Part shown: positions 1-45,796 of the stretch, in pieces
Numbering within the stretch: the stretch's first letter is position 1
Layout of the letters: each line of letters opens with the position of its first letter
Origin: Nocardiopsis xinjiangensis YIM 90004
Lineage (GTDB): Bacteria; Actinomycetota; Actinomycetes; Streptosporangiales; Streptosporangiaceae
Reading direction: 5' to 3'
NCBI RefSeq assembly: GCF_000341145.1
Contig: NZ_ANBE01000011.1
Span: 181,034 to 226,829, forward strand
DNA length: 45,796 bases
Program-made: the position numbers and the translations under genes
The notes under the pieces: model-generated
Databases searched by the model: none
Told to the model about the DNA's origin: nothing
What the model saw: only the letters and a program-made list of their open reading frames with translations

Positions 1-178
1 CGCCACGGTGGGCACGATCATCTCGGTCGACCGGGACCGCATCGCCCAGGCCAAGACCGGCGACCTCGTGCGTTTCGAACCCGTGGACCTGCAGACGGCC
101 CTGGATGCCCGCGCCGGCCGCAGCGCCCGGCTCGAGCGAGTACGCGCGTCCCTGCGCGAGAAGAGCGCACACGCTTGA
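1..178 (+). CDS. Biotin-dependent carboxyltransferase (PxpC/KipA type), C-terminal fragment
   Basis: The window opens inside this gene; 59 codons remain (reading from base 2) and end at TGA 176-178. The visible tail reads ATVGTIISVDRDRIAQAKTG and continues with DLVRFEPVD. This matches the end of the carboxyltransferase/AHS2 domain in 5-oxoprolinase subunit C (KipA/YbgK), where an ATVIS-D-D-LAQ-GD-VRF pattern closes the cyclophilin-like fold. A biotin carrier protein and a biotin carboxylase follow on the same strand, so the operon probably encodes a biotin-linked carboxylation or 5-oxoproline-type activity whose remaining subunits lie upstream of the window. Only about a fifth of the protein is visible, so the family call is moderate and the substrate is unknown. 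Confidence 0.6.
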   Translation, partial: ATVGTIISVDRDRIAQAKTGDLVRFEPVDLQTALDARAGRSARLERVRASLREKSAHA

Positions 179-273
179 GAGAGGACCACCGGCCCACTCC
201 TCTGGTGGGGAGACCGCCGCCCAGGAAGAGCCAGGGCCTGCGGGCCGGCCCGCAACGAGGAAGGAAGGCCCAC

Positions 274-573
274 GTGAGGACCGTCAAGACAGCCATGCCC
301 GGAGTTTTCTACCGTCGTCCCTCCCCCGATGAGGAGCCTTATGTACAGGAGGGCGAGGCCGTCGAACCGGGGCAGACGATCGCTCTGATCGAGGTGATGA
401 AGAACTTCAACGAGATCAAGGCCGAACAGGCGGGAACCCTCACCCGGTTCCTGGCCGAGGACGGCGACGAGGTCTCCATCAGCCAGGACATCGCCGAACT
501 CCAGGACCGACTCCCCGGGGCCGAAGGCACCACACACGGTTCCGGAGACAGCAGGGACGGGGGCGGGCCTTGA
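274..573 (+). CDS. Biotin carboxyl carrier protein (short BCCP)
   Basis: A 99-residue biotinyl/lipoyl-domain protein. The biotinylation motif EVMKN is at about residues 40-44, making Lys43 the predicted biotin attachment site. It is flanked by the usual carrier-domain glycine turns (EPGQTIALIE before, AEQAGTLTRF after). An in-frame start exists at 175, but GTG 274 is chosen because AGGAAGG lies just upstream (259-265) and the sequence before it does not look like carrier protein. The short tail after the domain is Gly/Ser-rich. The stop overlaps the TTG start of the biotin carboxylase (TTGA at 570-573), so the two should be translationally coupled and made in equal amounts. It would carry CO2 from the carboxylase to the upstream carboxyltransferase. 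Confidence 0.85.
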   Translation: MRTVKTAMPGVFYRRPSPDEEPYVQEGEAVEPGQTIALIEVMKNFNEIKAEQAGTLTRFLAEDGDEVSISQDIAELQDRLPGAEGTTHGSGDSRDGGGP

Positions 574-1955
574 ACGAACTACGACGGGTCCTGGTGGCGA
601 ACCGGGGCGAGATCGCTCTGCGGATCGTCCGAGCATGCCATGTGGCCGGTATCGAGGCGGTCGCGGTGTACTCGAGGGCCGACACCGACGCGCACTGGGT
701 CCGGCTCGCCGACGACGCCCGGTACATCGGCGGCTCTCCCGCGCAGAAGTCCTATCTCGACACCGGGGCCGTGCTGGAGGCAGCCGAGGACACGGGGGCC
801 GATGCCGTGCACCCGGGCTACGGCTTCCTCTCCGAGAACGAGGGGTTCGCCCGGGCGGCACGGGAGCGCGGTCTGGTCTTCATCGGGCCCCCGGCCGAGG
901 TGATCGGCCTCATGGGCGACAAGTCACGTGCGCGTGGGACCGCGTCCTCGGCCGGCGTCCCGGTGGTCCCGGGCTCCGGTCCCTTGACCGATGTGGACGC
1001 CGCGCTGCGAGAGGCCGAGACCGTGGGCTATCCCCTACTGGTCAAGGCATCCGCGGGTGGAGGGGGCCGCGGCATCCGCCGGGTGGCCGGCCCCGAAGAG
1101 CTCGCCGAGGTGTTTGCCGCGGCCGGCGCGGAAGCGGCCGGGACGTTCGGGGACGGCACCCTGTACCTGGAGCGCGCCGTGGAGGGTGCCCGCCACATCG
1201 AGGTGCAGGTCCTCGCCGACACCCACGGCAACGCCGTGCACCTGTTCGAGCGCGATTGTTCGGTCCAGCGGCGCCGGCAGAAACTGGTGGAGGAGGCACC
1301 GGCCCCCCGTTTGGACCCCGGGGCCCGTGAGGAGGCCGTGGCCGCCGCTGTGCGGCTCGCCCGGCACGTGGGCTATGTCGGCGCGGGGACCGTGGAGTTC
1401 CTGGTGCGGCCGGACGGCTCGGTGTACTTCATGGAGATGAACACCCGGATCCAGGTGGAGCACCCGGTCACCGAGTCGGTCACGGGGGTGGATCTGGTCG
1501 CGGAACAGCTCAGGATCGCCTCGGGCGCCGCCCTGGCCTTCGACCAGTCCGACCTGACGGTGAACGGGGCCGCCGTGGAGGTCCGCATCAACGCGGAGAG
1601 CCCGGAGAACGGTTTCGCGCCCACGCCCGGCACACTGGACGCCTTCACCGTCCCCGGCGGCCCGGGTGTGCGTGTGGACACCGGTTTCACCGCCGCTGAC
1701 ACGATCAGCCCGTTCTACGATTCGCTGCTGGCCAAGGTGGTCTGTTGGGGCGCGGACCGCCCCCAGGCCCTGGCACGGGCCCGCCAAGCTCTGGCAGAGC
1801 TGGAGATCGAGGGCGTGAGCAGCACGAAGGCCCTGCATGAACGCCTTCTGGCCGACCCGGAGTTCTGTTCCGGGGCGGTGGACATCGGTTGGCTCGAACA
1901 CGCTCTCGGCGGTCGCCTCTCTGCCCCGTCCGGGGAGCGTTCCCCCTCCGGTTGA
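570..1955 (+). CDS. Biotin carboxylase (acetyl-CoA carboxylase AccC-like)
   Basis: 461 residues, the normal length for a stand-alone biotin carboxylase. The protein begins RRVLVANRGEIALRIVRAC, the classic N-terminal biotin-carboxylase signature. The glycine-rich ATP-grasp loop KASAGGGGRGIR follows at about residues 156-167. HIEVQVLADTHGN and FERDCSVQRR form the metal and bicarbonate-binding centre, and EMNTRIQVEHPVTE carries the catalytic Glu, Asn and Arg. All key residues are present. It uses ATP and bicarbonate to carboxylate biotin on the small carrier encoded just upstream. The TTG start overlaps the carrier stop. The context with a PxpC-type carboxyltransferase argues against it being the main fatty-acid AccC, which in actinomycetes is usually fused to its own carrier domain. 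Confidence 0.9.
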   Translation: MNELRRVLVANRGEIALRIVRACHVAGIEAVAVYSRADTDAHWVRLADDARYIGGSPAQKSYLDTGAVLEAAEDTGADAVHPGYGFLSENEGFARAARERGLVFIGPPAEVIGLMGDKSRARGTASSAGVPVVPGSGPLTDVDAALREAETVGYPLLVKASAGGGGRGIRRVAGPEELAEVFAAAGAEAAGTFGDGTLYLERAVEGARHIEVQVLADTHGNAVHLFERDCSVQRRRQKLVEEAPAPRLDPGAREEAVAAAVRLARHVGYVGAGTVEFLVRPDGSVYFMEMNTRIQVEHPVTESVTGVDLVAEQLRIASGAALAFDQSDLTVNGAAVEVRINAESPENGFAPTPGTLDAFTVPGGPGVRVDTGFTAADTISPFYDSLLAKVVCWGADRPQALARARQALAELEIEGVSSTKALHERLLADPEFCSGAVDIGWLEHALGGRLSAPSGERSPSG

Positions 1956-2025
1956 GCGCGTTCTCGGAGGCGGCCCGCGCCGACACAGGCCCCAGGTGAC
2001 ATAGGCCCCATGAGGGGCGCAGCGC

Positions 2026-2079
2026 TTGACGCATCGGGGTGAACGGGTGTTCACTCGAAGAAGGTGAACAGCCGTTCAC
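2026..2079 (+). promoter_or_regulatory. Promoter with two tandem TetR-type operators
   Basis: Two perfect inverted repeats with the same arms lie 25 bp apart: GTGAACGGGTGTTCAC at 2039-2054 and GTGAACAGCCGTTCAC at 2064-2079. A TTGACG -35-like box is at 2026-2031 and a TTCACT -10-like box lies in the first operator at 2050-2055 (18-bp spacing). The arms GTGAAC/GTTCAC with a 4-bp centre are typical of TetR-family half-sites. The MFS gene starts at 2136 and the TetR gene follows it, so repression of the whole operon by its own last product is the simplest reading. Confidence 0.7.
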
Positions 2080-2135
2080 CCCTATGTCGTGCGCCCCCGT
2101 GCGCCCACCACCGCTCGTCGCCCTGGAGCCGAAGT

Positions 2136-3611
2136 ATGTCCGTCCTACGTGTGCCCTCCTGGGTCACCATGGGAGTCCTCACCCTCTGCGGCATGGTCGT
2201 CTCACTGCAGCAGACGCTCGTCATCCCGCTGCTGCCGGACCTGCCGTCGATCCTCGACGTCTCCGCCGGCGACGCCTCCTGGCTGGTCACCGCGACACTG
2301 CTGACCGGAGCCGTGGCCACGCCGATCGTCTCCCGTATGGCCGACATGTACGGCAAGCGCAGGATGCTGCTCCTGGCGCTGTCGGTCATGACCGTGGGCT
2401 CGCTCATCGCGGCGCTGGGCGGGAACTTCGCCTCGATGCTCATCGGCCGCGCCATGCAAGGGTTCGGCACTTCCCTGATCCCCGTCGGCATGAGCGTGAT
2501 GCGCGACCAACTGCCCAAGGAGAAACTCTCCGGGGGCATCGCCCTGATGAGCGCCACCCTCGGTATCGGCTCCGCGCTGGGCCTGCCCCTGTCCGGCGTG
2601 CTCTACAGCGCGTTCGGGTGGACCTCCCTGTTCTGGTCCACCGCACTGGTCGGCGCGATCCTCATCGCCGTCCTCCTTCTGGTGCTCGACGAGTCCGGTC
2701 AGCGCTTCCCCGGACGTTTCGACATTCCCGGCGCACTCGTACTCACGGTCGTCCTCGTCAGCCTTCTGCTCCCGCTGTCCAAGGGTGCGTCGTGGGGATG
2801 GGCCAGCGGGCAGGTCATCGGCCTGGCCGCGCTCTCGGCCGTCTCGCTGGCGATCTGGGTCCCCTTGCAACTGCGCACGCGCGAGCCCATGGTGAACCTG
2901 CGCACGGCCTTCCGGCGCCCCATCCTGCTCACCAACGTCTCCTCCTACTTCGTCGGGTTCTCGATGTTCCTGAACAGCCTGGTCACCACTCAGGAACTGC
3001 AGGTCCCCACCGAGACCGGGTACGGTCTGGCCCTGCCTGTGGCCGTCGCCGGGCTGGCGATGGTGCCGGGCGGCCTGATGATGCTCGTCTTCTCGCCGGT
3101 CTCCAGCCGTATGCTCAACCGGTGGGGCGGAAAACCGACACTGCTGCTCGGCGGAGCGGTCATGGGCCTGACCTACCTGTGGCGCATGTTCAACAACGAC
3201 GCCGTCTGGGAAGTCATGTTGGGCAACATGAGCGTCAGCGTGGGCAGCGCCATCGCCTTCGCGGCGATGCCCACCCTGATCATGGCGTCCGCGCCCCGGA
3301 GGGAGACCGCCTCGGCGAACGGGCTCAACACCCTGGTCCGGTCGCTGGGCACCTCCAGCAGCAGCGCCGTGACCGCCCTGGTCTTCGCGTCGCTGACCGT
3401 GACCGTGGACGGGGCGGTCTTCCCCTCCGGTGAGGCCATGACCCTGGCTCTCTTCCTCGGTCTGGCCGTGTGCACGGCCAGTGTGCTGTTCGCCGCCTTC
3501 ATCCCGGTCCGCAGAGACACCGAGGAGGAGGCGGACGCAACGCCCAGCGGGGCCGCAGGGGCCGACCCGGCACACCGCGCCGGAGAAAACGAGGAACAGG
3601 TGGGATCATGA
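2136..3611 (+). CDS. MFS drug-efflux transporter, DHA2 (EmrB/QacA) type
   Basis: A 491-residue hydrophobic protein of about 14 membrane segments, the DHA2 drug:proton antiporter size. Helix 1 is VTMGVLTLCGMVVSLQQTLVIP. The loop between helices 2 and 3 carries the MFS motif A variant RMADMYGKRRM. The C-terminal 30 residues are hydrophilic and rich in Glu and Ala. ATG 2136 is chosen over the GTG at 2064 because 2064 lies within an operator and the intervening residues are non-membrane filler. The stop overlaps the start of the TetR gene (ATGA at 3608-3611). The pump probably exports a hydrophobic or cationic compound that is also the ligand of the TetR repressor; the substrate cannot be read from the sequence. 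Confidence 0.88.
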   Translation: MSVLRVPSWVTMGVLTLCGMVVSLQQTLVIPLLPDLPSILDVSAGDASWLVTATLLTGAVATPIVSRMADMYGKRRMLLLALSVMTVGSLIAALGGNFASMLIGRAMQGFGTSLIPVGMSVMRDQLPKEKLSGGIALMSATLGIGSALGLPLSGVLYSAFGWTSLFWSTALVGAILIAVLLLVLDESGQRFPGRFDIPGALVLTVVLVSLLLPLSKGASWGWASGQVIGLAALSAVSLAIWVPLQLRTREPMVNLRTAFRRPILLTNVSSYFVGFSMFLNSLVTTQELQVPTETGYGLALPVAVAGLAMVPGGLMMLVFSPVSSRMLNRWGGKPTLLLGGAVMGLTYLWRMFNNDAVWEVMLGNMSVSVGSAIAFAAMPTLIMASAPRRETASANGLNTLVRSLGTSSSSAVTALVFASLTVTVDGAVFPSGEAMTLALFLGLAVCTASVLFAAFIPVRRDTEEEADATPSGAAGADPAHRAGENEEQVGS

Positions 3612-4186
3612 GCAGGCCCGACAGCCGGAGCACCATTCTCAGCGCCGCACGGCAGCTCTTCTCCGAACACGGCTACACAGAGGTGACCATCCGAGACATC
3701 GCCGCGGCCGCAGGGGTCTCCCCCGCCCTGGTGATGAAGCATTACCAGAGCAAGGCCGAGCTGTTCAACGAATTGGGCCCCAACGACATCCCGTTGGCCG
3801 AACTGGATCTGCCCCGCTCCCAGCTGGGGCGCGCCCTGGTGCAGAAGATCCTCACCCGGCGTGAACACGGGATCTCCGACCCTCTGCTGGTCGCGGTCTC
3901 CCACGTGCGCGAGTCACCCGACCCCGACCACACCCGCGAAGAGGTACGGGGGCGGCTCCTGAGCCGCTTCGGCGACCTGATCGGGGACACCACCCCCGAC
4001 CGCCGCCACGCGAGCGCTGTCGCTTCCCAGATACTCGGTCTGGCCGAAGGGATCAGGGTCCTGGGTCTGTTTCCCACCGAGGAGGTCTCCCGCGACGCGA
4101 TCCTGGACCTGTACGGACCGCTCGTGCAGACACAGATCGACGCCTGCGCGCAGCCGGAGCAACCAGGCCCCGGCCCCACGCGCTGA
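3608..4186 (+). CDS. TetR-family transcriptional repressor of the MFS operon
   Basis: 192 residues. The N-terminal helix-turn-helix is canonical: ILSAARQLFSEHGYTEVTIR, then DIAAAAGVSPALVMKHYQSK (about residues 10-50), followed by a helical ligand-binding domain. The recognition helix ends VMKHY rather than the common LYYHF, a frequent variant. The start codon overlaps the stop of the MFS gene by 4 bp, so the pair is translationally coupled. The twin GTGAAC-N4-GTTCAC operators in front of the MFS gene are the obvious target, giving autoregulation of both genes. Gene order (pump first, repressor second, same strand) differs from the more usual divergent arrangement. Confidence 0.88.
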   Translation: MSRPDSRSTILSAARQLFSEHGYTEVTIRDIAAAAGVSPALVMKHYQSKAELFNELGPNDIPLAELDLPRSQLGRALVQKILTRREHGISDPLLVAVSHVRESPDPDHTREEVRGRLLSRFGDLIGDTTPDRRHASAVASQILGLAEGIRVLGLFPTEEVSRDAILDLYGPLVQTQIDACAQPEQPGPGPTR

Positions 4187-4424
4187 AGCCGCGGCCCCTG
4201 ACCCGCCCGAGCAGCTGACCTGCCGACCATGCGCCTGCTGATCGATCCGGGATCGCCCACCGACCGCCGCAGGCAGCCGCACCACACGTACATGGCGGCC
4301 GAGGGCGGGGAACCCGATGTGCGGCTGTACCGCGTGGGCACCCGTCTCCGAGCGGAGTGGGCCCAGCGCAGCGCCGGAGGCCGGCCCGGGACGTGTTCCG
4401 GACCGGACGGGGGGTACGTCTCCA

Positions 4425-5198
4425 TCAGCCGGGAGGCGACGGCGACCAGTGCTGCCGCAACCGTTCGGCCAGATCCGGGCGCCCGAGCCCCTCCAACATA
4501 CGGGTCAACCGTGTCAGGACCGCTTCCTTCTCCTCCTCGTCCAACCCTCCGACGAAGGCCTCCAGGATGGGGTCCGCCTTACCCTCACCCGTGCCTACGG
4601 CCGGTGTCGCCCCTTCGGCCGTGGTGGCCATGGCATCAAGGGCCTCCCCGGCCTTCTCGATCTCGTACAGCATCTCGGGGTTCTGTTCGTACCACCACAC
4701 GCGGGCGACCTCCGGATCGCTGAGCACGTCCCGGCGCAGTTCGTCCACCCGCTGCATGCGCACACGGTGGATGGCCTTGTGCACCTCGTTGCGTGGACCG
4801 ACCCGTTCGCGTTCACGTTCGATGGCCAGGTCGTCCTTGTCGGCAGCCAACGTGACGGAGACGGCGACGTCGCGTACGGCGTCGTCACGAAACCCTTGCT
4901 TGTCGGAGACCGCACAGGCGATCTCGGCCTCGGCCGTGCCCCGGTCACCGAGGCAGTACCGCGCCCCCACCTCCGTTGCCACACGGATGACCTCACGTTG
5001 GATCCGTGCCGTAGCCCGGGCCCGGGCTACGGGGGAAGCGCCGTTCCACGAGACGATGACCTCGAAGGAACCGTCGAACCACATGCCCTCGGCATTGGTC
5101 GGGACACGTGCCTGAAAGGCGTGTGTGTCATCGGGGGGCCTGAAGGCGATGCTCCAGGACGGGACCTCACCTCGGGTGTTCCTGCGGCGTCCGATCAC
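4425..5198 (-). CDS. Unknown protein with SPFH/band-7-like layout, third gene of the cyclase-NTPase operon
   Basis: 257 residues, no signal peptide or clear membrane helix. Residues about 12-55 look beta-rich (HAFQARVPT, FDGSFEVIVSW). A long helix with many Arg and Ala follows (ARATARIQREVIRVATEVGA), then a second beta segment (VRDVAVSVTLAAD, about 108-120) and a charged coiled-coil-like helix (about 122-165), then a WWYEQNPE segment and an acidic tail. This order (beta domain, helix, strand, coiled coil) resembles an SPFH/stomatin domain, but I recognise no diagnostic motif, so that is inference. GTG 5198 overlaps the stop of the NTPase gene (GTGA), implying translational coupling and a shared function. 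It carries no copy of the RHIM-like motif seen in its two operon partners. Confidence 0.55.
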   Translation of the reverse strand: MIGRRRNTRGEVPSWSIAFRPPDDTHAFQARVPTNAEGMWFDGSFEVIVSWNGASPVARARATARIQREVIRVATEVGARYCLGDRGTAEAEIACAVSDKQGFRDDAVRDVAVSVTLAADKDDLAIERERERVGPRNEVHKAIHRVRMQRVDELRRDVLSDPEVARVWWYEQNPEMLYEIEKAGEALDAMATTAEGATPAVGTGEGKADPILEAFVGGLDEEEKEAVLTRLTRMLEGLGRPDLAERLRQHWSPSPPG

Positions 5199-7276
5199 CG
5201 GTCCTCCTCACGTTCGTTCAGCAGCTCGAGCAGCCGGTCCGGGACCGTCCCCTCCAATTCATGGGCGCACTTCCAGCGTTGGACGGACCGTTCCAGGTCA
5301 CGGTGGAAGACCTCGTCACCGTGCGCAGCCGACCAGAGGACCTCGAACGCTGCCTTGCGCTCGCGGCCTCCGGACTCCAGGAAGTCGAACCAGTTCCACA
5401 GCGGTCGGCCGGTCTTCTGTCCGGCACTCGTGAGCGTGCGCCAAGCATCGACGAGCACATCGGGGGCCACACCGTCACTGAGCACAGTTGGTACGGAGGC
5501 GTCGCCGCGGTCACCGAGAAGGCGTGCCAGGGCCGTGCCCGCCACCGCTTTCCTACGTCCTTTCCCGGGATCCGCCGTCCAACTTCCCAGGGTCCGTAGA
5601 ACCACGGCAGTGTGGTCGGGTTCGGCCGCGATGTCCTGGAGCGCGCTGACCAGATTCTGGTCCCACAGGGCCGAGGCCTTCTCCGTGATGAGCCGGATCC
5701 TGGTCAGAGCGCTTTCGGGACGCACACGACCATAGACTCGGCAGACTTCCAGAACGGTCCGGTCCTTCATCGGCGATCCGGTGCTCCGCACGATGTCATA
5801 CAGGGCGGCCCGGACCAGTGCCCCCAACTCGGGGGTGACCGCTGCTTCGGCGATCGCCGGAACCGCATACCACATCAAGTCGCGGGAGACCCCCCAGAAG
5901 TTGATCAGGGACTGCACCGGGGCCACGTCCTCGTGGCGCCGCGCCAGCTCGAACCAACGCCGTGCGGCCTCGACCTTCCTGTCCGTCGGGAGGTCGAGCA
6001 CAGCCTCGGCCGCCCATTCCTGGAGAGAGCCACGAGTACCGGGATGCTCCCGCCAGAGGTAGTCGAGCACGTCGGCGGCGCTCCCCGGCCGCTTGAAACG
6101 CACAGTGTCCTCCCGCACTTGGGCGCCCGTCTCCCAAAGGTGTGGCGTGAGGCCTTCACCGGAGATAGGGGTGCGCCAGAGCGAGGGAATGTGCCATCTT
6201 CTGGCCAGCCGGTCGGCGTGTTCGACGATCACCGTACGGTGGCCGCCCTCGAGCACGGCCACTGTGGCCAGAAGCACCCGTCGGAACTCGGTGTCCAAAT
6301 CCTGGCGCTTGAACCAACTTGCCAGCTCTTCGGTGGCGTCGGCGCACTCCTGGAGGACCTCTTTGATCCAGGTGGTGTAGTCCTCGTCGGTGAGGGCTCC
6401 TTCCCCCGGACGGCACTCCTTCGCTTTGTGAACGATCCGCAGGGCCCGGACGGGTTCGGCTCCGTCCAGAGTCTCCTGGAGCCCACGGTGTCCGAGCCAG
6501 TGTGCAGTGTCGGTGTCTCCGCAGCGGCTGCGCATCACCCGGTCGAAGACGTCGACGGCGCGGGCCGATCCGTCGATGGTCAACCGGCTCTGCAGGTCCT
6601 GCACATGTTCGTTCGCCTGTTCGGCACGAGCGATGAAGACCAGCATGCTCTCTGCCACACGATTTTGCTTCACCAGATTGCGCAAGGCGACCTGGTGCGT
6701 GCTCTCCAGGGCGGGGAACGAAGTCAGGTCGAGATAATACGTATGGTCGGCGTCGAGGTCGATGTGGGAGACGCCGGCGTCCTTCTCCTCGAGATCGAGA
6801 GTGAGCTGTTCGATCGGTTTTCCGGGCCGACAACTCACCAGAGAGTGGATGGCCGTCACCGTGCGACCGGTACCGGGCCTTCCCATGATGACCCCGGTCC
6901 CCGATCGGTCGAGTCCGGCGAGAAAGGCCGAATACGCGTGTGTGTCCGGGGGGCAGAAGGTAGAGACCACCTCTTCCACCCGCTCCCGCGGCACCTCAGC
7001 GGTCTGCCTGAGCCTTCGTGTCGTCTGTTCACCGATGTGCTGGTGATAATGGACGTCGCCCTTGATCTCCCCGGCCTGGAGCGCCTGCCCGGTGTTCTTC
7101 CGTATCCGGTTCGCCCACTGCTCCTTGCGTCGCTGCGTCTCGGACCGCTCGTCCCTGTCGTTCTGGTCGTCCCGGTCGTCCGTGGGCCGTGTCTCCTCCC
7201 CCGATGCCGGGCCCTTCTGGTCCTGGCGGTCGGTGCCCTCCTCCGGCCCGTTCTCCTTCTCACGCTCAGCGCTCAT
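5195..7276 (-). CDS. P-loop NTPase-like (STAND/NLR-like) protein with N-terminal RHIM-like amyloid motif
   Basis: 693 residues. ATG 7276 is chosen because it lies just inside the end of the cyclase-like gene (11-bp overlap); the longer frame upstream is a shadow of that gene. Residues 1-58 are highly charged and disordered. Residues 61-78 read NTGQALQAGEIKGDVHYH, which matches the C-terminal motif of the neighbouring cyclase-like protein and resembles RHIM-like/BASS motifs (Q-A-G-x-I/V-x-G). A Walker-A-like loop GRPGTGRT is at 132-139, with Arg where Lys is usual. VIVEHADRLARRW and similar segments suggest a winged-helix or helical region. The C-terminal half (about 380-690) is alpha-helical without obvious repeats, plausibly an ARM/TPR-like sensor. 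By analogy with bacterial NLR-like systems it would sense a trigger and template assembly of its partner. Function is inferred only. Confidence 0.65.
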   Translation of the reverse strand: MSAEREKENGPEEGTDRQDQKGPASGEETRPTDDRDDQNDRDERSETQRRKEQWANRIRKNTGQALQAGEIKGDVHYHQHIGEQTTRRLRQTAEVPRERVEEVVSTFCPPDTHAYSAFLAGLDRSGTGVIMGRPGTGRTVTAIHSLVSCRPGKPIEQLTLDLEEKDAGVSHIDLDADHTYYLDLTSFPALESTHQVALRNLVKQNRVAESMLVFIARAEQANEHVQDLQSRLTIDGSARAVDVFDRVMRSRCGDTDTAHWLGHRGLQETLDGAEPVRALRIVHKAKECRPGEGALTDEDYTTWIKEVLQECADATEELASWFKRQDLDTEFRRVLLATVAVLEGGHRTVIVEHADRLARRWHIPSLWRTPISGEGLTPHLWETGAQVREDTVRFKRPGSAADVLDYLWREHPGTRGSLQEWAAEAVLDLPTDRKVEAARRWFELARRHEDVAPVQSLINFWGVSRDLMWYAVPAIAEAAVTPELGALVRAALYDIVRSTGSPMKDRTVLEVCRVYGRVRPESALTRIRLITEKASALWDQNLVSALQDIAAEPDHTAVVLRTLGSWTADPGKGRRKAVAGTALARLLGDRGDASVPTVLSDGVAPDVLVDAWRTLTSAGQKTGRPLWNWFDFLESGGRERKAAFEVLWSAAHGDEVFHRDLERSVQRWKCAHELEGTVPDRLLELLNEREEDR

Positions 7277-8096
7277 CACGGCCCCCGAAGTTGACACCTC
7301 CGTGGACCGTTCCGGCTTGGAACATCTGGCCGCTGTTGTGCCCGACCTGGTTGACGGTCGGAGAGTCCGGGGAGTCGGACGCCGGGCCCGACGCATCCGA
7401 ACGACCACCTCCGCCAGGGGTCTCCACGGGTTGTTCCGGCGGAGAGCCCCAGGAGGGTGTGGGTACGAAGAGGTACCCCTCCGCCTGGAAGTCCTTGCTG
7501 GGTACGGAAGCGTGGACGGGCTTCCACCGGGCACTACTGATCGAGGTGAAACCGCCCAGCACCACCTCCTCGTAAACGCGCCGGGAAACAATGGTCGCCA
7601 GCAGAGTGGTGTCGGGATCGGTGTGCTTGAGTTCGTCGCGGACCGGGTCCGAGTCCAGGAGACGGTGGGTACTGATCATTGCTTCGCCCATGGCATCGAT
7701 CCCGCTTCCGTCACCCAGGTCCGGCAAAGGGCCGACGTCGATGCTCGCACGCAGGCGCATACGTAGACTGCGGTCGTGGGCGGCCAGGAAAGGTTGGACC
7801 TCTTTCAGCGCGCGCTGGAGCTCTTCGAGGAACGGATCGATGAGGAACGGCAGGTGTTCGGGATCGGCCCCCATCACGTACCCGTCGCCGTTGTGCCGGG
7901 GAAAACGCGCGTTTTTCCAGACCGAAAGCATATCGGAACGGGTGAACGCCTGTTCCAGGACCTTCAGGATCATGGGGCCGATGATCTGCTGATGGTGGGC
8001 ACTGGTACGGCTGAAGTTCTCCATGTCCACGGCGAGAACGGCCCGGTAGGGAGGCAAGGGCGCACTCTTACCGAGCGAGGAAAGATCGATGTCCAT
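7266..8096 (-). CDS. Class III nucleotidyl-cyclase-like protein with C-terminal RHIM-like amyloid motif
   Basis: 276 residues, preceded by a GAGGAG ribosome-binding site. Residues 14-212 form a cyclase homology domain. YRAVLAVDMENFSR supplies the first metal Asp (Asp24), HNGDGYVMG the second (Asp71), and LRMRLRASIDVG the following strand. In the segment that normally reads N-x-x-A-R, the protein has AMISTHRLLDS: an Arg (Arg145) but no Asn, so activity may be altered. Residues 215-250 are a Pro/Gly/Ser linker. The protein ends with NSGQMFQAGTVHGGVNFGG (254-272), nearly the same motif as in the NTPase encoded next. A C-terminal linker plus a short amyloid motif is how effectors of NLR-like systems are built, although in most described cases the motif sits on the opposite end of the pair. 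Product, if any, is unknown. Confidence 0.7.
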   Translation of the reverse strand: MDIDLSSLGKSAPLPPYRAVLAVDMENFSRTSAHHQQIIGPMILKVLEQAFTRSDMLSVWKNARFPRHNGDGYVMGADPEHLPFLIDPFLEELQRALKEVQPFLAAHDRSLRMRLRASIDVGPLPDLGDGSGIDAMGEAMISTHRLLDSDPVRDELKHTDPDTTLLATIVSRRVYEEVVLGGFTSISSARWKPVHASVPSKDFQAEGYLFVPTPSWGSPPEQPVETPGGGGRSDASGPASDSPDSPTVNQVGHNSGQMFQAGTVHGGVNFGGRDER

Positions 8097-8113
8097 GGTG
8101 GCTCCTCACGTCG

Positions 8114-8134
8114 GGCAGCCGCTTTTCGACTGCC
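8114..8134. promoter_or_regulatory. Imperfect inverted repeat upstream of the cyclase-like gene
   Basis: GGCAGCCG-CTTTT-CGACTGCC has 8-bp arms with one mismatch, about 20 bp upstream of the ATG of the cyclase-like gene. On the minus-strand mRNA it lies just before the ribosome-binding site. It could be an operator or a leader hairpin affecting translation. It lacks a T-run, so it is unlikely to be a terminator for the crp-like gene upstream. Confidence 0.35.
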
Positions 8135-8169
8135 GAACGTCAGCCTCCACGTACGCAGGTTCTTGCTCT

Positions 8170-8183
8170 GTTCATTTCTGAAC
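8170..8183. promoter_or_regulatory. Palindrome GTTCA-N4-TGAAC between the crp-like and cyclase-like genes
   Basis: A perfect inverted repeat (GTTCATTTCTGAAC) sits in the 119-bp gap between the Crp-type regulator (stop at 8216) and the cyclase-like gene (start at 8096), in a locally AT-richer stretch where a promoter is expected. Twofold symmetry fits a dimeric helix-turn-helix protein. The encoded Crp-type regulator is a natural candidate, though the sequence is not the classic TGTGA-N6-TCACA Crp site. Confidence 0.4.
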
Positions 8184-8215
8184 GCTACGAGCGAGGTGTG
8201 AGGTGAAACACGTCA

Positions 8216-8926
8216 TCAGTCCTTGGGTGAGCCGTGGGCCAAGGACTTCAGGGCCGCCAGATCGAGGAGGGCGACGTACTGCCGTCCGGTCCTGATCAGC
8301 ATTTTCTCCTTCAATTTTGTGTAGGCGTTGTGGACCGAGGTGCGGGACAACCCCACAAAACCGGCGATATCTTCTTGCGGCAGGGCGATACGCAACAGGT
8401 GACCGCCACCCTGCGGCACACCCGCTCGGCCCAAGGCAGGCGGCATGGGCTCACCCAACATCCCGGCGAGCTGGACGAGCGCCGCCGACAGTCTGCGCTC
8501 GGCCGACAGAGTCGCCTGCTGGACCCGGAGCTGATCACTCTCGGCCTGACGCATGAGAACACTGCGCCACAACGCCGTTTCGAGGCCGAGCTCAGTGAGT
8601 CTGCGTTGAAAACGCTCTGCGGAGAGGAACACGGTGCTCCCGCCGTTGACCGCGGTCACGGTGGCGTTGCGGACCCTGCCCACAGCTGTGAGCGCCGGTT
8701 CCCCCAGGACCTCACCGGAGGTCCGGAACGCCAAAGGGACAGCAGTACCGTCCGTGCTCACGGAAACGACTCGTGCGCTGCCGTTGAGGATCAAATGTAC
8801 GCCGGCACCGTTATCTCCCTGGCGTAGGAGAGTCTGGCCCGGGGTGAAAGCACGCGGAACGATCGAGGAGGTCAGGGTCCTCCACTGTGCATCGGTGATC
8901 AGCCCACCAAAACCACGCCTGAGCAT
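8216..8926 (-). CDS. Crp/Fnr-family transcriptional regulator with a cyclic-nucleotide-binding domain
   Basis: 236 residues. The N-terminal cNMP-binding domain (about 15-130) has the jelly-roll pattern FTPGQTLLRQGDNGAGVHLILNG. The phosphate-binding cassette GEPALTAVGRVRNATVTAV keeps the Glu and Arg that contact the cyclic phosphate. A long dimer helix follows (about 130-155). The C-terminal winged helix includes LPQEDIAGFVGLSRTSVHNA (about 185-205). No Fnr-type cysteine cluster is present. The gene is on the same strand as, and 119 bp upstream of, the cyclase-like gene. A cyclic-nucleotide receptor beside a cyclase-fold protein suggests a functional link, which is inference. It may activate or repress the three-gene operon, or be an unrelated neighbour. 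Confidence 0.8.
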   Translation of the reverse strand: MLRRGFGGLITDAQWRTLTSSIVPRAFTPGQTLLRQGDNGAGVHLILNGSARVVSVSTDGTAVPLAFRTSGEVLGEPALTAVGRVRNATVTAVNGGSTVFLSAERFQRRLTELGLETALWRSVLMRQAESDQLRVQQATLSAERRLSAALVQLAGMLGEPMPPALGRAGVPQGGGHLLRIALPQEDIAGFVGLSRTSVHNAYTKLKEKMLIRTGRQYVALLDLAALKSLAHGSPKD

Positions 8927-9166
8927 CGGGGGTATTCCTCTTTTCTTGACGGTCTCCCGGAATTCTCACCCCGGAAGGGGGGAACCGCCCGTTCATGGCC
9001 GAACCCGGCCACCCCTGTGCACCGTGCGTGCACCCTCCATGTCCAGATGAGCAGAGCCGGTACAAGAATCCTGTCGGTCTCGATCGTCCGGGCACGACCC
9101 GGGGCATGGACGAGTCATCCGTGCCCCGGGGCGGGCACGCGCGCCCGCGACCGGTGCGGGGCGGCC

Positions 9167-9880
9167 TCAGCCGCCCGAGCCGATGGTGGCCACGGCCGCG
9201 TCGATGCGTTCGGCCATCTCGATGTCGCGGGTGGTCACGGCACCGGTCGACTCGGTCCGCACGGTAAAGGTGACCCCGCTGTCGGTGGTGCGGTGTTCGA
9301 AGGAGTGCCCGAGTCGGCGCGCGGCCTTCTCCGCCTGGTTCAGCAGCGGGGTGACCCGGTCGGTGGGCAGCTCCACGTCCCTGGTCAGGCCGGCGGTGTC
9401 GCCCTGCCAGGCGGGGAGCCGCTCCAGCGCCCGCTCCAGCGTCGGTCGATCGAGCCGGCTCGGGCTCCCGGACTCCCCGGTGTCGGCACGCCCGTGAGCG
9501 CCCTCGGGATCATGGGCCCACTGGGCGAGCTCGCCGGGAAGCTGGGAAGCCAGGTCTTCGGCGAGCCCCGGTTCACTCTCACGGATCCCGGTCAGGACCG
9601 CCCCCACCAAGCGCACCCCCTTCTCCTCGGGGCAGCCGATCTCTTGTGCGACCTCCTCCGAGAGTGCTCCCGTCGTCTCCATCTCGGGAGCGTCCGGCTG
9701 GGCGGGGACGTGATCCCGCAGAGCCGCGGGGAAGTCTGCGCGCAGGCGTTTGCGTGTGTCCGGTCTGGTGTGCCGGGCCAGGGCACCCGTCACTGCCTCC
9801 AGTGCCCGGCGCGCCTCGTCTTTGTCGACCGCGTTCCCCTCGCGGACCACATGCTCCATGAGTTCCTGGTAAGCGATCAT
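9167..9880 (-). CDS. DUF2267 protein fused to a pterin-4a-carbinolamine-dehydratase-like domain
   Basis: 237 residues. ATG 9880 is chosen because CTCGAGGGGGA lies just before it; a longer frame to 10147 would begin in low-complexity sequence. The N-terminal half (IAYQELMEHVVREGNAVDKD and on to about residue 110) has the helical DUF2267 pattern, including a repeated REGN/ALRDHVPAQ-like layout. After a linker, residues about 148-237 resemble a pterin carbinolamine dehydratase fold: LERLPAWQGDTAGLTRDVEL, then a helix (LLNQAEKAARRLGH) and VTFTVRTESTGAVTTRD. The catalytic His residues of true dehydratases are poorly conserved, so enzymatic activity is doubtful. The gene has no obvious operon partner. 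The fusion call rests on pattern matching by eye. Confidence 0.65.
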   Translation of the reverse strand: MIAYQELMEHVVREGNAVDKDEARRALEAVTGALARHTRPDTRKRLRADFPAALRDHVPAQPDAPEMETTGALSEEVAQEIGCPEEKGVRLVGAVLTGIRESEPGLAEDLASQLPGELAQWAHDPEGAHGRADTGESGSPSRLDRPTLERALERLPAWQGDTAGLTRDVELPTDRVTPLLNQAEKAARRLGHSFEHRTTDSGVTFTVRTESTGAVTTRDIEMAERIDAAVATIGSGG

Positions 9881-10150
9881 TCGTCCCCCTCGAGTCGCTG
9901 GGACCGGCGTGTTCGCGCTCCGGTCCCTGTTCGTGGTCCTGACCGGGGACGGCCTCGCCAAACGTCGGGGGCGCCGGTGCGGGCCGTGGCCGGTACCGGC
10001 GCCGACGGCCGCTCGATCGGTCCCAGTGTTGTCCGGAGGGCGCCCGGTGCAGAGCGCAGGACGCGGTTCTTCGGCCACCGCACCATCGGTCCCCGAATCC
10101 GGCCTGTGGACAACCCGTTCCGGGCCTGTACATCGCGCGATACTCATGAC

Positions 10151-10585
10151 ATGTCCTCTTCACTCGCCCCCCTCCTGCTGGCCGCGCTCTTCTCGGACCT
10201 GCCCCACGAGAACCACATCCTGACCGTCAACACCGGAAGCGTGCGGTCCACGGCCGTCGAGCGCCGGGGAGAGGGCTTCCGGGTCGAGCTCCCGGCGGTG
10301 GTCGAAAGGCTGTGCACCGCCCTGGCACGCGGAGACCTCGCGTCGGTGGTGCTGCGCAGCTTCACCGACGAGGTCTCACACACACGCACGGACGGGGTCG
10401 ACATCCCCGTGAAGCTGGTTCGCGGATGGTGGGCGTGCGACCGCACCCTGTACCCGCTCGACGAGACCGCGATGTTCGACGCCCACTGCATGGACGCGGC
10501 ATCGGGAGAGCCTCTCCCACCGGAGGAAGGGGTGAGGTACACGGACGCACCCGAGATCGATCTCGCCGTTTTCCACGAGAACTGA
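10151..10585 (+). CDS. Hypothetical protein, 144 residues
   Basis: I do not recognise this protein. ATG 10151 opens a frame with MSSSLAPLLLAALFSDLPHE; the hydrophobic start is short and lacks a signal cleavage pattern. The rest is soluble with a balanced composition and several aromatic residues (RGWWACDRTLYP at about 92-103). GC bias at third codon positions and good spacing from the divergent DUF2267 gene support a real gene. The frame extends upstream to 9017, but that part runs antisense to the DUF2267 gene and is a shadow. No domain, metal motif or operon partner is visible. Confidence 0.6.
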   Translation: MSSSLAPLLLAALFSDLPHENHILTVNTGSVRSTAVERRGEGFRVELPAVVERLCTALARGDLASVVLRSFTDEVSHTRTDGVDIPVKLVRGWWACDRTLYPLDETAMFDAHCMDAASGEPLPPEEGVRYTDAPEIDLAVFHEN

Positions 10586-10899
10586 GCGCCCCCTGTGCAT
10601 CGCGCACACGGTTGCATCCGAGAACACGGAACGGACGGGACCCGAGGTGGACGAGGCACTGCGCCACCGGTCCCCACGCGCCCCGGTGCATCCTGTTGGA
10701 GGAGGTGTTCGCGGGGTGGACACCACCAACCGCGGGCAGATCTTCGCGCTCCTGATCGTCCTGGGGGCGGACCGGGTGTTGGCCAGGGACCACACTGGCC
10801 CACGATGGGCCGCAAAGACCTTCGCCCCTGGTGAGGCCACCGGTGATCCCGGCCGTGTGTTCGGTACCGGCCGGTGCGCTGCGGGCCTCTCCCCCGGTG
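10586..10899. other. Intergenic stretch without a recognised gene
   Basis: 314 bp between the 144-residue protein and the convergent SEC-C gene. Frames open on both strands here have no ribosome-binding site and Arg/Pro/Gly-rich shadow composition. I see no strong hairpin with a T-run and no repeat. Confidence 0.5.
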
Positions 10900-11883
10900 T
10901 CAGCGCACGGTCGGCGACCCGCAGCACTTCTTGTACTTACGCCCGGCCCCGCACCAGCAGGCCTGGTTGCGCTCGGGCGGCCAGGGCTGCAGAGCACCGG
11001 GGTCCAGGGCCTGGGCCCAACGCTCGCGGGTGGCGGGATCGGCCGGGTCGAGGTCGGCGGCCATGGCGAAGGCGGTGATCTGGTCGGGTGTGGCCGTGGC
11101 GGTGTGCAGCGGCACGCCGGGGGTGTCCCGGGCGGCAGCGCGCAGGGCGCGTTCGACGTCGTGGTGGTGGGTGTGCGCGTCGGTGACCAGGCCGTGCGCG
11201 CGGGCCTCGTCGAGGTGTTCGCGCGCGTAGGCCACGTACACGGCCGGGCCGCCGCCTTCCTCCTCCTGCGAGGCGCCGTGCAGGGCCTGTTCGAGCATGT
11301 CCGTCTCGGTGCCGATCCCGGGCCCGGACTCGTCGGCGGCGCGGGCCTGCTCGTCGTGGGCGTCGGGGGCGAGTCCGAGGCGTTCGCGCACGCGTGCGCG
11401 TCCGGTGAGCAGGACGAGCCCGAGGGGATCGAGCTGCCGGACGATCTGCGCGGGTTGGGCCAGGATACTGCGGCAGGCCACGTTGTAGCAGTACAGGGCG
11501 GTCTCGGGTGCGCTCTCGGCGTACTCCTCGGCGAGGACGGCCGCCATCCCGCGTCCGAGCGCACCGGGGCGCAGGAGGTCGCCGATGAGCCGGTCGGCCT
11601 CCTCGGTTCGGCCATCGGAGCGCAGGATCTGCGAGAGCATGTGTGCGGCGTACTGGCGGTGGTCCTCCTGCGGGGCGTGTTCGCGAAGGACCTGGAGGAG
11701 GGCCTCGGCGGAGGCGGCGTCGTGCTCGCGCAGCTCCCCGGCGGCCTCCAGGAGGATGTCACCGACGGTTTCGGGGGCGGCGGCCATGGCGTCCACGTGG
11801 CGTTGGGGCAGATCGAGGTCCAGGACGGCCGTCACCAGTTCGGGCGGGAGCGGGGCCGGGGTCGCGCTTTCGGTCATGGGCAC
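10900..11883 (-). CDS. SEC-C motif protein
   Basis: 327 residues, or 325 if translation starts at the second Met (11877). Almost entirely alpha-helical, with Ala/Glu-rich TPR-like segments from about 10 to 190 (for example EALLQVLREHAPQEDHRQYA). It ends with a SEC-C zinc motif, CWCGAGRKYKKCCG at about 309-322, of form C-x-C-x8-C-C. SEC-C modules are found at the end of SecA and on many small unrelated proteins; they bind zinc and act in protein or nucleic-acid contacts. Nothing in the surroundings defines its role. It is divergent from the fur-katA operon, with about 127 bp between the starts. Confidence 0.75.
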   Translation of the reverse strand: MPMTESATPAPLPPELVTAVLDLDLPQRHVDAMAAAPETVGDILLEAAGELREHDAASAEALLQVLREHAPQEDHRQYAAHMLSQILRSDGRTEEADRLIGDLLRPGALGRGMAAVLAEEYAESAPETALYCYNVACRSILAQPAQIVRQLDPLGLVLLTGRARVRERLGLAPDAHDEQARAADESGPGIGTETDMLEQALHGASQEEEGGGPAVYVAYAREHLDEARAHGLVTDAHTHHHDVERALRAAARDTPGVPLHTATATPDQITAFAMAADLDPADPATRERWAQALDPGALQPWPPERNQACWCGAGRKYKKCCGSPTVR

Positions 11884-11951
11884 AGGTTAGTGCCGCATCG
11901 GCCGAGGTTCTCCGAGGGGCCGCGGGCTCTCGTAGGGTGTGTGCCGCTGTG

Positions 11952-12004
11952 ACTAAAGCAGCATGACTCCAAGATTGGATCTACTCAAGAAAAGGTGCTT
12001 TACT
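11952..12004 (+). promoter_or_regulatory. Putative Fur/CatR operator region in front of fur-katA
   Basis: An AT-rich stretch directly upstream of the Fur-family gene holds nested inverted repeats. The inner pair is TCCAA-GA-TTGGA at 11968-11979. An outer pair ACTAAAGCA (11952-11960) and TGCTTTACT (11996-12004) has one mismatch. Peroxide-sensing Fur proteins of actinomycetes (CatR/FurA) bind AT-rich palindromes in front of their own gene and the linked catalase gene. The position fits autoregulation; the exact box is inferred. Confidence 0.5.
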
Positions 12005-12010
12005 GGGGCC

Positions 12011-12430
12011 ATGCACCAGACCGACACCGAAACTGTCCTCCGGGCAGCTTCGCTACGTGTGACCGGGCCCCGGGTCGCGGTACTGGAGGCTGTCGAGGCC
12101 CACCCGCACTCCGACGCCGCCGCCGTACTCCAGGTGGCCCGCGCTCGGCTCGGTGCGGTGTCCAATCAAGCGGTGTACGACGTCCTCAACGCCCTGACCG
12201 GAGCAGGACTCCTACGGCGTATCGAACCCGAGGGGTCACCCGCACGCTACGAGCGCCGTGTGGGCGACAACCACCACCACGTGATCTGCCGTCGATGCGG
12301 CGCGATCTCGGACGTGGACTGCGCCACAGGAGACACGCCCTGCCTCGAGGGCTCGGACGACCACGGCTTCGTCGTCGACGAGGTCGAGGTCACCTATTGG
12401 GGCATGTGCCCCGCGTGTCAAGCAGCCTGA
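12011..12430 (+). CDS. Fur-family peroxide-responsive repressor (FurA/CatR-like)
   Basis: 139 residues, the usual Fur length. The N-terminal winged helix includes [20 protein letters not shown] and [20 protein letters not shown]. Metal-binding features are the His-rich [11 protein letters not shown] (about residues 87-98), a second C-x-x-C (CPAC) at the extreme C-terminus, and [15 protein letters not shown] between them. The first CRRCG and last CPAC cysteines would form the structural zinc site. ATG 12011 is used because the sequence upstream is the AT-rich operator. katA follows 56 bp downstream on the same strand, so this is the regulator of the catalase, sensing peroxide through metal-catalysed oxidation as in CatR/PerR. 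PerR versus FurA subtype cannot be settled here. Confidence 0.88.
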
Positions 12431-12486
12431 TCCTCCAGCTCTTGTCGCACAGCATCGAAGGTCTTCACCCAAGGAAGCAGGAGTCC

Positions 12487-13956
12487 ATGTCGCAAGACAA
12501 CACCAACCCGATGACCACGGCCAGTGGTGCACCGGTCGCCAACAACCAGGACAGCCTCACAGCCGGCCCGCGCGGCCCGATGCTGCTCCAGGACCTGTGG
12601 TTCCTCGAGAAGCTGGCGCACTTCTCCCGTGAGGTCATCCCCGAGCGCCGCATGCACGCCAAGGGTTCGGGTGCCTGGGGTACTTTCACCGTCACCCAGG
12701 ACATCACCCAGTACACCAAGGCTGCGATCTTCTCCGAGGTCGGCAAGCAGACCGAGATGTTCGCCCGCTTCTCCACCGTCGCCGGTGAGCGCGGCGCCGC
12801 CGACGCCGAGCGCGACATCCGCGGTTTCTCGCTGCGCTTCTACACCGAAGAGGGCAACTGGGACGTCGTCGGAAACAACACCCCGGTCTTCTTCTTCCGC
12901 GACCCGCTGAAGTTCCCCGACCTCAACCGCGCCGTCAAGCGCGACCCGCGCACCAACATGCGCTCGGCCGAGAACAACTGGGACTTCTGGACCAACCTGC
13001 CCGAGGCCCTGCACCAGGTCACCATCGTGATGTCGGACCGCGGTATCCCCTCGGGCTACCGCAACATGCACGGTTTCGGTTCGCACACCTTCTCGTTCAT
13101 CAACGACGACAACGAGCGTTACTGGGTCAAGTTCCACTTCCGTACCCAGCAGGGCATCGAGAACCTGACCGACGAGGAGGCCGCCGAGGTCGTCGCCGAC
13201 GACCGCGAGTCCGCCCAGAAGGACCTGTTCGAGGCCATCGAGCGCGGCGACAACCCCAAGTGGACCCTCTACGTCCAGATCATGCCGGAGGCGGAGGCGG
13301 AGAACTACCGCTTCCACCCCTTCGACCTGACCAAGGTCTGGTCCAAGAAGGACTACCCGCTCATCGAGGTCGGTGAGTTCGAGCTCAACCGCAACCCGGA
13401 GAACTACTTCGCCGACGTGGAGCAGGCCGCCTTCACCCCGGCGAACCTGGTCCCGGGCATCGGTGCCTCCCCGGACCGTATGCTGCAGGGCCGTCTCTTC
13501 TCCTACGGTGACGCCGCCCGTTACCGCGTGGGTGTCAACCACCACCAGATCCCGGTGAACTACCCGCGTGGGGTCAAGCAGGTCAACACCTACCACCGTG
13601 ACGGTGCCATGCGTGTGGACGGCAACCAGGGCGGTGTGCCCGGCATCGAGCCCAACTCCTACGGCCGTTGGGCCGAGCAGCCGGCCTACGCCGAGCCTTC
13701 GCAGGGTGTGGGGGCCACCGCCGACCGGTTCGACTACCGCGAGGACGACGACAACTACTTCCAGCAGCCCGGTGACCTGTTCCGCATGATGAGCTCGGAG
13801 GAGCAGCAGCGGCTGTTCGCCAACACCGCTCGCGCCATCGACGGTGCTTCCGAGGTCGTCGTCGAACGCCACATCAACAACTGCACCAAGGCCGACCCGG
13901 CCTACGGTGAGGGTGTGCGCAAGGCCATCGAGGCCCTCAAGGCCGGCAACCTCTGA
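12487..13956 (+). CDS. katA: Monofunctional heme catalase (small-subunit, clade 3)
   Basis: 489 residues, the typical small-subunit catalase length. The active-site motif [14 protein letters not shown] gives the distal His57, [14 protein letters not shown] gives Asn130, and [12 protein letters not shown] gives the proximal heme-ligand Tyr340. It converts hydrogen peroxide to water and oxygen in the cytoplasm. The start ATG 12487 has AGGAG at 12479-12483. Codon use is strongly biased to C-ending codons (AAC, TTC, GAC, CGC), more than in its neighbours, suggesting high expression. The Fur-type repressor gene lies upstream in the same operon and a perfect terminator follows 48 bp after the stop. 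A convergent ankyrin-repeat gene lies beyond it. Confidence 0.97.
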
Positions 13957-14004
13957 GAATGAATGTGCCACGTGAGATGCCCTGAACGGCATCCGCGCAC
14001 ATGA

Positions 14005-14047
14005 GGGGCCGGCGTGGTCCTCACCGACCACGCCGGCCCCTTTTTTT
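14005..14047 (+). terminator. Rho-independent terminator of fur-katA
   Basis: A perfect 15-bp stem, GGGGCCGGCGTGGTC (14005-14019) and its complement (14026-14040), with a 6-nt loop, followed by seven T residues (14041-14047). It ends the katA transcript before the convergent ankyrin gene. Confidence 0.93.
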
Positions 14048-14078
14048 GCCTGATGGGGCCTGTGCCCGGCCCCGTCGG

Positions 14079-14465
14079 TCAGTCCTTCGCGGGCAGGAGG
14101 TCCTTGCGCCCGAACATCTCGGCGGTGGCCCTGGCACTGGGGATGCCCGCGTCCAGGTCGGCGCCGGCCTCGACCAACGCGGCCACGACGGCGTCCTCGC
14201 CCTTGAACAGTGCCCCGGCCACGGGAGCCTGATTATTGTTGTTGCGCAGGTCCACGTCGGCGCCCCGCCCGATGAGGGCGGTGACGGTACCCGCGTGACC
14301 GTGGTACGCGGCCAGCATCAACAGGGTGTTGCCGTCATCGTCACACACGTCGACCGGAAGACCGTGGTCGAAGAACTCGAGCAGTTCTTCGGTCTGCCCT
14401 GCTCGGGCCAGGTCCATGGCCAGTTCGATGACACGTTTGGTCTGCTCCTCGGAAAGTCCACTCAT
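14079..14465 (-). CDS. Ankyrin-repeat protein
   Basis: 128 residues with about three ankyrin repeats. The clearest are DGNTLLMLAAYHGHAGTVTA then LIGRGADVDL (about 44-73), and QAPVAGALFKGEDAVVAALVEAGADLDAG (about 79-107). The N-terminal helices (SEEQTKRVIELAMDLARAGQ) form a capping segment. No signal peptide. Small ankyrin proteins are often encoded next to catalase genes, as with AnkB in Pseudomonas aeruginosa, where AnkB supports catalase activity. Here the gene is convergent with katA rather than in its operon, so the link is by neighbourhood only. It probably works as a protein-binding partner in the cytoplasm. Confidence 0.85.
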   Translation of the reverse strand: MSGLSEEQTKRVIELAMDLARAGQTEELLEFFDHGLPVDVCDDDGNTLLMLAAYHGHAGTVTALIGRGADVDLRNNNNQAPVAGALFKGEDAVVAALVEAGADLDAGIPSARATAEMFGRKDLLPAKD

Positions 14466-14556
14466 CGCTCCAGGCTAGAGCGTGTGCGGGCTGTTCCGGC
14501 CATGTGGAAACGCTTGTCCCGGCTCACGTGCGGAAGGTGTGAGGGCCGAGAACTCG

Positions 14557-14654
14557 GGATCGGGGCGGGTGGTGGTCCGTCGGAGCCTCGAGCCTGGCCC
14601 GACCCCGGCGAGCCACCCACCCCCGGTACCACGAGAAACCCCGTCCCGCCCCCA
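14557..14654 (+). repeat. Dispersed intergenic repeat, copy A
   Basis: About 98 bp that align with copy B at 28989-29095, in the same orientation, at roughly 80 % identity by eye. Shared blocks include GCCCGACCCCG, ACCACGAGAAACCCC and TCCCGCCCCC. Imperfect complementarity links GGGTGGTGG on the left to CCACCCACC on the right. The centre is CTCGAG here and ATCGAT in copy B, so that pair covaries. It lies between the ankyrin gene and the stop of the tail-anchored protein gene, in a gap of 223 bp that holds nothing else I can name. Confidence 0.65.
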
Positions 14655-14688
14655 CCGAAGATCCGAGGGGAAGGACCCCCGTGCCTTG

Positions 14689-17067
14689 TCAGGGCAGCAG
14701 GGCCGTGAGCACATCCAGGGTGCTGACGCCGAAGCGTGCCCCGGCCTCCAACCCGGTGGCGAGGAAGGCCAGCAGCAGTACGAACACCAGCAAGCGGACC
14801 GGCCCTCGACGGGTTCCGGTTCCGCCCCCGGTTCCGGCTCCGCTCTCCTGGTCGGCGTGGCCGTCGAGGAAGGGCCGATCGATCCGGGCGATCTCGCGCC
14901 GCAGGTCCTGGACCTCGGAGTGGTAGTGGTCGCGTTCCTCCCGGACCCGCTGCAGTTCGGAACGTTCGGCCCGGACCGCGGCCCTGGCGTCGACGACGTC
15001 GGTGTGGGCTCCCTCAGGGCCGCGTTTGGCGTGCCAGCGTTCCAGGCGGGACAGCGGCAGGTCCGCGTACTGGGTGGGCCAGTTGGCTCCGCTGTCGTGG
15101 AAGGCGGGGTCGGTCTCGGGTTCGGTCTCCGTGACGTAGTCGAAAGCGGGGACCGCGTCGTGCGCGACCATCAGCGGCGGGGCCTGTTCCGGGGAACGCC
15201 CGTGTGGGAGGAGCCCCTCGTCCCTGTTCCCTTCTGCGGTCCCGGGGCCGGTGTCCTCGGTCCGGGTGTCCTCCTCGGTGAGGCGGGCGGGGCCCCCGAA
15301 CGCTTCCTCGGCATGCCTGCGTGCCCCGGTGCGTGCGTGGGCGCTCTCCAGGTCGAGATCGCCGGGTGCGGAGGTGTGGTTCTCGGGGCTCTCGGGACGT
15401 TCCTCGGGGGGCTGCTGAAGTTCTCGGGGCTCCTCGGGGGTTTCGGGGGGCTCGGGGGCGGAGGCGCGGGGGAGGTCGAGAGGCGGGGCTTCGTCGGCGG
15501 GGTTCGAAGGGGGATCGTATGGTTCGGGGGCCCCGAAGATGGGATGGTCTGCGCGTGCGGTCGACCCGGGCCTGCGTTCACCGAAGAGGACGCGGGAGGG
15601 CCCCGGTGGGCGTTGGGGCGCCTCGTGCACGGAGGGCTCGGGCGCGTGCGTCTCGTCCCCGGGCCTCTCACGCGCAGACGCCTCGTGCGCGGAGGAGGGC
15701 GCGTCGAGATCCTCTGCCTCCGGCAGCGGCTCACCGTCCTCGCCCTCGGGCGGACGGTTCAGGCGGAACGAGGGGTGCGCGCCGGCCACCGAACGCGAGA
15801 GCGGGTACGGGCGTGGGCGGTGGTGCTCGCCCGTGTGAACGTGATCGTCTGCGCGGCCGGGACCGTCCACAGGTCCGGGGGCACCAGCGGGATCGGGGTC
15901 ATCGACGGGACCGCCCGTGCAACCGGGGGAACCCGCGGCCGCCGGCGCGCTCGCTCCGGGCCGAGGGGCGGCGCGGGAGGAGACCCTCCTCTCCGCCTCG
16001 TCGTCGGTGGGCAGCGGTTCGGCGGAGGGGAGGTCGACGTCGCTCCCTTCACCGGGTGTGGCCTCGGCCCCGTCCGCAGGGCTCACGTCCGCCCCGGGAC
16101 CCGGCCCCGACGCCACGGTGGCCGCGCGCGGGTCGAGCCACTCCAGCAGCAATGCGCGCCGGTCACCGAACGTGGGCGCGTCGGGGACGCCGCGTTCGTG
16201 CAGGTACTCGGCAAGGGCGTCTCCGCCCTCGTCCCGCAACACCTCGACCAGGCGCTCGGCGACACGGCGGTGGTCCGGGGGCGGCGGGTCCATGAAGGGC
16301 CCGTCGGTCTCCTGCCCGGGCGGGCCGAAGGACAGGTGCCGGCCTTCGGTGCTCAGGTCGGGGTCGTAGGTGGAGAACGACCACTGCCACCCGGCCGCGG
16401 GGATGGCCCGGGGCGGGGTGAGTATGTCGTGCAAGATCCGGTGCACACCCCACAGCACCCGGATCTGGGTGGCCTGCCACAGGTCGGCGTTCTCGGGGGC
16501 CAGGGCGATGCGGATCGGCCGCTCGGGGCTGCACAGGGCGGAGGCGACCGCGCCCACGAGCACCGCTTGCCCCTGAACCGCGGTCTCGGCGGCACGGCGG
16601 TCCCGGGTACGGACGGCGCCCGGAGCGGCGGTGAGCTCCCAGGGGGTGGGGGTCGCCAGAGTGGGCATGCTCGCCCAGCCGGGCGTGGGCGGCCTGCGCG
16701 CGGCGGGCCTGGTGTTGGGGTTCTCGTGCAGGCTGAGGATGCGGGGCAGGGTGAGCCCGTGGGCGGGGCCGACCACGGCCCATGCGTGGGCCTCACGGAC
16801 GTCGCCGGGCCAGCGGTAGACGAGGGCGGCCTGCCCGTCGGCGTAAGTACGCGACCACAGTGTTTCGGGCAGGTCTGCGGGGGCGGTTCCGGGCAGGGCG
16901 GAGCGGTAGTCCACGGTCAGTGCGGGGACGAGGCGGTCGCGCCAGGACCGGAGGGCGGGCTGGTCGCTCTCGGTCAGGGAGGAGGCGGCGGGGCCGGGCC
17001 CCACGCGCCCGAGCAGGGTGGGTTCTGCCCAGGCGAAATGGATCTGGTGGTAAATGCTCTCCGACAC
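14689..17067 (-). CDS. Large tail-anchored protein of unknown function, weakly like GTPase-associated protein 1 N-domains
   Basis: 792 residues. GTG 17067 is chosen because GAGGAGGGG precedes it; the longer frame to 17169 adds unlikely sequence. Residues 1-300 form a folded domain beginning with YHQIHFAWAEPTLLGR and VGPGPAASSL, with a later HAWAVVGPAHGLTL. This is loosely like the N-terminal domains of actinobacterial GTPase-associated (GAP1) conflict proteins, a weak call by eye. Residues about 330-680 are a disordered Pro/Glu/Asp/Gly-rich linker. Residues 691-730 form a charged coiled coil (ERSELQRVREERDHYHSEVQ). Residues about 756-777 are a single membrane helix (LLVFVLLLAFLATGL) near the end, giving a C-tail-anchored topology with most of the protein cytoplasmic. 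No partner gene for a known system is adjacent. Confidence 0.65.
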   Translation of the reverse strand: MSESIYHQIHFAWAEPTLLGRVGPGPAASSLTESDQPALRSWRDRLVPALTVDYRSALPGTAPADLPETLWSRTYADGQAALVYRWPGDVREAHAWAVVGPAHGLTLPRILSLHENPNTRPAARRPPTPGWASMPTLATPTPWELTAAPGAVRTRDRRAAETAVQGQAVLVGAVASALCSPERPIRIALAPENADLWQATQIRVLWGVHRILHDILTPPRAIPAAGWQWSFSTYDPDLSTEGRHLSFGPPGQETDGPFMDPPPPDHRRVAERLVEVLRDEGGDALAEYLHERGVPDAPTFGDRRALLLEWLDPRAATVASGPGPGADVSPADGAEATPGEGSDVDLPSAEPLPTDDEAERRVSSRAAPRPGASAPAAAGSPGCTGGPVDDPDPAGAPGPVDGPGRADDHVHTGEHHRPRPYPLSRSVAGAHPSFRLNRPPEGEDGEPLPEAEDLDAPSSAHEASARERPGDETHAPEPSVHEAPQRPPGPSRVLFGERRPGSTARADHPIFGAPEPYDPPSNPADEAPPLDLPRASAPEPPETPEEPRELQQPPEERPESPENHTSAPGDLDLESAHARTGARRHAEEAFGGPARLTEEDTRTEDTGPGTAEGNRDEGLLPHGRSPEQAPPLMVAHDAVPAFDYVTETEPETDPAFHDSGANWPTQYADLPLSRLERWHAKRGPEGAHTDVVDARAAVRAERSELQRVREERDHYHSEVQDLRREIARIDRPFLDGHADQESGAGTGGGTGTRRGPVRLLVFVLLLAFLATGLEAGARFGVSTLDVLTALLP

Positions 17068-17175
17068 GTGCCCCTCCTCGGCGTTCCGTGGACGAGCGGC
17101 GGGGCCGCCCCGGTAGGGAAGGTATCCGCTCGGGGGCCGCGAAAACCGCACGATCGCACATATGTACACCTATGA

Positions 17176-17233
17176 GACAGAAGGTGTCCTTGTGGCACTT
17201 CTGTCCATCTGCGGCGCCACCTGTTCCCAGGTG
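17176..17233 (-). terminator. Two hairpins downstream of the TetR gene
   Basis: The gap between the TetR stop (17247) and the tail-anchored protein gene holds CACCTG-TTCC-CAGGTG (17218-17233) and GACAGAAG...CTTCTGTC (17176-17183 with 17198-17205). Both are perfect in their arms. They lie just after the TetR stop on the minus strand and could end that transcript, though no long T-run follows. An operator role in front of the next gene is the alternative. Confidence 0.4.
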
Positions 17234-17246
17234 TCTGGAAACCGGT

Positions 17247-17909
17247 TCAGCTCTCGCTCTGCCGGATGGCACCCACGACCGCGTCGGTGAGGTCGTCGAT
17301 GATTTCGCCCCCGCTCACCTCCGGGTGCTCCAGCCACCACTCCCCCGCCGCCTGGACCATGCCCACGACGGCGTGCGCGACGATCTGCGAACGCGGTCGG
17401 GAAGTGATGTCGCGTTCGGTCACGAGCTGTTCGGCCAGTTCGTCTCCGAGGCGGCGCACCATGAGCCCCAGGTCGCTGCGGGTGCGCCGGTCCTCGGAGG
17501 TGGCCCGGTCCATGAGGAACCGGTACAGGTTGAGGTTCTGGGAGATCATCGACAGGTAGGCGCCGACCGTGGCACGGGCGCGCACCTGGAGTTCGGTGTG
17601 CTGGTGCAGCTCGGCGCGGATCCGTTCGATGAGGGGATCGACGTGGCGTTCGGCCAGCGCACGGTAGAGCCCGCCCTTGTCGCCGAAGTGCCGGTACAGG
17701 ATCGGTTTGCTGATGCCGGCCTCGGCGGCGATGGCGAGCATGGAGGCGTCGGGGCCGTCGCGCTGGATGACGCGGTCGGCGGCGTCCAGGATCGTCCGGC
17801 GCCGCTCGGGGTCGCGTCCGCGCGCGCTGCGTTCCCGGGCGCGGGGTGCCTGGCGCGGGCGGGCACCGTTCTCGGTCGGGGCGCTGTGCTGTGTTTCTTC
17901 GAGGGCCAC
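17247..17909 (-). CDS. TetR-family transcriptional regulator
   Basis: 220 residues. After a basic, disordered N-terminal 30 residues, the helix-turn-helix reads ILDAADRVIQRDGPDASMLA and AEAGISKPILYRHFGDKGGL (about 40-82). A helical effector domain follows, with EWWLEHPEVSGGEI near the end, a pattern common in actinomycete TetR regulators of lipid or acyl-CoA metabolism. GTG 17909 is the only reasonable start. It lies 45 bp downstream of the thioesterase-like gene on the same strand, so the two may be co-transcribed and the regulator may control it. No clear operator was found in the immediate gaps. Confidence 0.85.
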   Translation of the reverse strand: MALEETQHSAPTENGARPRQAPRARERSARGRDPERRRTILDAADRVIQRDGPDASMLAIAAEAGISKPILYRHFGDKGGLYRALAERHVDPLIERIRAELHQHTELQVRARATVGAYLSMISQNLNLYRFLMDRATSEDRRTRSDLGLMVRRLGDELAEQLVTERDITSRPRSQIVAHAVVGMVQAAGEWWLEHPEVSGGEIIDDLTDAVVGAIRQSES

Positions 17910-17954
17910 GGGGCTTCACGTTAGCGGGTCTGCGGGGCAGGGGGCGGGGTCCGG

Positions 17955-18713
17955 TCAATCGTGCAGGGTGATCCAGGTGGCGCGGGCCCGGGCCAGGAGG
18001 CGTCCGTCGGCGTCGTGCAGGGCGCTCCCGGTGAGGACCTTGCGCCCTTGGACGGCGTGCAGGTGGCCGGTGACCACGTGGGTGCGGCCGATGCGCGGGA
18101 CCGCGGTGACCTGGGCGGTCATGCGTCCGAGGACGATGGGGCGCCCCTGGATGTCGCTGGACCATCCTCCGGGGCAGTCGAGGGCGGCCCAGGTCCGGCG
18201 CAGGTCGACGTGCCCGGTGCCGTCGTCGAGTTCGGGCCCGGGGACCCAGGTGCAGGCGACGGTGTTGCCGATGTTGTCGGGCCCGTGGCCGGAGCGGACG
18301 CTGCCGGGGAACAGGCGCAGTCCGTCGCCCGGTCCGCGTTCGGGTCCGCAGCTGTAACAGCGCGGGAAAGGGTGCCCGTCATGGCCGGGGTAGCGCTGCT
18401 CGGCGTCCCGGGCGGTGGCGGTGTCGACGGGCCCGCCGGGGACGGCCTCCTCGGTGAGGTCGACAGCGCGGGCCTCGGCCACCAGTCGGCGGCCGCTCAT
18501 GGTGAGGGTCGTGCCGTCGGTGGCCAGGGTCAGCGGGGTCTCCAGGGGCGGCGGGGTACGCAGGGTGACCTCCACGGCCGGGCCGCCGGGCGCGGTCAGG
18601 CGTTCGGCGAGCAGACCGGCGCTGTAACCGCCGTTACCCGATCCGTCGGGCCCGTTGTGGGCTGTGCCGATGGTGACGAGGGGGTCGCCGTCGACCGGCG
18701 TGATGTGGCTCAT
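17955..18713 (-). CDS. Hot-dog-fold thioesterase-like protein
   Basis: 252 residues. ATG 18713 (MSHITPVDGDPLVTIG) is chosen; the much longer open frame upstream is antisense to the CPBP gene and beyond. NGGYSAGLLAERL (about 27-39) resembles the central helix of a double hot-dog protein. PRCYSCGPERGPGDGLRLFP (about 115-134) is a cysteine-containing linker between two hot-dog halves. WAALDCPGGWS follows in the second half. Proteins with this double layout hydrolyse or bind acyl-CoA thioesters, but no catalytic residue can be assigned here. It is followed by a TetR regulator gene on the same strand. Confidence 0.65.
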   Translation of the reverse strand: MSHITPVDGDPLVTIGTAHNGPDGSGNGGYSAGLLAERLTAPGGPAVEVTLRTPPPLETPLTLATDGTTLTMSGRRLVAEARAVDLTEEAVPGGPVDTATARDAEQRYPGHDGHPFPRCYSCGPERGPGDGLRLFPGSVRSGHGPDNIGNTVACTWVPGPELDDGTGHVDLRRTWAALDCPGGWSSDIQGRPIVLGRMTAQVTAVPRIGRTHVVTGHLHAVQGRKVLTGSALHDADGRLLARARATWITLHD

Positions 18714-18772
18714 GCGCCACAGGATAGGCACGGGCCCTCCCCTCCACCCCGGCCGGGGTGCCCCGGCATTGC

Positions 18773-19576
18773 TCAGACCGGGAGCCAGTCGGTGTTTCCG
18801 AGCAGGTACACGGCGCCGACGAAGGCGACGACGTCGATGAGGGTGTGTGCGACGATCAGCGGCATCACTCGCCCGTAGCGCAGGTAGAACCAGCCGAAGA
18901 CCACACCCATGACGAGGTTGCCGAAGAACATCCCCACCCCTTGGTAGGCGTGGTAGAACGCGCGCAGCACCGAGCCTGCCAGGACGGCCTTCCACGGGCT
19001 CCAGCCGAGTTGGGCGAGCCGGTGCAGCAGGTATCCCACGACGATGACCTCTTCGAGGATCCCGTTCTTGGCGGCCTGCAGCACGAGCACGGGCACGTCC
19101 CACCAGTTGCCCTCCAGGGTGCTGGGGGTGATGGTGAGCGTGAGCCCCAGGCGCCAGGAGAGAACATAGACGGCGAGTCCGCCCAGGCCGACGAGGGCGG
19201 CCAGCCCCGCACCGCTGGACAGGTCGAACCCGGGCCGGCGCAGGTCGAAGCCGATGGTGCGGGCGCTGTCGGAGCTGCGGTGCAGTAGGTACACCACGAG
19301 CGCGACGGGTGCCAGGGCGAAGACGACCGCGTGCAGTTGCAGGGACAGGTCGAGCCAGGGACGGTCCTCGGCCCGGGTGTTGACGAGGCTGGTGCTCTGC
19401 TCCGAGAGCGACTCGGGTGCGGTGGCCACACCCAGGAAGGTGATGGTCGCCGAAACGGCCGCCGCGCCCAGGGACAGCGCCAGGACGCAGAGGATCTCCC
19501 AACGGATCAGGCGCGGGGTGAGCGCGGAGGCTGCGGGTGTGCGGTGGCCCGGTGCGGCGTGGGTCTTGTCGGTCAC
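18773..19576 (-). CDS. CPBP-family intramembrane metalloprotease (CaaX protease/Abi-like)
   Basis: 267 residues with about eight hydrophobic segments. The family motifs are present: EEVIVVGYL (about 179-187), a form of motif 1 (EE-x3-R) in which the Arg position is not kept; LRAFYHAYQG (about 208-217), motif 2, with the His; and AHTLIDVV (about 242-249), motif 3. The Glu pair and two His residues are the predicted metal and catalytic residues. Such proteins process prenylated or bacteriocin-like peptides, or act in immunity to them; many actinomycete members have no known substrate. GTG 19576 starts it. The thioesterase-like gene lies 59 bp downstream on the same strand. Confidence 0.85.
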   Translation of the reverse strand: MTDKTHAAPGHRTPAASALTPRLIRWEILCVLALSLGAAAVSATITFLGVATAPESLSEQSTSLVNTRAEDRPWLDLSLQLHAVVFALAPVALVVYLLHRSSDSARTIGFDLRRPGFDLSSGAGLAALVGLGGLAVYVLSWRLGLTLTITPSTLEGNWWDVPVLVLQAAKNGILEEVIVVGYLLHRLAQLGWSPWKAVLAGSVLRAFYHAYQGVGMFFGNLVMGVVFGWFYLRYGRVMPLIVAHTLIDVVAFVGAVYLLGNTDWLPV

Positions 19577-19759
19577 GTGTCGAATCTACGTGCCGGGGGC
19601 GGGCTCGTGCCACGGAAGCGGCGACCGCCGGAAGGGGGACGGACCCCCCGCCGGGCGATCGCCGCGACGATCGATCGGGTGCAGGACCACCGGTGCTGCG
19701 TCGGTCGGGCTCTGCCCGTTGCGGAGCGGTGCTCAGGTTGGTGCACCACAGGGCGGCGG

Positions 19760-19791
19760 AGAGCCCGCACGGTAGTTCCTGTACGGGCTCT
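19760..19791 (-). terminator. Hairpin downstream of the small lipoprotein gene
   Basis: AGAGCCCG (19760-19767) pairs with CGGGCTCT (19784-19791), and two further base pairs form after a mismatch. It lies about 65 bp after the stop of the small lipoprotein gene on the minus strand. No T-run follows, so it is a weak terminator candidate. The rest of the 278-bp gap holds no recognised gene. Confidence 0.35.
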
Positions 19792-19854
19792 GCGCCGGCA
19801 CGGCGAGGTGCCGTACTGAGCAGCGCGACGGGGCGAACCCCGGCCGATGCGGTG

Positions 19855-20061
19855 CTAATAGCCCTCCGTACCGTCCTCGGGCGCCTCGTCCACGCCCGGA
19901 TCCTCGGGGACCTCGACACCGGGGTCGTCCGTACCCGGGTCCTCGGGGGCGGTGTCGTCACAGGCCGCCACACCGAAGACGGCCGCGGCCGCGATGGCGC
20001 TGCCTGCCAGGGTGCGGCGGAGCGTGGTCAGGGTCTCGTTGCTGATGTCCTCGAGCTTCAC
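19855..20061 (-). CDS. Small acidic putative lipoprotein
   Basis: 68 residues, GTG start with GGAGCC before it. The N-terminus MKLEDISNETLTTLRRTLAG is followed by a hydrophobic stretch SAIAAAAVFGVAAC that ends in a lipobox-like GVAAC, predicting lipid attachment at Cys34 after an unusually long n-region. The mature part is very acidic and repetitive: EDPGTDDPG and PEDPGVDEAPEDG, low-complexity Asp/Pro/Gly/Glu. No Tat motif. I do not recognise a family. Small secreted acidic lipoproteins of this kind are common in actinomycetes and remain uncharacterised. A Ser/Thr-rich non-secreted alternative is less likely given the Cys placement. Confidence 0.6.
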   Translation of the reverse strand: MKLEDISNETLTTLRRTLAGSAIAAAAVFGVAACDDTAPEDPGTDDPGVEVPEDPGVDEAPEDGTEGY

Positions 20062-20252
20062 GGTGGCTCCAACAGGTCGGGGATGGTGTGCCGTGGGTCA
20101 GCCCGGAGCGGACCGTGGTGGCCCTCTCGCGATACTCGGCCCGAACCGAGGACACGAACCGGGCGTTATTCATCTGTTACCCAGAACCGTCAGCTTATTC
20201 CTGCCTCCGTTCGGTGAGCAGAGGTGGACCCGCCCTCTTCTGGCCGCAGAAA

Positions 20253-20297
20253 GCCGTCGACCATGCGCGTGTGACACGGACGCGCATGGTCGACGGC
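20253..20297. terminator. Perfect 18-bp hairpin in the gap after aceA
   Basis: GCCGTCGACCATGCGCGT (20253-20270) pairs perfectly with its complement at 20280-20297 across a 9-nt loop. It lies between the small lipoprotein promoter region and the second hairpin near the aceA stop. The length and perfection suggest a strong bidirectional transcription barrier, although there is no T-run. Confidence 0.55.
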
Positions 20298-20306
20298 TAG
20301 GGGGGT

Positions 20307-20359
20307 GGCGGTCACCCCCGCCCCGCCCCAGCCACGAAAGCGGGGAGGGGGTGACCGCC
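20307..20359 (-). terminator. Second inverted repeat just after the aceA stop
   Basis: GGCGGTCACCCCC (20307-20319) and its exact complement (20347-20359) frame a C/G-rich 27-nt loop, 21 bp downstream of the aceA stop codon. Together with the hairpin at 20253-20297 it probably ends aceA transcription. Confidence 0.6.
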
Positions 20360-20380
20360 GAGGGAAGGGAAGAGCCAGAG

Positions 20381-21679
20381 TCAGTGAGCCGCTGAGAACT
20401 GGTCTTCCTCGGTGGAACCTGTGAGGGCGGTGGTGCTGGCCTCGGGCGAGATGGTGGTGCTGATCTCGTCGAAGTAGCCGGTACCGACCTCGCGCTGGTG
20501 GCGGGTGGCGGTGTAGCCGCGGGCCTCGGCCGCGAACTCCTTCTCCTGGAGCTCGACGTAGGAGGCCATGCCGTTCTCGGCGTAGCCCTTGGCCAGGTCG
20601 AACATCGAGTAGTTCAGGGAGTGGAAGCCCGCCAGGGTGATGAACTGGAACTTGTAGCCCATGGCGGCCAGCTCGCGCTGGAACTTGGCGATGGTCGCGT
20701 CGTCCAGGTGACGCTTCCAGTTGAAGGACGGCGAGCAGTTGTAGGCGAGCATCTGGTCGGGGTACTCGGCCTTGATGCGCTCGGCGAAGTCGCGGGCGAC
20801 CTCCAGGTCCGGCGTCGCGGTCTCCATCCACAGCAGGTCGGAGTGCGGCGCGTAGGCCAGGCCGCGGGCGACACAGGCGTCGACACCGTTGCGGAAACGG
20901 TAGAAGCCCTCGTCGGTGCGCTCACCGGTGATGTAGGGCCGGTCGCGCTCGTCGATGTCGCTGGTGATCAGGGTCGCGGCCTGAGCGTCGGTCCGCGCGA
21001 TGACCAGGGACGGGACTCCGGCCACGTCCGCGGCGAGGCGGGCGGCGCTGAGCGTCTTGACGTGCTGGCTGGTCGGGACGAGGACCTTGCCGCCCAGGTG
21101 ACCGCACTTCTTCTCGGAAGCGAGCTGGTCCTCCCAGTGCACGCCGGCGGCGCCGCCGGCGATCATGCCCTTCATCAGTTCGTAGGCGTTGAGGGTGCCG
21201 CCGAAGCCGGCCTCGGCGTCGGCGACGATCGGGGCGAGCCAGTCCGGGGCGTCGTCGTCACCCTCGGACCAGGTGATCTGGTCGGCGCGCAGGAGCGCGT
21301 TGTTGATGCGGCGAACCACGGACGGAACGGAGTTGGCCGGGTACAGGCTCTGGTCCGGGTAGGTGTGACCGGACAGGTTGGCGTCCGCGGCGACCTGCCA
21401 ACCGGAGAGGTAGATGGCCTTCAGACCCGCACGGACCTGCTGGACCGCCTGGTTACCGGTGAGCGCTCCGAGAGTGTGGACGTAGTCCTCGCTGCCGAGG
21501 AGCTCCCAGAGGCGCTCGGCACCCCGACGGGCCAGGGTGTGCTCTTCGGTGACCGAACCGCGCAGCTTGATCACGTCATCGGCGGAGTAGTTCCGCTCGA
21601 TACCGGCCCAGCGGGAGTTGGTCTCCCACTCGCGCTGGAGCGCGGCGCTGGCTTCCTGGCGACGAGCGCTGGTACTCAT
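20381..21679 (-). CDS. aceA: Isocitrate lyase
   Basis: 432 residues, normal for a bacterial ICL. ATG 21679 ([14 protein letters not shown]) is chosen over the longer in-frame start at 21709 because the added residues do not look like ICL. The catalytic signature KKCGHLGGK is at about residues 190-198, with the active Cys in [25 protein letters not shown] and [19 protein letters not shown] are also classic ICL segments. It splits isocitrate into glyoxylate and succinate in the glyoxylate shunt, allowing growth on acetate or fatty acids. The divergent gene encodes the RamB-type regulator of acetate metabolism. Malate synthase is not in the window. C-ending codon use is strong. Confidence 0.97.
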
Positions 21680-21864
21680 GTTCGTTCCCGCCTTACGTGT
21701 AGTCCCCAAGGTGTTCGTACCGGTCGAGGGAGTCCTGTCCGGGGCTGAGGGGTGAGCCCCGGCCGGTAAGTTCCCCGCCGGTAACTATGATTCTTCGGGA
21801 AGATCCAAGAGTTTTCCACCCAAAATTTGATGAAGATCCTTGATTCTTTCCGTACCATGAACGC
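21680..21864. promoter_or_regulatory. aceA-ramB divergent promoter region with direct repeats
   Basis: 185 bp, clearly AT-richer than its surroundings. GAAGATCC occurs at 21799-21806 and again at 21832-21839, exactly 33 bp (about three helical turns) apart. Nearby are a minus-strand AAAACTCTTGG (21805-21815) and CAAAATTTGATGAA (21821-21834), both loosely like the AAAACTTTGCAAA site described for RamB in Corynebacterium. RamB binding here, controlling aceA and itself, is inference. Confidence 0.5.
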
Positions 21865-23337
21865 ATGACGTACTTTGGGAACGAAGAAATCCCGTCTTTG
21901 ACAGGTGACCTAGATCTCGTCACCTTCGGGCAGCGGCTCCGCCACCTCCGCCGCGCACGCGGGATGACCCTCTCCGACCTGGGCGAGCGCGTGGGGCGGG
22001 CTCCCTCCCAGCTGTCCCTGCTGGAGAACGGCAAGCGCGAACCGAAGCTGTCGCTGTTGACCTCACTGGCCACGGCGCTGGGCGTCTCCGTCGAGGAACT
22101 GCTGTCCAAGCAACCCCCGAGCCGGCGCGCACAGCTGGAGATCTCGGTGGAGGAGGCCCAGCGCGACTCCCTCTACCAAGGGCTGGACCTGCCGCACCTG
22201 AAGGTGGGCAAGCGAGTCCCCAACGACGTGCTCGAACACATCGTGGGCCTGTACGACGAGCTCAAGCGGCGCAGCGCCAAGCCGACCGCCTCCCCCGAGG
22301 AAGCGCGCCGCGCCAACGCCGAGCTGCGCCGGCAGATGCGCGAGCGCGGCAACTACTTCGAGCACATCGAGCGGGCCGCCGCCGAGACCCTGCGCGCGGT
22401 CAACTACACCGCCGGCCCCCTCTCCCAGGGCCAGATCCTGGCGATCGCCACCCACCACGGCTTCAGCCTCAAGTACGTGCAGGACCTGCCGCGCTCGGTG
22501 CGTTCACTGACCGACCACGTCAACCGGCGCATCTACCTCAAGCGCGAAACGACGCTGGGTATGCACAGCCCGCGCACGATCCTGTTGCAGACGCTGGGAC
22601 ACGTGATCCTGGGCCACAGCCGCCCCTCCGACTTCGGCGACTTCCTGCGCCAGCGTGTGGAGGCCAACTACTTCGCCGCCGCCGTGCTCATCCCCGAGTC
22701 CACAGCAGTGAAGTACCTGCAGGAGGCCAAGGCGGCGCGGGACCTGTCGGTGGAGGACCTGCGCGACGTCTACTCCGTCTCCTACGAGATGGCCGCGCAC
22801 CGGTTCACCAACCTGGCCAACCGCCACCTGGACCTGGTCTGCCACTTCATCCGCAACGACGAGACCGGCATCATCTACAAGGCCTACGAGAACGACGGAC
22901 TGGTCTTTCCCACCGATGAGTCCGGCGCGATCGAGGGCCAGCGCATGTGCCGCCAGTGGGCCGGACGCCAGGTCTTCGCGTCCCCCGACCGGTACTCGAT
23001 CTACTACCAGTACACGGACAAGCCCAACGCGACGCACTGGTGCGTGGCCCACGTCGACCCCAGCAACGAGCACAACTTCGCCATCACGCTGGGAGTGCCC
23101 TACAAGGAGTCCCGGTGGTTCCGGGGCCGCGAGACCACCAACCGCACCAAGTCCAACTGCCCCGGCGGCGAGTGCTGCGTGCACCCGCCCGCGGACCTGG
23201 CGGCGCGTTGGGAGGGCAACGTGTGGCCGTCGGCGCGTGCCCACTCGCACGTGCTCTCGGCCCTGCCCTCGGGGACCTTCCCGGGCGTGGACGAGCACGA
23301 CGTGTACACGTTCCTGGAGCGCCACAACCGGGATTGA
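21865..23337 (+). CDS. ramB: RamB-like XRE-family regulator of acetate metabolism
   Basis: 490 residues. The N-terminal XRE helix-turn-helix covers about residues 20-75 (FGQRLRHLRRARGMTLSDLG, SQLSLLENGKREPKLSLLT). The middle is an IrrE/ImmA-like (DUF955) domain, with LLQTLGHVILGHSRPSDF, where the expected HExxH is replaced by a GHVILGH pattern. The C-terminal short-chain fatty-acid regulator (DUF2083) region includes NCPGGECCVHPP, a cysteine cluster at about 431-442. The architecture and the divergent position next to aceA match RamB of Corynebacterium and Mycobacterium, which controls isocitrate lyase and acetate genes. ATG 21865 follows the AT-rich promoter region. Family-level confidence is high; the exact regulon is inferred. 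Confidence 0.88.
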   Translation: MTYFGNEEIPSLTGDLDLVTFGQRLRHLRRARGMTLSDLGERVGRAPSQLSLLENGKREPKLSLLTSLATALGVSVEELLSKQPPSRRAQLEISVEEAQRDSLYQGLDLPHLKVGKRVPNDVLEHIVGLYDELKRRSAKPTASPEEARRANAELRRQMRERGNYFEHIERAAAETLRAVNYTAGPLSQGQILAIATHHGFSLKYVQDLPRSVRSLTDHVNRRIYLKRETTLGMHSPRTILLQTLGHVILGHSRPSDFGDFLRQRVEANYFAAAVLIPESTAVKYLQEAKAARDLSVEDLRDVYSVSYEMAAHRFTNLANRHLDLVCHFIRNDETGIIYKAYENDGLVFPTDESGAIEGQRMCRQWAGRQVFASPDRYSIYYQYTDKPNATHWCVAHVDPSNEHNFAITLGVPYKESRWFRGRETTNRTKSNCPGGECCVHPPADLAARWEGNVWPSARAHSHVLSALPSGTFPGVDEHDVYTFLERHNRD

Positions 23338-23371
23338 GCACGCCCCCGTGTGCGCCGTGGTTCGGAGCGGT

Positions 23372-23590
23372 TCACAACCCCAGGGCCGTGGGCAGCCACA
23401 GGGAGAGCTGCGGTACGAACACCACGAGGAGCAGCACCGCCATCAGCGCGAGGTGCACCGGGCCGATCCCCGAACCCCTCGACGATCACCAGGAGCGAGG
23501 GCACCGCACGCCAGATCACGAGGAGCCCCTGCCTCAGGGACACCCGCTCGGTGGAGCGCAGCCTGCCCGGCCGGCGCCGACGGGTGGTCC
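23372..23590 (-). pseudogene. Remnant of a TRAP transporter large permease (DctM)
   Basis: On the minus strand the last readable part is VHLALMAVLLLVVFVPQLSL then WLPTALGL, ending at TGA 23372-23374. This is the characteristic C-terminus of DctM permeases. Directly upstream, in another frame, is RLRSTERVSLRQGLLVIWRA followed by VPSLLVIVEG, which fits a mid-protein DctM loop and helix. The roughly 150 residues that should lie between the two are missing, so there is an internal deletion with frame change near 23465. Everything N-terminal of about 23590 is also gone. TRAP permeases take up uronates and other organic acids, which fits the wrecked uronate genes next door. Confidence 0.65.
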
Positions 23591-23599
23591 CGGGCAGTG

Positions 23600-23965
23600 G
23601 AACACCGGAGCGAGGTGGCCGGTGTCGACACGGATCATTACCGGGGTCACCTGCGCGCCCTCGAGGAACGGCGCGGCCGCTTCATCGAGCTCGGGGCGAC
23701 CTCCTCCGACCACAGCCACGTGGACATGCGCACCGATCCGCTCAGTACCGGGCAGGCCGAGCGCATCTACCGTTCCGCCCGCGCGGGGGCGGCCACCCCC
23801 GCGGGGACCACGGTGTTCCGGCGCCACACGCTGTCGGAGATGGCCCGGATGTCCACGGAGGACGGCCTGGGCATGACGCTGCACCCGGGCGTGCTGCGCA
23901 ACCACCGCACACCCACGTTCCGGGGGTTCGGCGCCGACACCAGGGCGTTCTGCTCGATCCCGGCC
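23600..23965 (+). pseudogene. uxaC: Fragment of glucuronate isomerase (UxaC)
   Basis: One frame reads VDTDHYRGHLRALEERR, FIELGATSSDHSHVDMRT, then FRRHTLSEMARMSTEDGLGM and TLHPGVLRNHRTPTFRGFGA. These are internal blocks of UxaC, with the GATSSDH segment and LHPGVLRNH typical of the family. The N-terminal and C-terminal parts are missing; the similarity stops near GADT, after which the frame runs into fructuronate-reductase sequence in a different frame. No start or stop fits the remnant. It would have converted D-glucuronate to D-fructuronate as the first step of the pathway. Confidence 0.75.
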
Positions 23966-24585
23966 CTGTCAGGGAGGCCGCGGGCGCGGTCGTCACCGAC
24001 GACGTGGCCCCCTACGAGCGGTGCGAGCTCGGCCTGCTCAACGGAGGGCACTCGCTGCTCGCCTACGCGGGGAGCCTGCGCGGCAACACCACGGTCGCCG
24101 GCGCCGTGGAGGACCAGGTCTGTCTCGGTTGGCTGCACGAGTGGTGGCAGGAGGCTTCCCGCCACCTCGGCCTGCCCGATGACGAGATCCGCTCGTACCT
24201 GGACGCGCTGCTTCGGCGCTGGTCCAACCCGCGGATGCGCCATCTGCTCTCCCAGATCGCGGCGGACGGATCGGCCGAGCTCCCGGTACGGATCCTGCCC
24301 ACGCTCAAGGCCGAACGGGAGCGGGCACGTCTGCCCCATGGCGCGGCGCGGATCCTGGCCGCGTGGGTATGCCATCTGCGCGGCCCGGGTGCACCGGTCA
24401 TTGATACCCGGTCCGAACAGGCGCGCGAGGCGGCCCGGGGACCGGCGCCGGAGGCCGTCGCCCGCGTCCTGGCCCTGCTGGACACCTCACTTGCCCACGA
24501 GACCGCGCTGGTCGACACGGTCCTGCACCACGTCGAGGAGCTCGCGGAGACCGACCGAACGAACCGAACGGGGGACCGAGCATGA
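23950..24585 (+). pseudogene. uxuB: C-terminal half of fructuronate reductase (mannitol dehydrogenase family, UxuB)
   Basis: The readable frame gives VTDDVAPYERCELGLLNGGH then SLLAYAGSLRGNTTVAGAVE, later YLDALLRRWSNPRMRHLLSQ and IAADGSAELPVRILPTLKAE. This is the helical C-terminal domain of the mannitol dehydrogenase/fructuronate reductase family. The NAD-binding N-terminal half is absent; the fragment is fused out of frame to the UxaC remnant near 23950. Its own stop overlaps the manD start (ATGA at 24582-24585), showing it was once coupled to manD. The product would be missing its cofactor domain and cannot work. Confidence 0.78.
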
Positions 24586-25796
24586 GGATCACCTCCGCGG
24601 ACGTCATCGTGACGTCCCCGGGACGCAACTACGTCACCCTGAAGATCACCACCGAGGACGGCGTCACCGGCCTGGGCGATGCGACCTTGAACGGGCGCGA
24701 GCTCGCGGTGGCCTCCTACCTGCGCGACCACGTCTGCCCGCTGCTGGTGGGGCGGGACTCGGGCAAGATCAACGACACCTGGCAGTACCTGTACCGGGGC
24801 GCCTACTGGCGGCGCGGTCCGGTGACGATGACCTCCATCGCCGCTGTGGACTGCGCGCTGTGGGACATCCTCGGCAAGGTGACCGGGCAGCCCGTCCACC
24901 AGTTGCTCGGCGGGGCGGCGCGCGACGGGGTGATGGTCTACGGCCACGCCAGCGGGCAGAGCGTCGAGGAGCTGCTGGAGGACGTGGCCGGCTACCTGGA
25001 CAACGGCTACCGGGCCGTCCGGGTCCAGGCGGCGGTGCCGGGGTTGGCCGGCACCTACGGGTTGCACCATCCGGACACGGGCCGCATCTACGAACCGGCG
25101 GACGCCTCCCTGCCGGCCGAGAACCTGTGGCACACCCCGGACTACCTGGGTTTCGCCCCCGAGATGATGGCCGCGGTCCGGGAGCGGTTCGGGTACGGCT
25201 TCCACCTGCTGCACGACGTGCACCACCGGCTCTCTCCCCTGGAGGCCGCGCAGCTGGGCAAGTCCCTGGAGCCCTACCGGATGTTCTGGATGGAGGATCC
25301 GACACCGGCCGAGGACCAGGAGGCCTTCCGCCTCATCCGCCAGCACACCACGACCCCCGTGGCCGTGGGAGAGGTCTTCAACTCCATCTGGGACTGCCAG
25401 CACCTGATCGGTGAACGGCTCATCGACTACATCCGCGCCTCCGTCTCACATGCCGGTGGCATCTCGCATCTGCGCAAGATCTTCGACCTGGCCGACCTGT
25501 ACGGGGTCAGGACCGGCTCCCACGGCCCCGGGGACCTGTCTCCGATCTCGTTCGCGGCCGCGCTGCACCTGGACCTGACCGTTCCCAACTTCGGCATCCA
25601 GGAGTACATGGGGCATCTGGAGCCGGCGAGCGAGGTCTTCAAGACCTCCTACACGTTCGAGGACGGCTACATGCACCCGGGTGAGGCCCCCGGGCTCGGC
25701 GTGGAGATCGACGAGGAGGCCGCGGCGCGGTACCCGTACGAACGCAAGTACCTGCCGGTCAACCGCCGCATGGACGGCTCGATGCACGACTGGTGA
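24582..25796 (+). CDS. manD: D-mannonate dehydratase, enolase superfamily (ManD/RspA type)
   Basis: 404 residues, full family length. The N-terminal capping domain begins [20 protein letters not shown]. The barrel carries the expected ligands: the Asp of LLHDVHHRL (about 206-214), the Glu of [13 protein letters not shown], the Glu of [14 protein letters not shown], and the His of [11 protein letters not shown]. The C-terminus ends with the conserved HDW. It dehydrates D-mannonate to 2-keto-3-deoxygluconate. ATG 24582 overlaps the end of the uxuB remnant. With uxaC and uxuB ruined upstream, the native promoter and substrate supply may be lost, though the protein itself looks intact. Some ManD-clade members are promiscuous or act on gluconate, so the precise substrate is not certain. 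Confidence 0.88.
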
Positions 25797-25842
25797 AGGA
25801 GGCCGTGATGGGCGAACGACACGTGACGGCGGAGGTGGAGCG

Positions 25843-26778
25843 GTGACACGTTTCCTGGCCATCGGTGAGTGCATGGTCGAACTCACCCACAAGAGCGACC
25901 ACGACCTGCGGTTGGGGTTCGGCGGCGACACCTACAACACCGCCCTGTATCTGGCCCGCAGCACGGACCCGGACCAGGTGGGCGTGGACTACCTGACGCT
26001 GGCGGGCGATGACCACTACAGCGACCTGATGGTGGCGGGGATGCGGAAGGAGGGTATCGGGACCGGCCTGGTGGGCCGCGTCGCGGGCGCGCATCCGGGC
26101 CTGTACTTGATCCGCACCGACGAGGAGGGTGAGCGTTCCTTCACCTATTACCGGTCGCAGTCCCCCGCACGCCGGCTCTTCGACGACGGGCACACCCCTA
26201 CCCCTACCGGGGGCCTGTCCGGTCACGACGTGGTCTACCTGTCCGGGGTGAGCCTGCAGTTGTTGACGGCGCGAGCCAGGCAACACCTGTGGGCGCTGCT
26301 GGAGGAGGCCCGTGGCAAGGGCGCCCAGATCGTCTTCGACAGCAACTACCGCCCGGTCGGGTGGCCGGGCCCGGAGGAGGCGCGTGCGGCGGTCTCGGCC
26401 ACCTACGAGCTCTCCACCACGGCGCTGTCGACCTTCGAGGACGAGCAGGCGCTGTTCGGTGACGCCTCCCCCGACGACACGGTGCGGCGGCTGCGCGAAG
26501 GGGGTCTGCAGGAGGTCGTGGTCAAGGACGGTTCCCGCGGGTGCGTCGTCGGTGTCGACGGCGGTCCCGTGCACGTGCCGACCGGCCCGGTCGACAAGGT
26601 CGTCGACTCCACGGCCGCGGGCGACTCCTTCAACGCCGGCTACCTCGCGGGGCGGTTCGGTGGCGCCTCCATGGTGGAGGCGGCCCGCAACGGCCACGCG
26701 CTGGCGTCGAAGGTCATCGCCCACCCGGGCGCGGTGGTCGAGGACCCGTCCCTGCCGCCTCGGGGCGCGCACGCGTAA
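25843..26778 (+). CDS. kdgK: 2-keto-3-deoxygluconate kinase (PfkB family)
   Basis: 311 residues. The N-terminal pattern FLAIGECMVELTHK, then LGFGGDTYNTALYLAR, is typical of KDG kinases. The C-terminal PfkB signature is VVDSTAAGDSFNAGYLAGRF (about residues 250-270), in which the catalytic Asp of GDSFNAG is present. GTG 25843 is preceded by GGAGGTGGAG. A 12-codon frame with a strong Shine-Dalgarno (AAGGAGG, 25796-25802) runs from ATG 25808 to a TGA overlapping this GTG and could couple translation. It phosphorylates 2-keto-3-deoxygluconate made by ManD, feeding the Entner-Doudoroff aldolase step. It looks intact. Confidence 0.88.
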   Translation: MTRFLAIGECMVELTHKSDHDLRLGFGGDTYNTALYLARSTDPDQVGVDYLTLAGDDHYSDLMVAGMRKEGIGTGLVGRVAGAHPGLYLIRTDEEGERSFTYYRSQSPARRLFDDGHTPTPTGGLSGHDVVYLSGVSLQLLTARARQHLWALLEEARGKGAQIVFDSNYRPVGWPGPEEARAAVSATYELSTTALSTFEDEQALFGDASPDDTVRRLREGGLQEVVVKDGSRGCVVGVDGGPVHVPTGPVDKVVDSTAAGDSFNAGYLAGRFGGASMVEAARNGHALASKVIAHPGAVVEDPSLPPRGAHA

Positions 26779-26905
26779 CGGCCCCGGGCCAGGAGAACCG
26801 GGGGACGGAAGGACAGAGGGTTCCGTTCCCCGGCCGCGGGTCAGGCAGCGCCGGATCGGCCCGAGCGAACACCCCGGGCGCCGAATCCACCTACGGGCCC
26901 GACGC

Positions 26906-26935
26906 GGGGCAGGGGCAGGGGCAGGGGCAGGGGGA
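26906..26935 (+). repeat. Hexanucleotide repeat (GGGGCA)4 with G-quadruplex potential
   Basis: GGGGCA is repeated four times from 26906, followed by a fifth G run, giving five runs of four or more G separated by CA. It sits 25 bp before a palindrome and about 90 bp before the acyl-CoA dehydrogenase start. Such a tract can fold into a G-quadruplex on the plus strand and is prone to length change. Confidence 0.85.
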
Positions 26936-26960
26936 CGATTGTGCCTGCCCCGAGCGCGCT

Positions 26961-26975
26961 GTTACCGTTGGTAAC
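26961..26975. promoter_or_regulatory. Palindromic operator GTTACC-GTT-GGTAAC
   Basis: A perfect inverted repeat 50 bp upstream of the acyl-CoA dehydrogenase ATG, in the promoter position. TetR-type or similar repressors of fatty-acid genes bind sites of this shape. A near-copy differing at two of 15 positions lies at 36398-36412. Confidence 0.6.
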
Positions 26976-27025
26976 ACGCACTTGGCCGCCCCTCCCCCGA
27001 GGGCCCGACAAAGGATGTAGAACGC

Positions 27026-28255
27026 ATGAGCGAGGCCACGGAATCCGGCTTCAATCTGGAACTGAACGAGGATGTCCGCGACGTCCGGGACTGGGCGCAC
27101 GGGTTCGCCGCCGATGTCATCCGCCCCGCCGCCGCCGAGTGGGACCAGCGGGAGGAGACCCCCTGGCCGGTGATCCAGGAGGCGGCCAAGATCGGCCTGT
27201 ACTCCCTGGACTTCTTCGCCAACCAGTGGATGGAACCCAGCGGTCTGGGCATCCCGGTCGCCTTCGAGGAGCTGTACTGGGGCGACCCCGGCATCGCCCT
27301 GGCCCTCACCGGCACCGGCCTGGCCGCGGTCTCGGTGGCCGCCAACGGCACCCAGGAGCAGCTGTTCGAGTGGACCCCGCAGATGTTCGGCACCGCCGAC
27401 GACATCAAGCTCGCCGCCTTCTGCTCCTCCGAGCCCGACGCCGGCAGTGACGTCTCGGCCATCAAGACCCGCGCGGTCTACGACCAAGCCAAGGACGAGT
27501 GGGTCCTCAACGGCGTCAAGACCTGGGCCACCAACGGCGGCATCGCCGACATCCACGTCGTCGTCGCCTCCGTCGAGCCCGAGTTCGGCTCACGCGGCCA
27601 GGCCACCTTCGTGGTACCGCCGAACACCCCGGGGCTGAGCCAGGGCCAGAAGTTCGCCAAACACGGCATCCGCGCCTCCCACACCGCCGAGGTCGTCCTC
27701 GACGACGTGCGCCTGCCCGGATCCTGCCTGCTGGGCGGCAAGGAGAAGCTCGACGAGCGCCTCGCCCGCGTCCGCGAGGGCAAGCGCTCCAGCGGCCAAG
27801 CCGCCATGAAGACCTTCGAGGCCTCCCGCCCGACCGTGGGCGCCATGGCCATCGGCTGCGCCCGCGCCGCCTACGAGTACGCGCTCGAGTACTCCACCCA
27901 GCGCGAGCAGTTCGGCAAGCCCATCGGCGACAATCAGGGCGTGGCCTTCACGCTCGCCGACATGGCCACCCGCATCGACGCCGCCCGCCTGCTCGTGTGG
28001 CGCGCCTCGTGGATGGCCCGCAACGACAAGGACTTCGACAGCGCGCAGGGCTCCATGAGCAAGCTCTACGCGAGCGAGACCGCCACGTTCGTGACCCAGA
28101 ACGCCGTACGCATCCTCGGCGGCAACGGGTACACGCGCGAGTACCCGGTCGAGCGCTGGCACCGCGACGCGACGATCTTCACGATCTTCGAGGGCGCCAG
28201 CGAGATCCAGAAGCTCATCATCGGCCGCCAGATCACCGGACTGCCCGTGCGGTGA
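27026..28255 (+). CDS. Acyl-CoA dehydrogenase (FadE-like)
   Basis: 409 residues. The family order is clear: an N-terminal helical domain, the FAD/substrate motif LAAFCSSEPDAGSDVSA (about 131-147), WVLNGVKTWATNGG (about 160-173), and the C-terminal QAAMKTFEASRPTVGAMAIG and ILGGNGYTREYPVERWHRDA segments. The catalytic-base position falls in IFTIFEGASEIQ (Glu of FEGASEI, about 390). AAAGGA precedes ATG 27026. It oxidises an acyl-CoA in beta-oxidation with FAD, passing electrons to ETF. Chain-length preference cannot be read. It is a single-gene unit with a perfect palindrome and a G-rich repeat upstream and a terminator downstream. Confidence 0.93.
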   Translation: MSEATESGFNLELNEDVRDVRDWAHGFAADVIRPAAAEWDQREETPWPVIQEAAKIGLYSLDFFANQWMEPSGLGIPVAFEELYWGDPGIALALTGTGLAAVSVAANGTQEQLFEWTPQMFGTADDIKLAAFCSSEPDAGSDVSAIKTRAVYDQAKDEWVLNGVKTWATNGGIADIHVVVASVEPEFGSRGQATFVVPPNTPGLSQGQKFAKHGIRASHTAEVVLDDVRLPGSCLLGGKEKLDERLARVREGKRSSGQAAMKTFEASRPTVGAMAIGCARAAYEYALEYSTQREQFGKPIGDNQGVAFTLADMATRIDAARLLVWRASWMARNDKDFDSAQGSMSKLYASETATFVTQNAVRILGGNGYTREYPVERWHRDATIFTIFEGASEIQKLIIGRQITGLPVR

Positions 28256-28313
28256 GACGGCCGCACCGCGAACGGGGCCGGCCCCAGCGGTGAGCGGGGC
28301 ACAGCCGTGACGA

Positions 28314-28344
28314 GGGCCGGGAAGCCACCACCGCTTCCCGGCCC
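28314..28344 (+). terminator. Hairpin after the acyl-CoA dehydrogenase gene
   Basis: GGGCCGGGAAGC (28314-28325) pairs perfectly with GCTTCCCGGCCC (28333-28344) across a 7-nt loop, 59 bp after the stop. Only two T residues follow, typical of high-GC terminators. Confidence 0.75.
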
Positions 28345-28492
28345 TTGCCCGTTCCGCGGGCTTCTTCGCCCGGACCAGGTCGGCCGCACCGATCGGGCAT
28401 AATCGCGCAGGGCCACCGACTGCCGGCAGCGCCGCGCAGCTCCGGCGGACCCGTGGACTCGGACGGCACGAGAAGAGCAGGAGGGGCGCGCC

Positions 28493-28906
28493 GTGGACGG
28501 CGACACCTTGCAGGACACGGCCCGGCAGCGTGCCGAGGAACTCCCGGGCACCGAGCAGGTCTATCCGTTCGGCCCCGAGCACGAGGTCTTCAAGGTCCGA
28601 GGGAAGGTCTTCCTGCTGATGACGGAGCTCGCCGGTAAGCCGGTCCTCACCCTCAAGGCCACTCCCCTGGAGGCCGAAGCCCTGCGGGAGGAGCACCCCG
28701 GCATCGGCCCCGGTTACCACATGAACAAACGCCACTGGATCACGCTGTACCCCGACGGCTCGGGCGATCGAGGGGTGGTCGGGGACATGGTGGGGGAACT
28801 GGTGGAGGAGCTGGTGACCGAGTCCTACCGCCTGGTGGTGAAGAACCTGCCCCGCGCCGAACGCCCGATCGATCCCGCTGCCTTCGGCACCGCCACGGAG
28901 CACTGA
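28493..28906 (+). CDS. MmcQ/YjbR family protein
   Basis: 137 residues. Diagnostic segments are LPGTEQVYPFGPEHEVFKVR, GKVFLLMTELAG, LTLKATPLEAEALREEHPG and GPGYHMNKRHWITLYPDG. The PGYHMNKRHW block is the hallmark of the YjbR/MmcQ fold, which is related to the CyaY-like/double-wing DNA-binding fold. GTG 28493 has GCAGGAGGGG before it. Members are thought to bind nucleic acid but their roles are poorly known. It stands alone between the acyl-CoA dehydrogenase terminator and the intergenic repeat copy B. Confidence 0.85.
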   Translation: MDGDTLQDTARQRAEELPGTEQVYPFGPEHEVFKVRGKVFLLMTELAGKPVLTLKATPLEAEALREEHPGIGPGYHMNKRHWITLYPDGSGDRGVVGDMVGELVEELVTESYRLVVKNLPRAERPIDPAAFGTATEH

Positions 28907-28988
28907 CCCTGGGAGGCGGCCCGCCCCCTCGAACCCGTGCGGGCCGCTCGGTCCTGCCCCGGGCCGGCCCGGGGCGGGGTTCATGGAT

Positions 28989-29095
28989 GGATCGGTTCGG
29001 GGTGGGTGGTGTTCGGTGGAGCATCGATCCTAGCCCGACCCCGACGAACCACCACCTCCGGCACCACGAGAAACCCCACGGTCCCGCCCCCGCTG
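28989..29095 (+). repeat. Dispersed intergenic repeat, copy B
   Basis: Partner of copy A at 14557-14654 in the same orientation, at roughly 80 % identity by eye, with the most conserved block GCACCACGAGAAACCCCAC. The copy has internal complementarity (GGTGGTGTTCG against CGAACCACCACC). It occupies most of the 336-bp gap between the YjbR gene and the LysR stop (28907-29242). I see no gene there, only the repeat and GC-rich sequence. Confidence 0.65.
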
Positions 29096-29242
29096 CCCCC
29101 AGGAAGAATGAACCATCCGATCACCGCCCCAGGGGCCAAAACCACCGCATCCAAGCCCTGAGACCCCGAACGCAAACCAGGCGCCGACTCCCCGGCCCCT
29201 CCTTCCCGTGGCTGTCTCATGACCCGTGCTCCCCTTCCCTGC

Positions 29243-30169
29243 TCACCGGTCCCACTCCGCACCCTCGGGCAACGACAGCCCCTCCTCACGCATGTTCCGC
29301 AGAACCCTGAGGAAACGCCGTGCCGCCGGGCTCGGGGCTCCGTGTTCGGGCACCACCACACTGAGGCTGCGTTCGGTCACCGGCCCCTCGATCGGCCTGC
29401 GGGCATGCGAGGCGAAGCCCATCAAAGGAAGGGACAGAGCGGGCAGGGCCGAGACACCGAGGCCGGCCGAGACCAGTCCCCCGACCGTGGAGATGTTCCC
29501 GGCCTGGATCAGGTGCGGTGAGAGGACCCCGGCGTCGCTGAGTGCGCCCTCGGCGACCCGGCGGACGCTCGAGTCCCCGCCGGTGACGACGAAGGGTTCG
29601 GCGGCCAGGTCCGTCCACGCCAACGCCGCGCGGTCGGCGAGGGGGTGTCCCACGGGCAGTACGGCCTGGAACCGGTCCCTGACCAGCGGCGAGGAGCGGG
29701 TTCCGGGGCGGGAGCGGCCGACCACGACCAGTGCCAGGTCGCACTCGCCTGCCTCCAACCGGTCCAGTGCTGCCTCGGACATGCCGTCCAGCACGTGCAC
29801 GTCGACCCCGGGGGCCTCCTCGCGCAGACGCACGATCGCCGGAGGCAGGAGTGTGGCAGCCAGGGAGGGCAGGGTCGCCACGGTCACCGCCCCGCGATCA
29901 CCGCGCAGGTAACGCTCCAGACCGTTCATCTCCGCCCGGTGCCGGGACAGCAGTCGCTCCGCGACCGCGAGCACTTCGGCCCCCTCCGCGGTGCACCGGA
30001 CCTTCCTGGTCGTGCGTTCCAACAGAGGAACGCCGAGGGCACGTTCCATGGCCATCACGGTCCGGCTCAGGGAGGACTGGGCCACGTGCAGCTGTTCGGC
30101 GGCGTCGGTGAAACTCCCGCAGCGCGCGACGGTTGCGAAGACCTGGAACTGCCTCAGTGTCACATCCAT
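29243..30169 (-). CDS. LysR-family transcriptional regulator
   Basis: 308 residues. N-terminal winged helix: LRQFQVFATVARCGSFTDAA, EQLHVAQSSLSRTVMAMERA and LGVPLLERTTRKV (about residues 5-60). The substrate-binding domain follows from about 88, with LRGDRGAVTVATLPSLAATL at its start. It reads away from the CitMHS gene on the other strand, so it is the likely regulator of the CitMHS-AtuA operon, responding to a carboxylate or its metabolite. An AT-rich region with a LysR-type dyad lies between them. Autorepression would be typical. Confidence 0.9.
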   Translation of the reverse strand: MDVTLRQFQVFATVARCGSFTDAAEQLHVAQSSLSRTVMAMERALGVPLLERTTRKVRCTAEGAEVLAVAERLLSRHRAEMNGLERYLRGDRGAVTVATLPSLAATLLPPAIVRLREEAPGVDVHVLDGMSEAALDRLEAGECDLALVVVGRSRPGTRSSPLVRDRFQAVLPVGHPLADRAALAWTDLAAEPFVVTGGDSSVRRVAEGALSDAGVLSPHLIQAGNISTVGGLVSAGLGVSALPALSLPLMGFASHARRPIEGPVTERSLSVVVPEHGAPSPAARRFLRVLRNMREEGLSLPEGAEWDR

Positions 30170-30180
30170 GCCTTCAGATC

Positions 30181-30196
30181 ATAAATTATTGCTTAT
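30181..30196. promoter_or_regulatory. AT-rich dyad between the lysR-like and CitMHS genes
   Basis: ATAA-ATTATTGC-TTAT is a dyad-symmetric AT-rich site, strikingly AT-rich for this genome, 12 bp from the LysR start and about 93 bp from the CitMHS start. LysR regulators bind T-N11-A-like AT-rich dyads in divergent promoters. The match is inferred. Confidence 0.5.
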
Positions 30197-30288
30197 TTGA
30201 TGCTGGACACGCACGGAAACTCGAGGGAAACATGGTGCTCATGTGGCGCGAGCCACCCTCACCCCTCCCCCGGCCCCGAGGAGTCCCG

Positions 30289-31656
30289 ATGCTGACTTTC
30301 ATGGGATTCGCGACGATCGCCGTCGTTCTCGTGCTCCTGCTGTCCAACCGTGTCGGCGCGGTGGTCGCCCTGATCGGTGTCCCGGTGGCCGCGGCCTTCC
30401 TGCTGGGTTTCGGCCCGAGCGAGATCGCCGGGTTCGTGGGGGAGGGCATCAACGGGGTGGCCGCCACCACGGCCATGTTCGTCTTCGCGATCCTCTATTT
30501 CGGGGTGATGCGGGACGCGGGCCTCTTCGATCCCATCGTGCGCCGGGTCCTGCGATTCGCCGGGGACAACCCGGTGACCATCGCGGTGGCGACCGTGCTC
30601 CTGGCGATGACGGCCCAACTCGACGGGGCCGGGGCCACCACGTTCCTGATCACCGTCCCGGCGATGCTGCCGCTGTACGACGCCCTGGGGATGCGCCGAC
30701 TCGTGCTGGCCGCGCTCACCGGCCTGGGCGCGGGCATCATGAACCTCGTCCCCTGGGGCGGGCCGACCGCCCGGGCCGCCACAGCCACCGGTATCCCCGC
30801 CAACGACCTGTGGGCCCCGCTCGTCCCCGCCCAGCTGATCGGCATGGTCACCTGCGTGGCCATCGCCTATTACCTGGGTGTACGCGAACGCAACCGCCTT
30901 CGCGCCGTGCCGGAGGGCTCCAGGGTCGCCGACCCTGTCGGCGGCGGCCACGCCGGCTCCGAGCCTCCTCCGCGGGAGGAGACCGAGCAGGGGCCCCGAG
31001 ACGAGTCGGAGCAGCCCGAACTGTTGCGTCCGCGCCTGTACTGGGTCAACGCGGCCCTGACCGTGGCCACCGTCGGCGTGCTCATCTCGGGTCTTCTGAC
31101 CCCGGAGCTGGCCTTCATGCTGGCTCTGGTGCTCGCCCTGGCCCTGAACTACCCGGGCATGAAGGAGCAGACCGCCAGGATCGACGCCCACGCGCGAGGG
31201 GCGGTCCTCATGGCCAGCACCCTGCTGGCGGCCGGGGTCTTCCTCGGGGTCATGGAGGAGAGCGGCATGATCGAGGCCATGGCCGGGTCCATGACCGGCG
31301 CCATGCCTTCCTTCCTCGGCCCGGGTCTGCCCCTGCTCATCGGGGTCCTCGCCGTCCCGATGAGCCTCCTGTTCGGCCCCGACGCCTACTACTTCGCTGT
31401 GATGCCGGTCCTGACGGCGGTGGGCGAGAGTTTCGGTGTGGCTCCGGTGGAGGTGGCACAGGCCTCCATCACCGGCCAGGAGACCGTGGGTTTCCCGGTC
31501 AGCCCGATGACCGGTGCCTTCTACCTCCTGGTGGGTCTGACCGGGGTGCCCATCGGCTCCCACATCCGGTTCCTGCTGCCGTGGGCCTGGCTCGTGAGCC
31601 TGGTGGTCTTCGGTTCCGCGGCCGCGATGGGGGCCGTCCCGCTGTGGGTCTCCTGA
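30289..31656 (+). CDS. CitMHS-family citrate/metal-carboxylate:proton symporter
   Basis: 455 residues with about 12 hydrophobic segments. The start LTFMGFATIAVVLVLLLSNR, DGAGATTFLITVPAMLPLYD (a conserved core loop) and the later PVSPMTGAFYLLVGLTGVPI fit the CitMHS family. The cytoplasmic loop around 205-250 is charged. ATG 30289 has GAGGAG at 30278-30283; the longer frame to 30133 is a shadow in the LysR promoter. It imports a divalent-metal-complexed tricarboxylate such as citrate, driven by protons. The AtuA-like genes follow within 40 bp, so the substrate is probably broken down by that pair. A related substrate such as tricarballylate or aconitate is possible. Confidence 0.85.
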   Translation: MLTFMGFATIAVVLVLLLSNRVGAVVALIGVPVAAAFLLGFGPSEIAGFVGEGINGVAATTAMFVFAILYFGVMRDAGLFDPIVRRVLRFAGDNPVTIAVATVLLAMTAQLDGAGATTFLITVPAMLPLYDALGMRRLVLAALTGLGAGIMNLVPWGGPTARAATATGIPANDLWAPLVPAQLIGMVTCVAIAYYLGVRERNRLRAVPEGSRVADPVGGGHAGSEPPPREETEQGPRDESEQPELLRPRLYWVNAALTVATVGVLISGLLTPELAFMLALVLALALNYPGMKEQTARIDAHARGAVLMASTLLAAGVFLGVMEESGMIEAMAGSMTGAMPSFLGPGLPLLIGVLAVPMSLLFGPDAYYFAVMPVLTAVGESFGVAPVEVAQASITGQETVGFPVSPMTGAFYLLVGLTGVPIGSHIRFLLPWAWLVSLVVFGSAAAMGAVPLWVS

Positions 31657-31693
31657 TCCGGCGGGTCCGAACCACACGAACAAAGGAGAACTC

Positions 31694-32995
31694 GTGTCCG
31701 TTGGTGTCCGTATCGGTTGCGGAGCGGGGTTCGCGGGTGACCGCATCGAACCCGCCGTCGACCTGGTGGAACGGGGGGAGCTCGACACCCTCGTCCTGGA
31801 GTGCCTGGGTGAGAGGACGGTGTCCCTGGCGGCCCTGCGCGCCGGCGACGGGTCCGGGCCCGGCTACGATCCCTTGCTGCGCAGGCGCCTGCTCCCGCTC
31901 CTGGAGCCGTTGGCCCGCCACGGCACCAGGCTGGTGACCAACGCGGGGGCCGCCGACCCCGTCGGAGCCGCGCGGATGGTGCGCGAGCTGGCCCGGGCCG
32001 AGGGCCTCTCACCGCGGATCGCCGCCGTGACCGGTGACGACGTCCTGGACCGGATCGACCGTTCGGCGCCGGCTTGGGAGGACGGCCTGCCCCTGGAGTC
32101 GCACGGCGAACTCGTCTCGGCCCACGCCTATTTGGGCGCCGAGACCCTGCTGCCGGCCCTGCGGGGCGGCGCGGACATCGTGATCGCGGGTCGCGCGGCC
32201 GATCCTTCCTTGTTCCTGGCCCCGCTGTCGGAACGCCTGGGCTGGGATCCGGACGACGAGGAACTGGCCGCCTCGGGCACCTTGGTCGGGCACCTGTTGG
32301 AGTGCGCCGGCCAGGTGAGCGGAGGCTACTTCGCCGACCCCGGGGTCAAGGACGTGCCGGACCTGGCGAACCTGGGCTTTCCGATCGCGGAGGTCGATGG
32401 TGACGGTTCGGCGGTGATCACCAAACTGCCCGGGACGGGCGGGCGCGTGGACGGGATGACGGTGGCCGAGCAGCTGACCTACGAGGTCACGGATCCGGCC
32501 GCGTACCTGACGCCGGACGTGAGTCTGGACATGAGGGGGGTGGAGCTGTCCCGGGCGGGTGCGGATCGTGTGCGTGTGGCCGGGGCCCGGGGCAGGCCGC
32601 GGCCGGACCGTCTGAAGGTCAGTGTGGGGTACCGGGCCGGGTTCCGGGGCGAGGGGGAGATCTCCTACGCGGGTCCCGGCGCCGCCGCACGTGCCCGGTT
32701 GGCCGGTGAGGTGGTCCGTGAGCGTCTGGGGGACCGTGTGCGGACCCGGGTCGACGTGCTCGGCGACGCCACCGAGGTATCGGGCGAGTGCCGGCTGCGT
32801 GTGGCGGGGACGGGCCCCGACCGGGCCGGCGCCGAGGCGGTGGAGGAAGAGGTCACGGCGCTGTACACGTGCGGTCCTGCGGGCGGTGGAGGAGCACGGA
32901 CCCGTAGCACGGAGGTGATCGGCATCCTGTCCACCACCGTCGGCCGCGACCTCGTCGAGCCCGGCATCACCCACGTCGGAGAGGAGACACGGTGA
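31694..32995 (+). CDS. AtuA/DUF1446-family protein, large subunit
   Basis: 433 residues. VRIGCGAGFAGDRIEPAVDL (about 4-23) is the N-terminal signature of the acyclic-terpene-utilisation AtuA (DUF1446) family. It is followed by TLVLECLGERT, RLVTNAGAADPVGAARMVRE, DIVIAGRAADPSLFLAP and HLLECAGQVSGGYFADPG. GTG 31694 has AAAGGAG before it. In many bacteria AtuA is fused to a C-terminal ferredoxin-like-fold domain. Here that domain is a separate gene overlapping by 4 bp (GTGA at 32992-32995), so the two halves form one protein complex. The reaction is not known with certainty. The transporter next door suggests a tricarboxylate or branched-acid substrate. Confidence 0.82.
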   Translation: MSVGVRIGCGAGFAGDRIEPAVDLVERGELDTLVLECLGERTVSLAALRAGDGSGPGYDPLLRRRLLPLLEPLARHGTRLVTNAGAADPVGAARMVRELARAEGLSPRIAAVTGDDVLDRIDRSAPAWEDGLPLESHGELVSAHAYLGAETLLPALRGGADIVIAGRAADPSLFLAPLSERLGWDPDDEELAASGTLVGHLLECAGQVSGGYFADPGVKDVPDLANLGFPIAEVDGDGSAVITKLPGTGGRVDGMTVAEQLTYEVTDPAAYLTPDVSLDMRGVELSRAGADRVRVAGARGRPRPDRLKVSVGYRAGFRGEGEISYAGPGAAARARLAGEVVRERLGDRVRTRVDVLGDATEVSGECRLRVAGTGPDRAGAEAVEEEVTALYTCGPAGGGGARTRSTEVIGILSTTVGRDLVEPGITHVGEETR

Positions 32996-33363
32996 ACGTC
33001 CTGCTGCACGAGATCGCCCATGCCAGGGCCGGCGACAAGGGCAACCTCAACACGGTCTCGGTCATCGCGCGCGAGCCCCGCTGGTACCCGGTGCTGCGGG
33101 AGGCGCTGACCCCGGATCGGGTCCGCGGGGCGCTGGCGGACCGGATGCGGGGCCCGTTGACGGTGCACCGCCTGGACACGGTGCACGCGCTCGTCCTGGT
33201 GTTCGCGCGGTCCTCGGAGGACACGGTGACCACGTCGTTGCACGTGGACACCCATGGCAAGACGCTGGCGTCACTGCTTCTGGGGACGGAGATTCCTCTG
33301 CCCCCGGAGGCCGGGGCTCAGGCCGGGTTCTGGTCCAGGGCCTCCACCGCGTCCTCCAGGTAG
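32992..33363 (+). CDS. AtuA-like small subunit (ferredoxin-fold domain)
   Basis: 123 residues. The opening LLHEIAHARAGDKGNLNTVS followed by VIAREPRWYPVLREALTPDR is the typical AtuA C-terminal domain sequence, here as a free protein. GTG 32992 overlaps the stop of the large subunit, indicating translational coupling and stoichiometric assembly. The last 30 residues look unlike the family and the gene ends inside the tail of the convergent MFS gene (46-bp overlap), so the C-terminus may be extended or the natural end may be earlier. Confidence 0.75.
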   Translation: MNVLLHEIAHARAGDKGNLNTVSVIAREPRWYPVLREALTPDRVRGALADRMRGPLTVHRLDTVHALVLVFARSSEDTVTTSLHVDTHGKTLASLLLGTEIPLPPEAGAQAGFWSRASTASSR

Positions 33364-34583
33364 CGGTTGCGGCCGAGCAGGAGCCCGATGGCGAGGTTGA
33401 CCACGACCAGGAAGGCCACGAGCAGCAGCGGCGCCTGCCAGGAGTCGGTGAGGTCGTGCAGCAGGCCGAACAGGAAGGGGCCGGCCCCGCCGATGAGGTA
33501 GCCCAGGCTCTGGCCGACCGCGGAGAGCGCGGCGGTACCGGCGCTGGTGCGGGTGCGCAGCGCGAACATGGTCAGGGCGAAGACGAAGCTGCCCATGCCG
33601 ATGCCGATGAGGGTGGTCCACACCCACACGCCCTGCAGGGGGGAGAGCCACAGACCGGCCACTCCGGCCAGGTAGGCGGTGGCGAAGAGCACCACGAAGA
33701 AGCGTTGGTCGCGTGTTCGGGTGAGCAGGACCGGCAGGATCAGCGACATCGGGATGCCGAGCGTGGTCAGGTAGGCCAGGGCCACACCGGCGGTGGAGGG
33801 GTCCATCCCTTGGTCGCGCAGCATCTGCGCGTACCAGCCGAACATGATGTAGGCGATGGAGGACTGGGTTCCGAAGTAGACCACCGCCTGCCATCCGATG
33901 CCGGTTCGCAGTACTTGGGAGAAGCCGAGGTGGTCCCTGCCGTTGCGGCCCCGGGTGCTGTGGCGCAGGACCGCCAGCCAGGGCAGGGCGGCGACCACAC
34001 CGAAGACCGCGTACATGCCCAGGGCCAGGCGCCACTCCCCCGTGCTCTGTTCGACCGGCACGGTGGCCGCGGCGGCGATGGCGGTGCCCGCGGCCAGGGC
34101 GGTGGTGTAGACGGTGGTCATGAGCCCGACCCGGTGCGGGAAGTGCTTCTTGACCAGGGCCGGGAGGATGACATTGCCGACTGCGCCACCGGACAGTGCG
34201 ACGGCGCTCAGTGCCAGGAAGAGCCAGGGTTCGGTCGCCAGTGCCCGGGTGGTCAGGCCGAGGGTCAGGGCCGCGAGCGCGTAGACGAGCAGATGGTGGT
34301 CGCCCAGGCGGCGGGAGAGCACGGGGGTGAACCCGCCGAAGAGCGCGAAGCACAGCACGGGCAGGGTGGTGAGCAGCCCGGCCCCGGCCCCGGACATGCC
34401 GAGACCGCCCGTGACCTCGTCGAGGACCGGACCGACGCTGGTGATGGCGGTTCGCAGGTTGAGGGCGGCCAGCGCGACGCCGACACCGATGATGAGCAGG
34501 ACCCATCGTGTCGGTGCCGGGTTCGGTCGTGCCGCCGGGGGTTCAGTGGCCACGGGCTCGCGGGGCCCCACTCCGGCACTCAT
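33318..34583 (-). CDS. MFS transporter, CynX/NimT family
   Basis: 421 residues with about 12 membrane helices. RWVLLIIGVGVALAALNLRT and AITSVGPVLDEVTGGLGMSG are the N-terminal hallmark of the cyanate/2-nitroimidazole (CynX/NimT/YycB) subfamily, and HHLLVYALAALTLGL follows. VGQSLGYLIGGAGPFLFGLL occurs in the C-terminal half. The last 46 bp overlap the convergent AtuA small subunit gene. A GntR gene is divergent from it, 168 bp away, and probably controls it. Substrate unknown, possibly an organic anion or amide compound. Confidence 0.88.
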   Translation of the reverse strand: MSAGVGPREPVATEPPAARPNPAPTRWVLLIIGVGVALAALNLRTAITSVGPVLDEVTGGLGMSGAGAGLLTTLPVLCFALFGGFTPVLSRRLGDHHLLVYALAALTLGLTTRALATEPWLFLALSAVALSGGAVGNVILPALVKKHFPHRVGLMTTVYTTALAAGTAIAAAATVPVEQSTGEWRLALGMYAVFGVVAALPWLAVLRHSTRGRNGRDHLGFSQVLRTGIGWQAVVYFGTQSSIAYIMFGWYAQMLRDQGMDPSTAGVALAYLTTLGIPMSLILPVLLTRTRDQRFFVVLFATAYLAGVAGLWLSPLQGVWVWTTLIGIGMGSFVFALTMFALRTRTSAGTAALSAVGQSLGYLIGGAGPFLFGLLHDLTDSWQAPLLLVAFLVVVNLAIGLLLGRNRYLEDAVEALDQNPA

Positions 34584-34616
34584 GGAAGTCGACTCGCATT
34601 ATTCGTAGGATGACCC

Positions 34617-34626
34617 GATGTACATC
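34617..34626. promoter_or_regulatory. Palindrome GATGTACATC in the MFS-gntR divergent region
   Basis: A perfect 10-bp palindrome lies 34 bp from the MFS start and 126 bp from the GntR start. FadR/GntR-type regulators bind sites centred on GTAC. It is the only symmetric site I see in the gap. Confidence 0.4.
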
Positions 34627-34751
34627 ATGAGCATAACGCATTGCCGTTCGTAGCCATTTCCTCTTCCCAACTGGTCTATGCTCCCGCCTAACCGTCCGCA
34701 TTCGTGCGCTGGTCCTGTCATCCGGCGACCCCGCCCCTAGGAGGTATCCGC

Positions 34752-35462
34752 GTGCCCCTCGCCTCTACACGCCGGACCGGTCTTGTCGACCAGGTCATCA
34801 GTCAGTTACGAGCACAGATCGACTCGGGTGAATGGGGCGTGGGCGACCGGATCCCCACCGAGTCGGAACTGTCCGAACAGCTGGAGGTGGGGCGCAACAC
34901 CGTACGCGAGGCGGTACGCGCCCTCGCCCATGCGGGTCTGCTCGAGATCCGTCAGGGAGCGGGCACCTTCGTCCGCGCCTCCAGCGAGCTCGGCGGGGCC
35001 CTGCGCCGCCGCCTGGAACGCTCGCGCCTCCGGGAGAACCTCGAGGTACGCCGGGCGCTGGAGGTCGAGGCCGCGCGCCTGGCCGCGCAGCGCCACAGCG
35101 AGGCCGACATGGCCGACATCGACCGTGCCCTGGCGATGCGCGAGGAAGCCTGGCGCGACCGGGACATGGGCACCTTCGTGGAGGCGGACTTCACACTGCA
35201 CAAGGCGGTGGCTCTGGCCACACACAACCGGTTGCTGATCGACCTGTACGACGACATCGCCCAGGTCGTCTACGCCAGCATCGCCCACACCGCCTACGAG
35301 CAGGACGACGAGCGCACGGGCCGGCGGGACCGGCCCTCCTCGGCCTACGAGGGCATGGACCACAGCAAGCTCGTGGAGGCGATCCGCGCCGCCGATCCCG
35401 CCGAGGCGGCGCGGGAGGCCAACTGCTACATCGACGAGCTGTTGAACCTGACCCGGGAGTGA
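34752..35462 (+). CDS. FadR-subfamily GntR transcriptional regulator
   Basis: 236 residues. GTG 34752 has a perfect AGGAGGT just upstream (34739-34745). N-terminal winged helix: VDQVISQLRAQIDSGEWGVG, DRIPTESELSEQLEVGRNTV and REAVRALAHAGLLEIRQGAG (about residues 10-72). The C-terminal FCD domain has the metal-binding pattern: ADFTLHKAVALATHN, IAHTAYEQDDE and HSKLVEAIRAADPAEA, with the Asp and His ligands visible. It is divergent from the CynX-type MFS gene and followed by a terminator, making it the likely regulator of that transporter. The ligand would be a small carboxylate. Confidence 0.9.
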   Translation: MPLASTRRTGLVDQVISQLRAQIDSGEWGVGDRIPTESELSEQLEVGRNTVREAVRALAHAGLLEIRQGAGTFVRASSELGGALRRRLERSRLRENLEVRRALEVEAARLAAQRHSEADMADIDRALAMREEAWRDRDMGTFVEADFTLHKAVALATHNRLLIDLYDDIAQVVYASIAHTAYEQDDERTGRRDRPSSAYEGMDHSKLVEAIRAADPAEAAREANCYIDELLNLTRE

Positions 35463-35467
35463 GGCCG

Positions 35468-35501
35468 GACGGCCCGGGGCGAGCACCGCCCCCGGGCCGT
35501 C
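35468..35501 (+). terminator. Hairpin after the GntR gene
   Basis: GACGGCCCGGGG (35468-35479) pairs perfectly with CCCCGGGCCGTC (35490-35501), starting 6 bp after the stop. It also faces the stop of the convergent RraA-family gene at 35507 and may serve both. Confidence 0.75.
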
Positions 35502-35506
35502 GTCCT

Positions 35507-36295
35507 TCAATCCCGCCGGCGCCCCTCGCCCACCGAGGTGTGCGGGGGGTTGCACGAACGCAGCTGTGTGCGGGCCTCCCCGTGTACGGCGCCCTCATGA
35601 GGCGGGCCGCCGGGGCGCACGCCCCGGCGCTGGCGGTGTTCGCCGGCGCCTTCCCAACCGCTGACCTGGGAGGGGTCCAGCCCCAGCAGGTCGAGGGTGG
35701 ACTGTCCGGCGTGCACGGCCTCGATGAGCTCTTGTTCGTGGGACAGGCTGTCCACGGTCTTGCCGATGATGGAACTGACCTGGCCGCGGGGCAGGAGCAC
35801 CACGCCGTCGTCGTCGGCCGCGATCCAGTCGCCGCGGCGGGCCTGGAGCGGGACGGGGCCCGTGGCGCTCATGGTGATCGCCTGCCCCACCGAGCCCCCG
35901 GCATGGTGGCCGGCCTCGCGCACCGAGACGCCCGCGCTGAAGACGGGCAGCTCACAGCGGGCGATGGCGGCGATGTCGCGCACGCAACCGTCCAGGACGA
36001 TGCCCTCGATACCGCGTGTGTGCGCGGCCACCGCGAGGATCTCGTCGACGTAGCCGTACTCGGTCTCCCCCGCCACGTCCACGGCGAGCGCGGACCCGGG
36101 CGGGGCCTGTTCGACCGCAACGTGCAGGGCGAGGTTGTCGCCGGGGGCGCACCGCACGGGGAAGACCGAGGCGGCGAAGGCGGCCCCGGGCCAGACGGAG
36201 AAGAGATGGGCCCCGAGGGGCCGACCGCCGCAGCGCGCCAGCGCCACGGTTCCCACCGCACTCAACGTCTCCGCAAGCGTCACGTATGCCTCCAT
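35507..36295 (-). CDS. RraA/HMG-aldolase family protein
   Basis: 262 residues from ATG 36295 (MEAYVTLAETLSAVGTVALA). The family core is clear: CAPGDNLALHVAVEQAPPGS, the active-site block IEGIVLDGCVRDIAAI (Arg-Asp pair at about 112-113) and ARRGDWIAADDDGVVLLPRG. These proteins are divalent-metal aldolases or decarboxylases for 4-hydroxy-4-methyl-2-oxoglutarate or oxaloacetate, or act as RNase E inhibitors; the first is more likely in actinomycetes. The last 50 residues (WEGAGEHRQRRGVRPGGPPH and on) are Arg/Gly-rich and look like an out-of-frame extension, so a frameshift near 35660 may have removed the normal end. Confidence 0.8.
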   Translation of the reverse strand: MEAYVTLAETLSAVGTVALARCGGRPLGAHLFSVWPGAAFAASVFPVRCAPGDNLALHVAVEQAPPGSALAVDVAGETEYGYVDEILAVAAHTRGIEGIVLDGCVRDIAAIARCELPVFSAGVSVREAGHHAGGSVGQAITMSATGPVPLQARRGDWIAADDDGVVLLPRGQVSSIIGKTVDSLSHEQELIEAVHAGQSTLDLLGLDPSQVSGWEGAGEHRQRRGVRPGGPPHEGAVHGEARTQLRSCNPPHTSVGEGRRRD

Positions 36296-36397
36296 TACAC
36301 CCGCGCCTGGTGTGACCGGCCGACACCGGCCCACCTTCTATACTCACGGGTAACTTAAGCGTGACGCAAGCCATAGGGAACGGAAACAAAGAAAAAT

Positions 36398-36412
36398 GTT
36401 ACCGCTGGTTAC
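36398..36412. promoter_or_regulatory. Near-palindrome GTTACC-GCT-GGTTAC upstream of the RraA gene
   Basis: Differs at two of 15 positions from the operator at 26961-26975. It lies 103 bp upstream of the RraA-family start, in an AT-rich stretch, and just beyond the stop of the Lrp gene. A shared regulator is possible. Confidence 0.4.
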
Positions 36413-36457
36413 AGGTGAGACCGAAAACCAGGGCCGTGTCCGTTACCCCCGGGCCGC

Positions 36458-37390
36458 TCACCCGGCCGGCCAGTCCACCAGATGCTCACCGCCGCGGCGT
36501 TCCTTGCGCACCGAGAGATGGTCCCAGGTCTCCACTCTGCCCACACCGGAGGCGGCGCGCACCGTCTCCAGCACCTCCACCAAACGGCAGCGGTCGGAAG
36601 CGATGAGGGTGGCGACGAGGTCGTAACGTCCGAAACCGCTCGCGAGGAACGAGATCCCGTCGATGGCGGCGAGCCGCGCCCCCAGGGCCTCGGCATCGCC
36701 CCGGCAGTGCACCCCCAGCCCCAGCTGTTCGTTGCTTCCCAGGGCCGAGGGTTCCACCAGCGCGGTCACGTGCACGACACCGGAGTCGAGCAGGCGCACC
36801 ACCCGCGAGCGCGCCGCCGCCTGGGAGAGACCGACCTGGCGCGCCAGGTCGGCGTAGGAGGCGCGCCCGTTGCCCAGGAGCCGACGCACCAGGCTCCAGT
36901 CCAGGGCGTCCAGCTCGACGTCCTGCAGCCGGCGCACACTGCTGTGCGAGTCCTTGAAGACGGCCCCGGCCCGGAAGACCTCCACGTGCTCCACCCCGGG
37001 CAGGGAGCGCAGTTCGGCCAGTTCGGCGGTGAGCGCGCGGTCGTCGGCCACACGCACCTGGGCCACGGCCTGGGCCCGGCCCGCCGTCAGGGCCGCGAAG
37101 GTCACCGCCTCGCGTTCGTCGAGTTCGCCCATGAGTGGCCCGACCGGACCATTGACCGTGAACGAGACGTGCCCCAGGGCCTCCATCCCCAGGATCCCCG
37201 TGTGCAGGACCCCCACGATTCTGATGGCACCCGACTGGACGAGCTGCCGGACCCGGGCGCGCACGGCCGTGCGCGAGAGTCCGACCCCGTCGGCCAGTGC
37301 CTGGAATGTCGCTCTTCCGTCCCCCTGCAACGCACGCATGAGCGCCGCGTCAACCGCATCGAGCACGATGGTGCTGCCTTTCGTTCCCAT
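36458..37390 (-). CDS. Double-length Lrp/AsnC-family regulator
   Basis: 310 residues, twice the usual Lrp length, made of two tandem Lrp modules. Module 1: LDAVDAALMRALQGDGRATF, QALADGVGLSRTAVRARVRQ, then a RAM-like domain to about 140. Module 2: LDALDWSLVRRLLGNGRASY, ADLARQVGLSQAAARSRVVR, then a RAM domain ending with GFGRYDLVATLIASDRCRLV. ATG 37390 (MGTKGSTIVLDAVDA) is chosen because the residues before it are low complexity. Paired Lrp proteins in actinomycetes regulate amino-acid or amine metabolism. The internal duplication would let a single chain form the half-dimer. Target genes are not evident nearby. Confidence 0.9.
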   Translation of the reverse strand: MGTKGSTIVLDAVDAALMRALQGDGRATFQALADGVGLSRTAVRARVRQLVQSGAIRIVGVLHTGILGMEALGHVSFTVNGPVGPLMGELDEREAVTFAALTAGRAQAVAQVRVADDRALTAELAELRSLPGVEHVEVFRAGAVFKDSHSSVRRLQDVELDALDWSLVRRLLGNGRASYADLARQVGLSQAAARSRVVRLLDSGVVHVTALVEPSALGSNEQLGLGVHCRGDAEALGARLAAIDGISFLASGFGRYDLVATLIASDRCRLVEVLETVRAASGVGRVETWDHLSVRKERRGGEHLVDWPAG

Positions 37391-37821
37391 GACGCCGCCC
37401 GCTTCCCGACCTGGCGGCGCCCCCTCCTGCGGCCAGATCATCGCAGCTGTCGCGCGCATTCACTACTGATCGCAAAAGAAATGGCCTGATTCGGACCGTT
37501 CGGCCGTCCGAAAGCGCCACGCAATCCCCCATCAGCGACCACGAAGCTACATAACAGACTTGTATAGAACACCCCTCATGTCACCCACGACCGTGCGCGG
37601 CGCCACGCGCAACCACCACACTGTGAGGCAAGGTGTGTTCGGTGGGCGCCCTCGGCCGCAGCAGGCCGGGCGCCCGTTGTTCCCGCCCCGGGGTTTCGTG
37701 ACGCCCGGAGGGGGCGCGCGGGAGCGCGGCGACCTTCCCGGCGTTCGACGGCCGAGGCGGGTACACAGGTAACACGAGGGGCGGGGAAGAAGTCCGCCCT
37801 CCGGCTGGAGAGGATACGTCG
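37391..37821. other. Intergenic region between the Lrp and LCP genes
   Basis: 431 bp with no convincing gene; frames on both strands are Arg/Pro/Gly-rich and lack ribosome-binding sites. It contains a strong hairpin at 37644-37675: GGGCGCCC-TC-GGCC-GCAGCA-GGCC-GGGCGCCC (an 8-bp and a 4-bp stem, with an unpaired dinucleotide). It is followed by GTTGTTCC. A locally AT-rich TTGTATAGAAC occurs near 37559. A short untranslated RNA between the two is conceivable but unproven. Confidence 0.4.
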
Positions 37822-39366
37822 GTGGCAGCGGACGACGAACAGCAGGAGGGGGCGCCCGCGCGCCCGAGCAGCGCACCGCGGGCCCTGCTGTGGACCGCCG
37901 CGTCTGTGCCGCTCCCGGGGATCACCCATCTGCGGATGGGGCGGCGCACCGGGGGCACCCTCCTCCTGCTCGCCTACCTGGGCGGGCTGGCTCTGTTGGG
38001 GTGGGGCGCCTACGCGCTGGGGGCGGACGAGTCGAACACACTCGCGGCGGTGGCGGGGATGGCGACCTCGAGCCAGTGGCTGTTGCAGGCCATGGCCGTG
38101 GTCTTCGTGGCGGCCGTGGTGTGGATCGCGGTGATCGTGCACTCCTGGGTCATCACCCGCCCGCCCGGCGGTTCACGCGGCCTGCGCCTGGGCTCGGGCG
38201 CGGTGGTCGCACTGCTGGTGCTGACCATCGCCGTGCCCTCGGCCTACGCGCTGCACGCGGGCTACACGACGTACGAGACCGTCGGTGACGTGTTCGGCGG
38301 TGGGGAGGACGGGCTCCCCCACGACGAGGCCGACCCGTGGGACGGCGCCGAGCGCATGAACGTACTGCTGTTGGGGGCCGACTCCGGCGAGAACCGCTAC
38401 GGGGTGCGTACCGACACCATGATGGTGGCCAGCATCGACGCCGAGACGGGCGACACCGTCCTCGTGGGCCTGCCGCGCAATCTGGAGAACGCGCAGTTCC
38501 CCGAGGGCTCCGCGCTGGCCGAGCGTTACCCCGAGCCCTACGGTTTCGACCTGCTGCTCAACGACGTCTACCAGACGGTGGCCGACGAACCCGAGGAGCT
38601 GGCCATCAACGACGGGGTGCGCGACCCCGCGGCCCACACCCTCAAGGAAGTCATCGGCCACAACCTGGACCTGGACGTGGAGTACTACGCCATGGTCGAC
38701 ATGATGGGATTCCGCGACCTGATCGACGCCGTGGGCGGGATCGAGGTCCACATCGACGAGCCGATCCCGTACGGCATGCAGGGCAATGTACTGGAGGAGG
38801 GCAGTCAGCTCCTCAACGGCTACGAGGCCCTCTGGTACGGGCGTTCGCGCATCGGCTCCGACGACTACGGCCGTATGGGGCGCCAGGGGTGCCTGGTCAA
38901 GTACGTGGCCGAGCAGATCGATCCCACGACGCTGCTGACGAGCTACCGGGATCTGGCCGGGGCCACCCAGCGCACGCTGACCACGGACATTCCGCAGTCG
39001 AAGGTCCCGGCCTTCGTCGATCTGGCGGAGCAGGTCACCGAGACCGGGTCGATGAGCGCGCTGCAGCTGTCCCCGCCCCAGGTGAGCACCGCCGACCCGG
39101 ACTGGGGCAAGGTGCAGGACCTGGTCGTGGAGGCCATCGCCGCCGGCTCCGAGAACGGCGACAACGTGCCTGCCGAGCCCGAGAGCGGCGGCCCCTCCGG
39201 TGAGGATTCGCAGGAGGGCTCCGAGGAGGCCGGGGACGAGGAAGGCTCCGGCGAGGAGGAGAGCACCGAGTGGCAGGACTACACCGGCCTGGCCGAGCCC
39301 TCCCCCGAGGACCCGGGCCGCCAGGTGGGTGCCGAGGCCACCGACCTGGACACGATCTGCCCCTGA
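37822..39366 (+). CDS. LytR-CpsA-Psr (LCP) family cell-wall ligase
   Basis: 514 residues from GTG 37822. The N-terminus is cytoplasmic and acidic, followed by about three or four membrane helices (for example GGTLLLLAYLGGLALLGWGA and VVALLVLTIAVPSAYALHAG). The extracellular LCP domain begins at about 178 with MNVLLLGADSGENRYGVRTD then TMMVASID. The conserved Asp and Arg residues that bind the polyprenyl pyrophosphate and Mg, and the PRN motif (VGLPRNLENA), are present. The C-terminal 70 residues form an acidic Glu/Ser/Gly-rich linker ending in DLDTICP. LCP enzymes attach teichoic acids or arabinogalactan to peptidoglycan. The extra membrane helices are unusual; most LCP proteins have one. Confidence 0.88.
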   Translation: MAADDEQQEGAPARPSSAPRALLWTAASVPLPGITHLRMGRRTGGTLLLLAYLGGLALLGWGAYALGADESNTLAAVAGMATSSQWLLQAMAVVFVAAVVWIAVIVHSWVITRPPGGSRGLRLGSGAVVALLVLTIAVPSAYALHAGYTTYETVGDVFGGGEDGLPHDEADPWDGAERMNVLLLGADSGENRYGVRTDTMMVASIDAETGDTVLVGLPRNLENAQFPEGSALAERYPEPYGFDLLLNDVYQTVADEPEELAINDGVRDPAAHTLKEVIGHNLDLDVEYYAMVDMMGFRDLIDAVGGIEVHIDEPIPYGMQGNVLEEGSQLLNGYEALWYGRSRIGSDDYGRMGRQGCLVKYVAEQIDPTTLLTSYRDLAGATQRTLTTDIPQSKVPAFVDLAEQVTETGSMSALQLSPPQVSTADPDWGKVQDLVVEAIAAGSENGDNVPAEPESGGPSGEDSQEGSEEAGDEEGSGEEESTEWQDYTGLAEPSPEDPGRQVGAEATDLDTICP

Positions 39367-39482
39367 GGCCCTGAGGACTGCCCCGGGGCAGGCATGCGAG
39401 CCGCGACCACCGCGGTTGGCCGGAACCGGTCGATGGCTTACGTCCCATTGCCGTTCGGACACGGGCGTGTGAGCCTTTCCCG

Positions 39483-40199
39483 GTGACCGCTGCGCAACTC
39501 TGGACCCTGGTCGCACTCGGCGCCTTCCACGGCCTTCACCCCGGCATGGGCTGGCTGTTGGCCGTGACCCGCGGCCTGCAGGAGGGCGGACGCGCGCAGG
39601 TCCTGCGTTCCCTGCCGGTGGTCGCGCTCGGGCACGCGGGGGCCGTCGCGGTCGCCGCGGTCGCGATCACCGTGACCGGTTCGATGTCGGCCTCGGTGCT
39701 CTTCCCGGTGGTGTGCGGCACGGCGATCGCCCTGTACGGGTTGTGGATGCTGGTGCGACGGCGCCACTACCACTGGCGGGAGATCCGGTTGCCGTTGTGG
39801 CAGGTGGGCACGTGGGCGTTCCTGATGTCGTCGGCGCACGGGGCGGGACTGATGGTCTTCCCGGTCATGGCCGGTCGGCTCACGCACGCCCACCACGACC
39901 ACGGCTCACACGGCACGCACGAGGCACAGGACGGCGGGGCAGGGGCCACGGCCGGGGTGGAGCCCACCACGGCCTCAGAGGGCTCCTGGAGCTTGTGGGA
40001 CGCGACCGCCACGGGGCTGCTCGCCACCGGGGCGCACACCTTGGCGATGTTGGCCGCGGCGAGCGTGGCAGCGCTGATCGCCTACGACTTCTTCGGCGTG
40101 CACGCCCTGCGGTGGCGTGGAGTGACCATGGACCGGATCTGGGCGCTGACCCTGGTGTCGGGCGGCCTGTTCGTCCTGTGGTCGGTCCTGGGACAGTGA
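39483..40199 (+). CDS. Polytopic membrane protein with HGLHPGMGW motif
   Basis: 238 residues, about six membrane helices, GTG start. AFHGLHPGMGWLLAVTRGLQ (about 14-33) starts the protein, and a later loop is His-rich (RLTHAHHDHGSHGTHEAQDG at about 132-151). The HGLHPG element followed by a His-rich loop resembles NicO/RcnA-like nickel and cobalt transporters and sulphite-exporter relatives, but the match is weak and it may be only a permease of unknown substrate. Nothing next to it defines the substrate. A role in metal efflux is the best guess. Confidence 0.6.
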   Translation: MTAAQLWTLVALGAFHGLHPGMGWLLAVTRGLQEGGRAQVLRSLPVVALGHAGAVAVAAVAITVTGSMSASVLFPVVCGTAIALYGLWMLVRRRHYHWREIRLPLWQVGTWAFLMSSAHGAGLMVFPVMAGRLTHAHHDHGSHGTHEAQDGGAGATAGVEPTTASEGSWSLWDATATGLLATGAHTLAMLAAASVAALIAYDFFGVHALRWRGVTMDRIWALTLVSGGLFVLWSVLGQ

Positions 40200-40343
40200 C
40201 CCGGGTGTGATCTGGCCATCAGATTCCGTTTGCCGGAAATCTATGGATCACTTGTTCGTTGTGTCATGGGGAACCCGGGTCGGAGCACCTCCGGCCCGGC
40301 CCTGTCTCGTCCGCCCCGGCCCTGACCCAGGGGAACAGGAGTC

Positions 40344-41129
40344 ATGCACAGATCCACCATGCCGCAGCGACGCTGGTACGGCCTCCTCCTCTCGGTCGTG
40401 TTCCTCGGCGTGCTCTCCGTGATCGGGGTCCTGGGCACCCGCTGGGCGATCGACCGGGCCGACGTCCCCCTCCCCAGCACACCGTGGGGACCCGAATGCA
40501 CCGTGACGGTCGGCGAGGAGCAGATCCAGCTCGAGCGCGAACAGGCCCGACGCGCCACCACCGCCGCCGTGGCCGCCGATCAGGGTGAGGACTCCCCCGT
40601 CCGGGCCCCCGATACCAGCGATGTGCCCGACGACGCCATGGCCGTGCTGCAGGACGGCCCGGAGGAGGACGCCGGCCCGTCGCTGACCTGCCGCTCCACC
40701 AAGAACCCGGATCTGGAGGTGGAGGAGGAGCTGGAACCGTCCGGGCTGACGCCGCGTGCGCAGAACCTCAAGGACGGCATCGAGGAGGTCTACGCCGATC
40801 CGAGCCTGGGCGGCTACGAACCCGGCGGCTACGACACCGGCCACGGTGAGGGCTCCGCGCACTACGACGGACGCGCCATCGACGCCTTCTTCCGTCCGGT
40901 CAACGAGGAGAACCGGCGTGCGGGCTGGGTGATGGCGCACTGGCTGATCGCCCACGCCCCCGACCACGAGATCGACGTCATCATCTTCGACGACCGGATC
41001 TGGAGCACGTACCACCCGTCGATGGGCTGGCGCGACTACGAGGCCGATCCCGACAACGAGATCCTGCGCCACCTCGACCACGTGCACGTGGACGTACAGG
41101 CCGGCGACGAGGGCTCCGAGGACGCCTGA
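40344..41129 (+). CDS. Membrane-anchored protein with a C-terminal D,D-peptidase-like (ARB_07466-type) domain
   Basis: 261 residues. One N-terminal membrane anchor (WYGLLLSVVFLGVLSVIGVL, about 11-30), then a long acidic linker, then a globular domain from about 133: LKDGIEEVYADPSLGG, HGEGSAHYDGRAIDAFFRP (about 166-184), WVMAHWLIAHAPDHEIDVII, RHLDHVHVDV (about 243-252). The HxxG-x-AID and DHVHV elements are those of the Zn-metallopeptidase-like ARB_07466 C-terminal domain that acts on cell-wall or protein substrates outside the cell. Topology places the domain in the periplasm-like exterior. The exact substrate is unknown. Confidence 0.7.
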   Translation: MHRSTMPQRRWYGLLLSVVFLGVLSVIGVLGTRWAIDRADVPLPSTPWGPECTVTVGEEQIQLEREQARRATTAAVAADQGEDSPVRAPDTSDVPDDAMAVLQDGPEEDAGPSLTCRSTKNPDLEVEEELEPSGLTPRAQNLKDGIEEVYADPSLGGYEPGGYDTGHGEGSAHYDGRAIDAFFRPVNEENRRAGWVMAHWLIAHAPDHEIDVIIFDDRIWSTYHPSMGWRDYEADPDNEILRHLDHVHVDVQAGDEGSEDA

Positions 41130-41203
41130 GCCGGCCGCACCGGCACGCACGAGGGGACGGGGCCCGGCGGCGCGGACCCGTCCGCCTCGGCGTTGGGCAA
41201 GGC

Positions 41204-41413
41204 TCACTCTTCGAGGCGGAACCCCACCTTCAGACCCACCTGGTAGTGGGCGACCTCGCCCTCCTCTATGTGGCCGCGCACCTCGGTGACCTCGAACCAG
41301 TCCAGACTGCGCAGGGTCGCGGAGGCGCGGCTGATCGCGTTGCGGATCGCCTGGTCCACGCCCTCCTGCGAGGTCCCGACGATCTCCGTGACTCGATAGG
41401 TGTTGTCGGACAT
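41204..41413 (-). CDS. Dodecin (flavin-storage protein)
   Basis: 69 residues, the usual dodecin size. The pattern TYRVTEIVGTSQEGVDQAIR, then ISRASATLRSLDWFEVTEVR, then GEVAHYQVGLKVGFRLE, matches the family. The Trp of LDWFEV is the flavin-stacking residue and the Gln of YQVGLKV contacts the isoalloxazine ring. It forms a dodecameric shell that stores FMN or riboflavin derivatives. ATG 41413 is supported by its position and length. It points away from the structured RNA gene upstream. Nothing in the sequence indicates flavin regulation. Confidence 0.93.
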   Translation of the reverse strand: MSDNTYRVTEIVGTSQEGVDQAIRNAISRASATLRSLDWFEVTEVRGHIEEGEVAHYQVGLKVGFRLEE

Positions 41414-41710
41414 GGCAACCTCTCGTGTCGATCGGTGCAGCCGGCCGCCCCGCCGGCGGCCTCGTTCACCCCCTGCCCCCGCGTCCCGTGGACCACACGG
41501 GGACCGAACGCACGCGCGGGACCGAGCAGGAGTTCTTGACCCGGCTTGACCGGGACGTGGAGCCCGACCGGCGCCCACATGACCCGCAGCATCCTCCGTT
41601 TGCCCCGGGCACGGCCCCGAATCTGCGCCCATGAAGCGATTTCGGACACGAGGCGGAACGAAATCCCTTGTCCTGGCGGGACTCTCCCGAGACAACGTCG
41701 TAACTGACTC

Positions 41711-41742
41711 TTGACGTACAGAGGGGCACATCGGTGTACATT
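41711..41742 (+). promoter_or_regulatory. Candidate promoter of the C-loop RNA
   Basis: TTGACG at 41711-41716 is a strong -35-like box. Candidate -10 elements are TGTACA (41735-41740, 18-bp spacing) or TACATT (41737-41742, 20-bp). The 297 bp between the dodecin start and the -35 box contain no recognised gene. Confidence 0.55.
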
Positions 41743-41857
41743 GGGAACAGCGCTTCGGTCCCCCGTCGGAGCGCGGGGCGATGTTTCGAGCCCCCGTCGG
41801 AACATCGCGTGCGGCGCCGGGTGGTTTGCCCCCGTAACCACCCGGCGCCACTTTTTT
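41743..41857 (+). ncRNA. 6C-like structured small RNA with three C-rich hairpin loops
   Basis: Three hairpins follow the promoter. Hairpin 1: GCGCTTCG (41750-41757) pairs with CGGAGCGC (41767-41774), one U-G pair, loop GUCCCCCGU. Hairpin 2: GCGATGTTTCG (41778-41788) pairs with CGGAACATCGC (41798-41808), one U-G pair, loop AGCCCCCGU. Hairpin 3: GGCGCCGGGTGGTT (41813-41826) pairs perfectly with its complement (41836-41849), loop UGCCCCCGU, followed by a T-run (41852-41857), so it is also the terminator. Every loop has nine bases and ends CCCCCGU. C-rich loops in a short actinobacterial RNA are the defining feature of the 6C RNA (Rfam), which pairs with G-rich mRNA leaders. It has no coding frame and lies between dodecin and a small protein gene. 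Confidence 0.82.
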
Positions 41858-41932
41858 GTGCACCCGGTACGCTGCAGCCGGTACCGGCGCAGAGGCGTCG
41901 GAGCACATTCACCGACACGAGGGGGCCACACG

Positions 41933-42139
41933 ATGAACACCACCGAGCCGCAGTGCTCGCGGCGGGACTGCCGCGCCGGGGCCGAGTGGGCACTCGTGTG
42001 GAACAACCCCAAGCTGCACACCCCGGACCGCCGCAAGGTGTGGACGGCCTGCGGCGAGCACCGCGAGTACCTGGCCAACTTCCTGGACATGCGCGGGTTC
42101 CTGCGCGAGACCGTGGCCTGGGACGAGTTCGAGGGCTGA
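41933..42139 (+). CDS. Small conserved protein with zinc-ribbon-like cysteines
   Basis: 68 residues. ATG 41933 starts MNTTEPQCSRRDCRAGAEWA, then LVWNNPKLHTPDRRKVWTAC and GEHREYLANFLDMRGFLRET. Metal-binding candidates are the C-x4-C pair (CSRRDC) and the CGEH element, which together could coordinate zinc. Proteins of this pattern and size occur widely in actinomycetes as hypothetical proteins. I know no experimental function. It starts 76 bp after the RNA terminator. Confidence 0.75.
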   Translation: MNTTEPQCSRRDCRAGAEWALVWNNPKLHTPDRRKVWTACGEHREYLANFLDMRGFLRETVAWDEFEG

Positions 42140-42185
42140 GCCCGCCGGTCCGATTGCTGCCGCGCCGGCCCGGGCGGGACCGGCT

Positions 42186-42773
42186 TCACCACCGGTTGCG
42201 GGCGCGGTCCAGCTCCTCGGGGGTGTCGCAATCGGTCACGGCACGGTCGTCGGCGGGACGGACCCGCCGGGGCTCCATGGGGCCGAACAGGCCGCGCAGG
42301 GAAGCGCCCTCATAGCTCCGCAGTGCGGTGCGCAGGGCGTCGGTGTGCCAGAGGCCGGTGAGCCACTGGGGGTGTCCGACGGTGTCGGCGTAGACGGCGC
42401 CGGGGCCCGGGGCCGCGGCCCTCTCCAAGGCGGCCAGATCGGCCGCGCCCAGATGGGGCAGGTCGGCCGCGAGCAGGGCCGTGTACGGGGCGTGCACACG
42501 GGCCAGACCGGCGCGCAGGGCGGGTACGGGGCCGCCGCCGGGGGGATCCTCACGGACGTACTCCGCCGCCGGGCTGGGGCGCTCGGGGCCGACCACGACC
42601 ACGTGCGTGTCGGGGCGGTGGGTCCGCACGGCCGCCACGACCCTTTCGAGCAGAGTGTGCCCGCCCACGACGAGCCCGGGTTTGTCGGCACCGCCCATCC
42701 GGCGGGCCGCCCCTCCGGCGAGGACGACGGCGGCCAGTACGGGCCCGTGCGGATCAGGGTCGGTGCGGTGCAT
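42186..42773 (-). CDS. mobA: Molybdenum cofactor guanylyltransferase
   Basis: 195 residues. The nucleotidyltransferase signature VVLAGGAARRMGGADKPGLV (about 13-32) starts the protein; LLAADLPHLGAADL (about 95-108) provides the metal-binding Asp. The C-terminus has VRPADDRAVTDCDTPEELDR, typical of MobA. It attaches GMP to molybdopterin. ATG 42773 is the family start; the much longer frame to 43511 is antisense to nothing but overlaps rtcB on the same strand in another frame. moaA lies 2.7 kb away on the same strand, so the area carries Moco genes, with rtcB and the amidohydrolase between. Confidence 0.9.
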   Translation of the reverse strand: MHRTDPDPHGPVLAAVVLAGGAARRMGGADKPGLVVGGHTLLERVVAAVRTHRPDTHVVVVGPERPSPAAEYVREDPPGGGPVPALRAGLARVHAPYTALLAADLPHLGAADLAALERAAAPGPGAVYADTVGHPQWLTGLWHTDALRTALRSYEGASLRGLFGPMEPRRVRPADDRAVTDCDTPEELDRARNRW

Positions 42774-42785
42774 GCTCCCAGCATG

Positions 42786-42821
42786 GCGCACCTGCCCGGG
42801 CACCGTGCCGGGCAGGTGCGC
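42786..42821 (-). terminator. Hairpin immediately after rtcB
   Basis: GCGCACCTGCCCGG and its complement form a 17-bp stem with a single bulged G and a short loop (42786-42821), starting 3 bp after the rtcB stop. The mobA start is only 12 bp beyond it, so it may also attenuate read-through into mobA. Confidence 0.7.
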
Positions 42822-42823
42822 TC

Positions 42824-44011
42824 TCAACCCTTGACGCAGATCACCTGGCGCAGGTGGGCGACGACCTCGACCAGGTCGGTCTGGGCCGCCATGACCGACT
42901 CCAGGTCCTTGTAGGCGCCGGGGATCTCGTCGATGACACCGGTGTCCTTGCGGCACTCCACGCCCCGGGTCTGTTCGAGCAGGTCGCGGCGGGAGAAGGT
43001 GCGGCGGGCCTTGTTGCGGCTCATGCGGCGGCCGGCGCCGTGGGAAGCGGAGTTGAACGAGTCCGGGTTGCCCAGCCCGCGGACGATGTAGGTGCCGGTG
43101 GCCATGCTTCCGGGGATCACGCCGTACTCGCCCCGGCCCGCGCGGATGGCGCCCTTGCGGGTGACGAGCAGGTCGACACCGTCGTAGGTCTCCTCGGCCA
43201 CGTAGTTGTGGTGGCAGGAGATCCACTGTTCGAAGGTCGTGTGCGGGATCTGCTCGAGGACGGCGCGGCAGGCCAGGGCCATCATGACGTCCCGGTTGCG
43301 CTTGGCGTACTCCTGGGCCCAGAACAGGTCGCGGCGGTAGGCCTCCATCTGCGGGGTCCGGGAGACGAAAACGGCCAGGTCGCGGTCGGGCAGGTCCTGG
43401 TTGTGCGGCAGGGAACGGGCCTGCTCGATGTGGTGGGCGGCCAGTTCGTTGCCGATGTTGCGCGAGCCCGAGTGGAGCACGATCCACACCCGCCCGTCGT
43501 CGTCCAGGCACACCTCGAGGAAGTGGTTGCCCCCGCCGAGGGTGCCCATCTGGCGATGGGCGCGGTCACGGCGGTGGTGCACGCTCGGGGCCAGGTCCTC
43601 GAAGGCCGACCAGAAGCGGTCCCAGTCGCGTTCGTCCAGCAGTGGAAGGGAGGCCGGGTCGACCTCTTCACCGTGCATGTCGAAGCCGACGGGAACGACC
43701 GCCTCCAGGGCCGAGCGCACGCGGCGCAGGTCCTCGGGCAGGTCCTCGGCGCGCAGTCCGGTGCGCACCGCGGTCATCCCGCAGCCGATGTCGACGCCGA
43801 CCGCGGCGGGGCTGACGGCGTCGCGCATGGCGATCACCGACCCCACCGTGGCCCCCTTGCCGAAGTGCACGTCGGGCATGACGGCCAGGCCGTGCACCCA
43901 GGGGACCGCGCTGATGTTGCGGAGCTGGCCCATCACCTGATCGTCGACGTCGTCGGGTCCGGCCCACATGCGGATGGGCACGCGGGTGCCGGGCACCTCC
44001 TGGTAGGACAT
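42824..44011 (-). CDS. rtcB: RNA-splicing ligase RtcB
   Basis: 395 residues, the shorter RtcB class. The Mn-binding and guanylylation residues sit in GVDIGCGMTAVRT (Cys of DIGCG), QMGTLGGGNHFLE (the Asn-His pair), VLHSGSRNIG and SCHHNYV. The histidine that is GMP-modified is in NSASHGAGRRMSR. It joins 2',3'-cyclic-phosphate or 3'-phosphate RNA ends to 5'-OH ends in RNA repair or tRNA splicing. A strong AGGAGGAGGTG lies before ATG 44011. No RtcA or archease gene is in view. Neighbours suggest no specific partner. Confidence 0.94.
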   Translation of the reverse strand: MSYQEVPGTRVPIRMWAGPDDVDDQVMGQLRNISAVPWVHGLAVMPDVHFGKGATVGSVIAMRDAVSPAAVGVDIGCGMTAVRTGLRAEDLPEDLRRVRSALEAVVPVGFDMHGEEVDPASLPLLDERDWDRFWSAFEDLAPSVHHRRDRAHRQMGTLGGGNHFLEVCLDDDGRVWIVLHSGSRNIGNELAAHHIEQARSLPHNQDLPDRDLAVFVSRTPQMEAYRRDLFWAQEYAKRNRDVMMALACRAVLEQIPHTTFEQWISCHHNYVAEETYDGVDLLVTRKGAIRAGRGEYGVIPGSMATGTYIVRGLGNPDSFNSASHGAGRRMSRNKARRTFSRRDLLEQTRGVECRKDTGVIDEIPGAYKDLESVMAAQTDLVEVVAHLRQVICVKG

Positions 44012-44121
44012 CGCCGGTTCACCTCCTCCTGGGTCGGATCATGGACGGCGCGGGTCCGGGGCGCCACCGCACATCGAGCCAGAGTCGGAGGGCAACGGCA
44101 ACCGGTTTTCCCCGCGCGGAG

Positions 44122-45405
44122 TCAGCCGGCGCCGGTGAGCGTGTCCTTGTACACGCGCCCGTCCTTGACGATGACGGCCAGGGCGTGGGCGGGATCGGCG
44201 AGGATGCTCAGGTCCTGGACGGGATCGCCTTCCACGAGCAGCACGTCGGCCCAGGCGCCGGTGTCGATCACGCCCAGGCGTGCGTCCCGGTAGGGGTCCC
44301 GTGCTCCGGCCAGGGCGAAGAGCTCGGCGTTGCCGGAGGTAGCGGTGCGCAGGGCCTCCACGGAGCTGAAGCCGAACTCGGTGTGCAGGCGCACGAACAT
44401 GTCGATCTGGCGGTGGGCCGCGGCGGGGTCCAGCAGCAGGTCGGTGCCGAAGGCCAGGCGGACGTCGAACCGGCGTGCCCATTCCAGAGTCCGGGCGACT
44501 CCGTCGCAGATCTCCTCGTTCTTGGCCCTCGATTCGGGTGAGGCGTAGACGTGGTCGCTCTCCAGGAAAGGCTGGGTACTCAGCCACACATCGTTCTCGG
44601 CGAGCAACGCAATGGTCTCCTCGTCGGCCAGATGTCCGTGTTCGATCGAGCGGACCCCGGCCTCGACCGCGCGGCGGACACCTGTGACGTTGTAGACGTG
44701 CACGGCCACATAGGTGCCCCAGTCCTGGGCGGCCTGGACAGCGGCACGGAGTTCGTCGCGGGTGTACTGGACCACGTCGAGGGGATCGTAGTTGGAGGCC
44801 GCTCCCCCGCCGGCCATGACCTTGATCTGGCTGGCGCCCTTCTTGAGCTGTTCCCGTACAGCGGTCAGCACCTGGGGGCGCCCGTCGGCGATCCTGGTCA
44901 AGCCGATGTCCTCGGCTCTGGAAGGCGTGCCGCCCAGAGGCAGCGGGGTTTCATGGACCGCGGAGAAGTCACCGTGTCCGGCGGTCTGGGAGACAGTGGC
45001 CTGACTGGGGTAGATGCGTGGCCCCGGAAAGAGCCCTGCGTCGAGGACCTTCTTGAGGGCGCCGGTGTCGCCACCCATGTCGCGCACGGTGGTGAAACCG
45101 CGCATGAGCATGCCTGCGGCCTCGGCCAAGGCGTTGTAATACCCCAGTCCGGTGGGCCCCAGCAGCAGTTCGGCCTGTGTGGAACCGATGCCGAACAGGT
45201 GCACGTGCGCATCGGTGAGGCCGGGCATGAGGACCCGGCCCTCCGCGTCGATCACACGGGCCTCGGGGTCGGGGCGGGTGGCGGGGTCGGCGATACGGCG
45301 GTTCTCGATATAGACGTCGCGGAGCTGCGAGAGCTCCTCGCGCGCACCGTCGAAGACCCGTACGCCACGGAACAGAACGGGTTCGCAAGCCTGTACGGTA
45401 CTCAT
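44122..45405 (-). CDS. Metal-dependent amidohydrolase
   Basis: 427 residues from ATG 45405; the frame upstream lacks homology. Metal ligands: DAHVHLFG (the HxH of strand 1), the Lys of QIKVMAGGG (potential carbamylated Lys), VAVHVYN, IEHGHL, and the Asp of LAFGTDLLLD. The C-terminal beta-sandwich ends GAWADVLLVEGDPVQDLSIL. This is the general amidohydrolase/imidazolonepropionase-like group that hydrolyses cyclic amides, amidines or dipeptides (Xaa-Pro-like peptides are one known class). The substrate cannot be fixed. It lies between moaA and rtcB on the same strand, about 110 bp from rtcB. Confidence 0.85.
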   Translation of the reverse strand: MSTVQACEPVLFRGVRVFDGAREELSQLRDVYIENRRIADPATRPDPEARVIDAEGRVLMPGLTDAHVHLFGIGSTQAELLLGPTGLGYYNALAEAAGMLMRGFTTVRDMGGDTGALKKVLDAGLFPGPRIYPSQATVSQTAGHGDFSAVHETPLPLGGTPSRAEDIGLTRIADGRPQVLTAVREQLKKGASQIKVMAGGGAASNYDPLDVVQYTRDELRAAVQAAQDWGTYVAVHVYNVTGVRRAVEAGVRSIEHGHLADEETIALLAENDVWLSTQPFLESDHVYASPESRAKNEEICDGVARTLEWARRFDVRLAFGTDLLLDPAAAHRQIDMFVRLHTEFGFSSVEALRTATSGNAELFALAGARDPYRDARLGVIDTGAWADVLLVEGDPVQDLSILADPAHALAVIVKDGRVYKDTLTGAG

Positions 45406-45554
45406 CCCGCGCTCCTCACATCGGGCCCGCCGCTCCGGGCGAGGCGAGTCCGAGTGCCATACCCGCACCGGTGTGCTGCCACCCCTGGTCATGAACGCGG
45501 ACGGGCGCCGAGGCGGTCGGTACCGCCCCGGCGCCCTGAGAGCCGCCGATCGGC

Positions 45555-45796
45555 TCAGCCGCCGATCGCCGACATGGGCCGGGCCGGCTGCAGGAAGCTG
45601 GGGTCGTTGATGCCGTGGCCGGGCAGCTTGGGAGCCACGGCGGCCTTCCAGCGTTCGGCGATCTCCTCGTCGGTGGCGCCCTCGCGCAGCGGGGTGCGCA
45701 GGTCCGACTCCTCTCGGGCGAAGAGGCAGTTGCGCACCTGGCCGTCGGCGGTCAGGCGCACGCGGTCGCAGGCCCCGCAGAAGGGGCGGGGGGCCG
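45555..45796 (-). CDS. moaA: GTP 3',8-cyclase MoaA, C-terminal part
   Basis: The gene runs off the right end; about 80 codons remain. The visible part starts PFCGACDRVRLTADGQVRNC, the C-terminal [4Fe-4S] site (C-x2-C-x13-C) of MoaA, and ends with the essential double Gly (MSAIGG). MoaA rearranges GTP in the first step of molybdopterin synthesis. Combined with mobA in the same window, this points to a Moco cluster on the right side. Confidence 0.93.
   Translation of the reverse strand, partial: APRPFCGACDRVRLTADGQVRNCLFAREESDLRTPLREGATDEEIAERWKAAVAPKLPGHGINDPSFLQPARPMSAIGG

Follow-up and report, generated by a model that had tools for sequence, protein, structure and literature searches.

In BASS/NLR amyloid signalosomes, described in filamentous actinobacteria with several motif families (Dyrka et al. 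2020, as presented in the available parts of PMC7889193 and PMC9815663), adjacent or overlapping genes carry one short motif at the C-terminus of the effector and at the N-terminus of the NLR. Predictions of such assemblies centre mostly on effectors of the Bell type, which presumably target membranes, and the available part of PMC7889193 leaves the outcome open; TIR is also among the effectors named (PMC7889193, PMC9815663). A homotypic module on both sensor and effector is also found in the EAD-coupled conflict systems and in iSTAND/iSTAND2, which include an inactive STAND and in which a cyclase is reported as an infrequent EAD-linked domain (Kaur et al. 2020, 2021, in the parts available).

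The locus considered here lies in the window, i.e., the whole analysed stretch of 45,796 nucleotides from Nocardiopsis xinjiangensis YIM 90004, and is probably, within the explanation developed below, a signalling operon including a CRP-like receptor/regulator, a nucleotide cyclase effector, a STAND-like sensor, and a third protein. Its features are the following:

8216–8926, minus strand: CRP/FNR-like transcription factor, 236 aa, with a Pfam cyclic-nucleotide-binding domain and HTH_Crp_2
8170–8183: operator-like palindrome GTTCA-N4-TGAAC, about 80 bases 5' of the cyclase start codon
7266–8096, minus strand: effector with a class III nucleotide-cyclase fold, 276 aa, whose motif is carried by the disordered C-terminal tail
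7446–8057, minus strand: cyclase domain, residues 14–217 (span of the aligned structure-model ranges)
7281–7337, minus strand: effector-side motif NSGQMFQAGTVHGGVNFGG, cyclase residues 254–272 (shuffle test and conservation)
5195–7276, minus strand: STAND/NLR-like AAA+ protein, 693 aa
7043–7096, minus strand: sensor-side motif NTGQALQAGEIKGDVHYH, STAND residues 61–78 (shuffle test and conservation)
6338–7030, minus strand: AAA+ NTPase fold, STAND residues 83–313 (structure-model comparison)
6860–6883, minus strand: degenerate Walker A GRPGTGRT, with Arg replacing Lys (alignment of 59 STAND proteins)
4425–5198, minus strand: third gene, encoding 257 aa without a Pfam match above cut-off

As in the BASS/NLR systems, the same short motif is located at the effector C-terminus and at the N-terminus of the NLR-like protein of the adjacent gene, in support of the placement proposed by a previous sequence-only reading. 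In contrast to what the available parts of the BASS/NLR accounts describe, the effector is a nucleotide cyclase instead of a Bell, CHAT, or TIR protein, the sensor is a divergent STAND with a degenerate Walker A and without Pfam NB-ARC/NACHT match, a CRP-like regulator and a palindrome are attached, and there is no G-x-Q-x-G core in the window motif. The locus shares with the EAD systems a homotypic module common to core component and effector and a presumably inactive STAND, but its module is a short motif lying in a probably disordered region and not a folded domain, and the core consists of two genes (compared with the available parts of Kaur et al. 2020, 2021). The word "cyclase" does not occur in the available parts of PMC8086366, PMC12261475, and PMC9815663, and no published account of the cyclase pairing was found in the literature covered, which leaves aside most subscription papers and preprints.

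The cyclase, the STAND, and the third protein gave no match in PADLOC, and their sole NCBIfam match was at chance level, for the STAND. There is a 4-base overlap of the third gene with the STAND stop, and relatives of this gene occur at 27 of 80 loci, mostly immediately 3' of the STAND gene. Pycsar systems combine a cyclase with a cyclic-nucleotide-binding partner; the window locus likewise pairs these two, but its cyclase has no PADLOC match, the partner is a transcription factor, and an NLR-like sensor with a matched motif is added.

Both the cyclase-like and the NTPase-like proteins, encoded on the minus strand by genes overlapping by 11 bases (7266–7276), carry the pattern N-[ST]-G-Q-x-x-Q-A-G-x-[VI]-x-G-x-V with equal spacing, as the sequence-only reading had stated; the interval that it assigned, 7061–7336, covers the effector motif but truncates the sensor motif (7043–7096). 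The best local alignment between cyclase tail and NTPase N-terminus, comprising the motif and some linker, has a score of 63 (z 7.5), reached by 0 of 300 shuffles. The motif is conserved above background, mean pairwise column identity being higher than in the linker in both proteins: 0.53 for the motif, 0.21 for the linker, and 0.65 for the domain in 55 cyclase homologues, and 0.66, 0.28, and 0.54, respectively, in 22 NTPase homologues. In the AF2 monomer models pLDDT is about 46–52 in the cyclase motif region and below 50 in STAND residues 1–80; the motif is probably, as modelled, a short segment in a low-confidence, disordered region of both proteins, and, given the low pLDDT in both models, an EAD-type folded domain is rejected as its identity.

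Structure-model comparison assigns the effector to the class III cyclase fold, so that the suggestion of a cyclase-like partner holds good. With class III cyclases such as CyaC and Ma1120 it shares the fold, the metal Asp pair, and the conserved Arg; D24, G70, and D71 are identical in 157 of 157 cyclase sequences (77 proteins and 80 loci, overlapping) and R145 in 156, with one gap. D24 and D71 are presumably the metal-binding pair and R145 the transition-state Arg, residues being mapped by offset to the 1wc1 range, by HMM alignment to Ma1120 (D71), and by motif (R145), with no inspected superposition. Unlike these enzymes, the window protein has no Pfam match and bears a C-terminal motif tail, and two further positions are changed: R67, variable in relatives, occupies what is taken to be the purine-selecting Lys site, and I141 the presumed site of the transition-state Asn, which is N in 67 of the 157 sequences. 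These replacements may alter activity or substrate. Searching PDB sequences with a profile of the cyclase returned only weak matches to Ma1120 (E 0.28). Catalysis, and a cyclic nucleotide as its product, would be consistent with the conserved residues.

The STAND protein consists of a disordered N-terminus with the motif, a degenerate P-loop domain, a small helical region containing a beta-hairpin, and helical repeats; its structure model has the AAA+/STAND NTPase fold followed by the repeats, and no STAND or NLR chain is found among the best 50 matches listed by VIA for this model, which does not speak against a relationship with such proteins. Among 59 STAND proteins the Walker A Lys position is occupied by R in 39, by A in 19, and by a gap in one, never by Lys, which suggests that the window STAND is probably devoid of the usual ATP hydrolysis. 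Pfam gave no match, and canonical NB-ARC/NACHT domains were absent at E 1. Some relatives do match nSTAND3 (PF20720), above cut-off in the natural fusion L145 (4.4e-7) and below it in three of eight STAND proteins of that type scanned (L031, L064, L080); the window STAND and its own-genome paralogue differ from nSTAND3 in having no match, as do all 59 proteins in lacking the Walker A Lys.

The window pair is not isolated but a member of an actinobacterial family whose motifs are of many types. A search with the window cyclase was positive in 49 of 100 genomes of the taxonomic family, and one with the STAND profile in 31 of 61 genomes of that family and 95 of 150 of the order; a phylum scan gave at least 8 positive genomes of 396, own genome included, a lower bound because six candidates per genome were scored. 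Relatives were collected at 80 loci, kept out of 132, with genes called by a simple GC-position method and tails limited to the last 90 residues, so that motifs placed further upstream may be missed. In 56 of 59 pairs no more than 3 of 300 shuffles reached the observed score (exceptions L014, L033, L037), as in 21 of 24 pairs of an overlapping family set (exceptions L088, L090, and L108, the last showing no motif match), and 80 of 88 pairs scored above the shuffle mean plus 4 sd. The match does not exceed the 95th control percentile in L014, L023, L037, L051, and L080, and one or more false positives occurred in the test, as with an antisense frame at L186. By a clustering criterion of our own, the pairs form seven multi-member motif clusters and up to 28 singletons. 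The tags of cyclase and sensor change together in many actinobacteria, pointing to a signalling switch with a small messenger that a neighbouring gene regulator would read.

A motif present in only one partner, proposed as the observation that would count against the pairing, was for the most part not encountered, but there are orphan cyclases in which a motif is retained although no STAND lies next to them. An intact adjacent STAND is missing at 22 of 80 cyclase loci, of which L006 is cut by a contig end, L025 has split genes, L073 has a non-adjacent gene, and 19 have no match; STAND frames are short or split in four of the 59 pairs (L029, L045, L065, L070). At L010, a fourth gene encodes a P-loop protein with a similar motif; its search of the own genome gave a weak match (E 2.8e-4) outside the motif.

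The RHIM label given to the motif is not supported. Of 55 Nocardiopsidaceae cyclase tails one has the G-x-Q-x-G core that is seen in the published BASS3 peptide, and of 22 STAND N-termini none has it, G-x3-Q-x-G occurring instead in 39 and 3 of them, respectively; two published BASS3 or BASS3-like peptides did not match these tails and N-termini above shuffles overall, and the spacing rules out a plain RHIM. Several motif types resemble beta-solenoid rungs (GPVNTGSGDQ and VTINGDGNQNVFGN types). By analogy with the known signalosomes, an amyloid nature of the motifs may be supposed.

The same STAND family pairs with either cyclase or TIR effectors, and motif matches persist with TIR. Partners were recorded at 64 loci of three kinds: 5 chosen because TIR was already known; 19 top-ranked matches with short flanks, with 15 cyclases (8 with CRP) and 4 other partners; and 40 taken as listed, for which 3.5 kb of upstream sequence was requested, free of partner choice, although some genomes overlap the earlier sets. 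The partners counted as other are partly wrong-frame ORFs. TIR calls are due to a profile built here from six sequences, five TIR partners and the L145 fusion being confirmed by Pfam; the 40-locus sample contains 18 TIR partners, with the motif unmatched in 5. NB-ARC neighbours, scanned at three Amycolatopsis loci, match modestly and are not the best-scoring frames there. The small helical partners L195, L198, L203, and L205 were presumed to be possibly Bell-type, an identity rejected as the three scanned had no Pfam match above cut-off.

The CRP-like regulator, which the sequence-only reading had not mentioned, belongs to the CRP family by its cyclic-nucleotide-binding domain (PF00027, 4.2e-14) and Crp-type HTH (PF13545, 2.6e-11), both above cut-off. 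In its phosphate-binding cassette Arg is conserved in 63 and Glu in 62 of 65 proteins, window included, both assumed to have their usual roles there. Its gene lies immediately 5' of the cyclase at 64 of 80 loci; two of the 16 lacking it (L010, L016) are cut near the contig start. The palindrome is exact in 9 of 65 CRP–cyclase regions, all from Nocardiopsidaceae, and was found in 0 of 2419 random 230-base pieces and in a 0.0003 fraction of shuffles; its 16-base form with at most one mismatch occurs at four places in the own genome. Outside Nocardiopsidaceae it is not above chance save in a few cases (6 of 46 regions with at most two mismatches vs. about 2 expected).

The explanation that is considered rather likely is a motif-assembled cyclase switched on by the STAND sensor, with a messenger read by the CRP-like regulator. 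Its computed basis includes the folds, the Asp pair and Arg, motif matching, cyclase/TIR exchange, fusions, CRP linkage, and the palindrome. The helical-repeat STAND protein would sense a trigger and oligomerise, and its N-terminal motif would nucleate assembly with the same-type motif of the cyclase tail, either through templating of the amyloid kind known from BASS/HET-s/RHIM signalosomes or through a similar homotypic beta-assembly. Class III cyclases require a dimer to form active sites; it is therefore proposed that the proximity of clustered monomers switches on cyclic nucleotide synthesis. The product would bind the CRP-like protein encoded directly upstream of the cyclase which, acting at the palindrome, would give feedback and a transcriptional response.

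The assembly mode could be different: instead of a self-propagating amyloid, docking of the motifs may give a short beta-zipper of heterotypic kind or a beta-solenoid formed by co-folding, as the rung-like motif types and the lack of RHIM/PP spacing in the window motif would allow. This is somewhat unlikely, since motif position, length, and low-confidence region are as reported for BASS amyloid motifs in the available part of PMC7889193. It is exceedingly improbable that the motifs are functionless gene-boundary by-products, i.e., a duplicated Gly/Gln-rich segment or a low-complexity linker. Gene overlap is indeed the rule (57 of 59 pairs, with a length of 4 bases in 46), and shared codons exceed expectation by 3 sd in sum (27 of 30 vs. 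18.4 expected in L019), but in most pairs they are near expectation, matches exceed composition shuffles, and the motif is far more conserved than its linker; on these results a non-functional duplication is rejected. Matches also survive effector exchange to TIR and, more weakly, between divergently transcribed Amycolatopsis genes.

As regards the output, R67 and I141 of the window copy, together with the inactive cyclase domains reported in vWA-linked conflict systems (Kaur et al. 2020, available part of PMC7159879), would fit a catalytically dead domain serving as a nucleotide-binding or dimerising module beside a CRP-like protein that senses something else. The Asp pair, invariant in the 157 sequences, the Arg, found in 156 of them, and the association of a CRP with conserved ligand residues with cyclase instead of TIR partners make this quite unlikely. 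It is also unlikely, if less so, that the CRP-like gene encodes just an ordinary regulator of the operon, with a ligand unrelated to the cyclase: gene order and residue conservation are the sole links between the two, and L018 and L020 keep STAND and cyclase with no CRP match despite available flank, but the gene accompanies most cyclase loci and 0 of 23 TIR partners examined of the same STAND family. The linkage is seen at cyclase and not at TIR loci, and the regulator may read the cyclic nucleotide.

The chances are about even that the locus represents an undescribed actinobacterial signalling circuit: an NLR-like sensor whose P-loop is defunct would switch on a class III cyclase by motif-templated (amyloid-type) assembly, and the cyclic nucleotide would drive a dedicated CRP-type regulator; the role may lie in defence or regulated death. 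With a cyclase as effector, the cyclic nucleotide is a measurable output, and the linked CRP-like factor is a reporter ready for use. Motifs that differ widely from one pair to the next but match within each pair represent a natural library for an assembly-specificity code, the seven clusters and up to 28 singletons may widen the set of motif families, and the use of either cyclase or TIR by one STAND family shows that the wiring is modular. If the circuit reading is true, the circuit would act through a second messenger and transcription instead of membrane damage, and the co-varying motif types would insulate parallel circuits and allow the exchange of cyclase and TIR effectors.

The matched motifs lie on the second and third genes of a minus-strand operon, whose features are listed in transcription order.

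Features of the operon in the window
8216-8926, minus strand: CRP/FNR-like regulator, first in transcription order
7266-8096, minus strand: 276-aa protein with a class III nucleotide-cyclase fold (the cyclase), second
7281-7337, minus strand: effector-side motif NSGQMFQAGTVHGGVNFGG, cyclase residues 254-272, then four residues to the C-terminus
5195-7276, minus strand: 693-aa NLR-like AAA+ protein with a degenerate P-loop (the STAND), third, overlapping the cyclase gene by 11 bases
7043-7096, minus strand: sensor-side motif NTGQALQAGEIKGDVHYH, STAND residues 61-78
4425-5198, minus strand: 257-aa protein with no Pfam match above cut-off, third operon gene after the CRP-like regulator

The motif proposed on both proteins by the sequence-only reading is confirmed, although the interval given for it is slightly short. 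Close homologues come from Nocardiopsis and related genera. To the right of the operon region, in window 11963-13956, the translations show one gene for a Fur-like regulator and another that is catalase-like.

The motifs agree within pairs and change together across loci. A scan of genome contigs gave 132 relatives, of which 80 (L numbers) were kept for analysis; a STAND frame lies directly 3' of the cyclase in 58 of these loci, short or split in four (L029, L045, L065, and L070), and with the window they form a set of 59 pairs, 46 of which have a gene overlap of 4 bases. When the cyclase tail is compared with the STAND N-terminus, the observed score is reached by 0/300 shuffles in 51 of the 59 pairs and by at most 3/300 in 56, the exceptions being L014, L033, and L037 (>3/300). 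True-pair scores sum to 4273 versus a mean of 2334 (sd 113, maximum 2800) in 20,000 re-pairings; the own partner outscores every distantly related one (STAND core <40% and cyclase domain <60% identity) in 43/58 loci. Against 625 control comparisons that used other genes from these loci, 54/59 pairs lie above the 95th percentile and 34/59 above the 99th. A family search added 24 pairs, some from species already in the first set, with 21 at ≤3/300 shuffles and L088, L090, and L108 failing this level; in the combined non-redundant set, 80/88 pairs exceed the mean + 4 sd. The conservation of motif columns is well above that of linkers. Identical residues use the same codon in 559/1005 cases versus 514.8 expected (sd 14.1), an excess that comes from loci such as L019, L031, and L066, so the match is maintained mostly at the protein level.

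The motif types differ strongly between loci and lineages. By reciprocal similarity, the 88 pairs fall into seven multi-member clusters (17, 14, 11, 10, 4, 2, and 2) and 28 singletons, some visibly akin, e.g., L028 and L029; a GPVxTGxGxQ cluster is common to cyclase and TIR partners.

Motif types
Window type: NxGQxxQAGxVxGGV
Streptomyces: AVMGxVGxDhT type and GNINTGTVHGGQ type
L081: YTFxGPGYVHGGTGDQ
Lentzea: xVxGxxNTVAGRD
Streptosporangium: FxERVxxAxxxGTFxGDF

Effectors on this STAND family are exchanged, the partner being a cyclase or a TIR protein. In the window's own genome, contig C26 carries a second STAND of the family; the protein encoded before it is a TIR (TIR_2, 3.3e-9), and its tail matches the N-terminus of this STAND. 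The census of STAND loci comprised five chosen for a TIR known beforehand, 19 top-ranked hits, and 40 in list order, these last drawn without regard to partner. Among the 19, the partner is a cyclase in 15, matched in 13 (≤1/200 shuffles), and none of the four other partners is matched; the 40-locus sample holds 10 cyclase partners (nine matched), 18 TIR partners (13 matched), and 12 others (two matched; L186 among these is an antisense artefact). Fusions also occur: L098 joins a cyclase (2.2e-92), part of a STAND (3.3e-20), and an FHA-like region (0.0025, below cut-off), and L145 joins TIR (TIR_2, 1.8e-8) and STAND (1.8e-69) with a motif-like stretch in between.

Other proteins are also encoded before STAND genes. 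Those directly 5' of the STAND in L195, L198, L203, and L205 are 145-196 aa long; part of each is hydrophobic and looks helical, and the tails resemble the motif. None is matched at ≤1/200 shuffles, and the three scanned gave no Pfam match above cut-off. Two proteins of about 315 aa that look like one another lie 5' of the STAND in L206 (2444-3388; motif matched, 0/200 shuffles) and L132 (410-1363; no match, 137/200).

A predicted cyclic-nucleotide receptor accompanies the cyclase partner. In 64/80 loci the CRP-like gene immediately precedes that of the cyclase; the other 16 include 12 Amycolatopsis-type orphans, two loci cut near the contig start (L010 and L016), and L018 and L020, in which the flank is present without a CRP-like match. 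The phosphate-binding cassette keeps its Arg in 63/65 and its Glu in 62/65 sequences. In the 40-locus sample the gene accompanies 10/10 cyclase, 0/18 TIR, and 0/12 other partners (cyclase versus TIR, Fisher 8e-8), and in the whole census 18/25, 0/23, and 0/16, respectively. Moreover, a palindrome, GTTCA-N4-TGAAC, lies 3' of the CRP-like gene, exact in 9/65 regions, all Nocardiopsidaceae, and in 0/2419 random pieces; with ≤2 mismatches it occurs in 15 of the 19 regions that we assign to Nocardiopsidaceae (about 5% expected) and in 6/46 others (about 2 expected). Because its 16-base form with ≤1 mismatch has only four places in the own genome, the window's included, the sequence suggests a private operator.

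Some results count against this picture. No intact adjacent STAND is present in 22/80 cyclase loci: L006 is cut by the contig end, L025 has split genes, L073 is non-adjacent, and 19 are without any match. In L025 (8001-10944, Nocardiopsis eucommiae) both reading frames are split, which suggests decay or sequencing error. Nocardiopsis accounts for six of these 19 cyclases (L007, L008, L009, L011, L012, and L021), and L021 has neither STAND nor visible motif. Relatives of the 257-aa protein, found in 27/80 cyclase loci, lie directly 3' of the cyclase in L008, L009, L011, and L012. The genomes of L007, L009, and L012 have a second, STAND-bearing locus (L010, L017, and L015, respectively), and action in trans is therefore possible. 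The cyclases of Amycolatopsis L024, L030, and L036 bear a motif but have no such STAND; each lies beside a divergently oriented gene for an NB-ARC/TPR protein whose N-terminus contains a similar stretch. The match is modest: over 60 residues, 4, 0, and 9 of 500 shuffles reach it, and over 150 residues 9, 2, and 32. L058 has a neighbour that looks alike (12 and 23 of 500).

Further sensor-like genes were observed. In L010 (3834-5471, Nocardiopsis alkaliphila) the fourth gene encodes a P-loop NTPase (AAA 1.2e-4; nSTAND3 6e-5, below cut-off) whose N-terminus bears a similar motif and which may serve as an active partner on the sensor side. A second STAND paralogue lies downstream, at about 12.0-14.4 kb, in all seven of Streptomyces L064, L065, L068, L069, L072, L075, and L078, preceded in six (not L064) by a small protein with a GIINTGTVHGGQ-type motif; the paralogues' N-termini, where read, bear a like motif.

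The most likely reading of the mechanism is proximity activation: since class III cyclases function as dimers and TIR enzymes in assembled form, clustering would be expected to activate either of these interchangeable effectors. The matched motif would give specificity between parallel circuits within one genome. Amyloid is the leading, unproven form of this assembly, its main rival being a non-amyloid beta-docking of the motifs. A further result against is that the window's motif lacks the core spacing of RHIM/BASS3.

The same logic, with the motif on the effector C-terminus and the NLR N-terminus, is known from BASS/NLR signalosomes, and the principle is common to EAD systems, based on folded homotypic modules. 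BASS1-10 were found, according to PMC9815663, through searches of adjacent Bell and NLR genes; because neither the cyclase nor the STAND of the window has a Pfam match, such a search would probably not see the pair. Kaur et al. report that cyclase domains are infrequently linked to iSTAND2 through EADs and name no amyloid motif in that passage. The logic is thus known; the effector class is new, and it comes with a degenerate STAND and a linked putative messenger receptor.
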